Notes under the pieces: model-generated
What the model was told of the DNA's origin: nothing
Databases searched by the model: none
Seen by the model: only the letters and a program-made list of their open reading frames with translations
Assembly: GCA_947448525.1 (NCBI GenBank)
Contig: CANFNV010000002.1
Coordinates: forward strand, 1-64,000
Length of the DNA: 64,000 nt
Direction of reading: 5' to 3'
From: Flavobacteriaceae bacterium
GTDB taxonomy: Bacteria > Bacteroidota > Bacteroidia > Flavobacteriales > Flavobacteriaceae
In this document: piece by piece, positions 1 through 64,000 of the stretch
How the letters are laid out: each line of letters begins with the position of its first letter
How positions within the stretch are numbered: position 1 is the first letter of the stretch
Position numbers and translations under genes: made by a program

Positions 1-321
1 AGTAACGAAGTTTGTTAACATACCACCAGGCCATCTTTCAGTGATGTAAGGCATGTTACAAGCTAATGCTTTTTCTGAAACAATATCTTTTGCTTGTTTT
101 TTGGTAGCTACGAAAAGTATTTTTCTACCTGATGCTGCAATTTTTTTCATAGCTTCTCCAGCTTCTTCAATTTTTGCAGCAGTTTTATATAGATTAATGA
201 TGTGAATACCATTACGTTCCATATAAATGTAAGGAGCCATGTTTGGGTCCCATTTGCGAGTCATGTGTCCAAAATGAACACCTGCTTCTAATAATTCTTT
301 AACGTCAATTTTGTTTGCCAT
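1..321 (-). CDS. rpsB: 30S ribosomal protein S2, partial (C-terminus beyond window edge)
   Basis: Reverse-strand translation begins [47 protein letters not shown]..., the S2 signature; runs off the left edge. Confidence 0.96.
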
Positions 322-527
322 TGTGTAATAGTTTACGTTCCGTGTTATAGCAATGTTCCTTATAGCTTTTGGCTTTTTGGCTTCATTTAGATGCTAAACT
401 AATTCCCTTTATATTTAAGGAATATCGACAACTTTGTTATAAATTCAATTTTAATGTGCTGAACTAATTTCAGCATTTGTTTGTAATAATTCGAGAATCT
501 TGAAAAGATACTGAAACAAGTTCAATA

Positions 528-914
528 TTAACGTTTCGAGAATTGGAATCTCTTTCTCGCTTTTTTCTGTCCGAATTTTTTACGTTCTACCATTCTTGGA
601 TCTCTTGTTAGTAATCCTTCTGGTTTTAAGATAGCTCTGTTTCCTTCGCCAACTTCACACATTACTCTTGCTAAAGCCATTCTTACAGCTTCTGCTTGTC
701 CTGTTGAACCACCACCGTATACATTTACTTTTACGTCAAAGTTGTTTACATTTTCAGTCATTGACATGGGTTGTAATACTTTGTATTGTAAAGTAGCTGT
801 TGGGAAGTAAGTTGCAAATTCTTTTTTGTTTACAGTAATTTTTCCTGTGCCTTCAGTAACATAAACACGTGCAACTGCACATTTTCTTCTACCGATTTTG
901 TGAATAACTCCCAT
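528..914 (-). CDS. rpsI: 30S ribosomal protein S9
   Basis: MGVIHKIGRRKCAVARVYV...GLLTRDPRMVERKKFGQKKARKRFQFSKR. Confidence 0.97.
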   Translation of the reverse strand: MGVIHKIGRRKCAVARVYVTEGTGKITVNKKEFATYFPTATLQYKVLQPMSMTENVNNFDVKVNVYGGGSTGQAEAVRMALARVMCEVGEGNRAILKPEGLLTRDPRMVERKKFGQKKARKRFQFSKR

Positions 915-1369
915 TACTTTAAGTCGTTAAGGTTAACTGTTTTTGGTTGTTGCGCGCCATGTTTGTGCTCAGAACCAACATTTACATCTAAATTACGGAA
1001 TAATTGTGCTCCTAATTTGTTTTTAGGCAACATTCCTTTTACAGCTTTTTCTACTAGTAATGCAGGGTTTTTTTGTTGCATTACTTTAGCAGTTAAACTT
1101 CTTTGTCCACCTGGGTAACCTGTGTGACGAATATATGTTTTTTCGTCAAGTTTGTTTCCAGTTAAATTAATTTTCTCTGAGTTGATAACAATTACGTTAT
1201 CTCCACAGTCAACATGCGGTGAATAACTCGGCTTGTATTTACCTCTTAAAAGCATCGCGACTTTTGAAGCAAAACGACCTAAGTTATGACCATCAGCATC
1301 TACAACAATCCACTGTTTTTCAACGGTAGCTTTGTTGGCAGAAACTGTTTTGTAGCTTAATGCGTCCAT
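914..1369 (-). CDS. rplM: 50S ribosomal protein L13
   Basis: WIVVDADGHNLGRFASKVAMLLRGKYKPSYSPHVDCGDNVIVIN; adjacent to rpsI. Confidence 0.97.
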   Translation of the reverse strand: MDALSYKTVSANKATVEKQWIVVDADGHNLGRFASKVAMLLRGKYKPSYSPHVDCGDNVIVINSEKINLTGNKLDEKTYIRHTGYPGGQRSLTAKVMQQKNPALLVEKAVKGMLPKNKLGAQLFRNLDVNVGSEHKHGAQQPKTVNLNDLK

Positions 1370-1412
1370 AATATTATTTTAATTAAACATTCCATTCCCA
1401 ATTAAGGGAGTG

Positions 1413-1442
1413 CAAAAGTACAATTATTTATTATATATGCAA
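1413..1442 (-). promoter_or_regulatory. Bacteroidetes-type promoter for rplM-rpsI(-rpsB)
   Basis: On the minus strand: TTG-N19-TACTTTTG, matching the -33 TTG / -7 TAnnTTTG consensus, about 45 nt upstream of rplM. Confidence 0.75.
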
Positions 1443-1689
1443 AATTGATTTTGAATTTTAATTACTATTTTGAATTTTAACGTTTTATAAAAAGTAATTT
1501 GATGCTTTATTAGTCTAAATTGCTTAGATAAATTTAGTTGTTTTAAGAGTTCCTTTTACGATGATTGTCAATGAAACTTTTTCTATTTAAAAATAAGAGA
1601 ATGAAAGTGGGGTAATAAAGTACAAAAATGCTCCAATCCATTAGCTACTATAAATTATTTTCCTATTTTTACAACTAAATATTAGTTAG

Positions 1690-2721
1690 ATGAAATTGAA
1701 AGCCACATTAAAACAAATTGCGAAAGAACTTGGAGTTTCTGTATCTACGGTTTCTAAAGCTTTGAATGACAGTCCGGAGATAAGTGAGCCAACAAAAAAT
1801 CGGGTAAAAGAATACGCTAAATTAAAAAACTACAAACCAAATGTTATTGGTTTGAACCTTAAAAATCGCTCTACTAGAACTATAGGTGTGATTATCCCTA
1901 ATATATTGAATTCTTTTTTTGCTAAGGTTTTTACTGGAATCGAGAAAGTAGCTGACGAAAAAGGATATAAAGTGATTACTTGTATTTCAAACGAATCGTT
2001 GGAGAAAGAAATTAGCGCTCTTGAAATGTTGAGTAACGGAACTATTGATGGGTTTATTTTGTCCATTTCTAAAGAAGCGCAAAAACTGCAACAATTTGAT
2101 CATTTTACCTCTATTGTAAATGAAGGCACGCCAATGGTGATGTTTGATCGAATAGCAGACGAAGTAAATTGTGATAAAGTAATTGTTGATGATTTTGATA
2201 GTGCAATAAATGCAACCAATCATTTAATTGATACGGGTTGTAAAAATATAGCTATGTTTTCTACTATAAATCAATTAAGTGTTTCTAATTTAAGATCTCA
2301 GGGGTTTTATAAAGCTTTTGAGCAAAAAGGGTTAAAAGTAAATGAGAACTTAATTATTCTGACCGATAATGTAGAAGAATTTGATGAAAAAATTAATGAC
2401 TTTTTTGATAAAAATGTGATTGATGGTGTTTTTGCATTAGATGAGCATACCGCTACGGGTACAATTAAAATAGGCCTAAGAAAAGGTCTTAAAATACCCG
2501 AAGATCTTTCTGTAATTGGTTTTGCTGATGGCGTTTGGTCAAGAAGAATGACGCCAAGTTTATCTACGGTTAGTCAACACGGACCAGAAATTGGAGAAGT
2601 AGCCACAAAAATGCTTATTGAAAAACTAGAAAGTAAAGACGAAATATACAACCACACAACTACAATTATAAAAACAGAATTGAGACAGCGGGATTCCACA
2701 AGAAAAATACTAAAAAAGTAG
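1690..2721 (+). CDS. LacI/GalR-family transcriptional regulator
   Basis: N-terminal HTH TLKQIAKELGVSVSTVSKALNDSPEISEPTKNRV plus periplasmic-binding-like domain (IGVIIPNILNSFF...LSVIGFADGVWSRRMTPSLSTV). Confidence 0.93.
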   Translation: MKLKATLKQIAKELGVSVSTVSKALNDSPEISEPTKNRVKEYAKLKNYKPNVIGLNLKNRSTRTIGVIIPNILNSFFAKVFTGIEKVADEKGYKVITCISNESLEKEISALEMLSNGTIDGFILSISKEAQKLQQFDHFTSIVNEGTPMVMFDRIADEVNCDKVIVDDFDSAINATNHLIDTGCKNIAMFSTINQLSVSNLRSQGFYKAFEQKGLKVNENLIILTDNVEEFDEKINDFFDKNVIDGVFALDEHTATGTIKIGLRKGLKIPEDLSVIGFADGVWSRRMTPSLSTVSQHGPEIGEVATKMLIEKLESKDEIYNHTTTIIKTELRQRDSTRKILKK

Positions 2722-2736
2722 CTTAATGTTCCTTTT

Positions 2737-5586
2737 TTAATGGGCTTCCAACCAATTCTTACCTATACCAATCTCAACGTCTAATGGGACATCCAATTTG
2801 AAGGCGTTTTCCATTTCGTGCTTAATCATAGGTTTTATTGTTTCTAATTCTGAGTTGTGAACATCAAAAACAAGCTCATCATGGACTTGCAACAACATTT
2901 TCGATTTCCAATTTTCAGAGGTTAGCTTTTTATGAATGTTAATCATGGCTATTTTGATAATATCAGCTGCAGATCCTTGAATTGGTGCGTTAACGGCATT
3001 TCGTTCCGCACCACTTTTTACCATCATATTAGCTGAATTGATATCTTTAAGATAACGTCTTCTTCCTAAAACCGTTTGCACATAACCATTTTCTCTAGCA
3101 AAGTCAACTTGGTTACTCATGTATGATTTTAGTTTTGGATAGGTTGCATAATAGGCGTCAATTAACTCAGCACTTTCTTTACGCGAAAGCGATGTTTGAT
3201 TGGAAAGTCCAAATGCCGAAACCCCATAAATTATTCCGAAATTCACGGTTTTAGCATTACTACGTTGTTCTTTAGTCACTTCGTCTAAAGGCACATTAAA
3301 TACTTTTGCGGCCGTACTTCTATGAATATCTTCGTTATTTTGAAAGGCTTTGATCATATTCTCTTCGCCTGAAAGTGCTGCTATGATTCGCAATTCTATT
3401 TGAGAATAATCGGCAGATAATAAGGTATAATTTTCATCTCGAGCAATAAATGCTTTTCGAATTAATCGTCCTCTTTCGGTACGAATCGGAATGTTTTGCA
3501 AATTCGGATTGTTGGAACTCAATCGCCCGGTTGCAGCAACGGTTTGCATATAATCGGTATGCACCCGTCCTGTTTTTTTATCCACTTGATTGGGTAAGGC
3601 ATCTATATAGGTACTTTGTAATTTCACCATTTGACGCCAATCCAAAATATCTTTTACTATGGGATTATCATTAGCTAAATAACTTAAAATTTCTTCGCCA
3701 GTAGCATATTGACCCGTTTTGGTTTTCTTTTGTTTGGTTCCGCCAATTTTCATTTTATCAAATAAAACGTCGCCCAATTGTTTTGGGGATGCCAAATTGA
3801 ATTTTTCGCCAGCGGTTTCATAGATTTTTTGTTCTAATGAAGCGCTTTCTTTCGCCATTACTACCGACATTTCTTTTAAGAAAGGAACATCAAGATTGAT
3901 GCCTTCCAATTCCATGGCGGCTAAAACAGGTATTAGTGGTATTTCGATTTCATCAAACAAGTTTTTGGTTTCAGCTTTATCAAGAATCGGACTGAAATTT
4001 TGTTTTAATTGGTACGTAATATCGGCATCTTCAGCAGCATATTCTTTAATTTCTTCTAAAGAAACGTCGCGCATCGATTTTTGATTTTTTCCTTTTTTGC
4101 CAATCAAATCTTCAATTGATTTAGGAGAATATTTCAAATAGGTTTCCGATAAAACGTCCATATTGTGTCGCATGTCTGGATTTATCAAATAATGTGCAAT
4201 CATCGTATCAAATAATTTTCCTTTAATTGCAACGGCATAATGCCACAGAATTTTTAAATCGTATTTGATATTCTGACCAATTTTTTCAATAGCTTCATTT
4301 TCAAAAAACGGCTTGAATTTATCTATTAAAATTTGGGCTTCATCTTGATTTTCGGGAAACGGAACGTAAAATGCTTTTCCTTTTTCAAACGAAAATGACA
4401 TTCCAACAAGTTCGGCATTTAATGCGTCTATTCCAGTAGTTTCTGTATCAAAACATACCGAAGTTTGATTCATTAAATTTTGTAATAACAATTTTACTGG
4501 GAAATCACCTTGAATAATTTGATAAAAATGTTCGGTGTTTTCTATCGTTGCATAATGCGAGTTGGTTTTTAATTCTCCGTTTTCTTCATCCGAAAATCCG
4601 AATAAATCAAATTGCTCTTCGTTGGATTTTTTGGTTGGTTTTTTCTGAATTTGATCTTTATCATTGTTATTGCCATTGGTGTCAATTTCATCGTATTCTT
4701 TTCCAGTTCCAAAATACTTATCAAACTGTGCTTTCATTTGACGAAATTCCAACTCTTGAAACAAAGCATCCGTTTTTTCTACATCGGGTTTCGATAATTC
4801 ATAATCATTGGCGTCAAAGATAACGGGGCAATCAAGTAGAATGGTGGCTAATTTTTTAGACAATATTCCTAGTTCAGCATTGGCTTCAATTTTATCTTTA
4901 ATGGCACCCTTTAGCTGGTGCGTATTGGCAAGAAGATTTTCCATCGAACCAAATTCTGCTAAAAATTTCTTAGCCGTTTTTTCACCAACACCAGGCAAAC
5001 CCGGAATATTATCGGCGGCATCGCCCATCATTCCTAAGAAATCTATCACTTGTAATGGATTGGTAATCTCAAATTTTTCTAATACTTCGGAAACTCCCCA
5101 AATTTCAATTTCATTGCCCATTCGAGCCGGTTTGTACATGAAAATATTTTCGGAAACCAATTGCGCAAAATCCTTATCGGGAGTCACCATAAACACTTTA
5201 AAACCTTCTTTTTCGGCTTGTTTAGCTAATGTTCCTATCAAATCATCGGCTTCAAAACCCGCTTTTTCGATAATCGGAATGTGCATCGCTTTCAACAATT
5301 CTTGAATGTAAGGTACGGCAATTTTAATGGCTTCTGGAGTTTCGTCACGATGGGCTTTGTATTCTTGATACATTTCATAACGATAATCGCTTCCTCCTTT
5401 GTCAAATGCTACGGCCAAGTGATCTGGTTTTTCACGTTTGATTACGTCCATTAAAGCGTTCATAAATCCCATAATGGCAGAAGTATCCATGCCTTTCGAA
5501 TTGATTCTTGGATTTTTTATAAAGGCAAAATAACCTCTAAATATTAATGCATAGGCGTCTAGAAGGTAAAGGCGTTTTTGTGACAT
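2737..5586 (-). CDS. polA: DNA polymerase I
   Basis: 949 aa; 5'-3' exo domain, 3'-5' exo motif (CFDTETTGIDAL), polymerase motifs (SADYSQIELRIIAALSGEENM, LLQVHDELVFDV). Confidence 0.97.
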   Translation of the reverse strand: MSQKRLYLLDAYALIFRGYFAFIKNPRINSKGMDTSAIMGFMNALMDVIKREKPDHLAVAFDKGGSDYRYEMYQEYKAHRDETPEAIKIAVPYIQELLKAMHIPIIEKAGFEADDLIGTLAKQAEKEGFKVFMVTPDKDFAQLVSENIFMYKPARMGNEIEIWGVSEVLEKFEITNPLQVIDFLGMMGDAADNIPGLPGVGEKTAKKFLAEFGSMENLLANTHQLKGAIKDKIEANAELGILSKKLATILLDCPVIFDANDYELSKPDVEKTDALFQELEFRQMKAQFDKYFGTGKEYDEIDTNGNNNDKDQIQKKPTKKSNEEQFDLFGFSDEENGELKTNSHYATIENTEHFYQIIQGDFPVKLLLQNLMNQTSVCFDTETTGIDALNAELVGMSFSFEKGKAFYVPFPENQDEAQILIDKFKPFFENEAIEKIGQNIKYDLKILWHYAVAIKGKLFDTMIAHYLINPDMRHNMDVLSETYLKYSPKSIEDLIGKKGKNQKSMRDVSLEEIKEYAAEDADITYQLKQNFSPILDKAETKNLFDEIEIPLIPVLAAMELEGINLDVPFLKEMSVVMAKESASLEQKIYETAGEKFNLASPKQLGDVLFDKMKIGGTKQKKTKTGQYATGEEILSYLANDNPIVKDILDWRQMVKLQSTYIDALPNQVDKKTGRVHTDYMQTVAATGRLSSNNPNLQNIPIRTERGRLIRKAFIARDENYTLLSADYSQIELRIIAALSGEENMIKAFQNNEDIHRSTAAKVFNVPLDEVTKEQRSNAKTVNFGIIYGVSAFGLSNQTSLSRKESAELIDAYYATYPKLKSYMSNQVDFARENGYVQTVLGRRRYLKDINSANMMVKSGAERNAVNAPIQGSAADIIKIAMINIHKKLTSENWKSKMLLQVHDELVFDVHNSELETIKPMIKHEMENAFKLDVPLDVEIGIGKNWLEAH

Positions 5587-5731
5587 ATAGTATTTTTATA
5601 AAGCGTAAAAATAGAGAAACTTTCAAAAAGAAACATTCGTTTTTTAAATAGAATTTAAATGATTGTTAAAATATATTTAACACTATCAATTGACATAAAG
5701 TTTCTTCGTTAATTTGTTAAAAATTTGATTG

Positions 5732-6964
5732 ATGGCATTACGTTTAATAATTTTCTTTGGAATCATAGCATTGATAGAACTTTATGCTTTTCAAGCTGTA
5801 AAAACATTTACTAAAGTACGATGGGTTTTGATAGCTTATGTCATTATTTCATTAGCAACAATTGCATTTATTGCTTATCAGTTTACAAAATTTGACAGAA
5901 GTGTGGGTCAAACCAAAATGACAATGATAACATTAGGATTGGTATTGTTGGTTTTGATTCCAAAATTAATTTTGACTTTAGTTTTGTTTTTAGAAGATGT
6001 TTTCAGAATTGTATCGGGAACTATTGCTAAAATTTCAGGAAGTACAACCGCTTCTTTTATTCCTGAACGAAGAAAATTTGTAAGCCAAATTGCACTAGGA
6101 ATAGCTGCAATTCCATTCACATCATTAATTTATGGAATGACTTTTGGAAAATACAATTACAAAGTCATCAAACAACAAATCTTCTTTCCGAATTTACCCG
6201 ATGCTTTTGATGGATTTAAAATCACACAAATATCGGACGTGCACAGCGGTAGTTTTGACAATCCGGAGAAGATAAATTATGCTATCGATTTAATCAATGA
6301 GCAAGAAGCCGATATGATTTTGTTTACGGGTGATATTGTCAATACACATGCTAAAGAAATGTTGCCTTGGATTGAAACGTTTAATCGAATTAAGAAATAC
6401 GAACACGGTAAATTCTCTGTTTTAGGAAACCACGATTATGGGGAGTATGTTGATTGGAAAACGGAAGCTGATAAAGCAAAAAATTTTCAAAATATAAAGA
6501 GTTTGTATGGAAAAATAGGATTTAATTTGATGTTGAACGAACACACATACATTCAAAAAGGGGAGGAAAAAATTGCTTTGGTTGGCGTAGAAAATTGGGG
6601 TGTAAAATTCAAAAAAGCAGGTGATTTAAACAAAGCTTCTGAAGGATTGAGTAAAGAAGAATTTAAAATTATAATGAGTCACGACCCAAGCCATTGGGAT
6701 GCAGAAGTAAAAAATCATGCTAAAGATTTTCATTTAATGCTTTCGGGTCATACACACGGATTGCAATTTGGTATAGAAATTCCAGGATTTTTCAAGTGGA
6801 GTCCCGCACAATATGTCTATAATCAATGGGCGGGATTGTATGAAAAAGCTGGAAAATACATCTATGTAAATCGCGGTTTTGGATTTCATGCCTATCCTGG
6901 CAGAGTCGGAATTATGCCTGAGATAACCGTAATTGAACTAAAAAAAGGGAAAAGTGTAGTATAA
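5732..6964 (+). CDS. Membrane-anchored metallophosphoesterase
   Basis: N-terminal TM segments, then TQISDVHSG...FTGDIVNTHA...VLGNHDYGEY...LSGHTHGLQFG; the ORF track starts 3 nt earlier at TTG, ATG at 5732 preferred. Confidence 0.9.
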   Translation: MALRLIIFFGIIALIELYAFQAVKTFTKVRWVLIAYVIISLATIAFIAYQFTKFDRSVGQTKMTMITLGLVLLVLIPKLILTLVLFLEDVFRIVSGTIAKISGSTTASFIPERRKFVSQIALGIAAIPFTSLIYGMTFGKYNYKVIKQQIFFPNLPDAFDGFKITQISDVHSGSFDNPEKINYAIDLINEQEADMILFTGDIVNTHAKEMLPWIETFNRIKKYEHGKFSVLGNHDYGEYVDWKTEADKAKNFQNIKSLYGKIGFNLMLNEHTYIQKGEEKIALVGVENWGVKFKKAGDLNKASEGLSKEEFKIIMSHDPSHWDAEVKNHAKDFHLMLSGHTHGLQFGIEIPGFFKWSPAQYVYNQWAGLYEKAGKYIYVNRGFGFHAYPGRVGIMPEITVIELKKGKSVV

Positions 6965-7036
6965 TCGGTTAAATGTGCTACATTTGTATTGTAATATTTC
7001 TTTTTTTAGCTAAATAAAATAAAATATTTTGGTTTT

Positions 7037-7333
7037 ATGTCAAAATTTGGAGAACTTATAAATGCTCAAGTTCCTGTGTTAATTGACTTTTACACAGAAT
7101 GGAACGAATCATCGGTTATCATGCATCCTGTAATCAGAGATGTTGCTGCAGCTCTTGGTGACAAAGCAAAAGTAATTAAAATTGATGTGGATAAAAATCA
7201 GGAATTAGCAGAAGCACTTCGTATAAAAGGTCTTCCTACACTTATGATTTATAAAGAAGGTCAAATGGTTTGGAGGCAATCGGGTGAATTAGACGCTAAT
7301 ACCATTATTGGTTTGGTTCAAGAACAGGTTTAA
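7037..7333 (+). CDS. Thioredoxin-family protein lacking the CxxC motif
   Basis: 98 aa thioredoxin-like fold (VLIDFYTEWNESSVIMHPVIRDVA...IKIDVDKNQELAEALRIKGLPTLMIYKEGQMVWRQSG); active-site position reads WNESS. Confidence 0.85.
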   Translation: MSKFGELINAQVPVLIDFYTEWNESSVIMHPVIRDVAAALGDKAKVIKIDVDKNQELAEALRIKGLPTLMIYKEGQMVWRQSGELDANTIIGLVQEQV

Positions 7334-7962
7334 TCGATCCTATCACAGGTAAAACCTTTTTCTTTCAAAAATTTTAATGTTCTTGGCAATGTATATTCCA
7401 AGTTTCTAAAAGCTTTTTGGCTGTCGTGAAAAACGATTATGCTTCCTGACGTGACATTTTTAAGTACATTCTCTAAACATTTCTGTGGTGAATATGTAGT
7501 GTCAAAATCTCGACTTAAAACATCCCACATAATTATCTTGTACCCTAATTTTCTTAATTTCATTGATTTAGATACTGAAACTTTGCCATAAGGCGGTCTA
7601 AAAAGTGTACCTGTTGAATGCTCTAAAATTATCTTTTGACAAGATTCAACTTCATTTAAATAGTCTCTATTTGGAGTTTTCCATCCATTAATATGATTAA
7701 AAGTATGATTTCCAACAGAATGATTTTCGGTAATGACTTTTTTAAAAATTTCAGGATATTTAGTAATATTATTACCTATACAAAAAAAAGTGGCTTTGGC
7801 ATTATACGATTTCAGTTGTGCTAATGTCCATTCTGTTATTTCGGGAGTTGGACCATCATCAAAGGTTAAATAGACCTTATTATCATTGTTAGGAATGTTC
7901 CAAACATAATTTGAAAACAACTTTTTAATTGACCAATGTGTTTTTACCCAATGCAAATTCAT
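7330..7962 (-). CDS. Polysaccharide deacetylase family protein (CE4/NodB-like)
   Basis: VYLTFDDGPTPEITEWTL...SVGNHTFNH...FRPPYGKVS...IIMWDVLSRDFD. Confidence 0.93.
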   Translation of the reverse strand: MNLHWVKTHWSIKKLFSNYVWNIPNNDNKVYLTFDDGPTPEITEWTLAQLKSYNAKATFFCIGNNITKYPEIFKKVITENHSVGNHTFNHINGWKTPNRDYLNEVESCQKIILEHSTGTLFRPPYGKVSVSKSMKLRKLGYKIIMWDVLSRDFDTTYSPQKCLENVLKNVTSGSIIVFHDSQKAFRNLEYTLPRTLKFLKEKGFTCDRID

Positions 7963-8031
7963 AAATCAAAAGTAAATAAAAAAGTGCCAATAAATAAAAT
8001 CATTGGCACTTTACTATATTTAAAAAACTAA

Positions 8032-11000
8032 TTATTCATTTTCTCTATCGAAACGTGGAAAACGGTTGTTATAGGAGTTAAATTGGCCTCTATTAGCATT
8101 ATAAAACTCTATATCACCTTCTTTTTTCATCACTTTCAATAAACTTCTATACCGTTCTATTGCTGTTACAATATCGGTTGCCATAAATGTTTGGTCAGAA
8201 GATTTGAATGTGCTGAAATATTTAAGTTCTTCTTTGTATTTGGTCATTAATTTTTTAATCAATTCTCTTGCTTTAACTTTTTCACCAATTTCATAATACC
8301 CTGATGCAAATGGTTCTAGAGTTAAGTAATACCCATAATAATCAATTGGTGTTTTAGCTAAAGCCAAATCGATAACTTTTTTAGCTTTTTGATTTTTCCC
8401 TTCCGCGATTAATTCAGTCATCAATCTTGATAAATTGGTTCGATAAGAAATAGCGTTTCTTCTAGTTTCTGGGTCGTGATAAATTTTTGTGCTTTCGCCA
8501 TTACCCCATTCCCATTTCATGGCAAGATTGTACATTTTTTCGGTATCCAATTGTCCCATATCTGGATAATCATCTTCGTTTACTTTGGTTTTAATAGGCA
8601 CTAATTTATAAACCATTCCATCCATTTGAAGGTAATCTTTCATCCATAAATAATCGTCATCACCAAAACTTCCTGGACTGAAATAGATTGGGCGCTTCCA
8701 ATTGTTGTTGTTTAAAATATCAAACATAATCAATCGGTTTTTGTATAAAGCACCGCCCTTAATATCAATATCTATAAAAGGAACTATAGAGTCATTTTGA
8801 GCTGGATTAACAATCTTACTTGCTATAACAGCTGATTTATCTATTGGGAATCTCACTTTATTGGTTGGAAAGAAATTAAGTCGGTGGCCACTTTGCATTT
8901 CTACTTGCGATAGCGTATCTTCTCTTTTCGCAAAGTTTATAAAGTCTTTAAGTTGCCATCTGCTTTCTACTTTTTTGTTGAAAATTATCGCGTCTCTATT
9001 GTCTGCAACATACAGTTTATGGGCAAATGAAATGGGTAAACCGTCCGATTTATAAGTTTTCATTTTCATTTGATCAATATACCAATCGGTCATTAACAAA
9101 CTGGTATTTACAATTTTTACATCCGTTCTATAACCTTCTATTTCTTGAGCGTACCATAGCGGGAACGTATCATTATCACCAATGGTAAATAGAATTCCGT
9201 TTTGATCGCAAGAAGCAAGGTAGTTTTTTGCCATGGCAATTGCAGTATATCTGCCAGAACGGTCATGGTCATCCCAATTTTGAGAAGCCATTAAAACCGG
9301 AGCCGCTAATAAACATGAAGCAATTACCGCTGGACCTACAATTTTGGAAGCCACTTTTTCTTTAATCATTTCATAAATGGCATAGACACCAAATCCAATC
9401 CAAATGGCAAACACATAGAACGAACCTACTAAAGCATAATCTCTTTCACGTGGTTCAAAAGGCCTTTCATTTAGATAAATTTTTAGGGCTAAACCAGTAA
9501 ATAAGAATAATGCCAATAAAACATAAAAGCTTTTCAAGTCTCTTTGCGCATGATACATCAGTCCAATTAAACCTAAAAAGAAAGGTAAAAAGTAATACAG
9601 GTTTCTGCCTTTGTTATTTAAAATATCCTGTGTTAGATTGTCTTGAGAACCCAAATGAATTTGATCAATAGCCTTGATTCCGCTGAGCCAGTTTCCATCA
9701 AGATTGTCATATCTTCCTTGATTGTCATTTTGTCTTCCAACGAAATTCCAAAGTAAATAACGCCCATACATATAACCAAATTGATATTCGACCATAAAAC
9801 TCAAATTACTCCAAACTGAGGGCTTTTCAACATCTAAATAATCGCCATATGCTTTCAAGAAGGAAACATAGCCATCGTTATCTATTTTCCCAGAAGCATA
9901 GGCTTGTCTAAACTCAGCCACAACATTTGTAAGTTCTTTCTCTTCTGAATAATCTGATTTTATTTTAAATTGTGGCACTCCCGTGAAATTAATATATCCA
10001 GGAATATTGTCGGTACTCCACATTCTTGGTAAAATTGCTTTATGAACGTCATCGGTATTTTGCTCAGCATTTTTGAATTCATTTACAATTTCATATTTGC
10101 CAGTTTTGTCGTTTCTTTCGTAGTTGGGTGATTTATCCAGATACGGATTGTCTGGGTCTAATCCGGCAAATTCATCCGTATATTGAGGTCCATAAAACAA
10201 TGGATTCACGCCATATTGTTCTCTATTATAATAGGCCAAAACTTCAGCAGCATCAGAAGGTTTATTTTCATTAATCGGGGTATTGGCGTTGGCACGAATA
10301 GGCAACATCATCCAAGTTGAAAATCCAATCAAAACAAACAGAATACATAATAATATAGTATTTAATGTGGGATGGTTTTTTGCTCTGGTATAGTGTAATC
10401 CAAAATAAAAAAAGGCAATAATAAAAAGTAATGAAAATATAGTTCCCGAATTAAATGGCAAGCCCATACTGTTTACCATAAAAATTTCTGTTTTTCCGAA
10501 GAAAGCCAATGTATTTGGCAACAAAAGCTTGAATATAAAAAGCAAAACGGCTACAATAATTATGTTCGCTAAGATGAAATTTTTAACCGTAACTTTTTTA
10601 TAATTTTTAAAGAAATATAAAAATCCAATAGATGGAATGGTTAACAGTGCCATGAAGTGCACTCCGAAGGACAAACCAACCACTAAACTTATTAATAGCA
10701 ACCAACGATTTCCTCTTGGTTCGTGCATTTCTTGCTCCCATCGCAGTCCCAACCACAATAATAATGCAATTAATAACATGGCCATAGCATATACTTCGGC
10801 CTCAACAGCATTGAACCAAAAACTATCTGAAAACGAAAAAGCTAAGGCCCCAACAAAGGAACTCCCTAATATTACGATGCTATTGTCTCTGTTGATTTCG
10901 GTGTAAGATGAAATGATTTTCTTCAATAAAATGGTAGAAGACCAAAACATAAATAATATGGTAAAAGCACTTGAAAACACAGACATCATGTTCACCATTA

Positions 11001-11232
11001 ACGCAATGGTTTCTTTACTAGTTGCAAACATAGCAAAAAAGGCACCCAGCATTTGAAATAAAGGGGCTCCAGGCGGATGTCCAACTTCTAATTTTGCAGC
11101 AGTAGCAATATACTCACCACAATCCCAAAAACTCATTGTTGGTTCAACGGTTAAGGTGAACGTAATTAATGCAATTGAAAAAGCGAGCCAACCGGTTATG
11201 TTGTTCCACTTTTTAAAGTCAAATGTTGCCAT
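8032..11232 (-). CDS. DUF2723 family multi-TM protein (glycosyltransferase-like, PMT-like)
   Basis: 1066 aa; N-terminal TVEPTMSFWDCGEYIATAAKLEVGHPPGAPLFQMLGAFFAM is typical of DUF2723; many TM segments. Confidence 0.88.
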   Translation of the reverse strand: MATFDFKKWNNITGWLAFSIALITFTLTVEPTMSFWDCGEYIATAAKLEVGHPPGAPLFQMLGAFFAMFATSKETIALMVNMMSVFSSAFTILFMFWSSTILLKKIISSYTEINRDNSIVILGSSFVGALAFSFSDSFWFNAVEAEVYAMAMLLIALLLWLGLRWEQEMHEPRGNRWLLLISLVVGLSFGVHFMALLTIPSIGFLYFFKNYKKVTVKNFILANIIIVAVLLFIFKLLLPNTLAFFGKTEIFMVNSMGLPFNSGTIFSLLFIIAFFYFGLHYTRAKNHPTLNTILLCILFVLIGFSTWMMLPIRANANTPINENKPSDAAEVLAYYNREQYGVNPLFYGPQYTDEFAGLDPDNPYLDKSPNYERNDKTGKYEIVNEFKNAEQNTDDVHKAILPRMWSTDNIPGYINFTGVPQFKIKSDYSEEKELTNVVAEFRQAYASGKIDNDGYVSFLKAYGDYLDVEKPSVWSNLSFMVEYQFGYMYGRYLLWNFVGRQNDNQGRYDNLDGNWLSGIKAIDQIHLGSQDNLTQDILNNKGRNLYYFLPFFLGLIGLMYHAQRDLKSFYVLLALFLFTGLALKIYLNERPFEPRERDYALVGSFYVFAIWIGFGVYAIYEMIKEKVASKIVGPAVIASCLLAAPVLMASQNWDDHDRSGRYTAIAMAKNYLASCDQNGILFTIGDNDTFPLWYAQEIEGYRTDVKIVNTSLLMTDWYIDQMKMKTYKSDGLPISFAHKLYVADNRDAIIFNKKVESRWQLKDFINFAKREDTLSQVEMQSGHRLNFFPTNKVRFPIDKSAVIASKIVNPAQNDSIVPFIDIDIKGGALYKNRLIMFDILNNNNWKRPIYFSPGSFGDDDYLWMKDYLQMDGMVYKLVPIKTKVNEDDYPDMGQLDTEKMYNLAMKWEWGNGESTKIYHDPETRRNAISYRTNLSRLMTELIAEGKNQKAKKVIDLALAKTPIDYYGYYLTLEPFASGYYEIGEKVKARELIKKLMTKYKEELKYFSTFKSSDQTFMATDIVTAIERYRSLLKVMKKEGDIEFYNANRGQFNSYNNRFPRFDRENE

Positions 11233-11514
11233 ATTATGGTATGATGTTAATTTAGTGCAAAGAAACTATTTTTTCGTAATCACATAACAAAAACACTTAA
11301 AAATATCAAGGATTAAAATGATGTTTACGCGATTTAGTTGTTTAAGCAACCAAAAATAATTCGATTTTTTAACAATGCACCCTTTTGTGATATCTTTAAC
11401 CTTGATTTAACTTTGAAAATGGGGGAGTTATTTTCTCAAAACATTTATAATCCGGAATTTAATAAACTTAAAACCTGTTTTTAGACGCTTATGGATAAAA
11501 AAGGCGTTAAATGT

Positions 11515-11544
11515 TTGCTTAAAATAAAAAATGTATTAAATTTG
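11515..11544 (+). promoter_or_regulatory. Bacteroidetes-type promoter for tRNA-Gln
   Basis: TTG-N19-TAAATTTG, ending 19 nt before the tRNA. Confidence 0.75.
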
Positions 11545-11563
11545 CACCCGCATTCAAGCTTAT

Positions 11564-11634
11564 TGGTCTATGGTGTAATGGTAACACAACTGTTTTTGGT
11601 GCAGTCTTTCTAGGTTCGAGTCCTAGTAGACCAA
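11564..11634 (+). tRNA. tRNA-Gln (anticodon TTG)
   Basis: Acceptor stem TGGTCTA/TAGACCA; anticodon arm ACTGT-TTTTGGT-GCAGT; T-arm CTAGGTTCGAGTCCTAG. Confidence 0.95.
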
Positions 11635-11638
11635 CAGA

Positions 11639-11670
11639 AAAACTCCTCAATTTCTTGAGGAGTTTTTTGT
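11639..11670 (+). terminator. Rho-independent terminator after tRNA-Gln
   Basis: Perfect 10-bp stem AACTCCTCAA-TTTC-TTGAGGAGTT followed by a T run. Confidence 0.9.
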
Positions 11671-11710
11671 TTTTATTTAGATTTGGATATTCATTTCATA
11701 AAGACTCCAT

Positions 11711-13612
11711 CTACAACGTTTCTTTCAGCCATTTGTAAAATTCACTTTGCCAAACCATTGCGTTTTGTGGTTTTAAAACCCAATGATTTTCTTCTGGAAA
11801 ATACAAAAATCTGGATTTAATTCCGCGTAATTGTGCCGCTTGAAATGCTTCTTGTCCTTGACCAATAGGCACTCTAAAATCGATACCGCCTTGAATAATC
11901 AAAATTGGGGTATTCCATTGATCTACATAATTAATTGGATTGAATGTTGTGTATGATTTTTGAGCTACTTGATTCTCTTTTTCCCAATAGGCACCACCAA
12001 AATCCCAATAGTTGAAGAACACTTCTTCTGTGGTTCCAAACATACTTTGTGTATTAAAAACACCATCATGTGCAATAAAAGTCTTGAATCGATTGTTGTG
12101 TATTCCGGCTAAATAAAACACCGAATATCCACCATAACTAGCTCCAACGCAACCCAAACGACTTTTATCTACGTAAGCTTCTTTGGAAACGTCATCAATT
12201 GCCGAAAGGTAATCGTTCATTACTTGTCCGCCCCAATCTTTAGAAATTTGCTCGTTCCATTCTTGTCCGTGGCCATACATTCCGCGACGGTTTGGTGCCA
12301 CCACAATATACCCTTGCGAAGCCATCAAAGAAAAATTCCAGCGGAATGAATAAAATTGCGTCAACGGACTTTGCGGTCCGCCTTGGCAATATAAAAGCGT
12401 TGGATATTTTTTGGTTTTATCAAAATTTGGAGGCAAAATTACCCAAACGAGCATTTTCTTTCCGTCCGTTGTGGTAACATATCTTCTTTCGTATTTTGGC
12501 AACGAAAGTTTGGCATAACTTTCATCGTTTACTTTAGTCAATTGCAGCCACGTTTTTTTCTTTAAATTATAGGAATACACTTCCAAAGCATGGTTCATGT
12601 CGTTTCTATTCAAAATTGCCGTATCATCTGTAATATCAACAATATCGTGCACATCAAAATCACCCGAAGTTATTTGATTAACAATAATTGCTATTTTGGT
12701 CAATCCCGGAAAATTTACTTCAAATAATTGTTGCGTTCCATCAATTGCGGCAATAAAATAGACTTTTTTACCCTCTTTACTCCATTGGAAACTTTCTACA
12801 GAACCATCCCAATTGGCAGTAAGATTAATTTTCGTTCCGTTAATACTAACAATAATATCATTTTTGTCGGCTTCATAACCATCGCGTTTCATTTGCAACC
12901 ACGTTAGATTTCCTGATGGTGAAAATGCGGGATTGGTATCATAACCCAAATTATCTATGGTAAGATTTTTAGTGATTTTGGTTTCTAGATTGTATTCAAA
13001 TAAATTGGTATTCGTTGAAATCGCATACTCCGTTCCGGCTTTCTTTTTGCAAACATAGATAATGCTCTTGCTGTCGGGCGACCAAATATAATCTTCATCG
13101 CCGCCAAATGGTTTTTGAGGCGCATCAAAATTTTCGCCCTTCATAATGTCTATTGCTGTAGCACCTTCTTTATTTTCTGCATAAAAAACATGGTTATGGG
13201 TGCCATTATTCCAAGTATCCCAATGGCGGTAATCTAAACCGTTATAAATTTGAACCTCCGATTTTTGTAATTCAGGATACACATCTTTACCCAAAATAGT
13301 TTCAGTCTTTACTTCTTGCGTTGATAGAATGTATTTTCCATCTGGTGAAGTATTTTTATCGTTCAGCAAATCTTTAGTGTTCATTACTTCTGTAGCCGTT
13401 CCGCCTGAAATCGGTGTTGTAAAAAATTTACTTGTCGAATTATTGTCTTCCATTACTGGGGTGGACACTTTATAGACAATTGATTTTTTATCTTTTGAAA
13501 TTCCTAAAACAGAAACTCTACCTAACTTCCAAAGTAATTCTGGTGATAAAACTTGTTGCGCTGATGCTGCTATACTCATTGAACTTAAGATTATATAAAA
13601 TATTTTTTTCAT
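11711..13612 (-). CDS. S9-family (prolyl oligopeptidase / acylaminoacyl-peptidase-like) peptidase, secreted
   Basis: Signal peptide MKKIFYIILSSMSIAASAQ; WD-like propeller; catalytic GASYGGYSVFYLAG and C-terminal His (EENHWVLKP). Confidence 0.93.
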   Translation of the reverse strand: MKKIFYIILSSMSIAASAQQVLSPELLWKLGRVSVLGISKDKKSIVYKVSTPVMEDNNSTSKFFTTPISGGTATEVMNTKDLLNDKNTSPDGKYILSTQEVKTETILGKDVYPELQKSEVQIYNGLDYRHWDTWNNGTHNHVFYAENKEGATAIDIMKGENFDAPQKPFGGDEDYIWSPDSKSIIYVCKKKAGTEYAISTNTNLFEYNLETKITKNLTIDNLGYDTNPAFSPSGNLTWLQMKRDGYEADKNDIIVSINGTKINLTANWDGSVESFQWSKEGKKVYFIAAIDGTQQLFEVNFPGLTKIAIIVNQITSGDFDVHDIVDITDDTAILNRNDMNHALEVYSYNLKKKTWLQLTKVNDESYAKLSLPKYERRYVTTTDGKKMLVWVILPPNFDKTKKYPTLLYCQGGPQSPLTQFYSFRWNFSLMASQGYIVVAPNRRGMYGHGQEWNEQISKDWGGQVMNDYLSAIDDVSKEAYVDKSRLGCVGASYGGYSVFYLAGIHNNRFKTFIAHDGVFNTQSMFGTTEEVFFNYWDFGGAYWEKENQVAQKSYTTFNPINYVDQWNTPILIIQGGIDFRVPIGQGQEAFQAAQLRGIKSRFLYFPEENHWVLKPQNAMVWQSEFYKWLKETL

Positions 13613-13708
13613 TGTGGTTACTAATTTTTAATAAGTGGTTAAAAGTAGGAAATAATTTTAAATTGGTGCGTGATAAGTTTTTTTCTAATTTAGCAGAAAA
13701 TTGCCTCC

Positions 13709-14821
13709 ATGCAACTGAGTTTTTGGGAAATAAAAAATTGGTTCTCTAAAGTCGATTTCACTATTGTGGGTAGCGGAATTGTTGGGCTTCACTGTGCCTT
13801 AAACTTACGGGAGCGTTTTCCTGAAAGTAAAATTTTGGTTTTAGAAAAAGGAATTTTGCCACAAGGAGCAAGTACAAAAAATGCGGGATTTGCTTGTTTT
13901 GGGAGTTTATCAGAACTCCTTGACGATTTAAAAACCCATTCTGAAGAAGAAATAATTCAGTTGGTTCAAAAACGCTGGAGCGGATTGCAACTGCTTCGAA
14001 AAAGACTTGGTGACTCAGTACTTGATTTCCAACCCTATGGTGGTTATGAATTATTTCTACAAGAGGACGATGCAACTTACAATGAATGTTTGCAGAAACT
14101 TCCGTTTATTAATGAAATTCTGAAACCACTTTTCAAAGCCGATGTTTTTTCGAAAGAAATAGATCGTTTTGCTTTTGAAAACATTAAAGAATATTCCATT
14201 TTCAATCCGTTTGAAGCCCAAATAGATACTGGCAACATGATGCAGGCCTTATTAAAAGAAGCGGTTTCTAAAGATATATTAATTTTAAATCAAGCCAATG
14301 TTTCTTCTTTTACAGATACACCAGATTCTGTTGAAGTGGTTGTAAATGACTATACGTTTCGCACCAATAAATTACTTTTTGCAACCAACGGCTTTGCATC
14401 ACAACTTACAAATAATGAAGTAAAACCCGCTAGAGCGCAAGTTTTAATTACAGAACCAATAGCAAATTTAGACATTAAAGGCACCTTTCATTTAGACAAA
14501 GGGTATTATTATTTCAGAAATTTTGAAAACCGAATTCTTCTTGGTGGAGGCAGAAACTTAGATTTTGAAGGAGAGACCACCACCGAATTAGCACAGACAG
14601 AAAAAATACAAAATAAATTGGAAGACTTGTTAAAAAATGTAATTTTACCAAACCAAGAGTTTGAAATTGCGCACCGATGGAGTGGCATTATGGGAATTGG
14701 AGCACACAAAAACCCGATCGTTTCACAATTATCTGAAAATGTATATTGTGGTGTAAGATTAGGCGGTATGGGAGTTGCAATAGGAAGTTTAATAGGAAAA
14801 GAATTAGCAGAATTACTGTAA
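13709..14821 (+). CDS. NAD(P)/FAD-dependent oxidoreductase (DAO family)
   Basis: DFTIVGSGIVGLHCALNLRERFPESKILVLEKG, C-terminal VYCGVRLGGMGVAIGS. Confidence 0.88.
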   Translation: MQLSFWEIKNWFSKVDFTIVGSGIVGLHCALNLRERFPESKILVLEKGILPQGASTKNAGFACFGSLSELLDDLKTHSEEEIIQLVQKRWSGLQLLRKRLGDSVLDFQPYGGYELFLQEDDATYNECLQKLPFINEILKPLFKADVFSKEIDRFAFENIKEYSIFNPFEAQIDTGNMMQALLKEAVSKDILILNQANVSSFTDTPDSVEVVVNDYTFRTNKLLFATNGFASQLTNNEVKPARAQVLITEPIANLDIKGTFHLDKGYYYFRNFENRILLGGGRNLDFEGETTTELAQTEKIQNKLEDLLKNVILPNQEFEIAHRWSGIMGIGAHKNPIVSQLSENVYCGVRLGGMGVAIGSLIGKELAELL

Positions 14822-15547
14822 ATGGCAACAAAAAAGAAAAGCACAAAATCCACCAATAGAACTTTTTTTCAAAAACTAAAAACCTTCATCTGGAAAACCA
14901 TGCTTTGGTTTTTTGGACTTTCAATTCTATTTGTCATCGTTTTTAAATGGGTTCCTGTTCCGTTCACCCCTTTAATGATTACAAGAGTCATTGAACAAAA
15001 AATTGACGGAAAAGAAATGACTTGCAGTCATGATTGGATGGCAATTGAAAATATTTCTCCAAATTTACAAAAAGCAGTTGTTGCCAGTGAAGACGGTAAT
15101 TTTTTAAAGCATAACGGATTTGATTTTAAAGCCATGCAAAAAGCATTTAAAAACAACAATCGCGGAAAAAAACTAAAAGGCGGAAGTACCATATCACAAC
15201 AAACAGCAAAAAATGTTTTTTTATGGCAAGGAAGAAGCTACATTAGAAAAGGATTGGAAGCTTATTTTACTTTTTTAATTGAATTAGTATGGGGAAAAGA
15301 ACGCATCATGGAAGTCTATCTCAATTCTATTGAAATGGGAGATGGGGTTTATGGAGCAGAAGCAGCTTGTCAATATTGGTATAAAACTAGTGCTAAAAGT
15401 CTTACTAAAAATCAAGCGGCAGGCATTGCAGCCATTTTACCCAATCCGAGAAAATTCAAAGCTTCTAACTCTTCCTCTTATATAGAGGGTCGAAAAGGTA
15501 AAATTATTAGAGTTATGAATCATATAGATAGATTAGAATATAAGTAA
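14822..15547 (+). CDS. mtgA: Monofunctional biosynthetic peptidoglycan transglycosylase
   Basis: AVVASEDGNFLKHNGFD...KGGSTISQQTAKNVFLWQGRSYIRKGLEAYFT...MEVYLNSIEMG. Confidence 0.95.
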   Translation: MATKKKSTKSTNRTFFQKLKTFIWKTMLWFFGLSILFVIVFKWVPVPFTPLMITRVIEQKIDGKEMTCSHDWMAIENISPNLQKAVVASEDGNFLKHNGFDFKAMQKAFKNNNRGKKLKGGSTISQQTAKNVFLWQGRSYIRKGLEAYFTFLIELVWGKERIMEVYLNSIEMGDGVYGAEAACQYWYKTSAKSLTKNQAAGIAAILPNPRKFKASNSSSYIEGRKGKIIRVMNHIDRLEYK

Positions 15548-15565
15548 ATTTTAACAACAGCTGAA

Positions 15566-17773
15566 TTAAATACTACAATTAATGCCCAATATTATATTTC
15601 TTCCAATATTCGAAATTCCATCAGGTTTTAATCTTGAAAGATGCGAAATGTAGGTTTTATTTAAAAGATTATTTGCGTTTAAATTAAATTCAAAAGTCGT
15701 TTTGCCAAAAGTTATTTTTCCTCCAAAACCAAAATTTACCAAGGCATAATCATTAGACTTTGTTTCAAACTGACCCGGGTTATTTTGATTTAAAATATAT
15801 GCTATATTCAAAATAGCAAAAGTATCTTTTAAATATTTGGTCGATTTGAATTCGGTTTTAATGGAATTGTTCCATTTATTAGCAGGAATTAGCGGCAAAT
15901 TATCTCCTCTTTGCTTCTTGCCTGTTACACTTTCAAAACTAGAAGTAATGTGTAACCAATCTAAAGGATGTGGATGAAAGTGAATTCCAGTTTCTCCTCC
16001 ATACAAAATAGCATTGGCTTGTGTATAATCATATGCATTGAATCCACTAATAATAATTCCATTGGGTGCAATAAAAATATAATTGTTGATGTGATTGTAA
16101 AATCCATTAATAAACAATTCAAAATGGGAATTTCGGTATTCTAAATTCAAATCCATTTGGAAATTTTGCTCGTTTTTCAAATTTACATTCCCAATTTCGT
16201 AGCGGTTGCTTCCTTCATGTATGCCATTAGATGATAGTTCTGCTAAATTGGGGGCTCTAAATCCTGAAGCTACGTTCAATCGAAAAATTAGATTCTTTTT
16301 CAAATTGGTTTTATAACCCAACGACAAATTAAAACTCTGAAACTTTTTGTCAATTGCTTCAAAATAACCTTCCTCACCAAGAATTCCGTATGCAATTGAA
16401 GTTACAGTTCTATTATCATATCGAGCTCCTGCTTGAAATACTTTTTTATTCCATTCATAATTTACACTGCCAAAAACACCAAAATCATTGGTTGTAGCAT
16501 TTGGAATTAAATATATCTTACCCGAGTTTTCATTGGTTTGATGCATCCCTTGCGTTCCTAAAATTGACTCAAACTTTCCGAGTTTAGGCAAATAATATTT
16601 AATATTATAATTGTAGGTTTTCAATTTCATACGCAAATTAGCAACATCACTGTCTTCGAATTCGCTTCTGTTGTTAGAAATATATCCCAAATCGGCATCA
16701 ATCTTCGATTTTTTGAAGAAAATAGTATTGTTTAAACTCAAAATAGTAGCAAAAACTGATTGTTTAGGATAGGTTGTTGACTTGGTAGAAGTTTGTATGG
16801 CTATACCATTTTCTGGAATTCCCAAGTCCAATTGATTGAAATTATAACGCAGCGTAGAAGTGAATTTAGAATTAGAATATCCTAAAGCAGTTTTAATATC
16901 GGTTTCGCTATAACGCGAATTGGTTACTCGATTTCCTTCGGGTACTTTATAATCGGCATGGGTGTTGTAACTTCCACGAGTCAAAAATTTCAAATTTTCT
17001 GAAGAAGTTTTTACTCCAATAGACGAATTACTCCCGTTAGTATTTGAAAATAATTTTTGACTAAAATTACCCTCAATAGTATTTGTTGCCGCAAATTTTT
17101 CGGGATTAAAATACAGCACACCTCCAATAGCATCAGAACCATAAAGCAATGATGCTGGACCTTTTATTACTTCAACGCTTTCCATTCCGGCATCGTTCAA
17201 TCCCAATCCGTGCTCCTCTCCAAATTGTTGATTTTCTAATCGAACTCCTTGTGAATATACTAAAACTCGGTTACCACTTAATCCACGAATTACTGGTTTC
17301 CCGATAGAAGTTCCAGTAGAAACCTGTGAAACTCCCGGAATTGTGGCCAAACCTTCTATTAAAGTTGACGTTCCTTTTTGAGAAAGCGATTTCATGGTTT
17401 GATGTTCCACCTTCATTACGTTTTGCGATTGCACTTTATTAAAAGCTGTAGAAATAATAACTTCATCCATTTGATGGACAGTTTCGTCTAAAACAATATC
17501 CATTTTAATTTCTTTCTGATTAGACAAAAATATCTTGGTTTGTGTTTCAAATCCTAAAGAGGAAAATACCATTTTGAAATTCCCGTTGGGTAAATTAGTG
17601 AAGCTGTATTTTCCGTTTTCGTCAGAAATAGTTTCTTTGTGAAGTTCTGGAATACTGATATTTGCTCCAGAAATTGATTTTTTTTGCTTGTTAAAAATAG
17701 TTCCAATAACTTTGTTTTGCGCATTGACAACTATAGAAATCCCTAGAATTAGGGTTAATAAAAATGATTTCAT
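15566..17773 (-). CDS. TonB-dependent outer-membrane receptor (carboxypeptidase-regulatory-like N-terminus)
   Basis: CarboxypepD-like repeat, plug domain (GTSTLIEGLATIPGVSQVSTGTSIGKPVIRGLSGNRVLVYSQGVRLENQQFGEEHG), beta-barrel C-terminus. Confidence 0.93.
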   Translation of the reverse strand: MKSFLLTLILGISIVVNAQNKVIGTIFNKQKKSISGANISIPELHKETISDENGKYSFTNLPNGNFKMVFSSLGFETQTKIFLSNQKEIKMDIVLDETVHQMDEVIISTAFNKVQSQNVMKVEHQTMKSLSQKGTSTLIEGLATIPGVSQVSTGTSIGKPVIRGLSGNRVLVYSQGVRLENQQFGEEHGLGLNDAGMESVEVIKGPASLLYGSDAIGGVLYFNPEKFAATNTIEGNFSQKLFSNTNGSNSSIGVKTSSENLKFLTRGSYNTHADYKVPEGNRVTNSRYSETDIKTALGYSNSKFTSTLRYNFNQLDLGIPENGIAIQTSTKSTTYPKQSVFATILSLNNTIFFKKSKIDADLGYISNNRSEFEDSDVANLRMKLKTYNYNIKYYLPKLGKFESILGTQGMHQTNENSGKIYLIPNATTNDFGVFGSVNYEWNKKVFQAGARYDNRTVTSIAYGILGEEGYFEAIDKKFQSFNLSLGYKTNLKKNLIFRLNVASGFRAPNLAELSSNGIHEGSNRYEIGNVNLKNEQNFQMDLNLEYRNSHFELFINGFYNHINNYIFIAPNGIIISGFNAYDYTQANAILYGGETGIHFHPHPLDWLHITSSFESVTGKKQRGDNLPLIPANKWNNSIKTEFKSTKYLKDTFAILNIAYILNQNNPGQFETKSNDYALVNFGFGGKITFGKTTFEFNLNANNLLNKTYISHLSRLKPDGISNIGRNIILGINCSI

Positions 17774-17826
17774 TTGAATAATGATTTATTGATAAAAAAT
17801 GTCTGAAATAGATTCAGAAAAATGAT

Positions 17827-18183
17827 TTAAGCAATAAAACTTGGCGGGGCTCGAAGTGCAAAAAGACTGCCTAGAAACGATCGAGTAATTTCTTTAAAAT
17901 AAAAATAGGAATAGCGTGCTGGAATTTCAACTTTCTTGAAATAAAAAATGAAAAATTCAGATTTTATGGAAGTGCTAAAAGTAAATTCACAAATAAAACA
18001 ATGGCCTAAATTTTGATGAGAATGCGTGAATTCGGTTTTATTTTTAGCATATTTGTGATGACACTCTTTGGTTGTAAGTTCTTTTTCTAAGTGGTTAAAT
18101 GAATGTATAGATTGAAGCACTATTGCGCACAATACTAACAAACCAAATACAAAACTTAATATGGAATTCTTAATTTTCATCAA
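17827..18183 (-). CDS. Small His/Cys-rich membrane-anchored protein, DUF2946-like
   Basis: 118 aa; N-terminal TM, TTKECHHKYAKNKTEFTHSHQNLGHCFICEF, C-terminal LFALRAPPSFIA. Confidence 0.65.
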   Translation of the reverse strand: MMKIKNSILSFVFGLLVLCAIVLQSIHSFNHLEKELTTKECHHKYAKNKTEFTHSHQNLGHCFICEFTFSTSIKSEFFIFYFKKVEIPARYSYFYFKEITRSFLGSLFALRAPPSFIA

Positions 18184-18272
18184 CGCAAATGTAACTAACA
18201 GAAATGAAAAACCACTTGAATTAAAAAAAATATCATTTACTAATTCAAATGGTTTTGTATAAAACTGAAGAA

Positions 18273-19262
18273 TTAAACCAATTTATTTGCCGCTAAATAT
18301 TCGGCAATTTGAATGGTATTGGTTGCGGCTCCTTTTCTTAAATTATCCGAAACAATCCACATATTTATAGAATTTGGTTGGCTTTCATCGCGGCGAATTC
18401 TTCCCACAAAAACATCATCCTTTCCTTGAGCAAACAAAGGCATTGGATAGGTATAGGTATCATTATTGTCTTGAACCACTACTCCAACCGTATGATGAAG
18501 AATTTCTCTCACTTCACTCAAATTATAATCATTATAAAACTCAATATTCACAGCTTCACTGTGACCGCCAACCACTGGAATTCGGATTGCGGTTGCGGTA
18601 ACCGCAATAGAATTATCACTTAATATTTTCTTAGTTTCTTTCACCAATTTCATTTCTTCTTTGGTGTATCCGTTTTCTTCAAAACTATCACATTGTGGTA
18701 TGGCATTGCGATGAATTGGGTATTTGTATGCCATTTCACCTTGAACACCTGAGTATTCATTTTCTAGTTGTTGAACGGCTTTTACCCCTGTTCCCGTAAT
18801 CGATTGATAGGTAGAAACAATAACGCGTTTGATAGTGTATTTTTTATGCAGCGGATTTAAAACCATCACCATCTGAATCGTAGAACAGTTTGGATTGGCT
18901 ATAATTTTATCTTCTTTGGTCAATTCAGAAGCATTGATTTCTGGAACGATTAACTTTTTAGTTGGATCCATTCTCCAAGCAGATGAATTATCAATTACTG
19001 TGGTGCCTGCTGCAGCAAATTTTGGTGCCCATTCTAAAGACGTTTCACCACCTGCAGAAAATAAAGCAATGTCCGCTTTCATATCGACAGCAGTTTGCAT
19101 GCCCACCACTTTATATTTGGTTCCTTTAAACTCGATTTCTTTTCCAACTGATTTCTCTGATGCCACCGGAATTAACTCGGTAACTGGAAAATTTCTTTCT
19201 GCTAAAACTTGAAGCATCACTTCACCAACCATACCGGTGGCTCCAACAACTGCAACTCTCAT
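18273..19262 (-). CDS. asd: Aspartate-semialdehyde dehydrogenase
   Basis: VAVVGATGMVGEVMLQVLAERNFP...IIANPNCSTIQMV...RIPVVGGHSEAVNIEF. Confidence 0.96.
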   Translation of the reverse strand: MRVAVVGATGMVGEVMLQVLAERNFPVTELIPVASEKSVGKEIEFKGTKYKVVGMQTAVDMKADIALFSAGGETSLEWAPKFAAAGTTVIDNSSAWRMDPTKKLIVPEINASELTKEDKIIANPNCSTIQMVMVLNPLHKKYTIKRVIVSTYQSITGTGVKAVQQLENEYSGVQGEMAYKYPIHRNAIPQCDSFEENGYTKEEMKLVKETKKILSDNSIAVTATAIRIPVVGGHSEAVNIEFYNDYNLSEVREILHHTVGVVVQDNNDTYTYPMPLFAQGKDDVFVGRIRRDESQPNSINMWIVSDNLRKGAATNTIQIAEYLAANKLV

Positions 19263-19467
19263 ATTATTTATTTTAGGTTTTAATAAAATTTTTGAAGTAC
19301 AAAAGTAAATAGAATTTACTTTGAAAAATTAAAATTTTGAACATTCAACAAGGAATCTTGAATCATAGAGTTTTATGAAATAAAAATCGACACAATTAAG
19401 AAGCTATTAAGTACTGATACTAGTTCAGCATAAATCAGAATATATAATGCAACGGTTTATTTTTATA

Positions 19468-21912
19468 CTACTCTCTATAAAACACCCTTTTTACTCGTTG
19501 CGAGATACTAGTCATAATTTCGTAAGGAATGGTTCCTAGTTGATGTGCCATGTAAGTTACGGTTGGATTTTCGCCAAAAATAATTACTTCACTTCCTTCT
19601 TTACAATCAATATCTGAAATATCTACCATTAGCATATCCATACAAACGCTTCCCACAATTGGTGCTTTTTTGTTTTTTATTACCACATAGCCCACTCCAT
19701 TTCCCCAATGTCTTGATATTCCATCCGCATAACCAATAGGGATAGTTGCTATTTTGGTTTGTTTTTTGGCAATAAATCGTCTGCCATACCCTACACTTTC
19801 TCCAACTTCAATGGTTCGAATTTGTGAAATAATCGACTTTAAAGTGCCTACATTTTCTAATGATTTTTGTTCGTCTTCATCGTTAGAAACTCCGTAAAGT
19901 CCAATTCCTAAACGAACCATATCATATTGTGCTTGTTGAAAATTAGATATTCCGGATGTATTCAAAATATGTCGAATGGGTTGTATTTGAAGTTCATCCA
20001 TCAATTTAACAGTTAACTTTTCAAATAATTTAATTTGAGAAAGCGTGAAATCAATAAATGTCATATCATCGCTAGTTGCCAAGTGCGATAAAATACTTTT
20101 TACTTCAACCGTTTTATTTGCTTTAAGTTTATCTATTAATTCGTCAATATTTTCCTCTTCAAATCCCAATCGGTGCATGCCGGTATCCAATTTTATGTGA
20201 ATTGGAAAATTTTTTAATTTTTTGTGTTCGGCCAATTTTAAGAAAGCGGCTAATCCTTTTATAGAATAAATTTCTGGCTCTAATTGGTGTTGAATTATGG
20301 TAGAAAAGCTCGTATTTTCTGGATTTAAAACCATAATCGGCAAATCGATTCCGGCATTTTTTAACGAAATTCCTTCATCGGCAAAAGCTACGCCCAAATA
20401 ATCTACTTGGTGATGCGAAAGCAATTTAGCTACTTCAAATCCACCATTTCCATATCCAAAAGCTTTTACCATCACCATTAATTTAGTGTTCGGATTTAAT
20501 TTAGATTTGAATAAATTTAGATTATGACTGATGGCATTCAGGTTGATTTCGAGAACTGTTTCATGGGTTTTTTCTTCCAAAGCAGCAACTATTTCTTCAA
20601 AATGGAAATGCCGCGCGCCTTTAATAAGAATGGTTTCGTTTTCTAAAGAAATTTTATCAATTGTTTCTAGAAATTTTTCAGTGGTTTCAAATGAAATACA
20701 GTTGGGGAACTTACTTTTATAACCAGAAATGGTCTTTCCTATGGCAATCACCCGAGTTATTTTGTTAGAAACTACCAAATGGGATACTTGCGAATACAAA
20801 TCATCTGTCACCAACCCGCTTTGAAAAATGTCCGAAAGAATTAAGGTTTTCTTTTTGTATTGCTTCTGACTTTCTAGAAAATCCAACGCAATTTTTAGCG
20901 ACTGAAAATCAGAGCTGTAACTATCGTCAATGAGGGTAGTGTTGTTGATTCCGTTTTTAACTTTCAAACGCATTTCGACAGGATATAATAATGCTATCCT
21001 TTGCTGAATGGTGTCCTGATCATAATTAAAATACAACATAACCATTAAACATTGCAAAGCATTTTCAATGGATGCTTGATCGGAAAACGGAATCGTAATT
21101 TTGAAACAAAGCTTTTGAAACGTGATTTTGAGTTCCGTTCTATCAGGACTTTCTTTTGCGATTACAAAAACATCGGCTTTTCCATCTTCAGAACTCCAAG
21201 TAAAGGTTTTTATTTTTGGATTTAAAAACGCTTCAATCGTTCGGTTTTTATTCATTATTAGAATTTCAACCGAACTAAAAAGCTTTAATTTTTCTTTAAT
21301 TTTTTCTCCAGCATCGTGAAAACCTTCATCGTGAGCAGAGGCAATATTAGATAAAATACCAATCGTTGGATGAATGATTTTTTGAAGGTTTGCCATTTCG
21401 TGGGTAGTAGAAATTCCGGCTTCAAAAATGGCAAGATTGTGTTTTTCATTAATTCCCAACACCGAAAGCGGCACACCCACTTGTGAATTGTAACTTTTAG
21501 GCGAACGAATTATATTATAATCGGGGCTTAACAAAAAATTCAACCATTCTTTAATGATAGTTTTTCCGTTGCTTCCTGTGATTCCTATAATAGGGAAATC
21601 AAAATCACTTCGGTAGGATGCCGCTAGATTCTGCAATGCTTGAAGTGTATTTTCGACCACTAAAAAATTGGCTTTTCCTTGTAAATTGGATGGAATATAA
21701 CTTACCACAAAATTGACAACTCCTTGCTTTAGTAATTCGGCCACATAGTGATGCCCGTCATTATTTGCGCCAATTATAGCAAAAAAAAGAGTGTTTTCAC
21801 TGTTTTGCAACGAACGACTATCAATAGAAATAGCATCAATAATTGCTATATCATTTTTGCCAATAAATTGGGCTTTAATAATTGGGATAATATTTCTTAT
21901 TGAGAGTGTCAA
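19468..21912 (-). CDS. Bifunctional MurF ligase / alanine racemase
   Basis: N-terminal MurF (GITGSNGKTIIKEWLNFLL), C-terminal alanine racemase (MVMVKAFGYGNGGFEVAKLL, HIKLDTGMHRLGF, VGYGRRF). Confidence 0.95.
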   Translation of the reverse strand: MTLSIRNIIPIIKAQFIGKNDIAIIDAISIDSRSLQNSENTLFFAIIGANNDGHHYVAELLKQGVVNFVVSYIPSNLQGKANFLVVENTLQALQNLAASYRSDFDFPIIGITGSNGKTIIKEWLNFLLSPDYNIIRSPKSYNSQVGVPLSVLGINEKHNLAIFEAGISTTHEMANLQKIIHPTIGILSNIASAHDEGFHDAGEKIKEKLKLFSSVEILIMNKNRTIEAFLNPKIKTFTWSSEDGKADVFVIAKESPDRTELKITFQKLCFKITIPFSDQASIENALQCLMVMLYFNYDQDTIQQRIALLYPVEMRLKVKNGINNTTLIDDSYSSDFQSLKIALDFLESQKQYKKKTLILSDIFQSGLVTDDLYSQVSHLVVSNKITRVIAIGKTISGYKSKFPNCISFETTEKFLETIDKISLENETILIKGARHFHFEEIVAALEEKTHETVLEINLNAISHNLNLFKSKLNPNTKLMVMVKAFGYGNGGFEVAKLLSHHQVDYLGVAFADEGISLKNAGIDLPIMVLNPENTSFSTIIQHQLEPEIYSIKGLAAFLKLAEHKKLKNFPIHIKLDTGMHRLGFEEENIDELIDKLKANKTVEVKSILSHLATSDDMTFIDFTLSQIKLFEKLTVKLMDELQIQPIRHILNTSGISNFQQAQYDMVRLGIGLYGVSNDEDEQKSLENVGTLKSIISQIRTIEVGESVGYGRRFIAKKQTKIATIPIGYADGISRHWGNGVGYVVIKNKKAPIVGSVCMDMLMVDISDIDCKEGSEVIIFGENPTVTYMAHQLGTIPYEIMTSISQRVKRVFYRE

Positions 21913-21923
21913 ATTATTACTTT

Positions 21924-22541
21924 TTATTCTCCATTTAATTGTTCAGGTTCGTTAACCTCCATATTATCACGCATAGCTCTAAAATAGGCCCCACGGCTCA
22001 ATGGTTCGTATTCTTCAGTTTCGCCCAAAAGAACCAAATTATCACTATCCGATTTTCTATAACTAAAATGGGCTAAATTACCAGTTCGCGTGCAAACGGC
22101 ATGTACTTTAGTCACATATTCTGCTGTTGCCATAAGCGCAGGCATTGGCCCGAAAGGATTCCCTTTAAAATCCATATCCAATCCAGCAACGATTACTCGA
22201 ATTCCGGAATTAGCTAAATCATTACAAACTCTAATAATTTCATCATCAAAAAACTGTGCTTCGTCGATACCAACAACATCGCATCCTTGCGCAAGGATTC
22301 TAATATTGGCGGCAGCAGGAACTGGCGTGGAACGGATTTCATTTTTATTGTGAGACACCACCATTTCTTCGTTGTATCGAGTGTCTATAGCAGGTTTAAA
22401 AATCTCCACTTTTTGTTTGGCAAATTGTGCTCTTCGCAATCTACGGATAAGTTCTTCGGTCTTTCCCGAAAACATGGAACCACAGATTACTTCAATCCAA
22501 CCAAATTGTTCTTTATGATTTACTGTATTTTCGAGAAACAT
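21924..22541 (-). CDS. tdk: Thymidine kinase
   Basis: [43 protein letters not shown]...[11 protein letters not shown]. Confidence 0.97.
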
Positions 22542-22770
22542 TTTGTATTTTTAGACCTTAAAAAAGGATTTGTTTTTATTACTTTGTATCGAGGCAAACT
22601 AAAATAAATATTTTATACATTTACTTCGATTCAAATGTAGAAAATATTTATTAAATCGAAGATTCAAGAACTCCTATTAACAAAAATAAAAATAGTGTGA
22701 GTATATTTTTGTTTGTCAAAGAAAAAATTTAATAAAAAGAGAAGCGTAATACATTATAATTTTAAAAGTT

Positions 22771-23628
22771 ATGAAAAAAAGATTGGAAGCCGAATTAATC
22801 AGCATTGCACACCGAGTTTTAAAGCTAAAAAATAAATCGGAAGTAGATCAATTGTATTTAGAAACAAAAAAATTATATGAAACACTGGCTGTTTTAAAAT
22901 TTTATGGTGACAACTATGAAAACCTAAAATCAGAAATTTCTAATGAAGATTTGGAAGAAAAACTTTCCGCTTCGTTTGAAGAAAAAACTCCAGAAAAAAT
23001 GGTTGTCAAACCTGAAAAAGTTGTTCCTGTTATAGATGAACCTATTATAGAAACAATGTCTGAAACAGTGAAAATAGTTGAAAAGGAATTAGTGTCAGAA
23101 ATTGCTCCTGAAGAAGAGGAAGGGCTTCCTGAAACTATATTTGAAGCAATTAATTTTGAACCCATATTTGAACTGGCTACAGAATCTATAATTGATGACA
23201 AAATAGAAGAAAAAAAACCTAAAAAGGAAGTTGTGGAAAGCACAAATCAGGTGCCAAATAAAACGCAACAAATTTCTTTTGAAGATTTATTAGGAGATAA
23301 TTACAGTGAACCCGTTTTTGTAAAATCTAATGATGTGGTGGTGCCATCACTAAAAAATAATAGTGACGAAAAACAAATTTCATTAAACGACCAACATTCT
23401 AAAACCATTAATTTTGGAATGAATGACAGAATTGCTTTTGTAAAACATCTTTTTGCAGATAGTACTGAAGATTTCAACAGAGTTATTTCGCAATTGAGTA
23501 CGTTAAGCTCTGCTGTAGAAGCTACAAATTTTATAGAAGAAATCATCAAGCCCGATTATAATAATTGGATTGGAAGTGAAGAATATGCAGAACGTTTTTT
23601 AGATATTGTAGCGAACAAATTCAACTAA
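22771..23628 (+). CDS. Hypothetical acidic protein, conserved-looking C-terminus
   Basis: 285 aa; helical N-terminus, Glu/Pro/Ile-rich linker, compact C-terminus MNDRIAFVKHLFADSTEDFNRVISQLSTLSSAVEATNFIEEIIKPDYNNW; stop abuts rsmI ATG. Confidence 0.8.
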   Translation: MKKRLEAELISIAHRVLKLKNKSEVDQLYLETKKLYETLAVLKFYGDNYENLKSEISNEDLEEKLSASFEEKTPEKMVVKPEKVVPVIDEPIIETMSETVKIVEKELVSEIAPEEEEGLPETIFEAINFEPIFELATESIIDDKIEEKKPKKEVVESTNQVPNKTQQISFEDLLGDNYSEPVFVKSNDVVVPSLKNNSDEKQISLNDQHSKTINFGMNDRIAFVKHLFADSTEDFNRVISQLSTLSSAVEATNFIEEIIKPDYNNWIGSEEYAERFLDIVANKFN

Positions 23629-24300
23629 ATGTCAAAGCTTTACATTGTACCAACGCCTATTGGTAATCTTGAAGACATGACTTTTAGAGCCATTAGGGTG
23701 CTCAAAGAAGCCGATTTAATTTTGGCAGAAGACACGCGCACAAGCGGAAAATTATTGAAACATTACGAGATTTCAACACACATGCACAGCCACCACATGC
23801 ACAACGAACACAAAACCGTTGAGAATTTAGTGGCGCGATTAAAAAGCGGTGAAACGATTGCATTAATTTCGGATGCGGGTACACCTGCCATTTCCGATCC
23901 AGGATTTTTACTCACGCGTGCGTGTGTTGAAAATAATATTGCTGTCGATTGTTTGCCTGGCGCAACCGCTTTTGTGCCTGCTTTGGTAAACAGTGGTTTA
24001 CCCAATGATCGCTTTGTTTTTGAAGGATTCTTACCCGAAAAAAAGGGAAGACAAACACGATATTTAGCCTTAGCCGAAGAAACACGCACCATGATTTTCT
24101 ATGTTTCCCCGCATAAATTAGTAAAAACCTTAGCCGAATTTGTACAATACTTTGGTGCCGAAAGACCCGTTTCAATTTCAAGAGAATTGTCTAAATTACA
24201 TGAAGAAACGATTCGTGGAACTGCCCAAGAAGTTTTAAATCACTATGAAGCAAAACCTCCTAAGGGTGAAATTGTGGCTGTTGTTGGCGGGAAAAAATAG
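23629..24300 (+). CDS. rsmI: 16S rRNA (cytidine-2'-O)-methyltransferase
   Basis: LYIVPTPIGNLEDMTFRAIRVLKEADLILAEDTRTSGKLLKHY...ISDAGTPAISDPGFLL. Confidence 0.97.
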   Translation: MSKLYIVPTPIGNLEDMTFRAIRVLKEADLILAEDTRTSGKLLKHYEISTHMHSHHMHNEHKTVENLVARLKSGETIALISDAGTPAISDPGFLLTRACVENNIAVDCLPGATAFVPALVNSGLPNDRFVFEGFLPEKKGRQTRYLALAEETRTMIFYVSPHKLVKTLAEFVQYFGAERPVSISRELSKLHEETIRGTAQEVLNHYEAKPPKGEIVAVVGGKK

Positions 24301-24376
24301 CGTTCCGTATTCGCTATTAAAGTTGAATTAAAAACCTTTTTTGTTTCGTTTGCTTAACAATAATTGTATGTTTTTG

Positions 24377-24406
24377 TTGTTTACATTTAACAATTTAATA
24401 CTTTTG
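24377..24406 (+). promoter_or_regulatory. Bacteroidetes-type promoter for recJ
   Basis: TTG-N19-TACTTTTG, 54 nt upstream of recJ ATG. Confidence 0.75.
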
Positions 24407-24460
24407 TAAAACAATTACACGCCAAAATCAAATTTCAACAATCAAAAATTTTCAATCCTT

Positions 24461-26152
24461 ATGCGTTGGACATTACAATCGAAGCCAGAAAAAGAGAAAG
24501 TTCAAAAACTACAAAATGAACTTCAAGTAGACGAAATAATTGCTACTTTACTAATTCAACGAGGAATTACAACTTACGAACAAGCCAAAACATTTTTTAG
24601 ACCTTCGTTAAACGATTTACACAATCCCTATTTGATGAAAGATATGGATAAAGCCGTTTATCGTGTTGAAAAAGCTATTGAAAATGGTGAAAACATTCTA
24701 GTTTTTGGCGATTATGATGTCGATGGAACCACTGCGGTTTCGTTGGTTTCTTCCTATTTGAAAAGTTATTATCCAAATATTGCGACTTATATCCCCGACC
24801 GATATGACGAAGGTTATGGTATTTCTTATAAAGGAATTGACTTTGCCGAAGACAACGGAATTTCATTAATTATTGCACTTGATTGTGGCATAAAATCGAT
24901 AGATCATGTGGCGTATGCCAATGCTAAAAATATTGATTTTATTATTTGTGACCACCACCGACCAGGAAACGAATTGCCCAATGCAGTTGCAATTTTAGAT
25001 CCAAAACGAGACGATTGTTTCTATCCATATGACGAACTTTGCGGTTGTGGCGTGGGATTTAAATTGATTCAAGCTTTAGCGGAAAACAGAAAGCAATCTG
25101 TTTTAGATTTAATTCCTTATTTAGATTTGGTTGCCACAGCAATTGCAGCCGATATTGTTCCGATGACTGGTGAAAATAGAGTTTTGGCTAAATTTGGATT
25201 GGAAGTGATTAATTCGAATCCAAGACCTGGAATTAAAGCTTTGGTTCAAAATGTAAAAAAGAAAGTGCTTACCATTACTGATGTAGTTTTTATAATTGCA
25301 CCGCGAATTAATGCTGCTGGAAGAATCAAACATGGTAATGAAGCGGTCGCTTTATTAACGGAATTTGATTTAGAACAAGCTGAAATCTTTGCTGCCGAAA
25401 TTGAACAACACAATGCCGATCGGAAAGATTTAGACAAACAAATTACCATTGAAGCACTTTCACAAATAGAAGCCAACAACGAAAAAGACAATTTTACCAC
25501 TGTTGTGTATCAAGAAAATTGGCACAAAGGCGTTATCGGAATTGTAGCATCACGATTGACTGAAACCTATTATCGCCCAACAATTGTTTTTACAAAAAGT
25601 GGTGATAAACTAGCTGCTTCTGCACGTTCGGTAAAAGATTTTGACGTTTACAATGCTTTAGATGCTTGTGCTGAACATCTGGAACAATTTGGAGGCCATA
25701 TGTATGCTGCTGGAATGACTTTGAAAGAAGAAAATTATGAGCAATTTAAAAATGCCTTCGAAAAAGAAGTTCAAAAAACCATTCTTTCCGATTTATTAAT
25801 TCCAGAAATTGCAATCGATGCAGAAATTAATTTTACAGAAATTACCCCAAAATTAATTCGATTATTGAGTCAGTTTGAACCATTCGGTCCACAAAATATG
25901 ACGCCTAATTTTTTGACCAAGAATATAAAAGATACGGGCTATACTAAACCTTTGGGAAAAGAAAAGGAGCATTTAAAATTATTTGTTAAACAAAATGGAA
26001 GTGAGGGTTTTGGGGCAATAGGATTTGGACTCGGAAACAAATTAGAGTCCATAAAAAATCAAGAGCCGTTTGATGCCGTATATTGCATTGACGAAAATGA
26101 ATTTAATGGTAAAGTAACCGTTCAATTAAGAATGAAAGATTTAAAAAATTAA
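24461..26152 (+). CDS. recJ: Single-stranded-DNA-specific exonuclease RecJ
   Basis: DHH motifs VFGDYDVDGTTAVSL, ICDHHRPGNELP; C-terminal ASARSVKDFDVYNALDACAEHLEQFGGHMYAAGMTL. Confidence 0.97.
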   Translation: MRWTLQSKPEKEKVQKLQNELQVDEIIATLLIQRGITTYEQAKTFFRPSLNDLHNPYLMKDMDKAVYRVEKAIENGENILVFGDYDVDGTTAVSLVSSYLKSYYPNIATYIPDRYDEGYGISYKGIDFAEDNGISLIIALDCGIKSIDHVAYANAKNIDFIICDHHRPGNELPNAVAILDPKRDDCFYPYDELCGCGVGFKLIQALAENRKQSVLDLIPYLDLVATAIAADIVPMTGENRVLAKFGLEVINSNPRPGIKALVQNVKKKVLTITDVVFIIAPRINAAGRIKHGNEAVALLTEFDLEQAEIFAAEIEQHNADRKDLDKQITIEALSQIEANNEKDNFTTVVYQENWHKGVIGIVASRLTETYYRPTIVFTKSGDKLAASARSVKDFDVYNALDACAEHLEQFGGHMYAAGMTLKEENYEQFKNAFEKEVQKTILSDLLIPEIAIDAEINFTEITPKLIRLLSQFEPFGPQNMTPNFLTKNIKDTGYTKPLGKEKEHLKLFVKQNGSEGFGAIGFGLGNKLESIKNQEPFDAVYCIDENEFNGKVTVQLRMKDLKN

Positions 26153-26280
26153 TACTCCTTTGTTTTTTAATTTTATTGGTAGGGAAATTCAATAACTATT
26201 AAAAAACAGGAGTTGTGTTACACTAAAGTGTAAAAGTGCTAAAATAAAGGATTGCTATTGCAACATATTTTACTATAAAA

Positions 26281-27009
26281 ATGAATAGAACACTAGTAGT
26301 AGGAGACATTCACGGCGGTTTACGGGCATTACATCAAATCATGGAGCGTGCTAGCGTAACCACAAACGATACCTTAATCTTTCTTGGCGATTATGTTGAC
26401 GGTTGGAGTCAATCGCCCGAAGTGATCGATTATTTGATCGATTTAAATAAAAAGCAGGTTTGTATTTTCATTCGTGGGAATCATGATGAATTGTTGCTTA
26501 CTTGGTTGTATGAAAGTAAAGACAATGCACAATGGTTCAATCATGGAGGAGAAGCAACCGTGATGGCGTATGCTACTGTTTCTGATGCCAAGAAAAAAGA
26601 ACATATTGAATTTTTAAAATCATTACTGAATTATTATTTAGACGACCAAAATAGATTATTTATCCATGCTGGATTTACCAATACAAATGGGATTATTCAC
26701 GAGTATTTTCCAAAATTGTTTTATTGGGATAGAACCTTGTGGGAAACTGCCTTGGCGTTAAATGAAAATTTAGAAAAAAACAATCTTTATTATCCAAAAA
26801 GGTTTACTTTATACAAAGAAATATTCATTGGTCATACTCCTGTTACACGAATTGAACAAACCATTCCAATACAAAAAGCTTGCGTTTGGAATGTAGATAC
26901 TGGCGCCGCTTTTAATGGTCCATTGACAATTATGGATATCAATTCGAAAGACTTTTGGCAAAGTGAAATAGTATCAACTTTATACCCCAACGAAAAAGGG
27001 AGGAATTAA
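26281..27009 (+). CDS. Calcineurin-like phosphoesterase (PPP/bis(5'-nucleosyl)-tetraphosphatase-like)
   Basis: LVVGDIHGGLRALHQIM...FLGDYVDGWSQSPEVIDYL...FIRGNHDELLLTW...FIGHTPVT. Confidence 0.92.
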   Translation: MNRTLVVGDIHGGLRALHQIMERASVTTNDTLIFLGDYVDGWSQSPEVIDYLIDLNKKQVCIFIRGNHDELLLTWLYESKDNAQWFNHGGEATVMAYATVSDAKKKEHIEFLKSLLNYYLDDQNRLFIHAGFTNTNGIIHEYFPKLFYWDRTLWETALALNENLEKNNLYYPKRFTLYKEIFIGHTPVTRIEQTIPIQKACVWNVDTGAAFNGPLTIMDINSKDFWQSEIVSTLYPNEKGRN

Positions 27010-27180
27010 AATAGAACCCATTATATTTGTAAGGTAAAAAATATTATACAACAACCGGATTCTTTTTTTTAAAAGCAACAAATCCAAATAGTTGACTTTT
27101 TGGAAATTGTATTTGGTTGTAAAATCTAAACAATCAAGTTTCATTAATTTGGAATATTCCTAAACTAAAATAATATAATA

Positions 27181-27756
27181 ATGAGTGTTGTTACTGAAAA
27201 ACGATTAAAAGACCGAAGTGGTTCTGTGTGCGAAATTAGTGGAAGTGATGAAAATTTAGTAGTTTATTTGGTGAACCCTAAAACAGAGAATATTCCAGAA
27301 AACTGCATTCTAATTACCAAAAATTTAAGAGACCAAATAGAAAATCCAGAAACAACCAATGTAAATGATTGGCGGGGTTTAAGCGATAGCATGTGGAACG
27401 AAAATCTTCCTGTTCAAATTGTATCGTGGCGATTGCACGCTCGTTTAAAAAATAGGGACATGCTTGAAATGATGTATCTTGACGAAGATGCATTAGAATG
27501 GGCAAAAGCAACAAGAGAAGGCGATGATGATGAAGGGAAAATCGTGCATAAAGATTCTAACGGAAACGTACTTTTAGACGGCGATTCGGTAGTTTTAATA
27601 AAAGATTTGGATGTAAAAGGAGCTACTTTCACTGCAAAACGGGGAGCCGCTGTTCACAACATCAAATTGGTTTGGGACGATGCTAATTTAATTGAAGGAA
27701 GAGTGGAAAACCAAAATATTTATATTCTAACACAATACGTTAAGAAAACTAAATAG
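27181..27756 (+). CDS. PhnA domain protein
   Basis: C-terminal VHKDSNGNVLLDGDSVVLIKDLDVKGATFTAKRGAAVHNIKLVWDDANLIEGRVENQNIYILTQYVKK is PhnA-like. Confidence 0.88.
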   Translation: MSVVTEKRLKDRSGSVCEISGSDENLVVYLVNPKTENIPENCILITKNLRDQIENPETTNVNDWRGLSDSMWNENLPVQIVSWRLHARLKNRDMLEMMYLDEDALEWAKATREGDDDEGKIVHKDSNGNVLLDGDSVVLIKDLDVKGATFTAKRGAAVHNIKLVWDDANLIEGRVENQNIYILTQYVKKTK

Positions 27757-27792
27757 TTTTTTTTGAAATCTCACGAATATTCAAAATAAATT

Positions 27793-28098
27793 TTATTTCA
27801 AAAATTTTAAAACAACTCCTGCTTTTTCTTTGTAGGGATTGTTTTGGTGGTTTTTTATTGTTTCAAACTGTTGTTGAGCAGCTTTGTTTTCGTTTAAATT
27901 CTTTAGCGTGAACCCTAATCTAAATTCTACATCATAATAAAAAACACTTTCTTTGTTTTGATTCATCTTCAAAAATTCGGTTTTGGCAGTTTTGTATTTT
28001 TTTATTTCATAACTGATTACTCCATAGAAATAAATTGTAGTATCGTTTTATGGTTTTTGGGTTAGTATTTGTTTTGAAATCGCATATACCTCTTTCAT
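27793..28098 (-). pseudogene. Decayed TPR-protein fragment with in-frame TAA
   Basis: Minus-strand frame: MKEVYAISKQILTQKP*NDTTIYFYGVISYEIKKYKTAKTEFLKMNQNKESVFYYDVEFRLGFTLKNLNENKAAQQQFETIKNHQNNPYKEKAGVVLKFLK*; internal TAA at 28048-28050, and two TAA codons immediately upstream of the ATG. Confidence 0.65.
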
Positions 28099-28130
28099 TT
28101 ATTAGCTCAATACGGTTACATTAGATCATC

Positions 28131-28283
28131 TCAATTGGTTTTTTCAGTTCCCATATAATGGGGCAACCCTTCCTCTTTGATATTAAATTGCTCAATATCT
28201 TGTTTTTTGTTTAACGACTGATTGATGAAATATCCCAAAACAAAAGCAATTGGAAGTAAAACTGCAGCAAAACTTTGATTCAT
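28131..28283 (-). CDS. Possible 50-aa small membrane protein or N-terminal gene remnant
   Basis: MNQSFAAVLLPIAFVLGYFINQSLNKKQDIEQFNIKEEGLPHYMGTEKTN*; one hydrophobic segment; below the ORF-track length cutoff. Confidence 0.4.
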   Translation of the reverse strand: MNQSFAAVLLPIAFVLGYFINQSLNKKQDIEQFNIKEEGLPHYMGTEKTN

Positions 28284-28315
28284 TACTTAAAGGACATTTT
28301 AGGAAAGGTTTGATT

Positions 28316-28368
28316 TAACCACAATCTTCACAAAGTTCTTTTCACTAAGAACACAAAGCTTGTTGAAC
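28316..28368. repeat. Degenerate intergenic CTTTGTG-type repeat
   Basis: TTAACCACAATCTTCACAAAGTTCTTTTCACTAAGAACACAAAG; same CACAAAG units as 60652-60730. Confidence 0.55.
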
Positions 28369-28394
28369 TTCGTGCATTCTTAAGGTCTTCGAGG

Positions 28395-29177
28395 CTATAT
28401 ATTTTTGAAAAACTCCAGCAACACTTTCATTAATTGCTTTTTGTTTTCAAGATGACTCATATGTCCGTCTGCTAATGTAGTGAGTTGTACTTTCGTTCCT
28501 TCTATTTGCTTGAGGTTGTCTTCATAAATCAGAACGTCGTCTTTTTTACCTAAAATCAATTGTATGGGATAGGAGGCAAAATGCAAAAAAACCTCCCTAG
28601 ATTTTCTAATTTTCATACCTTCTAATGCAGCAACAACTCCTTGCAAGGGTGTTTTTAGTGCCTCCAATTTTACGTGTTCTATTTGTTCTGCCAATCGTTC
28701 GCGATTGTGTTCACTAAACAAATTGGCAATACTCATGCGCACAAAAGTCGAATAATTTTGTTTTACAGCAGCTATGGCTCTATCGCGATTTATTTTGCGT
28801 ACTTCGCTATCCGCTCGAGAAGTCGAGTTTAACAGTACCAACCCTTTCATAGCATCGGGATACAATTCGGCGTAAGCCAACGCCACATATCCACCCATTG
28901 AATGCCCAACTATAACCGCTTTTCTAATTTTTAATTCGCGTAACACGTGCTGCACCATATCGGCTTGGTCTTCCATTGAATGGACGTAACCTAAACACTC
29001 TGATTGTCCATGACCCAATAGGTCAATAGTGACTACACGATTTTTAATTGAAAACTCAGGCACATAGGCATTCCACATGGTTTGATTTTCTAAAAAGCCA
29101 TGGAGTAAAACTACAGTCTTGCCTTTTCCTTGCTCGGTGTATGCGATTTTAGTATTTTTGTATATTGTGGTTTTCAT
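28395..29177 (-). CDS. Alpha/beta-fold hydrolase
   Basis: VVLLHGFLENQTMWNAYVPEF...VIVGHSMGGYVALAYAELYPDAMKGLVLLNST...ADGHMSHLEN. Confidence 0.95.
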   Translation of the reverse strand: MKTTIYKNTKIAYTEQGKGKTVVLLHGFLENQTMWNAYVPEFSIKNRVVTIDLLGHGQSECLGYVHSMEDQADMVQHVLRELKIRKAVIVGHSMGGYVALAYAELYPDAMKGLVLLNSTSRADSEVRKINRDRAIAAVKQNYSTFVRMSIANLFSEHNRERLAEQIEHVKLEALKTPLQGVVAALEGMKIRKSREVFLHFASYPIQLILGKKDDVLIYEDNLKQIEGTKVQLTTLADGHMSHLENKKQLMKVLLEFFKNI

Positions 29178-29372
29178 TGGTGTAAAACTATAACTTTAAT
29201 TTTTTTTAATACAAAAGTCATAAAAGAAAACATGGTTTTGTCATTTCGACGAAGAAAAATCACGCAAAATCAGTCACGATATTGATTCCCAAGGAATGAA
29301 AACTTTGAACAAAAAAAACAGCTCACCTAAGTAAACTGTCTTTTCTCTTTCTTCTTGTATCTATTTTCTAAA

Positions 29373-30665
29373 TTAAGAATTCATAATCGATTCAATTTCA
29401 TCCACTTCAATCGGAATATTGCGCATCAAATTGAACGCTTCTCCTTTTTCTTGAATCACCATATCGTCTTCAATACGAATCCCGAAGCCTTCTGCCGGAA
29501 TGTAAATTCCTGGTTCAACCGTGAACACCATATTGGCTTGCATTGATTCGTGTAATAATCCGTAATCATGCGTGTCTAATCCCATATGGTGAGAGGTTCC
29601 GTGCATGAAATATTTTTTATAGGCTGGCCAATCGGGTTTTTCGTTTTGCACATCAGTTTTGTCAATCAATCCCAAACCTAATAATTCGGAGGTCATTATT
29701 TTACCAACTTCTACATGATATTGTTTCCATAAAGTTCCTGGAGTAAGCATCTTGGCAGCTTCATTTTTTACACGTAATACAGCATTGTAAACCTCTTTTT
29801 GTCTGTCAGAAAAACGCCCCGAAACGGGAACCATTCTAGTCATATCGCTAGAATAATTGGCATATTCAGCACCCACATCCAGCAAAATCAAATCACCGGC
29901 TTTACATTGTTGGTTGTTTTCAATATAATGTATAACGTTTGCATTATTTCCTGAAGCAATTATTGGCGTGTATGCAAAACCTTTGGAACGATTTCTTAAA
30001 AATTCGTGCGCAAATTCGGCTTCAATTTCATATTCCATTACATTTGGTTTTACAAAATTCAAAATTCTTCGATATCCTTTTTCCGTAATATTGCAGGCTT
30101 CTTGAATCAAGTCTAATTCTTCACTTTCTTTTACAGAACGAATGCGCTGCAAAATAGGATTTGATTTTTCTACTTTATGCGCTGGGTAATTTTCTTTCCA
30201 CCATTTGATAAAACGCGCTTCCCTAGTTTCAGTTTCAATTACTGCTCGATAATGTTCGTTGGTGTTAATATAAATCGTATCACAATACGTCATTATTTCT
30301 TTCAAAGTTTTATCAAAATCTTGCAACCAAATTACGGTTTTCACTCCCGAAACTTCAAAAGCTCTCTCTTTAGTTAATTTTTCACCTTCCCAAATTGCAA
30401 TGTGCTCGTTAGTTTCTTTTAAAAATAGAATTTCCTTTAAGTTGTCATAAGGCGCATCCGGAAAAAGCAACAATATACTTTCTTCTTGGTCCACTCCCGA
30501 TAAATAAAATATGTCACGGTGCTGTGCAAAAGGCAAAGTAGAATCAGCAGAAACTGGATAAATATCATTCGAATTGAAAACAGCAACGCTGTTAGGTTTC
30601 ATTTCTGCCGAAAATTTAGCTCTGTTTTTAACGAACAGGTTACGGTCTATTTGATGGTATTTCAT
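29373..30665 (-). CDS. Aminopeptidase P family Xaa-Pro peptidase
   Basis: LLDVGAEYANYSSDMTRMVPVSGRFSDRQKEVYNAVL...HGTSHHMGLDTHD...FTVEPGIYIP...GIRIEDDMVI. Confidence 0.94.
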   Translation of the reverse strand: MKYHQIDRNLFVKNRAKFSAEMKPNSVAVFNSNDIYPVSADSTLPFAQHRDIFYLSGVDQEESILLLFPDAPYDNLKEILFLKETNEHIAIWEGEKLTKERAFEVSGVKTVIWLQDFDKTLKEIMTYCDTIYINTNEHYRAVIETETREARFIKWWKENYPAHKVEKSNPILQRIRSVKESEELDLIQEACNITEKGYRRILNFVKPNVMEYEIEAEFAHEFLRNRSKGFAYTPIIASGNNANVIHYIENNQQCKAGDLILLDVGAEYANYSSDMTRMVPVSGRFSDRQKEVYNAVLRVKNEAAKMLTPGTLWKQYHVEVGKIMTSELLGLGLIDKTDVQNEKPDWPAYKKYFMHGTSHHMGLDTHDYGLLHESMQANMVFTVEPGIYIPAEGFGIRIEDDMVIQEKGEAFNLMRNIPIEVDEIESIMNS

Positions 30666-30901
30666 AAAATTATTTTTCTAGTTTCAAAAATAGTGAGAAA
30701 TCAACACATTAAAAAGAAAATAGTAATAAAACGATTTCTTAATTGTTATATAGTTAAAAGTTCTAGCAAAAATTAGTTATTTTTTGTACTATTTGTCTGA
30801 ACAAAAGTATTACCAATTTTTTTGTAATCCTTACCTTTGTTTTTCAAATATAATTCTTAAAAAAGGGAAGTAGAAATGAAACATTCATTATCTATTAATA
30901 A

Positions 30902-31009
30902 ACTTTTGAATGGATTGTCGGTAACGTTATCGTTAAATACGACCCGACTCTAGGAGGAACATTTGTAGACAAGGGACTAAGTGGATTAATTACTTCCTTT
31001 ACTATGTAA
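30902..31009 (+). pseudogene. 3' remnant of an unidentified protein gene upstream of sdhC
   Basis: 36-codon open stretch TFEWIVGNVIVKYDPTLGGTFVDKGLSGLITSFTM* with protein-like composition, no start codon, closed upstream by TAA TAA. Confidence 0.35.
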
Positions 31010-31108
31010 TTTCTTTTTATTAAAACAGTCTATTTTCTTTTTTTAATGTATTGAGAATCAACAATTTTTAAACTCACTTTAAATTCATTATAAATTATAG
31101 TGAAAAGG

Positions 31109-31139
31109 TTGTAGTATATTTGAAATTGCTGTATTTTTG
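31109..31139 (+). promoter_or_regulatory. Bacteroidetes-type promoter for sdhCAB
   Basis: TTG-N20-TATTTTTG, 29 nt upstream of sdhC ATG. Confidence 0.72.
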
Positions 31140-31168
31140 TTTTATTATTTAAATATATTAATATAACT

Positions 31169-31837
31169 ATGACAAAATCTACTTTTTTGAGTTCGTCTAT
31201 TGCTAGAAAAGTTGCAATGGCTCTTTCTGGACTCTTTTTAATTACTTTTTTAACACTTCATTTTTCTATAAATTTAACCTCAGTATTTAGCGAAAATGTA
31301 TTTAATGAATGTTCTCATTTTATGGGATACAATCCATTGATTCAGTTTGTCATGCAACCAGTTTTAGTAGTAGGAGTTATTTTTCACTTTGTAATGGGAA
31401 TGGTTTTAGAACTACAAAACAGAAAAGCACGACCCGTTGCTTACGCTAAATATAATGGCGCAGCTAATGCTTCTTGGGCATCCAGAAATATGATTATTTC
31501 TGGATTAGTCGTTTTAGCATTTATTGGCTTACACTTTTATGATTTTTGGATTCAAGAAATCACCTATAAATATGTTCAATCCAATACTCCAGATCCAGCA
31601 AGATATTACTCAGAATTAATAGAAAAATTTGAAAGTCCAATTCGTACAGGTTTATATTGTTTAGCATTTTTATTGCTTTCATTACATTTGTGGCACGGAT
31701 TCAGTTCTGCTTTTCAATCGGTAGGGTTTAATAATAAATATTCTAAAAGTGTTCAAAAACTAGGATATGCTTTTGCAATTGTAGTTCCTTTCGGATTTAT
31801 TTTTATTGCTTTATTCCATCATTTTTTTAATAATTAA
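31169..31837 (+). CDS. sdhC: Succinate dehydrogenase cytochrome b subunit
   Basis: Five-TM b-type: SSIARKVAMALSGLFLITFLTLHFSINL...SLHLWHGFSSAFQSVGFNN; directly upstream of sdhA. Confidence 0.94.
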   Translation: MTKSTFLSSSIARKVAMALSGLFLITFLTLHFSINLTSVFSENVFNECSHFMGYNPLIQFVMQPVLVVGVIFHFVMGMVLELQNRKARPVAYAKYNGAANASWASRNMIISGLVVLAFIGLHFYDFWIQEITYKYVQSNTPDPARYYSELIEKFESPIRTGLYCLAFLLLSLHLWHGFSSAFQSVGFNNKYSKSVQKLGYAFAIVVPFGFIFIALFHHFFNN

Positions 31838-31849
31838 TAGTTTCAGATA

Positions 31850-33859
31850 ATGAAGTTAGATTCTAAAATACCAGAAGGACACATTTCTCAGAAATGGACC
31901 GATTATAAAGATCATTTAAAATTAGTTGCGCCAAACAACAGACCAAAAATTGATATTATTGTTGTTGGAACGGGATTAGCCGGAGCTTCGGCTGCTGCTT
32001 CACTTGGTGAAATGGGTTACAATGTAAAAGCTTTTTGCTTTCAAGATTCTCCGCGTCGCGCCCATTCTATTGCAGCTCAAGGAGGAATCAATGCGGCCAA
32101 AAATTATCAAAATGACGGAGATAGTACATTTAGATTATTCTATGACACTATCAAAGGTGGTGATTATAGAGCGCGTGAGGCAAACGTTCATCGTTTAGCA
32201 GAAGTTTCTGGTAATATAATTGACCAATGTGTGGCTCAGGGAGTTCCGTTTGCGAGAGATTATGGCGGATTATTAGATAACCGTTCGTTTGGAGGAACGC
32301 AAGTTCAAAGAACGTTTTATGCTGCTGGACAAACAGGACAACAGTTATTATTAGGAGCTTACTCTGCTTTGTCAAGACAAATTGGTTTAGGACGAGTTGA
32401 AATGTTCAACCGTCACGAAATGTTAGATTTGGTAAAGGTAGATGGAAAAGCTCGCGGAATTATAGCACGTAATTTAGTAACGGGTGAATTAGAAAGACAT
32501 TCGGCTCATGCGGTTGTAATTGCTTCTGGCGGTTATGGAAATGTTTATTTCCTCTCTACAAACGCCATGGGAAGTAATGTTACTGCGGGCTGGAAAATTC
32601 ACAAACAAGGGGCTTTATTTGCTAATCCTTGTTTTGTTCAAATTCATCCAACCTGTATTCCAGTTCATGGAACTAATCAAGCAAAATTGACTTTAATGTC
32701 AGAATCTTTGCGTAATTCCGGTCGTATTTGGGTTCCAAAGAAAAAAGAAGATGCAGAAGCTATTCGAGCTGGAAAATTAAAACCGACTCAACTTACAGAA
32801 GAAAATAGAGATTATTTCTTAGAAAGAAAATATCCTGCATTTGGAAACTTAGTCCCTCGTGATGTCGCTTCAAGAGCGGCTAAAGAAGTTTGTGATGAAG
32901 GAAAAGGAATTGAAGCTAACGACACCAATGAAGGAGTTTATTTAGATTTTTCTACTGAAATTCAAAATAAAGGAAGACAAGCAGCTTTTGCTCAAGGTAA
33001 TCACCATTCAACACCAGAAGAAATTAAGGCTTTAGGAAAACAATGGTTAAAAGAAAAATATGGTAACCTGTTTACCATGTACCAAAAAATCACGGATGAA
33101 AATCCGTATGAAACTCCAATGAAAATTTATCCAGCTGTACATTATACCATGGGTGGCGTTTGGGTTGATTATAATTTACAATCTACAATTCCTGGTTGTT
33201 TCGTTGCAGGAGAAGCTAATTTTTCTGATCATGGAGCCAACAGACTTGGAGCTTCGGCATTAATGCAAGGTTTAGCGGATGGTTATTTTGTTTTGCCTTA
33301 TACCGTTTCAAATTATTTAGCAGATGAAATTAGAACCGGAAAAATATCAACCGATACTTCAGAATTTTCTGATGCTGAAAATAGAGTTAAAGAAACTATC
33401 AATAAATTCTTAAATAATAAAGGTTCTAAATCGGTGGATCATTTCCATAAAAGATTAGGATTAATTATGTGGAATAAAGTAGGAATGGGTAGAAATGAGA
33501 CTGGTTTAAAAGAAGCAATTGCCGAAATTGGAGCTTTGAAAGAAGAATTCTTTAGAGACGTAAACGTTCCAGGTAGTGCTGATGAATTCAATCCGCAGCT
33601 AGAAAAAGCACTTCGAGTAGCTGATTTTATCGATTTAGGACAATTAATGGCTATGGATGCATTGCAAAGAAATGAATCTTGCGGGGGGCATTTCCGTGAG
33701 GAGTATCAAGATTCTGAAGGTGAAACACTTCGTGATGATGATAACTTTTCATTTGTTGGTGCTTGGGAATATAAAGGTGATGACATCACTAAAGAAGAAC
33801 TAAATAAAGAAGAATTGAAATATGAGTTTATCAAAATTGCAGCTAGAAATTACAAATAA
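31850..33859 (+). CDS. sdhA: Succinate dehydrogenase / fumarate reductase flavoprotein subunit
   Basis: [87 protein letters not shown]. Confidence 0.97.
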
Positions 33860-33868
33860 TATACAATT

Positions 33869-34630
33869 ATGTCTTCAGCAAAAAATATAAATATTACCCT
33901 AAAAATTTGGCGTCAAAAGAACTCTAAATCCAAAGGAAATTTAGAAACATATACATTAAATGAAGTTTCTACAGCAAGTTCGTTTTTGGAAATGTTAGAC
34001 CAATTAAACGAACAATTAATTAATGATAATGTTGAACCAATAGCATTTGACCACGATTGCCGTGAAGGAATTTGCGGAATGTGTTCGCTTTACATTAATG
34101 GCCGTGCACACGGACCAGATACTGGAATAACAACCTGTCAATTGCACATGAGAATGTTCAACGATGGAGATACTATTTTTGTGGAACCATGGAGAAGTAA
34201 AGCATTCCCTGTAATTAAAGATTTAGTGGTTGACAGAAGTGCGTTCGACAGAATACAACAAGCAGGTGGATTCGTTTCTGTAAATACCTCAGGAAACACG
34301 ATTGATGCTAATACAATTCCTATTCCTAAAGACGATGCTGACAAAGCTTTCATGGCTGCAGCATGCATTGGTTGCGGAGCTTGTGTTGCTACCTGTAAAA
34401 ATGGTTCAGCAATGTTGTTTGTAGGCGCTAAAGTATCGCAATATGCTTTATTGCCACAAGGAAAAATAGAAGCTACTAATCGTGTGTTAAACATGGTACG
34501 TCAAATGGATGAAGAAGGTTTCGGAAATTGTACCAATACTGGTGCTTGTGAAATCGAATGTCCAAAAGGAATTTCATTAGAAAATATTGCTAGAATGAAT
34601 AGAGAATATCTTTCTGCAAGTCTTAAATAA
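33869..34630 (+). CDS. sdhB: Succinate dehydrogenase / fumarate reductase iron-sulfur subunit
   Basis: [62 protein letters not shown]. Confidence 0.97.
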
Positions 34631-34648
34631 TTTTTAATTAAATTATGT

Positions 34649-34684
34649 AAAAACGCATTCATTGATTTGGATGCGTTTTTTTTA
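34649..34684 (+). terminator. Rho-independent terminator after sdhB
   Basis: AAAAACGCAT ... ATGCGTTTTT hairpin followed by T run. Confidence 0.85.
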
Positions 34685-34710
34685 TCTTTGATTTTGTAAA
34701 TCTATTTAAA

Positions 34711-37536
34711 ATGAAAAAAATATTTTCCTTTTTTTGTGTTTTCTCTTCGTTTGTTTTTTTAGGGCAGAATAATCAATATGTAAATCCAATGATTGGAACA
34801 GGTGGACACGGGCATACCTATCCTGGCGCAACACTCCCATTTGGAATGGTGCAATTGTCTCCCGATACTAGAATTGATGGCAGTTGGGACGGTTGTTCTG
34901 GCTATCATTATTCCGATGCTATAATTTACGGTTTCTCACACACGCATTTAAACGGAACAGGTTGCTCCGATTTTGGCGATATAATGATTATGCCTTTCAT
35001 GGGGAAAGCATCATTGGATAATAAAGTCTATTCTTCTAAATTTTATCATCAAAATGAAAAAGCAACTGCCGGATTTTATTCTGTAAAATTAGACAACCAT
35101 AATATCGATGTTCGGTTAACGGCATCAACCCGAGTTGGTTTACACGAATATACTTATAATACTGCAGGTCAAGCCAATATTGTTCTCGATTTAAACCACC
35201 GCGATATATTGTTGGGTGGCGAAGTTCATGTAATCAATAGCACAACAATTGAAGTAAAAAGAGAGAGCGAAGCTTGGGCAAAAAACCAAATTGTATTTGC
35301 TCGTATAGAGTTTAGCGCACCCATGAAAGTTACCGATATTCGCAGCAACGGCGATTACATGCATTCCCCCGAAAACAAATATATCGGTGGAACGCAAACG
35401 GCAATTTGCTTTTCAAAACAAGTCAAAAAAGGTGAAAAAATCCTAGTGAAAGTGTCGCTTTCGCCAACAAGTTATGAAGGCGCAAAACTCAATAGTTCTG
35501 AAATTAAAGATTGGAATTTTGAACGAGTTAAAAAAGAAGCCGAGCAACTTTGGAATAAGCAATTATCTAAAATTGAAATAACAGAATCTGATATAAATAA
35601 AAAAACTATTTTTTATACCGCACTTTATCATACCATGGTACAGCCCAATATTGCTCAAGATCTAGACGGAAAATACCGAGGCCGAGACAACAGAATTCAT
35701 GTTGCAGAAGGATTTGATTACTATTCTGTTTTTTCTCTTTGGGATACCTTTCGAGCGGCACATCCGCTTTATACTTTAATCGAAAAGAAACGAACTTCCG
35801 ATTTTATAAATACGTTTTTAATGCAATACGAACAAGGCGGCAGATTACCCGTTTGGGAATTGGCTTCCAACGAAACGGATTGTATGATTGGCTACCATTC
35901 CGTTTCGGTTATGGCTGATGCTATGGCAAAAGGCATCAAGGGGTTCGACTACGAAAAATGTTTTGAAGCAGCTAAACATTCGGCTATGCTTGATCATTTA
36001 GGATTGGACGCCTATAAAAGACAAGGGTTTATTTCGATGGACGACGAACACGAAAGCGTTTCAAAAACCTTAGAATATGCTTATGACGATTGGTGTATTG
36101 CACAAATGGCTGAAATTTTGAGTAAAAAAGAAGACTACAATTATTTCATGATGCGTTCTCAAAGTTGGAAAAACGTCTTCGATTGGAATACCGGTTTCAT
36201 GCGACCAAAGAAAAACGGTGGTTGGAACAAGCCATTTGATCCAAAGGAAATCAATAATAATTTTACCGAAGGCAACTCGTGGCAATATTCGTTTTTTGTG
36301 CCGCAAGATATTCCTGGGATGATTGCATCCTACGGTGGAAAAGATAAATTTGAAGCAAAACTCGACGAAATGTTTAACAGCGAAAGCAAAACTACGGGAC
36401 GCGAGCAAGCCGATGTTACCGGATTAATCGGTCAATATGCGCACGGAAACGAGCCGAGTCATCACATGGCCTATTTGTATAATTATGTTGACAAACCAGA
36501 AAAAACAACTGAAAAAGTGCATTATATTTTAAATAATTTTTACAAAAATGCCCCTGACGGATTAATTGGAAATGAAGACTGCGGACAAATGAGTGCCTGG
36601 TATGTGCTGTGTTCGATGGGAATTTATGATGTAACGCCCGGAAAATCGGAGTGGAGCGAAACGCAATCGAGTTTTGATATTGTCAAAGTTAATTTTGAAG
36701 ACAAAACTACCAAAGAAATTTCCAAAAAAATGTTAGTTGGTGATATGAAGTATTTCGGAATTAAAAACAATGACAAAGTCGTTACAGTAGATTATTCTCA
36801 TAATCAAATAATTCCTGTTCCAATAATTCAAGCAGAAAGCAAGGCATTTAAAGATAAATTAAAGATTGAAATTATAAATCCTGATATATATAAATATGAT
36901 ATACTTTACAATATTGAGGATCCTAATGATACAAATTTGTTAGTTTTAAGAAGATACATCGAGCCATTTTATATTTCTGAAAGCTGTAAAGTAAATACTT
37001 TTTCGAATATTCGAAAATCAAATGATCATAGTAATACCGTTTCAGCCCAATTCTACAAAAAACCAAACAATTACACTATCGAGATAAAATCGAAATACAA
37101 TCCGCAATATACTGCTGGTGGCGATGAAGGAATTATCGACGGAATTAACGGAGCTGAAAACTGGCGAAAAGGTGAGTGGCAAGGGTACCAAAGTCAGGAT
37201 TTTGAGGCCATAATTGATTTGCAAACCGAGAAAACCGTTTCAAATTTCAGTGCAACTTTTCTACAAGATTCTGGTTCTTGGATTATTATGCCAAAAAAAG
37301 TTGACTATTTTGTATCCAACGATAATGTGAATTTTACTTTGGCTGGAAGTGTAACTAATTATATTAGTCCAAAATACGAAGTGAATAAAATACAAAATTT
37401 CGAATTTAAATCGCCTCAAAAACTTAAAGCAAAATACATCAAAGTTAAAGCTTATAATTTTGGCAAGCTTCCCGACTGGCATCAAGGCGCAGGCGGGGAT
37501 GCTTTTATTTTCATCGATGAAATAACAATAAATTAG
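34711..37536 (+). CDS. Secreted GH92-family glycosyl hydrolase (alpha-mannosidase-like) with C-terminal discoidin-like domain
   Basis: NPMIGTGGHGHTYPGATLPFGMVQLSPDTR, FSLWDTFRAAHPL, YGHGNEPSHHMAYLYNY-type motif, GNEDCGQMSAWYVLCSMGIYDVTPG; C-terminus resembles F5/8 type C. Confidence 0.93.
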   Translation: MKKIFSFFCVFSSFVFLGQNNQYVNPMIGTGGHGHTYPGATLPFGMVQLSPDTRIDGSWDGCSGYHYSDAIIYGFSHTHLNGTGCSDFGDIMIMPFMGKASLDNKVYSSKFYHQNEKATAGFYSVKLDNHNIDVRLTASTRVGLHEYTYNTAGQANIVLDLNHRDILLGGEVHVINSTTIEVKRESEAWAKNQIVFARIEFSAPMKVTDIRSNGDYMHSPENKYIGGTQTAICFSKQVKKGEKILVKVSLSPTSYEGAKLNSSEIKDWNFERVKKEAEQLWNKQLSKIEITESDINKKTIFYTALYHTMVQPNIAQDLDGKYRGRDNRIHVAEGFDYYSVFSLWDTFRAAHPLYTLIEKKRTSDFINTFLMQYEQGGRLPVWELASNETDCMIGYHSVSVMADAMAKGIKGFDYEKCFEAAKHSAMLDHLGLDAYKRQGFISMDDEHESVSKTLEYAYDDWCIAQMAEILSKKEDYNYFMMRSQSWKNVFDWNTGFMRPKKNGGWNKPFDPKEINNNFTEGNSWQYSFFVPQDIPGMIASYGGKDKFEAKLDEMFNSESKTTGREQADVTGLIGQYAHGNEPSHHMAYLYNYVDKPEKTTEKVHYILNNFYKNAPDGLIGNEDCGQMSAWYVLCSMGIYDVTPGKSEWSETQSSFDIVKVNFEDKTTKEISKKMLVGDMKYFGIKNNDKVVTVDYSHNQIIPVPIIQAESKAFKDKLKIEIINPDIYKYDILYNIEDPNDTNLLVLRRYIEPFYISESCKVNTFSNIRKSNDHSNTVSAQFYKKPNNYTIEIKSKYNPQYTAGGDEGIIDGINGAENWRKGEWQGYQSQDFEAIIDLQTEKTVSNFSATFLQDSGSWIIMPKKVDYFVSNDNVNFTLAGSVTNYISPKYEVNKIQNFEFKSPQKLKAKYIKVKAYNFGKLPDWHQGAGGDAFIFIDEITIN

Positions 37537-37738
37537 TGATACGTGAATCTTTGTGAAACAATCTAAATATTATTTAATTCTCTTTAAAAAATAGCTCTGT
37601 GTATCTTTGTATAATTCTGAAATACCCTAATTAAAATAGGAATATAGTAATGTTAGAAACCAGAAAAAAATTAAAATCCCGAAACGATAAAGACAAATTC
37701 CAAATTATCTAAACTCACTATATTGTACCTCCTAAATT

Positions 37739-39340
37739 TTACTTTGTATTTAAATCAAACGGTTGTTCCACATCCCAATTGGCGCGAACATCAATTTCTT
37801 TTGGAAAGTAAATGACTTCCTCGCTCTGGCGTTGTTCCAAGAAATTCCCTGGGGTCCATAATTTATCTTTATTATCGTCGTAAATTATTCGAATGGAGTA
37901 TTTATTTGGCTCAAGTAAATCAAAGTTTATAACGTTACTTTTTTCAGAATATTCGCTCGCTACAACTTCTCCTTTACCACTTGTTAACTGAATAATTATT
38001 GGAAAACGTTTTACATTTTCTAAGATAACATTAAGATTCCCATAATTGGAAGTGCTGTTGGTGTAGAATGAATATTTTAACGTATCATTCTTTTTATCAT
38101 TAAAATCAATCAATCCACCCGGAAAAATTTTTAATTTATATTTTTCTAAAGGTTCTTTTTTGAAATTGAATTTTAATTTTTGATGAAATTCATCATATTC
38201 AGTTGTAAACGGAACATCAGCAGAATCTTTGTTGATTAATTTCATCTTGGTCCTATCAATTTTAGTTATTGGGACGTTTGAATTTACTGTAAAAGTTTCT
38301 CTAAAATTCAAATCTCCCGATTTTTCTGCAGAGTAACTAATAGAATCTTTTTTCTGCTCTTTAACTTTCAATGAAAATGTTTTTTTAAACTTGTTTTTTG
38401 CCACATCAATACTTAACGAGTCGCCTTTAATTCCTCTAAACCATATTTGTAAGGAGTCTTTTTTAGGAAATTTACTTATAGTAAATGGAAGAGACTCTCC
38501 ATTTTTCCTGATACTAATTTTTACATCTTTTGCATTGCCTTGATAGCCAATAGTAAATTTGCTTGCAGAAGTTTGCGAGACATTTAGAGCTTTAAAGGGC
38601 AATTCTTCTTTAAATAATTCTAATTGATAAACAGTATCATTCGGAATTTTAACAAAGTCTTTTAGAAAACCAATTTTATCTGTTTTTGGATCAAACTTGT
38701 TGTTTCCATTTGCATCTTTTATTGCCACTAGTTTGTATTTTCCTTGCTTCAGATTTTCAAATTTTGCTAATTTTAAACTGTCTAAAGTATTAGTAACATA
38801 ACGCGGAACTTCTTTGTAAATAATGGAATCATTGTATTTATCATTTGCTTCATAAAGCATTATGGATACATAATCGGTAACTTTTTTCTCAAAAGCATCT
38901 TTTACTTTTATTCCTAATGTCAACGAATCAATATAATTTCCGGTAGAAAACACATATTTGAATTGTTGGTAGGGATTTCCTTCGTTATTATCTTGGATAC
39001 TTTTGCCAAAATTGAAACTGTAGGTTGTATTTTGCAATAATGTATCTTTAATTTTTATTCTTATAAATTTACTCGCCACGCTAGGTAAAATTTCAGGTTG
39101 GCGTTTCATTGGTGGCGAAATAATGAGTTGTTTATTCAAATCTTTCAACTTAATGTATTCGTTAAAATCGATTCGGATTTCTTTGCCGTTAAAGTTTTTT
39201 GAGAAGTTTTTAGGCAAACTACTAATTATTTTTGGAGCAATAGTATCTTTGGCGCCACCAGAAATAGTTCCCTTTTTTGCACAGCTAATCGCCGTAAAAA
39301 CTAGAAAAAGTAAAATATATTTAGAATAAAATTTTTGCAT
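37739..39340 (-). CDS. Ig-like (Big_5) domain lipoprotein
   Basis: Lipobox LFLVFTAISCAKKG; TIAPKIISSLPKNFSKNFNGKEIRIDFNEYIKL; start moved to M9 of the ORF-track protein (MQKFYSKYIL...). Confidence 0.83.
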   Translation of the reverse strand: MQKFYSKYILLFLVFTAISCAKKGTISGGAKDTIAPKIISSLPKNFSKNFNGKEIRIDFNEYIKLKDLNKQLIISPPMKRQPEILPSVASKFIRIKIKDTLLQNTTYSFNFGKSIQDNNEGNPYQQFKYVFSTGNYIDSLTLGIKVKDAFEKKVTDYVSIMLYEANDKYNDSIIYKEVPRYVTNTLDSLKLAKFENLKQGKYKLVAIKDANGNNKFDPKTDKIGFLKDFVKIPNDTVYQLELFKEELPFKALNVSQTSASKFTIGYQGNAKDVKISIRKNGESLPFTISKFPKKDSLQIWFRGIKGDSLSIDVAKNKFKKTFSLKVKEQKKDSISYSAEKSGDLNFRETFTVNSNVPITKIDRTKMKLINKDSADVPFTTEYDEFHQKLKFNFKKEPLEKYKLKIFPGGLIDFNDKKNDTLKYSFYTNSTSNYGNLNVILENVKRFPIIIQLTSGKGEVVASEYSEKSNVINFDLLEPNKYSIRIIYDDNKDKLWTPGNFLEQRQSEEVIYFPKEIDVRANWDVEQPFDLNTK

Positions 39341-39422
39341 CAAATTAATATTTTCTATAGGCAAAATAACAATTATATTTAGTGTAAACGAAATGTTTTT
39401 ATTTATAATTAACTAAAAAAGA

Positions 39423-40115
39423 TTATTGTGTCATCGCCATACAGACAATACTAACTTTTGCACCAGGAATTTTCAACAATTCTCTACTACAAGCTTCCAA
39501 TGTGGATCCGGTTGTAATTACATCATCAATCAATAAAAAATGCTTGTTGTAATGTCTTTCATCAAATTGAACTCCAAATATACTTTCTACAATTTCACTT
39601 CTGCCTAAAAATGATTTTTTAGTTTGGGTTTTAGAGTAAATATTCCGTAACAAGATTGCATCATTATATTTGATGTTTAAATTTTTAGATAATGCTTCTC
39701 CAAAATGGGTAACTTGATTATAGCCTCGTTCTTTTAAACGTTTTTTATGTAAAGGAACCGGAATGATATAATCTACATCCGTAATTTCTTTAGTAGATTT
39801 CAATTCTGCAGCATACCAATTTCCAATAGCTTCTCCAACTTCTTGATGCCCTTTGTATTTCAACTTATGAATCATTTCTTGAACAATGCCTTTTTTATTA
39901 AAATAAAACAATGCTGAAGCAAATTCGAGATCAATTCGACCATAAAATTTACTAAATGCATCGTTGTTTTTAATTTTGTGATGATTTGTAAGCGGAATTT
40001 CATGTCGGCAACGGGTGCAAATTACCTTTTCATCGGATAATAAAAAAGAATTGCAGCCTGCGCAGGCTTTAGGAAAAAATAGATTCAGCACACTTTCAAG
40101 CATTGATAAAAACAT
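39423..40115 (-). CDS. ComF-family phosphoribosyltransferase-like protein
   Basis: N-terminal zinc-finger CAGCNSFLLSDEKVICTRCRHEIP; PRTase LLIDDVITTGSTLEACSRELL; LKERGYNQVTHFGEALS. Confidence 0.92.
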   Translation of the reverse strand: MFLSMLESVLNLFFPKACAGCNSFLLSDEKVICTRCRHEIPLTNHHKIKNNDAFSKFYGRIDLEFASALFYFNKKGIVQEMIHKLKYKGHQEVGEAIGNWYAAELKSTKEITDVDYIIPVPLHKKRLKERGYNQVTHFGEALSKNLNIKYNDAILLRNIYSKTQTKKSFLGRSEIVESIFGVQFDERHYNKHFLLIDDVITTGSTLEACSRELLKIPGAKVSIVCMAMTQ

Positions 40116-40199
40116 TTAATTTCATAAAAATATAAAATTCAATCATTCAATCGTTATTTATGTGGAATTTTAAATTCACTTTTATATTTTTGCACTATT

Positions 40200-41744
40200 A
40201 TGGCAAAACAAGAAGATATTTTTAAAAATGTAGTTTCGCATGCAAAAGAATACGGATTTATTTTTCCGTCAAGCGAAATTTACGATGGTTTAAGTGCGGT
40301 TTACGACTATGCACAAAATGGAGTTGAACTAAAGAAAAACATCCGCGAATATTGGTGGCGCGCCATGGTTCAAATGCACGATAACATTGTTGGACTTGAT
40401 GCTGCAATCTTGATGCACCCAACAACTTGGAAAGCTTCAGGTCATGTAGATGCTTTTAACGACCCATTAATTGACAACAAAGATTCCAAAAAAAGATATA
40501 GAGCCGACGTTTTAATAGAGGATTATGCCGAAAAATTAAACCTAAAAGCCAAAAAAGAAATTGAAAAAGCACACGAACGTTTTGGAGCTTCTTTTGACGA
40601 AGATCAATACAAAACGACTAATCCACGTGTGATGGAATACCTAGCTAAAGAAAGAGAAATTCTTGAACGCATGGGGCGTTCTTTAGGAAATGGGGATTTA
40701 GAAGACGTAAAAGCATTAATTGAAGAATTAGAAATTGCCGATCCAGAAACAGGTTCCAGAAATTGGACTGAAGTACGTCAATTTAACTTAATGTTCGGAA
40801 CAAAATTAGGCGCTTCTGCTGATACTGCTATGGATTTATACCTTCGCCCAGAAACGGCGCAAGGAATTTTCGTGAACTTCCTTAACGTACAAAAAACCGG
40901 TAGAATGAAGATTCCTTTTGGAATTGCTCAAACAGGTAAAGCTTTTAGAAACGAAATAGTAGCTCGTCAATTCATTTTTCGCATGCGCGAATTTGAACAA
41001 ATGGAAATGCAATTCTTTGTGAAACCTGGCGAAGAAATGAAGTGGTACGAATATTGGAAAGAAGCTAGACTGAAATGGCACTTATCTCTTGGTTTAGGTG
41101 CAGCAAATTACCGTTTTCACGACCACGAAAAATTAGCGCATTATGCCAATGCCGCTGCCGATATCGAATTCAATTTCCCCTTCGGATTTAAAGAATTGGA
41201 AGGAATTCACTCCAGAACGGATTTCGATTTGAAAGCACACGAACAATTTTCGGGAAAGAAATTACAATATTTTGATACCGAAACTAATTCAAATTATGTT
41301 CCATATGTTGTAGAAACATCTGTTGGCTTGGACAGAATGTTCTTATCCGTTTTTGCAACGTCTTTACAAGAAGAAACACTAGAAGATGGTTCTACAAGAA
41401 CAGTTTTGCGTTTACCTTCCGTTTTAGCACCAACAAAAGCAGCTGTTTTACCATTAGTAAAAAAAGACGGACTTCCAGAAGTAGCTCAAAGTATCATTGA
41501 TGATTTAAAATGGGACTTCAATGTAGCTTACGATGAAAAAGATGCCGTAGGAAGACGTTACAGACGCCAAGACGCATTAGGAACTCCATTTTGCATCACG
41601 GTAGATCATCAAACATTAGAAGACCAAACTGTGACCATTCGACATAGAGATTCGATGAAACAAGATCGCGTTAAAATATCCGAATTAAAAACCATTATAG
41701 AAAATGAAGTTTCAATAAAAAATTGGTTTCATAAGATGGTTTAA
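40200..41744 (+). CDS. glyS: Glycine--tRNA ligase
   Basis: EDIFKNVVSHAKEYGFIFPSSEIYDGLSAVYDYAQNGVELKKNIREYWW...LRPETAQGIFVNF; eukaryotic-like alpha2 type. Confidence 0.96.
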   Translation: MAKQEDIFKNVVSHAKEYGFIFPSSEIYDGLSAVYDYAQNGVELKKNIREYWWRAMVQMHDNIVGLDAAILMHPTTWKASGHVDAFNDPLIDNKDSKKRYRADVLIEDYAEKLNLKAKKEIEKAHERFGASFDEDQYKTTNPRVMEYLAKEREILERMGRSLGNGDLEDVKALIEELEIADPETGSRNWTEVRQFNLMFGTKLGASADTAMDLYLRPETAQGIFVNFLNVQKTGRMKIPFGIAQTGKAFRNEIVARQFIFRMREFEQMEMQFFVKPGEEMKWYEYWKEARLKWHLSLGLGAANYRFHDHEKLAHYANAAADIEFNFPFGFKELEGIHSRTDFDLKAHEQFSGKKLQYFDTETNSNYVPYVVETSVGLDRMFLSVFATSLQEETLEDGSTRTVLRLPSVLAPTKAAVLPLVKKDGLPEVAQSIIDDLKWDFNVAYDEKDAVGRRYRRQDALGTPFCITVDHQTLEDQTVTIRHRDSMKQDRVKISELKTIIENEVSIKNWFHKMV

Positions 41745-41756
41745 CTACTATAAATG

Positions 41757-41796
41757 ACTAGTCCTGAACAATCAATTCAGAATATTCAGGACTAGT
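41757..41796. terminator. Hairpin between convergent glyS and aldehyde dehydrogenase genes, possible bidirectional terminator
   Basis: Perfect 12-bp arms ACTAGTCCTGAA / TTCAGGACTAGT with 16-nt loop; no strong T tract. Confidence 0.6.
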
Positions 41797-41825
41797 AACT
41801 ATTTTGTTTTCTTTTCTCTAGAATT

Positions 41826-43379
41826 CTATAAATCAAATTTAATTCCTTGTGCCAGAGGCAATTGATCTGAATAATTAACTGTATTGGTTTGTCTTCTCAT
41901 ATATACTTTCCATGAATCAGAACCAGATTCTCTTCCGCCACCAGTTTCTTTTTCACCACCAAAAGCACCGCCAATTTCGGCACCAGATGTTCCAATATTT
42001 ACGTTGGCAATGCCACAATCTGAACCTGCAAAAGATAAGAATTTTTCAGCTTCTTTCATTTCGTTAGTCATAATAGCAGACGATAAACCTTGAGCAACAC
42101 CATTTTGTAATACAATAGCATTTTCAACTTCGCCCCTGTATTTCATCAAGTATAAAATTGGGGCAAACGTTTCGTGTTGTACAATTTCAAAACTGTTTTC
42201 AGCTTCAATTATTGCTGGTTTTACATAGCAACCCGATTCGTATCCTTGACCTGAAAGAACACCGCCTTCCACCAACACTTTACCGCCTTCCGCTTTTGCT
42301 TTTTCAATAGCAGCCAAATACGTGTTTACAGCATCAATATCAATTAAGGGTCCGATATGATTTTTTTGATCCAATGGATTTCCAATAGTCAATTGACCGT
42401 AAGCGCCAACTATTGCGTCTCGTACTTTATCATAAACCGATTCGTGAATGATTAATCGTCTGGTAGAAGTACAACGTTGTCCTGCCGTTCCTACAGCACC
42501 AAAAACAGCCCCTGGAACCACCACTTTTAAATCGGCTGTTGGTGTAATGATGATGGCATTGTTTCCACCCAATTCTAATAAAGATTTTCCAAAACGTTGT
42601 GCAACCGTTGCACCAACAATTCTTCCCATTCGTGTAGAACCTGTAGCAGAAATCAAAGGAATTCTAAAATCGGTAGTCATCATTTCGCCTACTTTATAAT
42701 TACCGTTGATAATACAAGAAATTCCTTCTGGTAGATTATTGGCTTTCAAAACTCCAGCGATAATATTTTGACAGGCAATAGAACACAAAGGTGCTTTTTC
42801 AGAGGCTTTCCAAACACAAACATCACCACAAATCCAAGCTAAAGCCGTGTTCCAAGACCACACTGCAACCGGAAAGTTAAACGCAGAGATGATGCCCACC
42901 ACACCAATTGGGTGCCATTGTTCTCTCATTACATGGCCTGGACGTTCTGATGGAATAGTTTGTCCGTTTAATTGTCTAGATAAACCTACTGCAAAGTCAC
43001 AGATATCAATCATTTCTTGAACTTCTCCATATCCTTCTTGGAGGGATTTACCCATTTCATATGAAACTAATTTTCCTAAAGGTTCTTTTAATTCTCTTAA
43101 TTTGTTTCCAAATTGACGTACAATTTCGCCGCGTTGTGGCGCGGGCATTGCTCTAAATTTAAGAAAAGCAGCTGTTGCGGTTTGCATTACTTTTTCGTAA
43201 TCTTCGGCAGTAGTTGTTTTTACTTTACCTATTAATTGGCCATCAACCGGCGAATAACTTTCTATAATTTCTCCGTTTGAAAAATGATTATTACCTGTTG
43301 AAGTTCCTTCGTTAATGGCTTTTACACCAAGGATTTCAAGTGCTTCGGTCATTCCGAATTGTTGAGCAATTGTTGACAT
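41826..43379 (-). CDS. Aldehyde dehydrogenase, ALDH7/aminoadipic-semialdehyde dehydrogenase-like
   Basis: GVVGIISAFNFPVAVWSWNTALAWICGD, LLELGGNNAIII, GQRCTSTRRL. Confidence 0.92.
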   Translation of the reverse strand: MSTIAQQFGMTEALEILGVKAINEGTSTGNNHFSNGEIIESYSPVDGQLIGKVKTTTAEDYEKVMQTATAAFLKFRAMPAPQRGEIVRQFGNKLRELKEPLGKLVSYEMGKSLQEGYGEVQEMIDICDFAVGLSRQLNGQTIPSERPGHVMREQWHPIGVVGIISAFNFPVAVWSWNTALAWICGDVCVWKASEKAPLCSIACQNIIAGVLKANNLPEGISCIINGNYKVGEMMTTDFRIPLISATGSTRMGRIVGATVAQRFGKSLLELGGNNAIIITPTADLKVVVPGAVFGAVGTAGQRCTSTRRLIIHESVYDKVRDAIVGAYGQLTIGNPLDQKNHIGPLIDIDAVNTYLAAIEKAKAEGGKVLVEGGVLSGQGYESGCYVKPAIIEAENSFEIVQHETFAPILYLMKYRGEVENAIVLQNGVAQGLSSAIMTNEMKEAEKFLSFAGSDCGIANVNIGTSGAEIGGAFGGEKETGGGRESGSDSWKVYMRRQTNTVNYSDQLPLAQGIKFDL

Positions 43380-43477
43380 TGTATTATAAGTTTGTTTGTT
43401 TATTATTTTAGCAAAAGTAAGGGATTATTTTGAATATTTAGTTCTGAAATAGTTTCGAAAAGCAGCAGCTAACTTTC

Positions 43478-44014
43478 TTATTTATCCACAAATTTCTCAT
43501 TGGTTTCCATCACAGTTCCGCATTTTTCACAAGTTCTTTTTTCTTCTGAATTGTAATACTCCTTGAAGTGAGTTAAGAAATCATTTTCAATATCATGTAA
43601 CTCGAAGTAAGCTTCGTACAGTTTATGGTTGCAAGCGTCGCAAAACCAAAGTAAACCATCCGTAAATCCTTTTCCGACACGTTTTCGTTCAATTACTAAC
43701 CCAATTGAGTTTTCAGTTCTACTTGGCGAATGCGGCACTTTGGCTGGAAGAAGAAACATATCGCCTGGAAAAAGATGCATTTCTTTTTTGATGCCCTCTT
43801 CTTGAATAAAAACAGTAATGGTTCCTTCTAATTGATAGAATAATTCTTCCGTTTCATTATAGTGATAGTCTTTTCTTGAATTTGGTCCGGCCACAACCAT
43901 TACTATATAGTCGCCAGAATCCACATAAATGTTTTTATTGCCAACGGGGGGCACTAATAAATGGCGGTTATCCTCTATCCACTGATTTAAATTGAACGGT
44001 TTTTGAACAGACAT
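43478..44014 (-). CDS. nbaC: 3-hydroxyanthranilate 3,4-dioxygenase
   Basis: PFNLNQWIEDNRHLLVPPVGNKNIY, DYHYNETEELFYQLEG, FLLPAKVPHSPSR, C-terminal rubredoxin-like FCDACNHKLYE...CEKCGTVM. Confidence 0.93.
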   Translation of the reverse strand: MSVQKPFNLNQWIEDNRHLLVPPVGNKNIYVDSGDYIVMVVAGPNSRKDYHYNETEELFYQLEGTITVFIQEEGIKKEMHLFPGDMFLLPAKVPHSPSRTENSIGLVIERKRVGKGFTDGLLWFCDACNHKLYEAYFELHDIENDFLTHFKEYYNSEEKRTCEKCGTVMETNEKFVDK

Positions 44015-44082
44015 ATCAAATTATTTTTTACGAAAGTAGTAAAAATAAAAAAAGCTAGTATAAAACTAACTTTTTCATGTAT

Positions 44083-45189
44083 TTATTTGATTTCCTTAAT
44101 GAGATAAATATAAGCAGGGAAGTGATCGCTAAATCCGACTTCGTTTATGGAGTGTCGTAAAGGATACCCTTTGTATTGACCTGTGGTTTGAATCATAAAA
44201 GGTTTGTTCCAAATTCCGGCTTTCCAATATCGGTAAGAAGAATAATCAGTTCTTGTAAATGGTTCTGACACCATAATTTGGTCAAAAATATCTCCAGCAT
44301 CTCTATAAAAAAGTGTGGCATTTCCGTCTTTTGCCATTTGCTCAAATGGGTTGTAAATATCACCAGATGCTTTTAATTCTGATTTTTTAAGCTTAGCTCC
44401 AAGTTGAACTTTTACGCTTCTATTATAAGAACCATCGTTTAAATCTCCCATCGTAATGATTTTTGCGTTGGGATTGATTTTAATTAAAGAATCAATTATT
44501 TTTCTATTTAAAGCACCCGCAGCTTCTCGAAAGGGAGAACTTTTCTTTTCTCCGCCAGAACGTGATGGCCAGTGATTTACAATAATATTGATTTCATCAC
44601 CATCAAGAAATCCGGTTACTAAAAGTTGGTCACGAGTAAAAACTCTTTCAGAAGAATTATCAAGTTCAACTTTGTCATCTGTTGCTTCTTCTTCTTCCTT
44701 CTTTTTGACTTTAGCTTCTTGTTTTTTGTAAATTATCAAAGGAATATTTACATAACTTGTGGGTTTAAAGTGTTTTTTCTGATAGAGCAACGCAACATCA
44801 ATTCCTCTTTTGTCGGGAGAATCGAAATGCACAATACCGTAATCGCTGTTGATTAATTTGGGTTGTTTGATTAAATCTTCTAGAACGCCTCTATTTTCAA
44901 TTTCAGCACCACCAATGAACGTTGGTGAATTAGCATTTTCACCAGTTCCAATCTGAGATAATACAATAGATAAGTTTTCTAATTTTTGATGGTATTTTTT
45001 GGAAGTCCAGTTTTGAACACCACTTGGCAACCATTCTTCATCAATAGTATTTGGGTCGTTTATTGTGTCAAATAAATTTTCGAAATTATAGAAGGCAACA
45101 GTATGCACAATGTATTTTTTAGCTTGTGCATTTGCGCTTAATACTGCGAATAAAACAATAAAAAGGGTCATTAGATTTTTAATTTTCAT
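44083..45189 (-). CDS. Secreted endonuclease/exonuclease/phosphatase (EEP) family protein
   Basis: Signal peptide; VAFYNFENLFDT, FIGGAEIENRGVLEDLI, DKRGIDVALLY, VNHWPSRSGGEKKSSPFR, ITMGDLNDGS, FSDHFPAYIYL. Confidence 0.93.
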   Translation of the reverse strand: MKIKNLMTLFIVLFAVLSANAQAKKYIVHTVAFYNFENLFDTINDPNTIDEEWLPSGVQNWTSKKYHQKLENLSIVLSQIGTGENANSPTFIGGAEIENRGVLEDLIKQPKLINSDYGIVHFDSPDKRGIDVALLYQKKHFKPTSYVNIPLIIYKKQEAKVKKKEEEEATDDKVELDNSSERVFTRDQLLVTGFLDGDEINIIVNHWPSRSGGEKKSSPFREAAGALNRKIIDSLIKINPNAKIITMGDLNDGSYNRSVKVQLGAKLKKSELKASGDIYNPFEQMAKDGNATLFYRDAGDIFDQIMVSEPFTRTDYSSYRYWKAGIWNKPFMIQTTGQYKGYPLRHSINEVGFSDHFPAYIYLIKEIK

Positions 45190-45329
45190 AAATCGTATAT
45201 TAATTTAATGTCAAGTTTTTACAAACTTTGAGCCAAAAGTAGTAATATTATTAAAATAATGTACCTTTGCGGGCTGTTAAGTTTGTATTAAGACTTCAGT
45301 TATAAGAAAAATTTAATTTAATTCAATTT

Positions 45330-48176
45330 ATGAAAAAGCTTGTCATTAGTATGTTATTTGTGATGCAAGTGTGTTTTGTTTTTGCACAATCGGGAACAGG
45401 ATTCTCGGGTAAGGTGTTAGATTCAAAAACGCAAAAACCATTGCAAGGTGTTGTTGTCTCTGTTCAAAACATGAGTCTAACTGAAATCACAGACTCTCAA
45501 GGAAAATTTACATTTAAAAGTGTTTCTGAAGGAAATCAATTAGTATCCGTGAAAAGTTCAGGTTATAAAGAACTGTTACTTTCGGTAGATGTAGTAAAAG
45601 GGATGACTTTAGATATAGGAACTATTATATTAGACGAAGACCTTACTCAAGAAGAGCAAAGTACTTTAATAAATATCTCCGACAATGAATTAGAAGACGA
45701 CAATAATGGTTCTGAAAGTACTTCCAGTTTATTGCAAGCTTCTCGCGATGCTTTTAACCAAGCAGTAGCTTTCAATTGGGGATCATCTCATTTTAGATTA
45801 CGTGGTTTAGACAGTGAATACGGAACCACAATGATTAACGGCATCATAATGAACAAAGTTTATGATGGAAGACCGCAATACAGTAACTGGGGTGGATTGT
45901 CAGACGCTACAAGAAATCAAGAATTTACGACTGGCTTAACTCCTTCTGATTATACTTTTGGTGGAATTGTTGGAACTAATGAAATCAATACTAGAGCTTC
46001 TTTATACAGAACTGGAAACAGAATTTCTATGGCAGGAACCAACTCTAATTACAACGGAAGAGTGATGGGAACCACTTCATCTGGAATGAGAAAAGATGGT
46101 TGGGCATATACTATTTCTGCTTCAAGACGATTTGGAGATAACAATTATTTTGAAGGAACAAGTATGTCAGCCAATTCATTTTTTGCCAGTGTTGAGAAAA
46201 AAATAACTTCAAATAACTCCTTGAATTTTACAACTATTTATGATAAGGATACTAAAGGAAAAACCGCACCCAATACACAAGAAGTTATAGACTTAAAAGG
46301 AAGCCAATACAATTCTTATTGGGGCTATTTTGAAGGTAAAAAAAGAAATTCTAGAGTAAAAACAGTAGAAGAACCAATCTTTATTTTAAGTGATTATTGG
46401 AAAATTACTCCAAAAACAAACTTAAATACTAACGTTTCTTACCAAATTGGAAAAGTTGGTAACTCCAGATTAACTTATCAAGGAGTAACTAATCCAGATC
46501 CTACCTATTATCACAATATGCCAAGTTATGAAATTGCATTGTATGATGCAGCTGGTAACTGGACTCCAGACTTTACTCAAGCTGAAGCTAATAAACTAGC
46601 ATTTTTAGCAGACGGTCAACTTAATTGGCAAAATTTAATAAACGCTAATCAGCCCAATGGGAAAAGCGTTTATACTCTGTATGAAGACCGAACAGACGAT
46701 AAAACATTTACCGCCAATACTATTTTAAATTCGCAATTGTCTGATAAAATTTCGTTTAATGCGGGAGCTACATACAGAAATTTGAAGTCACATAATTTCC
46801 AAAATATGTTAGATTTATTGGGAGGAAGTTATTATGTAGATAAAACTTTATATGGAACTAGTCCAGATCAACAACAACAGGATTTGAATAATCCAAATAG
46901 ACATATTGAAGTTGGTGATGCCTTTGGATACAACTATAATTTGACATCAAATAATATTGATGCTTTTACTCAATTTAAATTTGTTTATAAAAAATTCGAT
47001 TTCTTTATGACTCAATCTTTCTCTCGTTCGGATTATCAAAGAGAAGGGTTTTATAAGAATGGTTATTATCCAACAAACTCTTACGGTAAAAGTGATAAAT
47101 ACACTTTTGACAATTTTGGATTTAAAGGCGGGTTGACTTATAAAATATCAGGAAGACAATTTATTACTATCAACGGAGCTTACATGTCTAAAGCTCCAGG
47201 AATGAAAAATTTATTTAACAATGCACGTATTAACAACAATACAGTTGATGGAATTCAAAGCGAAATTATTTCAAGTGCCGATGTAAGTTACATTATGAAT
47301 GCACCTAAGTTAAAAACACGATTAACCGCTTACTATTCTAAAATACAACACCAATCAGAAACAACTTATTTCTATTCTGATGCTATTGGAAGTGCTTCAG
47401 CTGCAAGTACAGCAAATACAACTGCTAGTACAGGAGGTTTGTTTGTGGCAGAAACGTTAAATGGAGTTGACAAACGAAATATTGGGTTAGAATTTGGAGC
47501 CGAATATCCTATAACCTCTACGTTAAAAGCAACACTAAGCGCAGCCTATGGGGAATATATTTACACCAGTAATCCGGATGTATTTGTAAATGTAGATGCC
47601 AATGCCAATGCAACCAATACAAAACCAATTTTAGATTATGGTAATGCTAATATTAAAAACTACAGACAAGCAGGAACGCCTCAACAAGCTGCTTCTGTTG
47701 GATTAGAATACAGAGACCCAAAATTTTGGTGGGTGGGAACTAATGTGAATTACATTGGTGGAAACTATGTTGATATTGCTCAAATTACAAGAACTAATCA
47801 TTTTTATGACGATAGTAATTTTTCTCCTGGAGTTCCTTCTTCAGATGCCAATACAATAAGAGGGGAACAATTGTTACAACAAGAGAAAATGAGTGACTAT
47901 ATGTTAGTCAACTTAATAGGAGGTAAATCTTGGAAAATTAAAAACTCTACTATTGGTTTTACTGCCAACATCAATAACTTGCTAGATACTAAATATAAAT
48001 CTGGAGGTTATGAGCAAGCAAGAAATGGAAATTATACTCAGGTTAACCAAGATTATACTCCTCACGTAAATCCCAATAATCCTGCTGCAGGGGCTGTTGC
48101 AACTCCGGTATTTGGAACAAAATATTTTTATGGATACGGTAGAACTTTTCTTGTAAATTTATATATTAATTTTTAA
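45330..48176 (+). CDS. TonB-dependent receptor with carboxypeptidase-regulatory-like N-terminus
   Basis: FSGKVLDSKTQKPLQGVVVSVQNMSLTEITDSQGKFTF; plug and beta-barrel; C-terminal YGYGRTFLVNLYINF. Confidence 0.93.
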   Translation: MKKLVISMLFVMQVCFVFAQSGTGFSGKVLDSKTQKPLQGVVVSVQNMSLTEITDSQGKFTFKSVSEGNQLVSVKSSGYKELLLSVDVVKGMTLDIGTIILDEDLTQEEQSTLINISDNELEDDNNGSESTSSLLQASRDAFNQAVAFNWGSSHFRLRGLDSEYGTTMINGIIMNKVYDGRPQYSNWGGLSDATRNQEFTTGLTPSDYTFGGIVGTNEINTRASLYRTGNRISMAGTNSNYNGRVMGTTSSGMRKDGWAYTISASRRFGDNNYFEGTSMSANSFFASVEKKITSNNSLNFTTIYDKDTKGKTAPNTQEVIDLKGSQYNSYWGYFEGKKRNSRVKTVEEPIFILSDYWKITPKTNLNTNVSYQIGKVGNSRLTYQGVTNPDPTYYHNMPSYEIALYDAAGNWTPDFTQAEANKLAFLADGQLNWQNLINANQPNGKSVYTLYEDRTDDKTFTANTILNSQLSDKISFNAGATYRNLKSHNFQNMLDLLGGSYYVDKTLYGTSPDQQQQDLNNPNRHIEVGDAFGYNYNLTSNNIDAFTQFKFVYKKFDFFMTQSFSRSDYQREGFYKNGYYPTNSYGKSDKYTFDNFGFKGGLTYKISGRQFITINGAYMSKAPGMKNLFNNARINNNTVDGIQSEIISSADVSYIMNAPKLKTRLTAYYSKIQHQSETTYFYSDAIGSASAASTANTTASTGGLFVAETLNGVDKRNIGLEFGAEYPITSTLKATLSAAYGEYIYTSNPDVFVNVDANANATNTKPILDYGNANIKNYRQAGTPQQAASVGLEYRDPKFWWVGTNVNYIGGNYVDIAQITRTNHFYDDSNFSPGVPSSDANTIRGEQLLQQEKMSDYMLVNLIGGKSWKIKNSTIGFTANINNLLDTKYKSGGYEQARNGNYTQVNQDYTPHVNPNNPAAGAVATPVFGTKYFYGYGRTFLVNLYINF

Positions 48177-48187
48177 GTAATAAAAAT

Positions 48188-48826
48188 ATGAAAACAGTAC
48201 AAATAAAAACATTAATTTTTACAACACTGATAGCATTGGTTTTATCAAGTTGTACCAAAAGCAGTGATATTGCTTACCCAACATTAAAAAAAGTTTATTT
48301 CTCTGAAACCTTTGATTATAACACTACTGATGCATCACCGAATGCATTACCATCTGGCTGGACATCTTATGCAGAAATAGGCGCCAAACTTTGGTCAAAA
48401 TCTGTATACCCACCTCCAGCTTTTCCAGTTACTAAAGGTGATGGATATGCAACTTTTTCAGCTTATGGAAGTGGTGATGGTGCAAACGTAAGCTGGTTAA
48501 TTTCTCCATCTATTGATGTAGATCAACACGAAGGAGAAAGCTTGTCTTTTCAAACTTGTCATGATAGTTATGTTAAAAATACAAGCAACAGTCTTGAGGT
48601 ATATATCTCTAAAGACTATACTGGAAATTTTGGTACTGCTCATTGGACTAAAATAAATTATATAGGAACTTTGGTTTGGCCTTATACAAAAGCTTATAAA
48701 TATGTGAATTCAGGTGCTATTGATTTATCCTTGTACAAAGGAACTATCAATTTTGCTTTTAAATATACTGGAATAAATCCATCTACAGGGGCGTATCAAG
48801 TAGACAATGTTGCAATTGTATATTAA
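48188..48826 (+). CDS. Lipoprotein, choice-of-anchor-J-like domain
   Basis: Lipobox LALVLSSCTKSS; YFSETFDYNTTDASPNALPSGWTSY...NVSWLISPSIDVDQHEGESLSFQT...AYQVDNVAIVY. Confidence 0.8.
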   Translation: MKTVQIKTLIFTTLIALVLSSCTKSSDIAYPTLKKVYFSETFDYNTTDASPNALPSGWTSYAEIGAKLWSKSVYPPPAFPVTKGDGYATFSAYGSGDGANVSWLISPSIDVDQHEGESLSFQTCHDSYVKNTSNSLEVYISKDYTGNFGTAHWTKINYIGTLVWPYTKAYKYVNSGAIDLSLYKGTINFAFKYTGINPSTGAYQVDNVAIVY

Positions 48827-48844
48827 TCTTTAATATTAAAAAAT

Positions 48845-50191
48845 ATGAAAACAAACCTATTAAAAATAGTAACAGTAGTTGCTTTTGTCAGCTTATTGGT
48901 AAGCTGTTCGGTTACAGATAAAAATGTTTGGAATGAGGTAAAAGAAATTAAAACGTATGAATTATCACCTACAATGTCGGTTGCAGATCTTCAAACAGCT
49001 GTTGGTTCAAATAACCCAACTGTTTTATATCCTGTTTCAACTCCAACCACTCCAGTTGCTGATGTAATAATTGAAGCTTATGTAACTTCAAATGATACGG
49101 ATGGAAATTTTTACAAATCTATTTCGTTTCAAAATTTACTAAATACCGCAACAACTCCGATAATTGGATTTAGTGTTTCGGTTAATAAACCGATGTTATT
49201 TGCAGATGGATTTACACCAGGTAGAAAAGTGTATATTAAACTAAATGGATTGGCTATTGGTAAAGTTTTTGGCTCAATTCAAATTGGAGTTGCCGACTCA
49301 ACTACTTCTTCAGGTATTGCAGGTATTGAACCAACAGATTATTTGGATTATCTTTTCCCTTCAAGCACTGTTGTTAATGAAGAATCTTTAGTAAGACACA
49401 TGAATTTAACTAATGCTGTTTTAGATTCAAATCAAAACACATTAATTGAAGTTGACAATGTTCAATTTGCATCAAGTTCATTGGGAAGAACTTTGTTTGA
49501 TGTAGATAATGGCGGTTATGCTACTAATCATAACATTATTGATGCAGAAAATGGGGGAAAACCTAGGATAATTAGATTTAGCCAATATGCAACATTTTCT
49601 TTAGTTAATGTTCCTTCTGGAAGAGGTGGGATTCGTGGAGTAATGACCAAATATAACACAGACTACCAATTTACCATTCGTCAAGAAAGTGATTTAAAAC
49701 TAACTAATCCAAGACAGTTCATGGATGATTTTGCAACAGGAATTGGTGCTTGGACTTCATATAGCGTAACTGGAAATGAAATTTGGACACCAAGTTCTTA
49801 TGGAAATCCATCCTATTGCGCTACTATTACTGGATATGCTGGTGGAAATAAAAATAATGAAGATTGGTTAATCTCTCCAAGTATCAATTTTACCAACAAA
49901 ACTATTGGAAAATTAATTTTTGATAGCGCAACTAAATATACTGGTAATAGTCTTCAGGCCTATATTTCTACAAATTACACAAGTGGGGCACCTTCAAATG
50001 CTACTTGGACGTTGTTGCCTGCTTCATTTGCGCCAGTAAACAGTAACTATACTTGGACAAATTCAGGGTCAATTAATATTTCTTCTTATGCTTCCAATCA
50101 AGGAAATGTAAGAATTGCATTCAAATATACTTCTACAACATCTGCTGCCGCTACATGGGAGCTAGACAATGTTTTAGTTACGGCTAATTAA
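48845..50191 (+). CDS. DUF5689-like lipoprotein with C-terminal choice-of-anchor-J-like domain
   Basis: Lipobox SLLVSCSVTD; PVADVIIEAYVTSNDTDGNFYKSISFQN (OB-like); C-terminal FMDDFATGIGAWTSYSVTGNEIWTPSSYG...EDWLISPSINF...TWELDNVLV. Confidence 0.82.
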   Translation: MKTNLLKIVTVVAFVSLLVSCSVTDKNVWNEVKEIKTYELSPTMSVADLQTAVGSNNPTVLYPVSTPTTPVADVIIEAYVTSNDTDGNFYKSISFQNLLNTATTPIIGFSVSVNKPMLFADGFTPGRKVYIKLNGLAIGKVFGSIQIGVADSTTSSGIAGIEPTDYLDYLFPSSTVVNEESLVRHMNLTNAVLDSNQNTLIEVDNVQFASSSLGRTLFDVDNGGYATNHNIIDAENGGKPRIIRFSQYATFSLVNVPSGRGGIRGVMTKYNTDYQFTIRQESDLKLTNPRQFMDDFATGIGAWTSYSVTGNEIWTPSSYGNPSYCATITGYAGGNKNNEDWLISPSINFTNKTIGKLIFDSATKYTGNSLQAYISTNYTSGAPSNATWTLLPASFAPVNSNYTWTNSGSINISSYASNQGNVRIAFKYTSTTSAAATWELDNVLVTAN

Positions 50192-50212
50192 TAGGTTTAC
50201 CAAATTATATTG

Positions 50213-50247
50213 AACCCTCGTTTCTTCATTGAAACGGGGGTTTTTTT
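50213..50247 (+). terminator. Rho-independent terminator after the TonB/DUF5689 operon
   Basis: AACCCTCGTTTC-TTCATT-GAAACGGGGGTT followed by T run. Confidence 0.9.
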
Positions 50248-50319
50248 AATATCAAAATTTCAATGGTTAACCAATTAGAAAAAATCGATATCTTTGAATA
50301 TTGAGTAAATTAAAAGCAA

Positions 50320-50967
50320 ATGTTTCAAAATAAAAAAGACATCGTTTATGTAATTCTTGCTGGAATTTTTATTACAAATGCTGTTGTCGCAGAATTAATT
50401 GGCGGGAAATTAATCAATGTTTTTGGCGTACCGATGAGCGTTGGCATTTTGCCTTGGCCAATAGTTTTTGTTACTACTGATTTAATAAATGATTATTTTG
50501 GAGAAAAAGGAGTTAGAAAATTGTCACTCATTACTGCAAGTTTAATTGCTTATACCTTTGTTATTTTATTCATTGCAATGCGAATACCGGCTATGCAAGG
50601 GGATAAATTGGTTACAAACGAACAATTTAATGGTGTTTTTGGGCAAAGTATGTGGATTATTGTTGGAAGCATTACTGCCTTTTTAGTTTCACAATTGATT
50701 GATGTTTCGATTTTTCATTTTGTTAAAAACAAAACTGGAGGTAAAATGATTTGGCTTCGAAGCACTGGTTCTACAATTATTTCGCAGTTGTTTGATAGTT
50801 TTATTGTGTTGGGAATTGCTTTTTGGATGACCGGAAAAATGACTACCGCGGTATTTATTGCATCAGCTATTACAGGTTACTTAGTTAAGATTATTATTGC
50901 TGTTATTTTGACTCCTTTAATTTATTTAGGGCATTCAATCATTGAAAAATATATTCATGGAAAATAA
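50320..50967 (+). CDS. Queuosine precursor transporter (YhhQ/DUF165 family)
   Basis: VILAGIFITNAVVAELIGGKLINVFG...PIVFVTTDLINDYFGEKGVRKLSLI; multi-TM. Confidence 0.92.
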   Translation: MFQNKKDIVYVILAGIFITNAVVAELIGGKLINVFGVPMSVGILPWPIVFVTTDLINDYFGEKGVRKLSLITASLIAYTFVILFIAMRIPAMQGDKLVTNEQFNGVFGQSMWIIVGSITAFLVSQLIDVSIFHFVKNKTGGKMIWLRSTGSTIISQLFDSFIVLGIAFWMTGKMTTAVFIASAITGYLVKIIIAVILTPLIYLGHSIIEKYIHGK

Positions 50968-51523
50968 AATCCGTTGCTCTTGGTGCGAAAAAGATGATTT
51001 GTATAGAAACTATCATGATAAGGAATGGGGGAAACCGATTTATGATGACCAAATTTTGTTTGAGTTTTTAATTTTAGAGACATTTCAGGCGGGTTTGAGT
51101 TGGTATACAGTTTTAGCAAAAAGAGATAATTTTAGAAAAGCTTTTGCCTATTTTAATTATAAAATTATGGCTGAATTCAATGAAGATAAAATTCAAGAAT
51201 TACTTTTAGATGTTGGAATTATTAGAAACCAATTAAAAATTAGAGCGGCGGTTTCGAATGCCATTGCTTTTATGAAAGTTCAAAAAGAATTTGGATCTTT
51301 TTCAAAATACATTTGGAATTTCACCAATGGAAAACCAATAGATAACAATCCGAAAACAATAAAACATATTCCAGCTTCAACACCACAATCTGATGCCATA
51401 AGTAAAGATTTAAAAAAACGTGGTTTTAAATTTGTTGGAACTACAGTTGTTTATGCGCACATGCAAGCTACTGGAATGGTGAATGATCATGTGGAGGATT
51501 GTTGGACTAGGAAATTTCAGTAA
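50957..51523 (+). CDS. tag: DNA-3-methyladenine glycosylase I
   Basis: RCSWCEKDDLYRNYHDKEWGKPIYDDQILFEFLILETFQAGLSWYTVLAKRDNFRKAF; internal ATG at 50957 preferred over the TTG at 50942. Confidence 0.95.
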   Translation: MENKIRCSWCEKDDLYRNYHDKEWGKPIYDDQILFEFLILETFQAGLSWYTVLAKRDNFRKAFAYFNYKIMAEFNEDKIQELLLDVGIIRNQLKIRAAVSNAIAFMKVQKEFGSFSKYIWNFTNGKPIDNNPKTIKHIPASTPQSDAISKDLKKRGFKFVGTTVVYAHMQATGMVNDHVEDCWTRKFQ

Positions 51524-51566
51524 TAAATTAAAGAAAAATCGATTCTGTATCATTATTATTCGAAAA

Positions 51567-52334
51567 TCAAAAAGCACTACTGGTTAAGGGCTTTTTTAAA
51601 GTAATGTATTTTTTTAATTGGTTCCATATAACTTCTCTAGTTTGTTCTCGCAATTCTTTTTTATCTTCTAACCTTTTTCCTTTGGTTTCAATAAAATAAT
51701 GGACATGTGCTCTCAATAAACCAGGGCTTCCACTTAAAAAAGTAAACGAAAATCTCTTTTTATTATCTCCAAATGTTATGGGTACAATCGGAATTTGATG
51801 TTCGATGGCTAATCTGAAAGCGCCGTCTTTAAACTCATCTAAAACTATGGTTTCATCAGGAACACCGCCTTCTGGAAAAATGCAAATACTCATCCCTTGG
51901 TTCAATCTTTTTTGGGCTCTTTCAAAAACTTCGTGCCGACTTTTAGGACTACTTCTATCTACTAAAATACACGTTCTTTTGTAGAAAAATCCAAATAACG
52001 GAATGTTAACCAACTCTTTTTTGCCTACAAAAACAAACGGATTTTTAATAATAGCCAACATCAACATAATATCTAACATTGAGCTGTGGTTGGCGGTAAG
52101 CATATAACTTTTGCCTTTTTCTAGTTCTTGATTGCGTTCAATTTTATAGTAATATCCCATTCCGAATAGAATTCCTCTTGCCCATATTCGAGCCATAATA
52201 AAAAAGTAAGCATACCATTCTTCCCTTAGAATAGAAATCACTAAAAATGGAAGCATGATAATGATAAAGAATCCCATTAAAATGTAAAACCAAACGCGGT
52301 AGAAAGTCCAAAAAATGATTTTTAGTAGTCTCAT
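51567..52334 (-). CDS. 1-acyl-sn-glycerol-3-phosphate acyltransferase (PlsC-like)
   Basis: LTANHSSMLDIMLML, FPEGGVPDETIVLDEFKDGAFRLAIEHQIPIVPI; start moved to MRLLKIIFW. Confidence 0.92.
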   Translation of the reverse strand: MRLLKIIFWTFYRVWFYILMGFFIIIMLPFLVISILREEWYAYFFIMARIWARGILFGMGYYYKIERNQELEKGKSYMLTANHSSMLDIMLMLAIIKNPFVFVGKKELVNIPLFGFFYKRTCILVDRSSPKSRHEVFERAQKRLNQGMSICIFPEGGVPDETIVLDEFKDGAFRLAIEHQIPIVPITFGDNKKRFSFTFLSGSPGLLRAHVHYFIETKGKRLEDKKELREQTREVIWNQLKKYITLKKPLTSSAF

Positions 52335-52428
52335 AGTGTCAAAAATAAGGAATAGTAGGCAATTTTTCATACAAAGGTTTAACTTTGCATCAAATAAAAT
52401 TAGATACTGAAAATAAATTCTGGATATT

Positions 52429-53400
52429 ATGGCAAAAATACTTACAGGCGTTCAAAGTACAGGCACACCTCATTTGGGAAACTTATTGGGTGCCATTATT
52501 CCTGCTATTGAATTATCTAACAATCCTGCAAATCAATCGTTTTTATTTATTGCCGATTTGCATTCCATCACGCAAATAAAAGACGGAACAACTTTAAGAG
52601 CGAATACTTATAGTACGGCAGCCGCTTGGTTGGCTTGTGGTTTAGATTGTAACAAAGTGACGTTTTACCGTCAAAGTGACGTACCTCAAACTGCCGAATT
52701 ATCGTGGTATTTAAGCTGCTTTTTTCCGTTTCAAAGATTAACATTAGCCCATTCTTTTAAAGATAAAGCAGACAGATTAGAAGATGTAAACGCTGGATTA
52801 TTTTCTTATCCAATGCTTATGGCAGCAGATATTTTATTGTATGATGCCAATTTTGTGCCGGTTGGAAAAGACCAAATGCAACACATTGAAATTACCCGTG
52901 ATGTGGCTTCACGTTTCAATCATCAAATGGGAGAAACCTTTATAATTCCTGAAGGTACTATTCAAAAAGAAACGATGTACGTGCCGGGAACTGACGGAAA
53001 TAAAATGAGCAAATCGCGTGGAAATATTATTGATATTTTCATTGATGATAAAGCGCTTCGCAAACAAATTATGGGCATTGAAAGTGACAGTACGCCACTT
53101 GAAGATCCTAAAAATCCTGATACCTGTAACATTTTTGCTCTTTATAAATTAATTGCTAATGAAGAACAAATTTCCAAAATGAGACAGCAATATTTGGGTG
53201 GAAATTATGGTTATGGGCATGCTAAACAAGCTCTTTTTGAATTGATTTGTGAAAAATTCAAAACAGAAAGAGAAAAATACAATTACTATATGAACAATCT
53301 TATCGAAATGGATGCTTTGTTACAAAAAGGAGCCAAAAAAGCTCATTTAGTTGCTAATGACGTTTTAAAAAGAGTACGCGTGAAACTTGGGTTTAATTAA
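52429..53400 (+). CDS. trpS: Tryptophan--tRNA ligase
   Basis: ILTGVQSTGTPHLGNLLGAIIPAIEL...GTDGNKMSKSRGNIIDIF. Confidence 0.97.
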   Translation: MAKILTGVQSTGTPHLGNLLGAIIPAIELSNNPANQSFLFIADLHSITQIKDGTTLRANTYSTAAAWLACGLDCNKVTFYRQSDVPQTAELSWYLSCFFPFQRLTLAHSFKDKADRLEDVNAGLFSYPMLMAADILLYDANFVPVGKDQMQHIEITRDVASRFNHQMGETFIIPEGTIQKETMYVPGTDGNKMSKSRGNIIDIFIDDKALRKQIMGIESDSTPLEDPKNPDTCNIFALYKLIANEEQISKMRQQYLGGNYGYGHAKQALFELICEKFKTEREKYNYYMNNLIEMDALLQKGAKKAHLVANDVLKRVRVKLGFN

Positions 53401-54500
53401 ATTGATTCAAATAATTTTCCGGGCAAAGGTCGTATTACGCCTTTTAATTCCATATTCACTAAAAAAGAGGATGTTCTAAAAACAGGAAAACCGCATTCTA
53501 AAGCAATAGTGTCCAATTCTTGTTTTCCTTGTTGTTGCAAATAATTGTATATTTTTTGTTCTTCATTATCTAATGATACAAAAAGCTTCTTTTGAATGAC
53601 TTGGTGGTCGTTTTGTTCGAATTCCCAATTGAGAATGTAAATCAAATCGACAGCAGAAGTTAACAAATTGGCGCGTTGGGTTTTAATTAAATTATTACAT
53701 CCTTGACTAAATTTGTCTGAAATTCTTCCTGGGACAGCAAATACATCTCGATTGTAATCGTTGGCTAAATTGGCCGTAATTAAAGAACCCCCTTTTTCAG
53801 CACTTTCAATTACAATTGTGGCTTCACTCATTCCAGCAACGATTCGATTTCGTTTTACAAAATTCTCTTTTTCTGGATTAGAGGTGCTCCAGAATTCGGT
53901 TAGAAATCCGCCGTTTTCTTCCATTTTAGCAACATACTTTTTATGAACTTTTGGATACACCTGATTCAAACCATGAGCAATAACGCCAATCGTTTGTAAA
54001 TTATAATCCATTGCTGTTTTATGAGCAACAATATCTACTCCATAAGCAAATCCGCTAACAATTATTGGGTTAAAAAGTGCTAAATCTTCAATTAGTTTTT
54101 TGCAAAATTCACTTCCGTAAGAAGTAATTTCACGAGTTCCAACAATGCTAATGATTTTACGATTATTAAAATTCACGTTCCCTGAGGCAAACATCAAAAC
54201 GGGAGCATCAATGCAATGCTTTAATCGATTTGGATAATTTTCATCTTGATAATACAACAAATTAATAGTGTTGTCTTTAATAAATTTGAGTTCGGATTCT
54301 GCTAATTTAAAAACCGATTTGTCTTTAAGCTTTTTTATCAATACTTGGCCTATCCCATCAATTGCAGACAAAAAGGATGGTTTCGTTTGGAAGATTTTCT
54401 CAGCGCTTCCACAATGATTTAATAATTTTTTGGCAACAATGTCGCCTACTCCCTCAATTTTTAAAAGGGCTAACAAGTGAAGTAATTCGGTATCGTTCAT
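53397..54500 (-). CDS. dprA: DNA-processing protein DprA
   Basis: ISIVGTREITSYGSEFCKKLIEDL...IVSGFAYGVDIVAHKTAMD...TIGVIAHGLNQVYPKVHKK...FVKRNRIVAGMSEATIVIESAEKGGSLITANLANDYNRDVFAVPG; start moved to MNDTELL. Confidence 0.96.
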   Translation of the reverse strand: MNDTELLHLLALLKIEGVGDIVAKKLLNHCGSAEKIFQTKPSFLSAIDGIGQVLIKKLKDKSVFKLAESELKFIKDNTINLLYYQDENYPNRLKHCIDAPVLMFASGNVNFNNRKIISIVGTREITSYGSEFCKKLIEDLALFNPIIVSGFAYGVDIVAHKTAMDYNLQTIGVIAHGLNQVYPKVHKKYVAKMEENGGFLTEFWSTSNPEKENFVKRNRIVAGMSEATIVIESAEKGGSLITANLANDYNRDVFAVPGRISDKFSQGCNNLIKTQRANLLTSAVDLIYILNWEFEQNDHQVIQKKLFVSLDNEEQKIYNYLQQQGKQELDTIALECGFPVFRTSSFLVNMELKGVIRPLPGKLFESI

Positions 54501-54585
54501 TAAATGTAAGTCTGTATGGTGTATAAAATAGAACCTCAAAAGTAAGGAGAATTAAAATTGTTAACAAAGTTTATAGAAAAAAATT

Positions 54586-54614
54586 TTGCAATACATATTT
54601 ATTAATTAAATTTG
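54586..54614 (+). promoter_or_regulatory. Bacteroidetes-type promoter, possibly producing a leaderless transcript
   Basis: TTG-N18-TAAATTTG; -7 element ends 5 nt before the ATG at 54620. Confidence 0.65.
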
Positions 54615-54619
54615 TCATT

Positions 54620-55564
54620 ATGAAGATTGACCATTATATTTCGCAACTACTTTATCGTTACCAATGTGTAACAGTTCCTGGATTTGGTGCTTTTTTAACC
54701 GAAATCCGGTCGGCGCAATTACATGAAGGTACTCATTCGTTTTATCCCCCAAAAAAGGTGGTTTCTTTCAATTCATATTTAAAAAATAACGATGGCTTAT
54801 TAGCAAATCATATTGCGGTATCCGAGAAAATGTCTTATGAAATTGCGGTATCCGTGATTCAAAATGAAGTAAATTCTTGGAAAAATAAATTGAAAGAAAA
54901 CGGTTCAATTGCTCTTAAAAACATTGGAGAACTGACTTTAAATACAGAAAACAATTTAGTTTTTGTTTCTACAGATCAAGTTAATTATTTAAAAGCATCT
55001 TTTGGATTATCAACCTTTGCTTCGCCAAACATTAAACGTGAAGATTACAAAAAAGAAAATGAAATTCAAGACGAAAACGCTCCGATAACTTTTGTTCCAG
55101 AAGACAGCGGTTCTAGTAATTTCTTGAAATATGCTGCCGTTTTTGTTTTTAGCGCGGGATTACTTGGTGCTAGTGGTTTCTTTGGAAATCAATATTATCA
55201 AAACAAAATTCAAGAAGAAACATTAGCTGTTCAAATTAAAGTTCAAAAACAAGTAGATCAAAAAATTCAAGAAGCTACTTTCTTTATTTCTAATCCACTA
55301 CCAACTGTTACCTTAAATGTGGTAAAAGGAAAAATGCCTTATCATGTGGTGGCAGGAGCATTTTTGCAAGAAGAAAATGCAACTATAATGTATGATGAAC
55401 TTATTAAATTAGGTTACAATGCTCAAAAAATTCGTAGAAACAAACACGGTTTATATCCTGTAATTTATGGTAGCTATACCTCTTACTTGGAAGCTCAAAC
55501 CGAAATGGAACGAATCAAAAAATCACACAACCCAGAAGCATGGTTGTTAATTGAAGAACTATAA
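54620..55564 (+). CDS. HU-CCDC81-like + transmembrane + SPOR domain protein
   Basis: MKIDHYISQLLYRYQCVTVPGFGAFLTEIRSAQ (HU-CCDC81-like), TM KYAAVFVFSAGLLGASGFFG, C-terminal YHVVAGAFLQEENATIMYDELIKLGYNAQKIRRNKHGLYPVIYGSYTSYLEAQTEMERI (SPOR). Confidence 0.88.
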   Translation: MKIDHYISQLLYRYQCVTVPGFGAFLTEIRSAQLHEGTHSFYPPKKVVSFNSYLKNNDGLLANHIAVSEKMSYEIAVSVIQNEVNSWKNKLKENGSIALKNIGELTLNTENNLVFVSTDQVNYLKASFGLSTFASPNIKREDYKKENEIQDENAPITFVPEDSGSSNFLKYAAVFVFSAGLLGASGFFGNQYYQNKIQEETLAVQIKVQKQVDQKIQEATFFISNPLPTVTLNVVKGKMPYHVVAGAFLQEENATIMYDELIKLGYNAQKIRRNKHGLYPVIYGSYTSYLEAQTEMERIKKSHNPEAWLLIEEL

Positions 55565-55568
55565 GAAC

Positions 55569-55592
55569 ATCCCGATTATTTCGGGATTTTTT
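55569..55592 (+). terminator. Rho-independent terminator after the SPOR-domain gene
   Basis: ATCCCGA-TTATT-TCGGGAT then T run. Confidence 0.85.
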
Positions 55593-55637
55593 GTGACCGG
55601 TTTTTGTCATAAAATAAATACCTTTACAAAAAAAGCT

Positions 55638-56147
55638 ATGACTCCAAAACATCCCATAGACTCCTTAACTATACTTACCGATATGGTATTGCCAGGCGAA
55701 ACCAATCCTTTAAACAACCTTTTTGGAGGTGAATTATTGGCGCGAATGGACAGAGCTGCAAGCATTGCTGCCCGAAGACATTCAAGAAGAATTGTGGTTA
55801 CCGCTTCTGTAAATCATGTGGCTTTTAATCGTTCTATTCCTTTAGGAAGTGTGGTAACCATTGAAGCTAAAGTATCTAGAGCGTTTACCTCGTCGATGGA
55901 GATTTATCTAGACGTTTGGATTGAAGATAGAGAATCTGGAATTAGAGCTAAAGCAAATGAAGCTATTTATACTTTTGTGGCAGTAGATGAAACGGGAAAT
56001 CCTGTTGCTGTTCCGCCATTAGAACCAGAATCAGAAGAAGAAAAATCACGATTTGATGCCGCTTTACGAAGAAAACAATTGAGTTTAGTGCTTGCAGGAA
56101 AAATGAGTCCGCATGAAGCTACCGAGTTAAAGGCCTTGTTTGTGTAA
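55638..56147 (+). CDS. Acyl-CoA thioesterase (hotdog fold)
   Basis: MTPKHPIDSLTILTDMVLPGETNPLNNLFGGELLARMDRAASIAARRHSRRIVVTASVNHVAF; ORF-track start at 55551 would read through the terminator, so ATG 55638 preferred. Confidence 0.92.
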   Translation: MTPKHPIDSLTILTDMVLPGETNPLNNLFGGELLARMDRAASIAARRHSRRIVVTASVNHVAFNRSIPLGSVVTIEAKVSRAFTSSMEIYLDVWIEDRESGIRAKANEAIYTFVAVDETGNPVAVPPLEPESEEEKSRFDAALRRKQLSLVLAGKMSPHEATELKALFV

Positions 56148-56161
56148 TTATAAAATATAAT

Positions 56162-57415
56162 TTATCGCTTTAACCAAAGCGTTGGATTAACAAAATTTGC
56201 ATTTTGGGAAATTGTAAACTTTAAAATGGTTTTTCCCTCAGCATTAGTTCTTATTTTTCCGAGACTTTGTTTAGCAGAAACTTTATCTCCAGCGCTTACA
56301 TTAACGGAACTTAAATTTTGATATACTGTAAAGAAATCTCCATGCTGCACACATACTAATTTGGTCAATGGCGACATGATGATAACTTTGGTTACTTCTC
56401 CGCTAAAAACGGCTCTAGCGTTCGATCCTTGATCAGTAGTAATTTCCACCCCACTATTATGAATGGTAAGTGTTTTATAAACCGGGTGTGGCTGATCTCC
56501 ATATCCTAAAGTGATTGCTCCTTTTTCTACAGGCCAATTTAAACTTCCTTTGTTCGCTTTAAAATTATTTGAAATTAATTGCCCTTCAGGAGTTAAAACA
56601 ATACTAACCGATTCTTCAATTTTTTTTGTGTCCGCAACAGTTGTAGTTCTCGGATTTGCTTTAACTTTTGCTGCTGCAGCTTTTCTATTGGCCTCAGCAA
56701 TTGCATCTCGAATCATTTTTTGAATTTGAGCGTCTATTTTTTTAGTTTCCTGCTGTTTTTTCTTGATTTCAGCAGCAATTTGCTTCTTATCTTTCTTTAA
56801 ACTACTCGCGATTTTTTCTTGCTCTTGTTTTTCTTTTTCAAGATCGGCACGTTGTTTTTCTTGCTCGGAAAGAAGTTTTTCTTTCTCAGTTTTCTGTCCG
56901 CTTAATTTAGAATTATAATCAGCCAACTTAGTGGTTTTATCATTAATTTCTAATCCTTGCATCTTTCTATAGCTAGAATATTGCTTCATGTATTGAAGGC
57001 GTTTATACGCTTGTAAGAAGTTTTCTGACGAAAGTAAGAACATTGCTCTACTTTGTTGCGAACGACTCTTATAAGACTTCACAATCATTTCAGCATAATC
57101 TTCTTTAAGTATTACCAAATCTTTCTTGAGTTTATTTATCTGAACTTGATTAATATACATATCATTACTCAATAACTTAGTTTGTTTAGCTGTGGTGTTA
57201 ATCAGTTTTTCTTTCAAACCAATTTTTTCTTTTTGGAGTGACAGCAATTTTACAACCGATTTCTCTTTGCCTCTAACTTCTTCAAGCATTCGTTCTTTTT
57301 CTAGAATTTCTTCCTGAATTTTAGCTTTTCTTTGCTCTAATTCTTCCTGCGTTTGTTGGCTCCAAACAAATGAAGTCAAACAAATAAAAAGCAATGTAAT
57401 TAATCTTTTTTGCAT
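56162..57415 (-). CDS. Murein hydrolase activator / M23 peptidase family (EnvC-like)
   Basis: Signal peptide MQKRLITLLFICLTSFVWSQQ, long coiled coil, C-terminal LNWPVEKGAITLGYGDQPHPVYKTLTIHNSGVEITTDQGSNARAVFSGEVTKV. Confidence 0.9.
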   Translation of the reverse strand: MQKRLITLLFICLTSFVWSQQTQEELEQRKAKIQEEILEKERMLEEVRGKEKSVVKLLSLQKEKIGLKEKLINTTAKQTKLLSNDMYINQVQINKLKKDLVILKEDYAEMIVKSYKSRSQQSRAMFLLSSENFLQAYKRLQYMKQYSSYRKMQGLEINDKTTKLADYNSKLSGQKTEKEKLLSEQEKQRADLEKEKQEQEKIASSLKKDKKQIAAEIKKKQQETKKIDAQIQKMIRDAIAEANRKAAAAKVKANPRTTTVADTKKIEESVSIVLTPEGQLISNNFKANKGSLNWPVEKGAITLGYGDQPHPVYKTLTIHNSGVEITTDQGSNARAVFSGEVTKVIIMSPLTKLVCVQHGDFFTVYQNLSSVNVSAGDKVSAKQSLGKIRTNAEGKTILKFTISQNANFVNPTLWLKR

Positions 57416-57419
57416 AATT

Positions 57420-58196
57420 CTATATCTTATCAATGTAAATTCTTTCATATCCTTCTGGAACATTGTAAGGAAAAGAAAGTTCTTCGTTGAATGTAATGTT
57501 TTTGTATTCTATTTCAATGTTGGTTTTGCTTTCTTTCTGTCTGGCATTGATGGCCAAAGATAATGGTAAAATCATTTCATCGTATTTTTTATAATCTGGA
57601 TAAAAAACTTGTAGCGTTCTGTCAAAAGCTTGTTGATTTATTTCTTGTCGCTTTATTAAAAAGTTGTCGCTTTCAAAGTAAAAAGATTTATCTGCAGAAC
57701 CGTCAACGTTAGATTGTAATTTATACAATTTTTCCATTATAGAAACAGCATAATTTCCTTTATGTAAATCATCCATTGCTTTTCCCATTAACATGTTTTG
57801 CACTTTCTGAAAATCCAAATCGGTCCCTAACCATTTGCTCAATCCCGCATAATCTCCTTCAAAATATTTGTTTCCAATCTTTTCATAATATTGGACGGAT
57901 GTAGGGGTTATTAATGCTTTTGCCATTGTAAAACCCAAAATTTTAATGCTAACTAAAATTTTTTCATCCTTCTTAATTCTGATTTCTGCTTGTACATTTT
58001 GCGATTGCTTATCATCCTGATACTTTGCGCCCGCTTTAATATATAATGTAGAAAAATCGGTTTTATTGTTATAGTGGTTCTCAATTATTTTTTGTGCAGC
58101 TATAGTATTGCTAGCGCTACTGCCTTCGACTAAAAGCGCCTTTGATTTGCATGAAGCAAATAAAATTAATATCAAAAAGGGGAAATATTTTTTCAT
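57420..58196 (-). CDS. DUF4292 lipoprotein
   Basis: Lipobox LILFASCKSKA; FSTLYIKAGAKYQDDKQSQNVQAEIRIKKDEKILVSIKILGFTMAKALITPTSVQYYEK. Confidence 0.85.
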   Translation of the reverse strand: MKKYFPFLILILFASCKSKALLVEGSSASNTIAAQKIIENHYNNKTDFSTLYIKAGAKYQDDKQSQNVQAEIRIKKDEKILVSIKILGFTMAKALITPTSVQYYEKIGNKYFEGDYAGLSKWLGTDLDFQKVQNMLMGKAMDDLHKGNYAVSIMEKLYKLQSNVDGSADKSFYFESDNFLIKRQEINQQAFDRTLQVFYPDYKKYDEMILPLSLAINARQKESKTNIEIEYKNITFNEELSFPYNVPEGYERIYIDKI

Positions 58197-58226
58197 TTAA
58201 AAGAGGCGAAATTTAAATATAAATGT

Positions 58227-59579
58227 TTATTTTTTTTGTTTGTTAATCAATGTGTTGGCTTTTGAGAAATACAACTCTTTCTTTTTCATGTCTCCCATGC
58301 CATTATAAGCTTCTCCTAATTGCAGATTGAAATTAATTTCTAAAGAGCTGTCGTCAATAACAAAATCAATTCCAGATTCTAAAATGTCTTTGGCTTTTTT
58401 ATAATTCATCAATTGATTATTTGCCAAACCATTGTAGTAATATAACTGTGGCTGCGTTGGAAACAACTGCATTTGCTCTTCTGTTTCTTTTGCTAATTTA
58501 TCAAATTGTGAGTTTTCAGTATAGGCCTGCATCAATAACAAAATGGTTTCCATGTCATCGTTGATGGTTTTCAATTGCATTTCGTAATACTTGATGGCTT
58601 TTCCCCACTCTTTTTTTGACTGATAAAACTTGCCTATTTCTTTGGCGACTTTTACTCCTTTATCTGCATTAAAATAACCAATAGCATAATCTAAATCTTT
58701 TTCATATTGGGGATTATTTACTGAAAAAATCAAAAATTCATTCAATATTCTGTGCTTAATTTTTCGGTCGATTTTATCACTTTCTAAAACAATATTCATG
58801 GCTTTAATCGCTTTTTCGCCGTCGTTATTATTCAAATGATATTTAAACAAACTCACTTGTGCCCAATCAGAAGTTGGAATTTCATTTTCCAATTTTTTGG
58901 CAACTTCTAATGCTTTTTCTTCTTGATTACTTTGGGAATACAAATAAATTAAGGCCACATAATTGGATTCTTCTTTTGGATTTTTCTTTATTTGATTCAT
59001 TAAGTTTAATTTTTCCGAACCATGGTATTTAGCATCCGAAAGAATTTGAGCTTTATACAATTCTCTTTTATCCGATTTGCCAACGGTTTGATTTAGTTCG
59101 TTAATTAAATCGAGTGCTTTGTCAAATTGTTGTGTGTTCATGAACAACGACACCAAATCTTCTTTATAATCAACTTTGAATTCGGTTAACTTTTGAACTA
59201 CTTCAATGGCTTTATTATAATCATGTGTTTCATAACATACGTCATACATGCCCACCCAAGCCCAACGATTTTTAGGTTCTATTTTGGTGACTTTCTCAAA
59301 ATTATCATACGCTTCTTTGTACTTTTTTAACAATAAATAATTTTTTCCTAATTCAAAATTAACCACCGCATTATCCAATTGAAGCGTTTGGCATTTTTCT
59401 AGGGCTTCAATAGCTTTATCGTAGTTTTCAATTTCTTTTTGTTTCAAAGATTCGTAGAAAGAAGTTTCAAATTTATTTTCTTCCAATGCCAACGTATCTT
59501 TTGGTTCTAATTGAGCCAAAAGAGAAATTGGAATTAAAAACATTCCGAAAAGGAAACTATATAAAACTATTTTTTTCAT
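58227..59579 (-). CDS. Tetratricopeptide repeat protein, secreted
   Basis: Signal peptide; repeated TPR motifs (NAVVNFELGKNYLLLKKYKEAYDNFEKVTKIEPKNRWAWVGMYDV...). Confidence 0.9.
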   Translation of the reverse strand: MKKIVLYSFLFGMFLIPISLLAQLEPKDTLALEENKFETSFYESLKQKEIENYDKAIEALEKCQTLQLDNAVVNFELGKNYLLLKKYKEAYDNFEKVTKIEPKNRWAWVGMYDVCYETHDYNKAIEVVQKLTEFKVDYKEDLVSLFMNTQQFDKALDLINELNQTVGKSDKRELYKAQILSDAKYHGSEKLNLMNQIKKNPKEESNYVALIYLYSQSNQEEKALEVAKKLENEIPTSDWAQVSLFKYHLNNNDGEKAIKAMNIVLESDKIDRKIKHRILNEFLIFSVNNPQYEKDLDYAIGYFNADKGVKVAKEIGKFYQSKKEWGKAIKYYEMQLKTINDDMETILLLMQAYTENSQFDKLAKETEEQMQLFPTQPQLYYYNGLANNQLMNYKKAKDILESGIDFVIDDSSLEINFNLQLGEAYNGMGDMKKKELYFSKANTLINKQKK

Positions 59580-59631
59580 TTATTAAAGCTGAATTAACGT
59601 GTTCTGAATTTAATTCAGAATTTCAGTTTCA

Positions 59632-60642
59632 TTATTCCAAAACCGAATAATCTCCAATGCTAATACTCGTAAAATTGCCGTCAAAACTAGCGTGATTTCC
59701 TATCATCGCATTATCTAAATTGGCATTTTTAATGTGCGAATGCGTTTGTATCAAACTATTTTGAATCTTACTATTTTGAACGTGACAGCCATCTCCAAGC
59801 GACACATTTGGTCCTACTGTGGTGTTTATTAACACTACATTTTTACCTATATAACAAGGCGGGATGATAGTCGAATTTTCTTGTTTCACCTCATAATCAA
59901 CCAAATGAATACCGTCGTTGTGCAAGAAGTTCAACATTCTATTATTGGTGTCAACTGTTACGTTTTTATTTCCGCAATCCATCCATTCATCTACTTTTCC
60001 AGGCACAAATTTCATGCCTTTGGCCATCATCTGTTTGATGCCATCATTAATTTGATATTCGCCACCATGAACAATATTGTTATCCAGCACTAATTGCAAT
60101 TCGTTTTTTAAAACGGCAACATCTTTAAAATAGTATATGCCAATCACGGCAAGGTCTGAAACAAATTCTTTTGGCTTTTCTACCAACTCTATTATTTCAT
60201 TGTTTTCGTTTAAATTAATCACACCAAAGGCTTCGGGTTGATCTACTTGTTTTACCCAAATTACGCTATCAGCTGTTTTATCCAAATCAAAATCAGCACG
60301 GATTAACGTATCAGCATAGGCAATAACTGCAGGTCCAATCAAAGAATCTTTGGCACACATAATCGCGTGACCCGTTCCTAAAGCTTCATTTTGATAATAT
60401 ATAGTTCCTCTAGCACCCAGTTTTTGGGCTATAACTATGAGTTCTTCTTCTACTTTTTTACCAAAACTTTCGTGAATGATAAACGCCACTTCGTCAATTT
60501 TTTGATTTAAAACTCCTGCAATATCTTCTACTAATCGGTGAACGATTGGTTTCCCTGCAATTGGGATTAATGGTTTTGGAATCGTTAGGGTGTGTGGGCG
60601 TAATCTAGAACCACGACCTGCCATAGGTACTATTATTTTCAT
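59632..60642 (-). CDS. Sugar-phosphate nucleotidyltransferase
   Basis: KIIVPMAGRGSRLRPHTLTIPKPLIPIAGKPIVHRLV; C-terminal left-handed beta-helix-like repeats. Confidence 0.93.
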   Translation of the reverse strand: MKIIVPMAGRGSRLRPHTLTIPKPLIPIAGKPIVHRLVEDIAGVLNQKIDEVAFIIHESFGKKVEEELIVIAQKLGARGTIYYQNEALGTGHAIMCAKDSLIGPAVIAYADTLIRADFDLDKTADSVIWVKQVDQPEAFGVINLNENNEIIELVEKPKEFVSDLAVIGIYYFKDVAVLKNELQLVLDNNIVHGGEYQINDGIKQMMAKGMKFVPGKVDEWMDCGNKNVTVDTNNRMLNFLHNDGIHLVDYEVKQENSTIIPPCYIGKNVVLINTTVGPNVSLGDGCHVQNSKIQNSLIQTHSHIKNANLDNAMIGNHASFDGNFTSISIGDYSVLE

Positions 60643-60651
60643 ACTTTTTTT

Positions 60652-60730
60652 TTAACACAAAGGCACAAAGTTTTCACAAAGTACACAAAGTTTTATTATC
60701 ATTTCTCGCAAAATCTCAAAGACGCAACAC
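60652..60730. repeat. Degenerate intergenic CTTTGTG-type repeat
   Basis: AACACAAAGGCACAAAGTTTTCACAAAGTACACAAAGTTTTATTATCATTTCTCGCAAAATCTCAAAGACGC, between dut and the nucleotidyltransferase gene. Confidence 0.6.
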
Positions 60731-60753
60731 TTATATTATCAATTAACTGAAAC

Positions 60754-61188
60754 CTATTTTACACCTGTACTACCAAATCCGCCCTCACCTCTTGAAGTTT
60801 CAGATAGTTGTTGAACTTCAATCCAATTGGCGCGTTCGTGTTTGGCAATGATTAATTGAGCAATTCGTTCGCCATTTTCAATTACAAAATCTTCATGGGA
60901 TAAATTTACTAAAATTACTCCAATTTCTCCTCGATAATCGGCATCTACAGTTCCTGGTGAATTCAATACGGTAATTCCTTTTTTGGCCGCTAATCCGCTT
61001 CTTGGACGAACTTGAGCTTCGTAGCCAATTGGTAATTCAATAAAAAGTCCTGTTTTTACAATAGTTCTTTCTAACGATTTTAATATAATTGATTCTGAAA
61101 TATTCGCGCGTAAGTCCATTCCTGCCGAAGCAATGGTTTCGTAATTTGGTAAATCGTGCTTCGATTTGTTGATTATTTTTATGGTCAT
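60754..61188 (-). CDS. dut: dUTP diphosphatase
   Basis: [63 protein letters not shown]. Confidence 0.97.
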
Positions 61189-62669
61189 TATTTTGCTTTT
61201 CGTTTGATGATTCTTAATAATGTTTCTTTTTCGCTGTAATATATGAAATATAAAAATATAGCTAATAATAGAACTTTCACATAGTAATTTTCTCTAATAG
61301 TTGGTATGTAAAAAGATATTGCTGAAAATAAAATGCTTAATGTCAAATAGCCAAAAATTCGTTTCATATCATAAGGAATTGGATATTCTTTTTTACCTAA
61401 TGAATAAGATATCAACATCATGCATCCATAAGCCGCAATTGTTGCGATAGCAGAACCCATATAACTAATTAGTGGAATAAGTAAAAAATTGAAAAGCAAT
61501 GTTACTACAGCTCCAACTAAAGAAATATAAGCCCCAATTTTAGTTTTATCAATCAACTTATACCAAACCGATAAATTGGTGTAAATACCGAGAAAGAAAT
61601 TAGCAAAAACTATTAATGGAACTACTTTCATTGCAGACCAATAACTTGGATTTGGAATTAAAATTATCTTTAATAAATCGGCAAAAACAATAACCGAAAG
61701 TGATATAAATGATCCAAAAATTACAAAATATTTAGTTATTGTAGCATACGTTTGTGGAGCGTTTTCATTGCTTGCATGGCTAAAGAAGAAAGGCTCAATT
61801 CCCATGGTATAAGCAGTTCTAAAAAGAACCATGAACAACCCTAGTTTATAGCAAGCAGCATAAGTTCCAACTTCAGATTTTGCAATAGTAGCAGGTAATA
61901 AATCGCTTAATAAAATTTTATCAAAATGTTCATTTATGGCAAAAGCAATTCCTGCAAAAAGAATAGGCAAACCGTAATTCATCATTTTTTTCCAAAGAAG
62001 CTTATCAATTCGCCAATTTATCTTCAAATAATGAGGCGACAAAACAATAAATGTTAATAGACTTGCAATGATGTTTGCTATAAATACATATCCAACTTGG
62101 AAATTTTCTCTGTAAATAGTTGCAAAAAAACCATTCGGATTTGATGGAGCAATTTTTGGTAAATAAAGCAAAAAGAAAAAATTTAATGCTAAATTAACTA
62201 AGACATTTCCAATTTTAATAGTAGCATATCTAATCGGTCGTTGGTTGGCACGAAGTTTTGAGAAAGGAATAACTACTATAGAATCAAGTACTAATATCCA
62301 AATCGAAAATGTAATGTATTGAACATCTACATTGGCAAAATGAGCAATTGATTTTCTAAATATCATTGCAACAAAAAGAAAAATAATAGAAGTCCAAAAA
62401 ATTGAAATTGTTGAAGTTGTAATTACTTTTTTCTTATCTGATTCGGAATTATAAAATCTAAAAAAAGCGGTTTCAAATCCATAAGAAAGCAGAACGTTTA
62501 AAAAAACCATGTACGACATTACGATTGTTAAATCTCCGTATTCTGCTGGATTTGGCATCACATCAGGATTTGTATAAAGTCGTACTAAAAAGAAACTCAA
62601 CATACGAGGAAGCACCATTGCTAATCCGTAAATTGCTGTTTGTTTGAAAAGATTTTTATATAAACTCAA
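61188..62669 (-). CDS. Polysaccharide biosynthesis protein / flippase (MATE/MOP-like)
   Basis: Multi-TM 493 aa; [68 protein letters not shown]. Confidence 0.92.
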
Positions 62670-62719
62670 GGTAGTTTTTATTTATTGTGAAACAAAAATA
62701 GTTATTATATTGATGTAAT

Positions 62720-62745
62720 TAAAAAAGAGTCAACAAATGTTGACT
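62720..62745 (-). terminator. Minus-strand Rho-independent terminator after the SDR-like gene
   Basis: AGTCAAC-ATTT-GTTGACT hairpin followed on the minus strand by CTTTTTTAATT. Confidence 0.7.
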
Positions 62746-62836
62746 AGTAACTTAGTTTATTTTTTAAATGTTCCATAAATAGAAAAAATCGCCAATAATA
62801 AATTTGACGAACCTTACAAATAATCATAAGTAAACA

Positions 62837-63679
62837 CTACAATTTTTTTTTGAATGTATAATTCAAAATAGTTTCTGCTTTAACACTAGTAACTAATTTA
62901 CCAACGGAAGATTTGTTTTCATTAAATTCGGGCAAAGGCAAATGGAATTCAATGGCTTTTTGAGTGTAGTATTCTTTTCGTGAAGGATGAAACGGGTTGA
63001 CTGCGTTGAAGGTTGCGTTAAAATCATTATTTTCAAAACGATCTTTTCCTTTTTCAATAATGGATTTTATTATCCCAATACAATCATCTTGATGAATCAA
63101 ATTAATGGGTGCCTCTGGATTTTCAATGTTGGTTTTTCCTGCCAAAAATGTAATAGGATGTCGGTCTTCACCAATCAATCCACCAAAACGAATAACCGTT
63201 GTTTGAAAATTTGAATGGTTTTGCAAAAGGTGTTCTGCTTCTAACAATTGTTTTCCGCTTTCGGTATTGGGTTCTGGAATATCCAATTCAGTCACACTTT
63301 TTGAAATTAAGTTCATGTCTTGATAAACTGAAGTCGAACTTACAAAAATGACTTTTGTAATACCAGCTTTTATAATAAATGGGATTAAATTTTTAATTTT
63401 TTCAACAAAATTTTCATTAGAATCTCCCCGTAAATTGGGCGGAATATCAATAACTAAAAGTTGTGAATTACTTAAAAAATTTTCAATAGAAGTTATTGTT
63501 TCCTCCAAAACTACCTCAGCACTCAAGGAGATCATAAAAGGATTTATTCCTGATTTTTCCAAAATGGAAATTTTCTCTTTTGAAGTTGTAGATCCATTTA
63601 TAGAAAAACCATTTGCTATTAATGATTTTGCCAAGGGTAATCCCAACCAACCACAACCTAAAATGCTAATTTGTTTCAT
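62837..63679 (-). CDS. NAD(P)-binding epimerase/reductase-like protein (extended SDR, YeeZ-like)
   Basis: QISILGCGWLGLPLAKSLIANGFSINGSTTS; VIFVSSTSVYQD; FRFGGLIGEDRHP-like motif. Confidence 0.85.
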   Translation of the reverse strand: MKQISILGCGWLGLPLAKSLIANGFSINGSTTSKEKISILEKSGINPFMISLSAEVVLEETITSIENFLSNSQLLVIDIPPNLRGDSNENFVEKIKNLIPFIIKAGITKVIFVSSTSVYQDMNLISKSVTELDIPEPNTESGKQLLEAEHLLQNHSNFQTTVIRFGGLIGEDRHPITFLAGKTNIENPEAPINLIHQDDCIGIIKSIIEKGKDRFENNDFNATFNAVNPFHPSRKEYYTQKAIEFHLPLPEFNENKSSVGKLVTSVKAETILNYTFKKKL

Positions 63680-63751
63680 TTTTTAAAACGTATTTTGAAG
63701 TCATTACCACATCTTGTATTGCGCCCATAGAATAACTGAAGTTTTAACTTC

Positions 63752-64000
63752 TTAATATTCTTTTTGAACCAACAGAATATAATCGTCTTCTAAATTTCTA
63801 TAGCCCTCATCGTAAACAAAATAATAAGTATTGCCTGTATTTGTGTTTAAAATATTGGTAAAATATTCGAAATCAAATCCTTTACTTAATAGTTTGGTTT
63901 TAGTAATTTTTGTCTTGCCTTCTGGATTTGCCTCAGCCAAAATACGATAATTTTTACGCAATTTGTTGTTTACATTGCGCATGTAATTTGTGCTGTCTTT
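63752..64000 (-). CDS. Hypothetical protein, probably partial (N-terminus beyond right edge)
   Basis: Frame stays open past the ATG at 63982 to the window end (KDSTNYMRNVNNKLRKNYRILAEANPEGK...), so the ORF-track start may be internal. Confidence 0.55.
   Translation of the reverse strand, partial: KDSTNYMRNVNNKLRKNYRILAEANPEGKTKITKTKLLSKGFDFEYFTNILNTNTGNTYYFVYDEGYRNLEDDYILLVQKEY

Follow-up and report, generated by a model that had tools for sequence, protein, structure and literature searches.

Does a divergent gene set that pairs a predicted nuclease with a TonB-receptor-like barrel and two lipoproteins bring DNA into the cell and, if so, for what purpose? The question is raised by a locus in a 64,000-nucleotide stretch of Flavobacteriaceae DNA, here called the window. 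An earlier note on this DNA had read the locus as a possible system that captures, cuts and imports DNA, perhaps as a source of phosphate. How DNA is taken up for transformation is largely open in Bacteroidota, and the comparison described here adds a candidate for the protein that makes single strands.

Gene products and surroundings of the locus

All four open reading frames were confirmed at the coordinates given in the earlier note (Table 1). The gene for the EEP-family enzyme is divergent from a plus-strand run of three genes (45330-50191) that encodes the barrel, the anchor-J-like lipoprotein and the DUF5689 lipoprotein, with 140 bp between them. The EEP protein matches its Pfam family strongly (E 6e-104, 348 bits against a cut-off of 27). 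The DUF5689 protein also scores over its cut-off (E 2e-46), which no second DUF5689 gene in the window genome does, and has a DUF5017-like C-terminal part; it is not over the curated cut-off of the M949_1556 family lipoprotein (NF052645; 240 versus 475 bits). The barrel protein had earlier been named a TonB-dependent receptor. A Pfam scan found a carboxypeptidase-regulatory domain (E 7e-13), and a low-confidence model (pLDDT 51), too poor for statements on the pore, matches TonB transporters (Foldseek E 1e-14), but the Plug match is sub-threshold (E 0.057, 14.4 bits against a cut-off of 23.9). The same scan of the operon found no member of the SusD family, in agreement with the earlier note. 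Queried against PDB sequences, neither the three proteins (EEP, DUF5689, barrel) nor their profiles gave an informative relative, and a search of a viral structure library returned mainly phage tail and uncharacterised proteins. Purifying selection acts on the genes of the locus, with dN/dS at 0.06-0.32 and dS saturated.

Table 1. Features of the locus and its flanks in the window.
Feature	Coordinates	Strand	Remarks
ComF-like gene near locus	39423..40115	-	weak DZR_2 and phosphoribosyltransferase matches
EEP-family enzyme gene	44083..45189	-	PF19580; relative of RA0C_RS04910
-7 type promoter box, EEP gene	45234..45241	-	place kept in 9/10 relatives
-7 type promoter box, receptor operon	45262..45269	+	place kept in 10/10 relatives
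TonB-receptor-like barrel gene	45330..48176	+	N-terminal carboxypeptidase-regulatory domain; relative of RA0C_RS04915
Choice-of-anchor-J / DUF5017-like lipoprotein gene	48188..48826	+	profile match E 3e-20
DUF5689 lipoprotein gene	48845..50191	+	PF18942; relative of RA0C_RS04920
Intrinsic terminator closing operon	50212..50243	+	13-bp stem and T run
dprA near locus	53397..54539	-	PF02481 E 1e-76

Two competence genes flank the locus, one on each side: the ComF-like gene about 4 kb and dprA about 3 kb outside it. The ComF-like protein is 36% identical to a protein encoded in the comF region of Riemerella anatipestifer. In addition to these dprA and comF-like genes, the window genome has comEC in two frames, with an apparent frameshift just after the channel domain that divides it into 481 and 192 amino acids (genome G000, contig C6, L098 789-2821). 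The split may reflect an assembly error or lost competence.

Inspection of the divergent region found both TAnnTTTG boxes at the positions reported before and, by eye, no canonical -33 TTG for either; the strong terminator described after the operon is likewise present. Such boxes are common per se (123 in the window versus 109 expected). Among ten loci compared, a plus-strand box lies 34-60 nt upstream of the receptor ATG in every one, and a minus-strand box lies upstream of the EEP ATG in nine. We rejected the palindrome AAGTTT-N4/5-AAACTT as a shared operator, as it is found in close relatives only and shows no genome-wide enrichment (5 sites versus 10 for a reversed control). The window copy, an AAGTTT-N4-AAACTT inverted repeat at 45213-45228, recurs in five close relatives (L003, L005, L008, L009, L013). 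Some Flavobacterium loci (L019-L021, L048, L051-L058) have the EEP gene apart from the receptor gene and no TAnnTTTG in the 90 nt before the latter.

Relatives of the module in Riemerella anatipestifer

In R. anatipestifer, a related bacterium of ducks, transposon screening followed by markerless deletions established that natural transformation needs two genes, RA0C_RS04915 and RA0C_RS04920; deleting either abolished transformation, which fell under the limit of detection just as it does in mutants of comEC and recA (PMC8459023). The former encodes a barrel with a carboxypeptidase-regulatory domain and the latter a protein with DUF5689 and DUF5017; in Flavobacterium columnare, a DUF5017 gene stands between the barrel and DUF5689 genes (PMC8459023). 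This 2021 genetic work left the maker of single strands from duplex DNA unidentified (PMC8459023).

We located an R. anatipestifer genome by a family-wide search with a primer printed in PMC8383284, which matched G375 exactly. This genome is a single contig of 2,164,087 bases with one member of the barrel family, and its gene order is recA, dinB, sdhB, sdhA, sdhC, comEC, two further genes, EEP, barrel and DUF5689. That order fits the published tags RS04870 (recA), RS04895 (comEC), RS04915 and RS04920, which rise in steps of five, so we take the EEP gene to be RA0C_RS04910. Because a second genome (G390) also contains the primer, the strain name rests on gene order too.

The window barrel aligns with its Riemerella counterpart over the full length (35% identity over 958 columns, 548 bits), as do the EEP protein (34% identity) and the DUF5689 protein, compared with RS04920 (26% identity). 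The window barrel and DUF5689 proteins, relatives of RA0C_RS04915 and RA0C_RS04920, are encoded in the order seen in Riemerella. RA0C_RS04910 itself is mentioned in PMC8459023 only as the upstream gene, whose transcription is unchanged in the receptor mutant. Neither the EEP gene nor the DUF5689 gene, the latter being essential for transformation, was hit in the screen of 3000 insertions (PMC8459023); by our own arithmetic, which assumes uniform insertion, a 1.2-kb gene has a chance of about 19% of escaping 3000 insertions in 2.16 Mb.

Linkage and co-occurrence across Bacteroidia

With the barrel family defined at E <= 1e-60, 44 of 197 Bacteroidia genomes contain a member, and the DUF5689 gene adjoins it in 42 of the 44. 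An EEP gene lies no more than 8 kb from the barrel gene in 34 genomes of this class sample; in 26 it is divergent and at most 2 kb away. The divergent arrangement within 2 kb recurs in 46/61 barrel-containing genomes of an order sample, which shares some genomes with the class sample. One Flavobacterium group has the EEP gene 16-55 kb from the receptor. Unbiased clustering of the neighbouring ORFs yielded three widespread families only, receptor, EEP and DUF5689, found in 15, 14 and 14 GTDB families, respectively; the next clusters span 7 and then 4, and the flanks of the module vary between GTDB families. The set of EEP, receptor and DUF5689 genes, first noted at this single locus, thus recurs across the class.

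Presence of the enzyme also follows the barrel. At a threshold of 170 bits or more, an EEP match occurs in 44/44 barrel-containing and 2/153 barrel-less class genomes, and in 61/61 and 1/97 genomes, respectively, of the order sample, counts that are not independent events since the genomes are related. A maximum-likelihood tree places all 45 EEPs from genomes with the barrel module, linked or unlinked, on one side (support 82/72; 98/92 for a core of 43). On the other side are 17 EEPs of genomes lacking the barrel, together with five second copies and the EEPs of the two class genomes that seemed to be exceptions. These two genomes (G004 and G100), which have an EEP match and no receptor, were rejected as exceptions because the tree groups both with other EEP paralogues. 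Within three families in which only some genomes have the barrel (f20, f28, f33), the EEP orthologue goes with it. Co-occurrence of ComEC and DprA with the module is uninformative, both being near-universal in the class. Together, co-occurrence, linkage and tree are good evidence, drawn from genome comparison, that the EEP is functionally coupled to the receptor module; they bear on the coupling and not on how the enzyme acts.

Several individual loci depart from the common layout. G255 has a matching EEP 8 kb off that may be a paralogue, and in G069 (L102) a receptor gene has two EEP genes nearby, one of them directly upstream and codirectional. In-frame stops or a frameshift disrupt the receptor gene of G315 (L170), and the EEP gene of this genome is intact. 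G270 (L168 8661-9701), a member of the Flavobacteriaceae, contains a module-like, strongly matching EEP with no receptor detected and a comF-like gene 9 kb away. Outside Flavobacteriaceae, a gene of about 450 aa often lies 3' of the DUF5689 gene (L076, L077, L079, L088, L099-L101, L104, L114, L115). The Flavobacteriaceae locus also occurs in two public contigs (L008 and L014) whose titles name Bifidobacterium breve and Rhizobium sp.; both are probably mislabelled metagenome bins.

The DUF5689 lipoprotein and the EEP enzyme

An AlphaFold model of the DUF5689 protein (pLDDT 80) has tandem OB folds and a C-terminal jelly roll, which bears out, as a prediction, the earlier guess of an OB fold. Three chains of Teb1, a telomeric protein with tandem OB folds that binds single-stranded DNA, are among the best PDB matches of the OB part (Foldseek E 1e-6 to 2e-5). 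The TM-score to the Teb1 domain pair is only about 0.33, at 12% identity, so the packing of the domains differs. For the C-terminal part the matches are jelly rolls, gingipain adhesin domains among them, and it resembles carbohydrate-binding modules as well. DUF5689 proteins have conserved aromatic and basic residues. They are lipoproteins, in most of which the cysteine is followed by charged residues (CKKEFD, CVKDD), a pattern resembling the signal by which Bacteroidota lipoproteins are exported to the surface; the window protein has CSVTDKN at this place. The modelling supports an OB fold of a DNA-binding type in the DUF5689 part.

EEP enzymes include nucleases and phosphodiesterases. Residues N35, E98, D131, H206, D249 and N251 of the EEP protein are invariant and D355-H356 nearly so; we take these to correspond to the catalytic sites of DNase I type enzymes. 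The window protein has a Sec-type signal, and we saw neither a lipobox nor a T9SS-type C-terminal extension. Most relatives likewise have a Sec-type signal, stop at the domain's SDH motif and lack a T9SS tail; a few are lipoprotein-like. Given the missing lipobox and tail, a periplasmic location is more likely than the extracellular one implied by the earlier note. The EEP is probably best viewed, from these features, as a candidate periplasmic nuclease.

A model for DNA uptake and its alternatives

We think it likely that the locus serves natural transformation in Bacteroidia as a TonB-type system for DNA uptake at the outer membrane, with an OB-fold lipoprotein at the surface and an EEP nuclease that is probably periplasmic. 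The role in uptake would be inherited from the published genetics of the Riemerella relatives of the barrel and DUF5689 proteins, and we infer that the EEP takes part in it. The DUF5689 lipoprotein, with its anchor-J partner, would stand at the cell surface and grip DNA by its tandem OB folds; the TonB-type barrel would carry the DNA across the outer membrane with the help of TonB; in the periplasm, the EEP would cut or trim the incoming duplex before ComEC; and ComEC would take up one strand, with ComF, DprA and RecA completing transformation.

This model draws on the loss of transformation in the Riemerella deletions, on the full-length homology of the proteins and on the finding that tonB deletions in R. 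anatipestifer lower transformation, one of the two also lowering iron uptake. EEP presence that follows the barrel, the three-family neighbourhood, the one-sided tree and the OB-fold match argue for it as well. Against it we count the absence of the EEP gene from the hits of the Riemerella screen, the apparently frameshifted comEC of the window genome, one study in which F. johnsoniae was not transformed under the conditions tested, the poor barrel model, the barrel-less G270 with its strongly matching EEP, and the fact that one tonB effect may stem from iron shortage. A more specific proposal, put forward tentatively, gives the EEP the part of the entry nuclease so far lacking in a TonB-type DNA importer that also comprises the tandem-OB lipoprotein and the barrel and serves transformation in much of Bacteroidia. 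New here is the coupling of the EEP to the transformation uptake system, which is itself known, if barely described; we found no paper linking an EEP nuclease to it in the open-licence literature, preprints excluded, and later work may exist.

Could the receptor and lipoprotein import DNA and the EEP serve in housekeeping or protection, removing the debris of imported DNA or restraining transformation rather than promoting it? Its gene is divergent and outside the operon, and at a distance in one Flavobacterium group; transcription of RS04910 is the same in the receptor mutant, and the gene is missing from the screen hits. Presence of the orthologue nevertheless tracks the receptor almost perfectly, and we consider such a role unlikely. 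The nutritional purpose, in which DNA is bound, pieces are imported and the EEP frees nucleotides or phosphate as food, with transformation as a by-product, would suit an enzyme family of nucleases and phosphodiesterases, a widespread module and a layout (receptor, surface lipoprotein, periplasmic enzyme) that is usual for Bacteroidota nutrient loci. However, the phenotype demonstrated in a relative is transformation, which phosphate removal lowers in R. anatipestifer, and among the clustered neighbouring ORFs no gene for a phosphatase, nucleotidase or nucleoside transporter repeatedly accompanies the module. Phosphate scavenging, as proposed earlier, is therefore not supported, and we judge nutritional scavenging in general distinctly unlikely, while the idea that the linked set captures, cuts and imports DNA is strengthened by the class-wide linkage, the OB models and the Riemerella genetics.

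The receptor might instead import another ligand needed for competence, such as a glycan, peptide or metal complex, and transformation would then be lost indirectly. The DUF5689 jelly roll resembles carbohydrate-binding and adhesin modules, OB folds can bind oligosaccharides too, and transformation of R. anatipestifer needs iron and peptone. An indirect effect fits poorly with a loss as total as that in comEC and recA mutants, and the constant partner of the receptor is an EEP enzyme, with no SusD or glycoside hydrolase gene recurring in the clustered neighbourhoods; we regard this explanation as highly improbable. On the preferred reading, DNA uptake for transformation, three genes that travel together through about 15 GTDB families predict which Bacteroidia carry the machine.

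Comparison with known systems

Like SusCD glycan uptake systems, the locus combines a TonB-type barrel bearing a carboxypeptidase-regulatory domain with a paired lipoprotein, but the lipoprotein is of the DUF5689/jelly-roll kind, the operon has no SusD match and glycoside hydrolases are not linked to the module. The DUF5689 part is akin to the tandem OB binders of the Teb1/RPA type (Foldseek E 1.3e-6) in fold only. EndA and NucA are entry nucleases that process incoming DNA in Gram-positive transformation; the EEP, which belongs to a different enzyme family, would resemble them solely in this proposed role.

The closest counterpart is RA0C_RS04915-RS04920 of R. anatipestifer (PMC8459023), where a barrel gene is likewise followed by a DUF5689 lipoprotein gene (DUF5689 plus DUF5017 in Riemerella), with the EEP gene divergent. 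Unlike Riemerella, the window has the additional anchor-J lipoprotein between barrel and DUF5689, as in F. columnare, and its locus is near comF and dprA, whereas comEC and recA lie just beyond the EEP gene in Riemerella. As in uptake by type IV pili and ComEA in other Gram-negative bacteria, DNA would be passed to ComEC, DprA and RecA, but the module has no pilus gene and a TonB-type barrel would serve the outer-membrane step, as the genetics of PMC8459023 suggests. If this is correct, the lipoprotein with its tandem OB folds, the TonB barrel and an EEP nuclease in the periplasm would together constitute a distinct kind of outer-membrane DNA importer.
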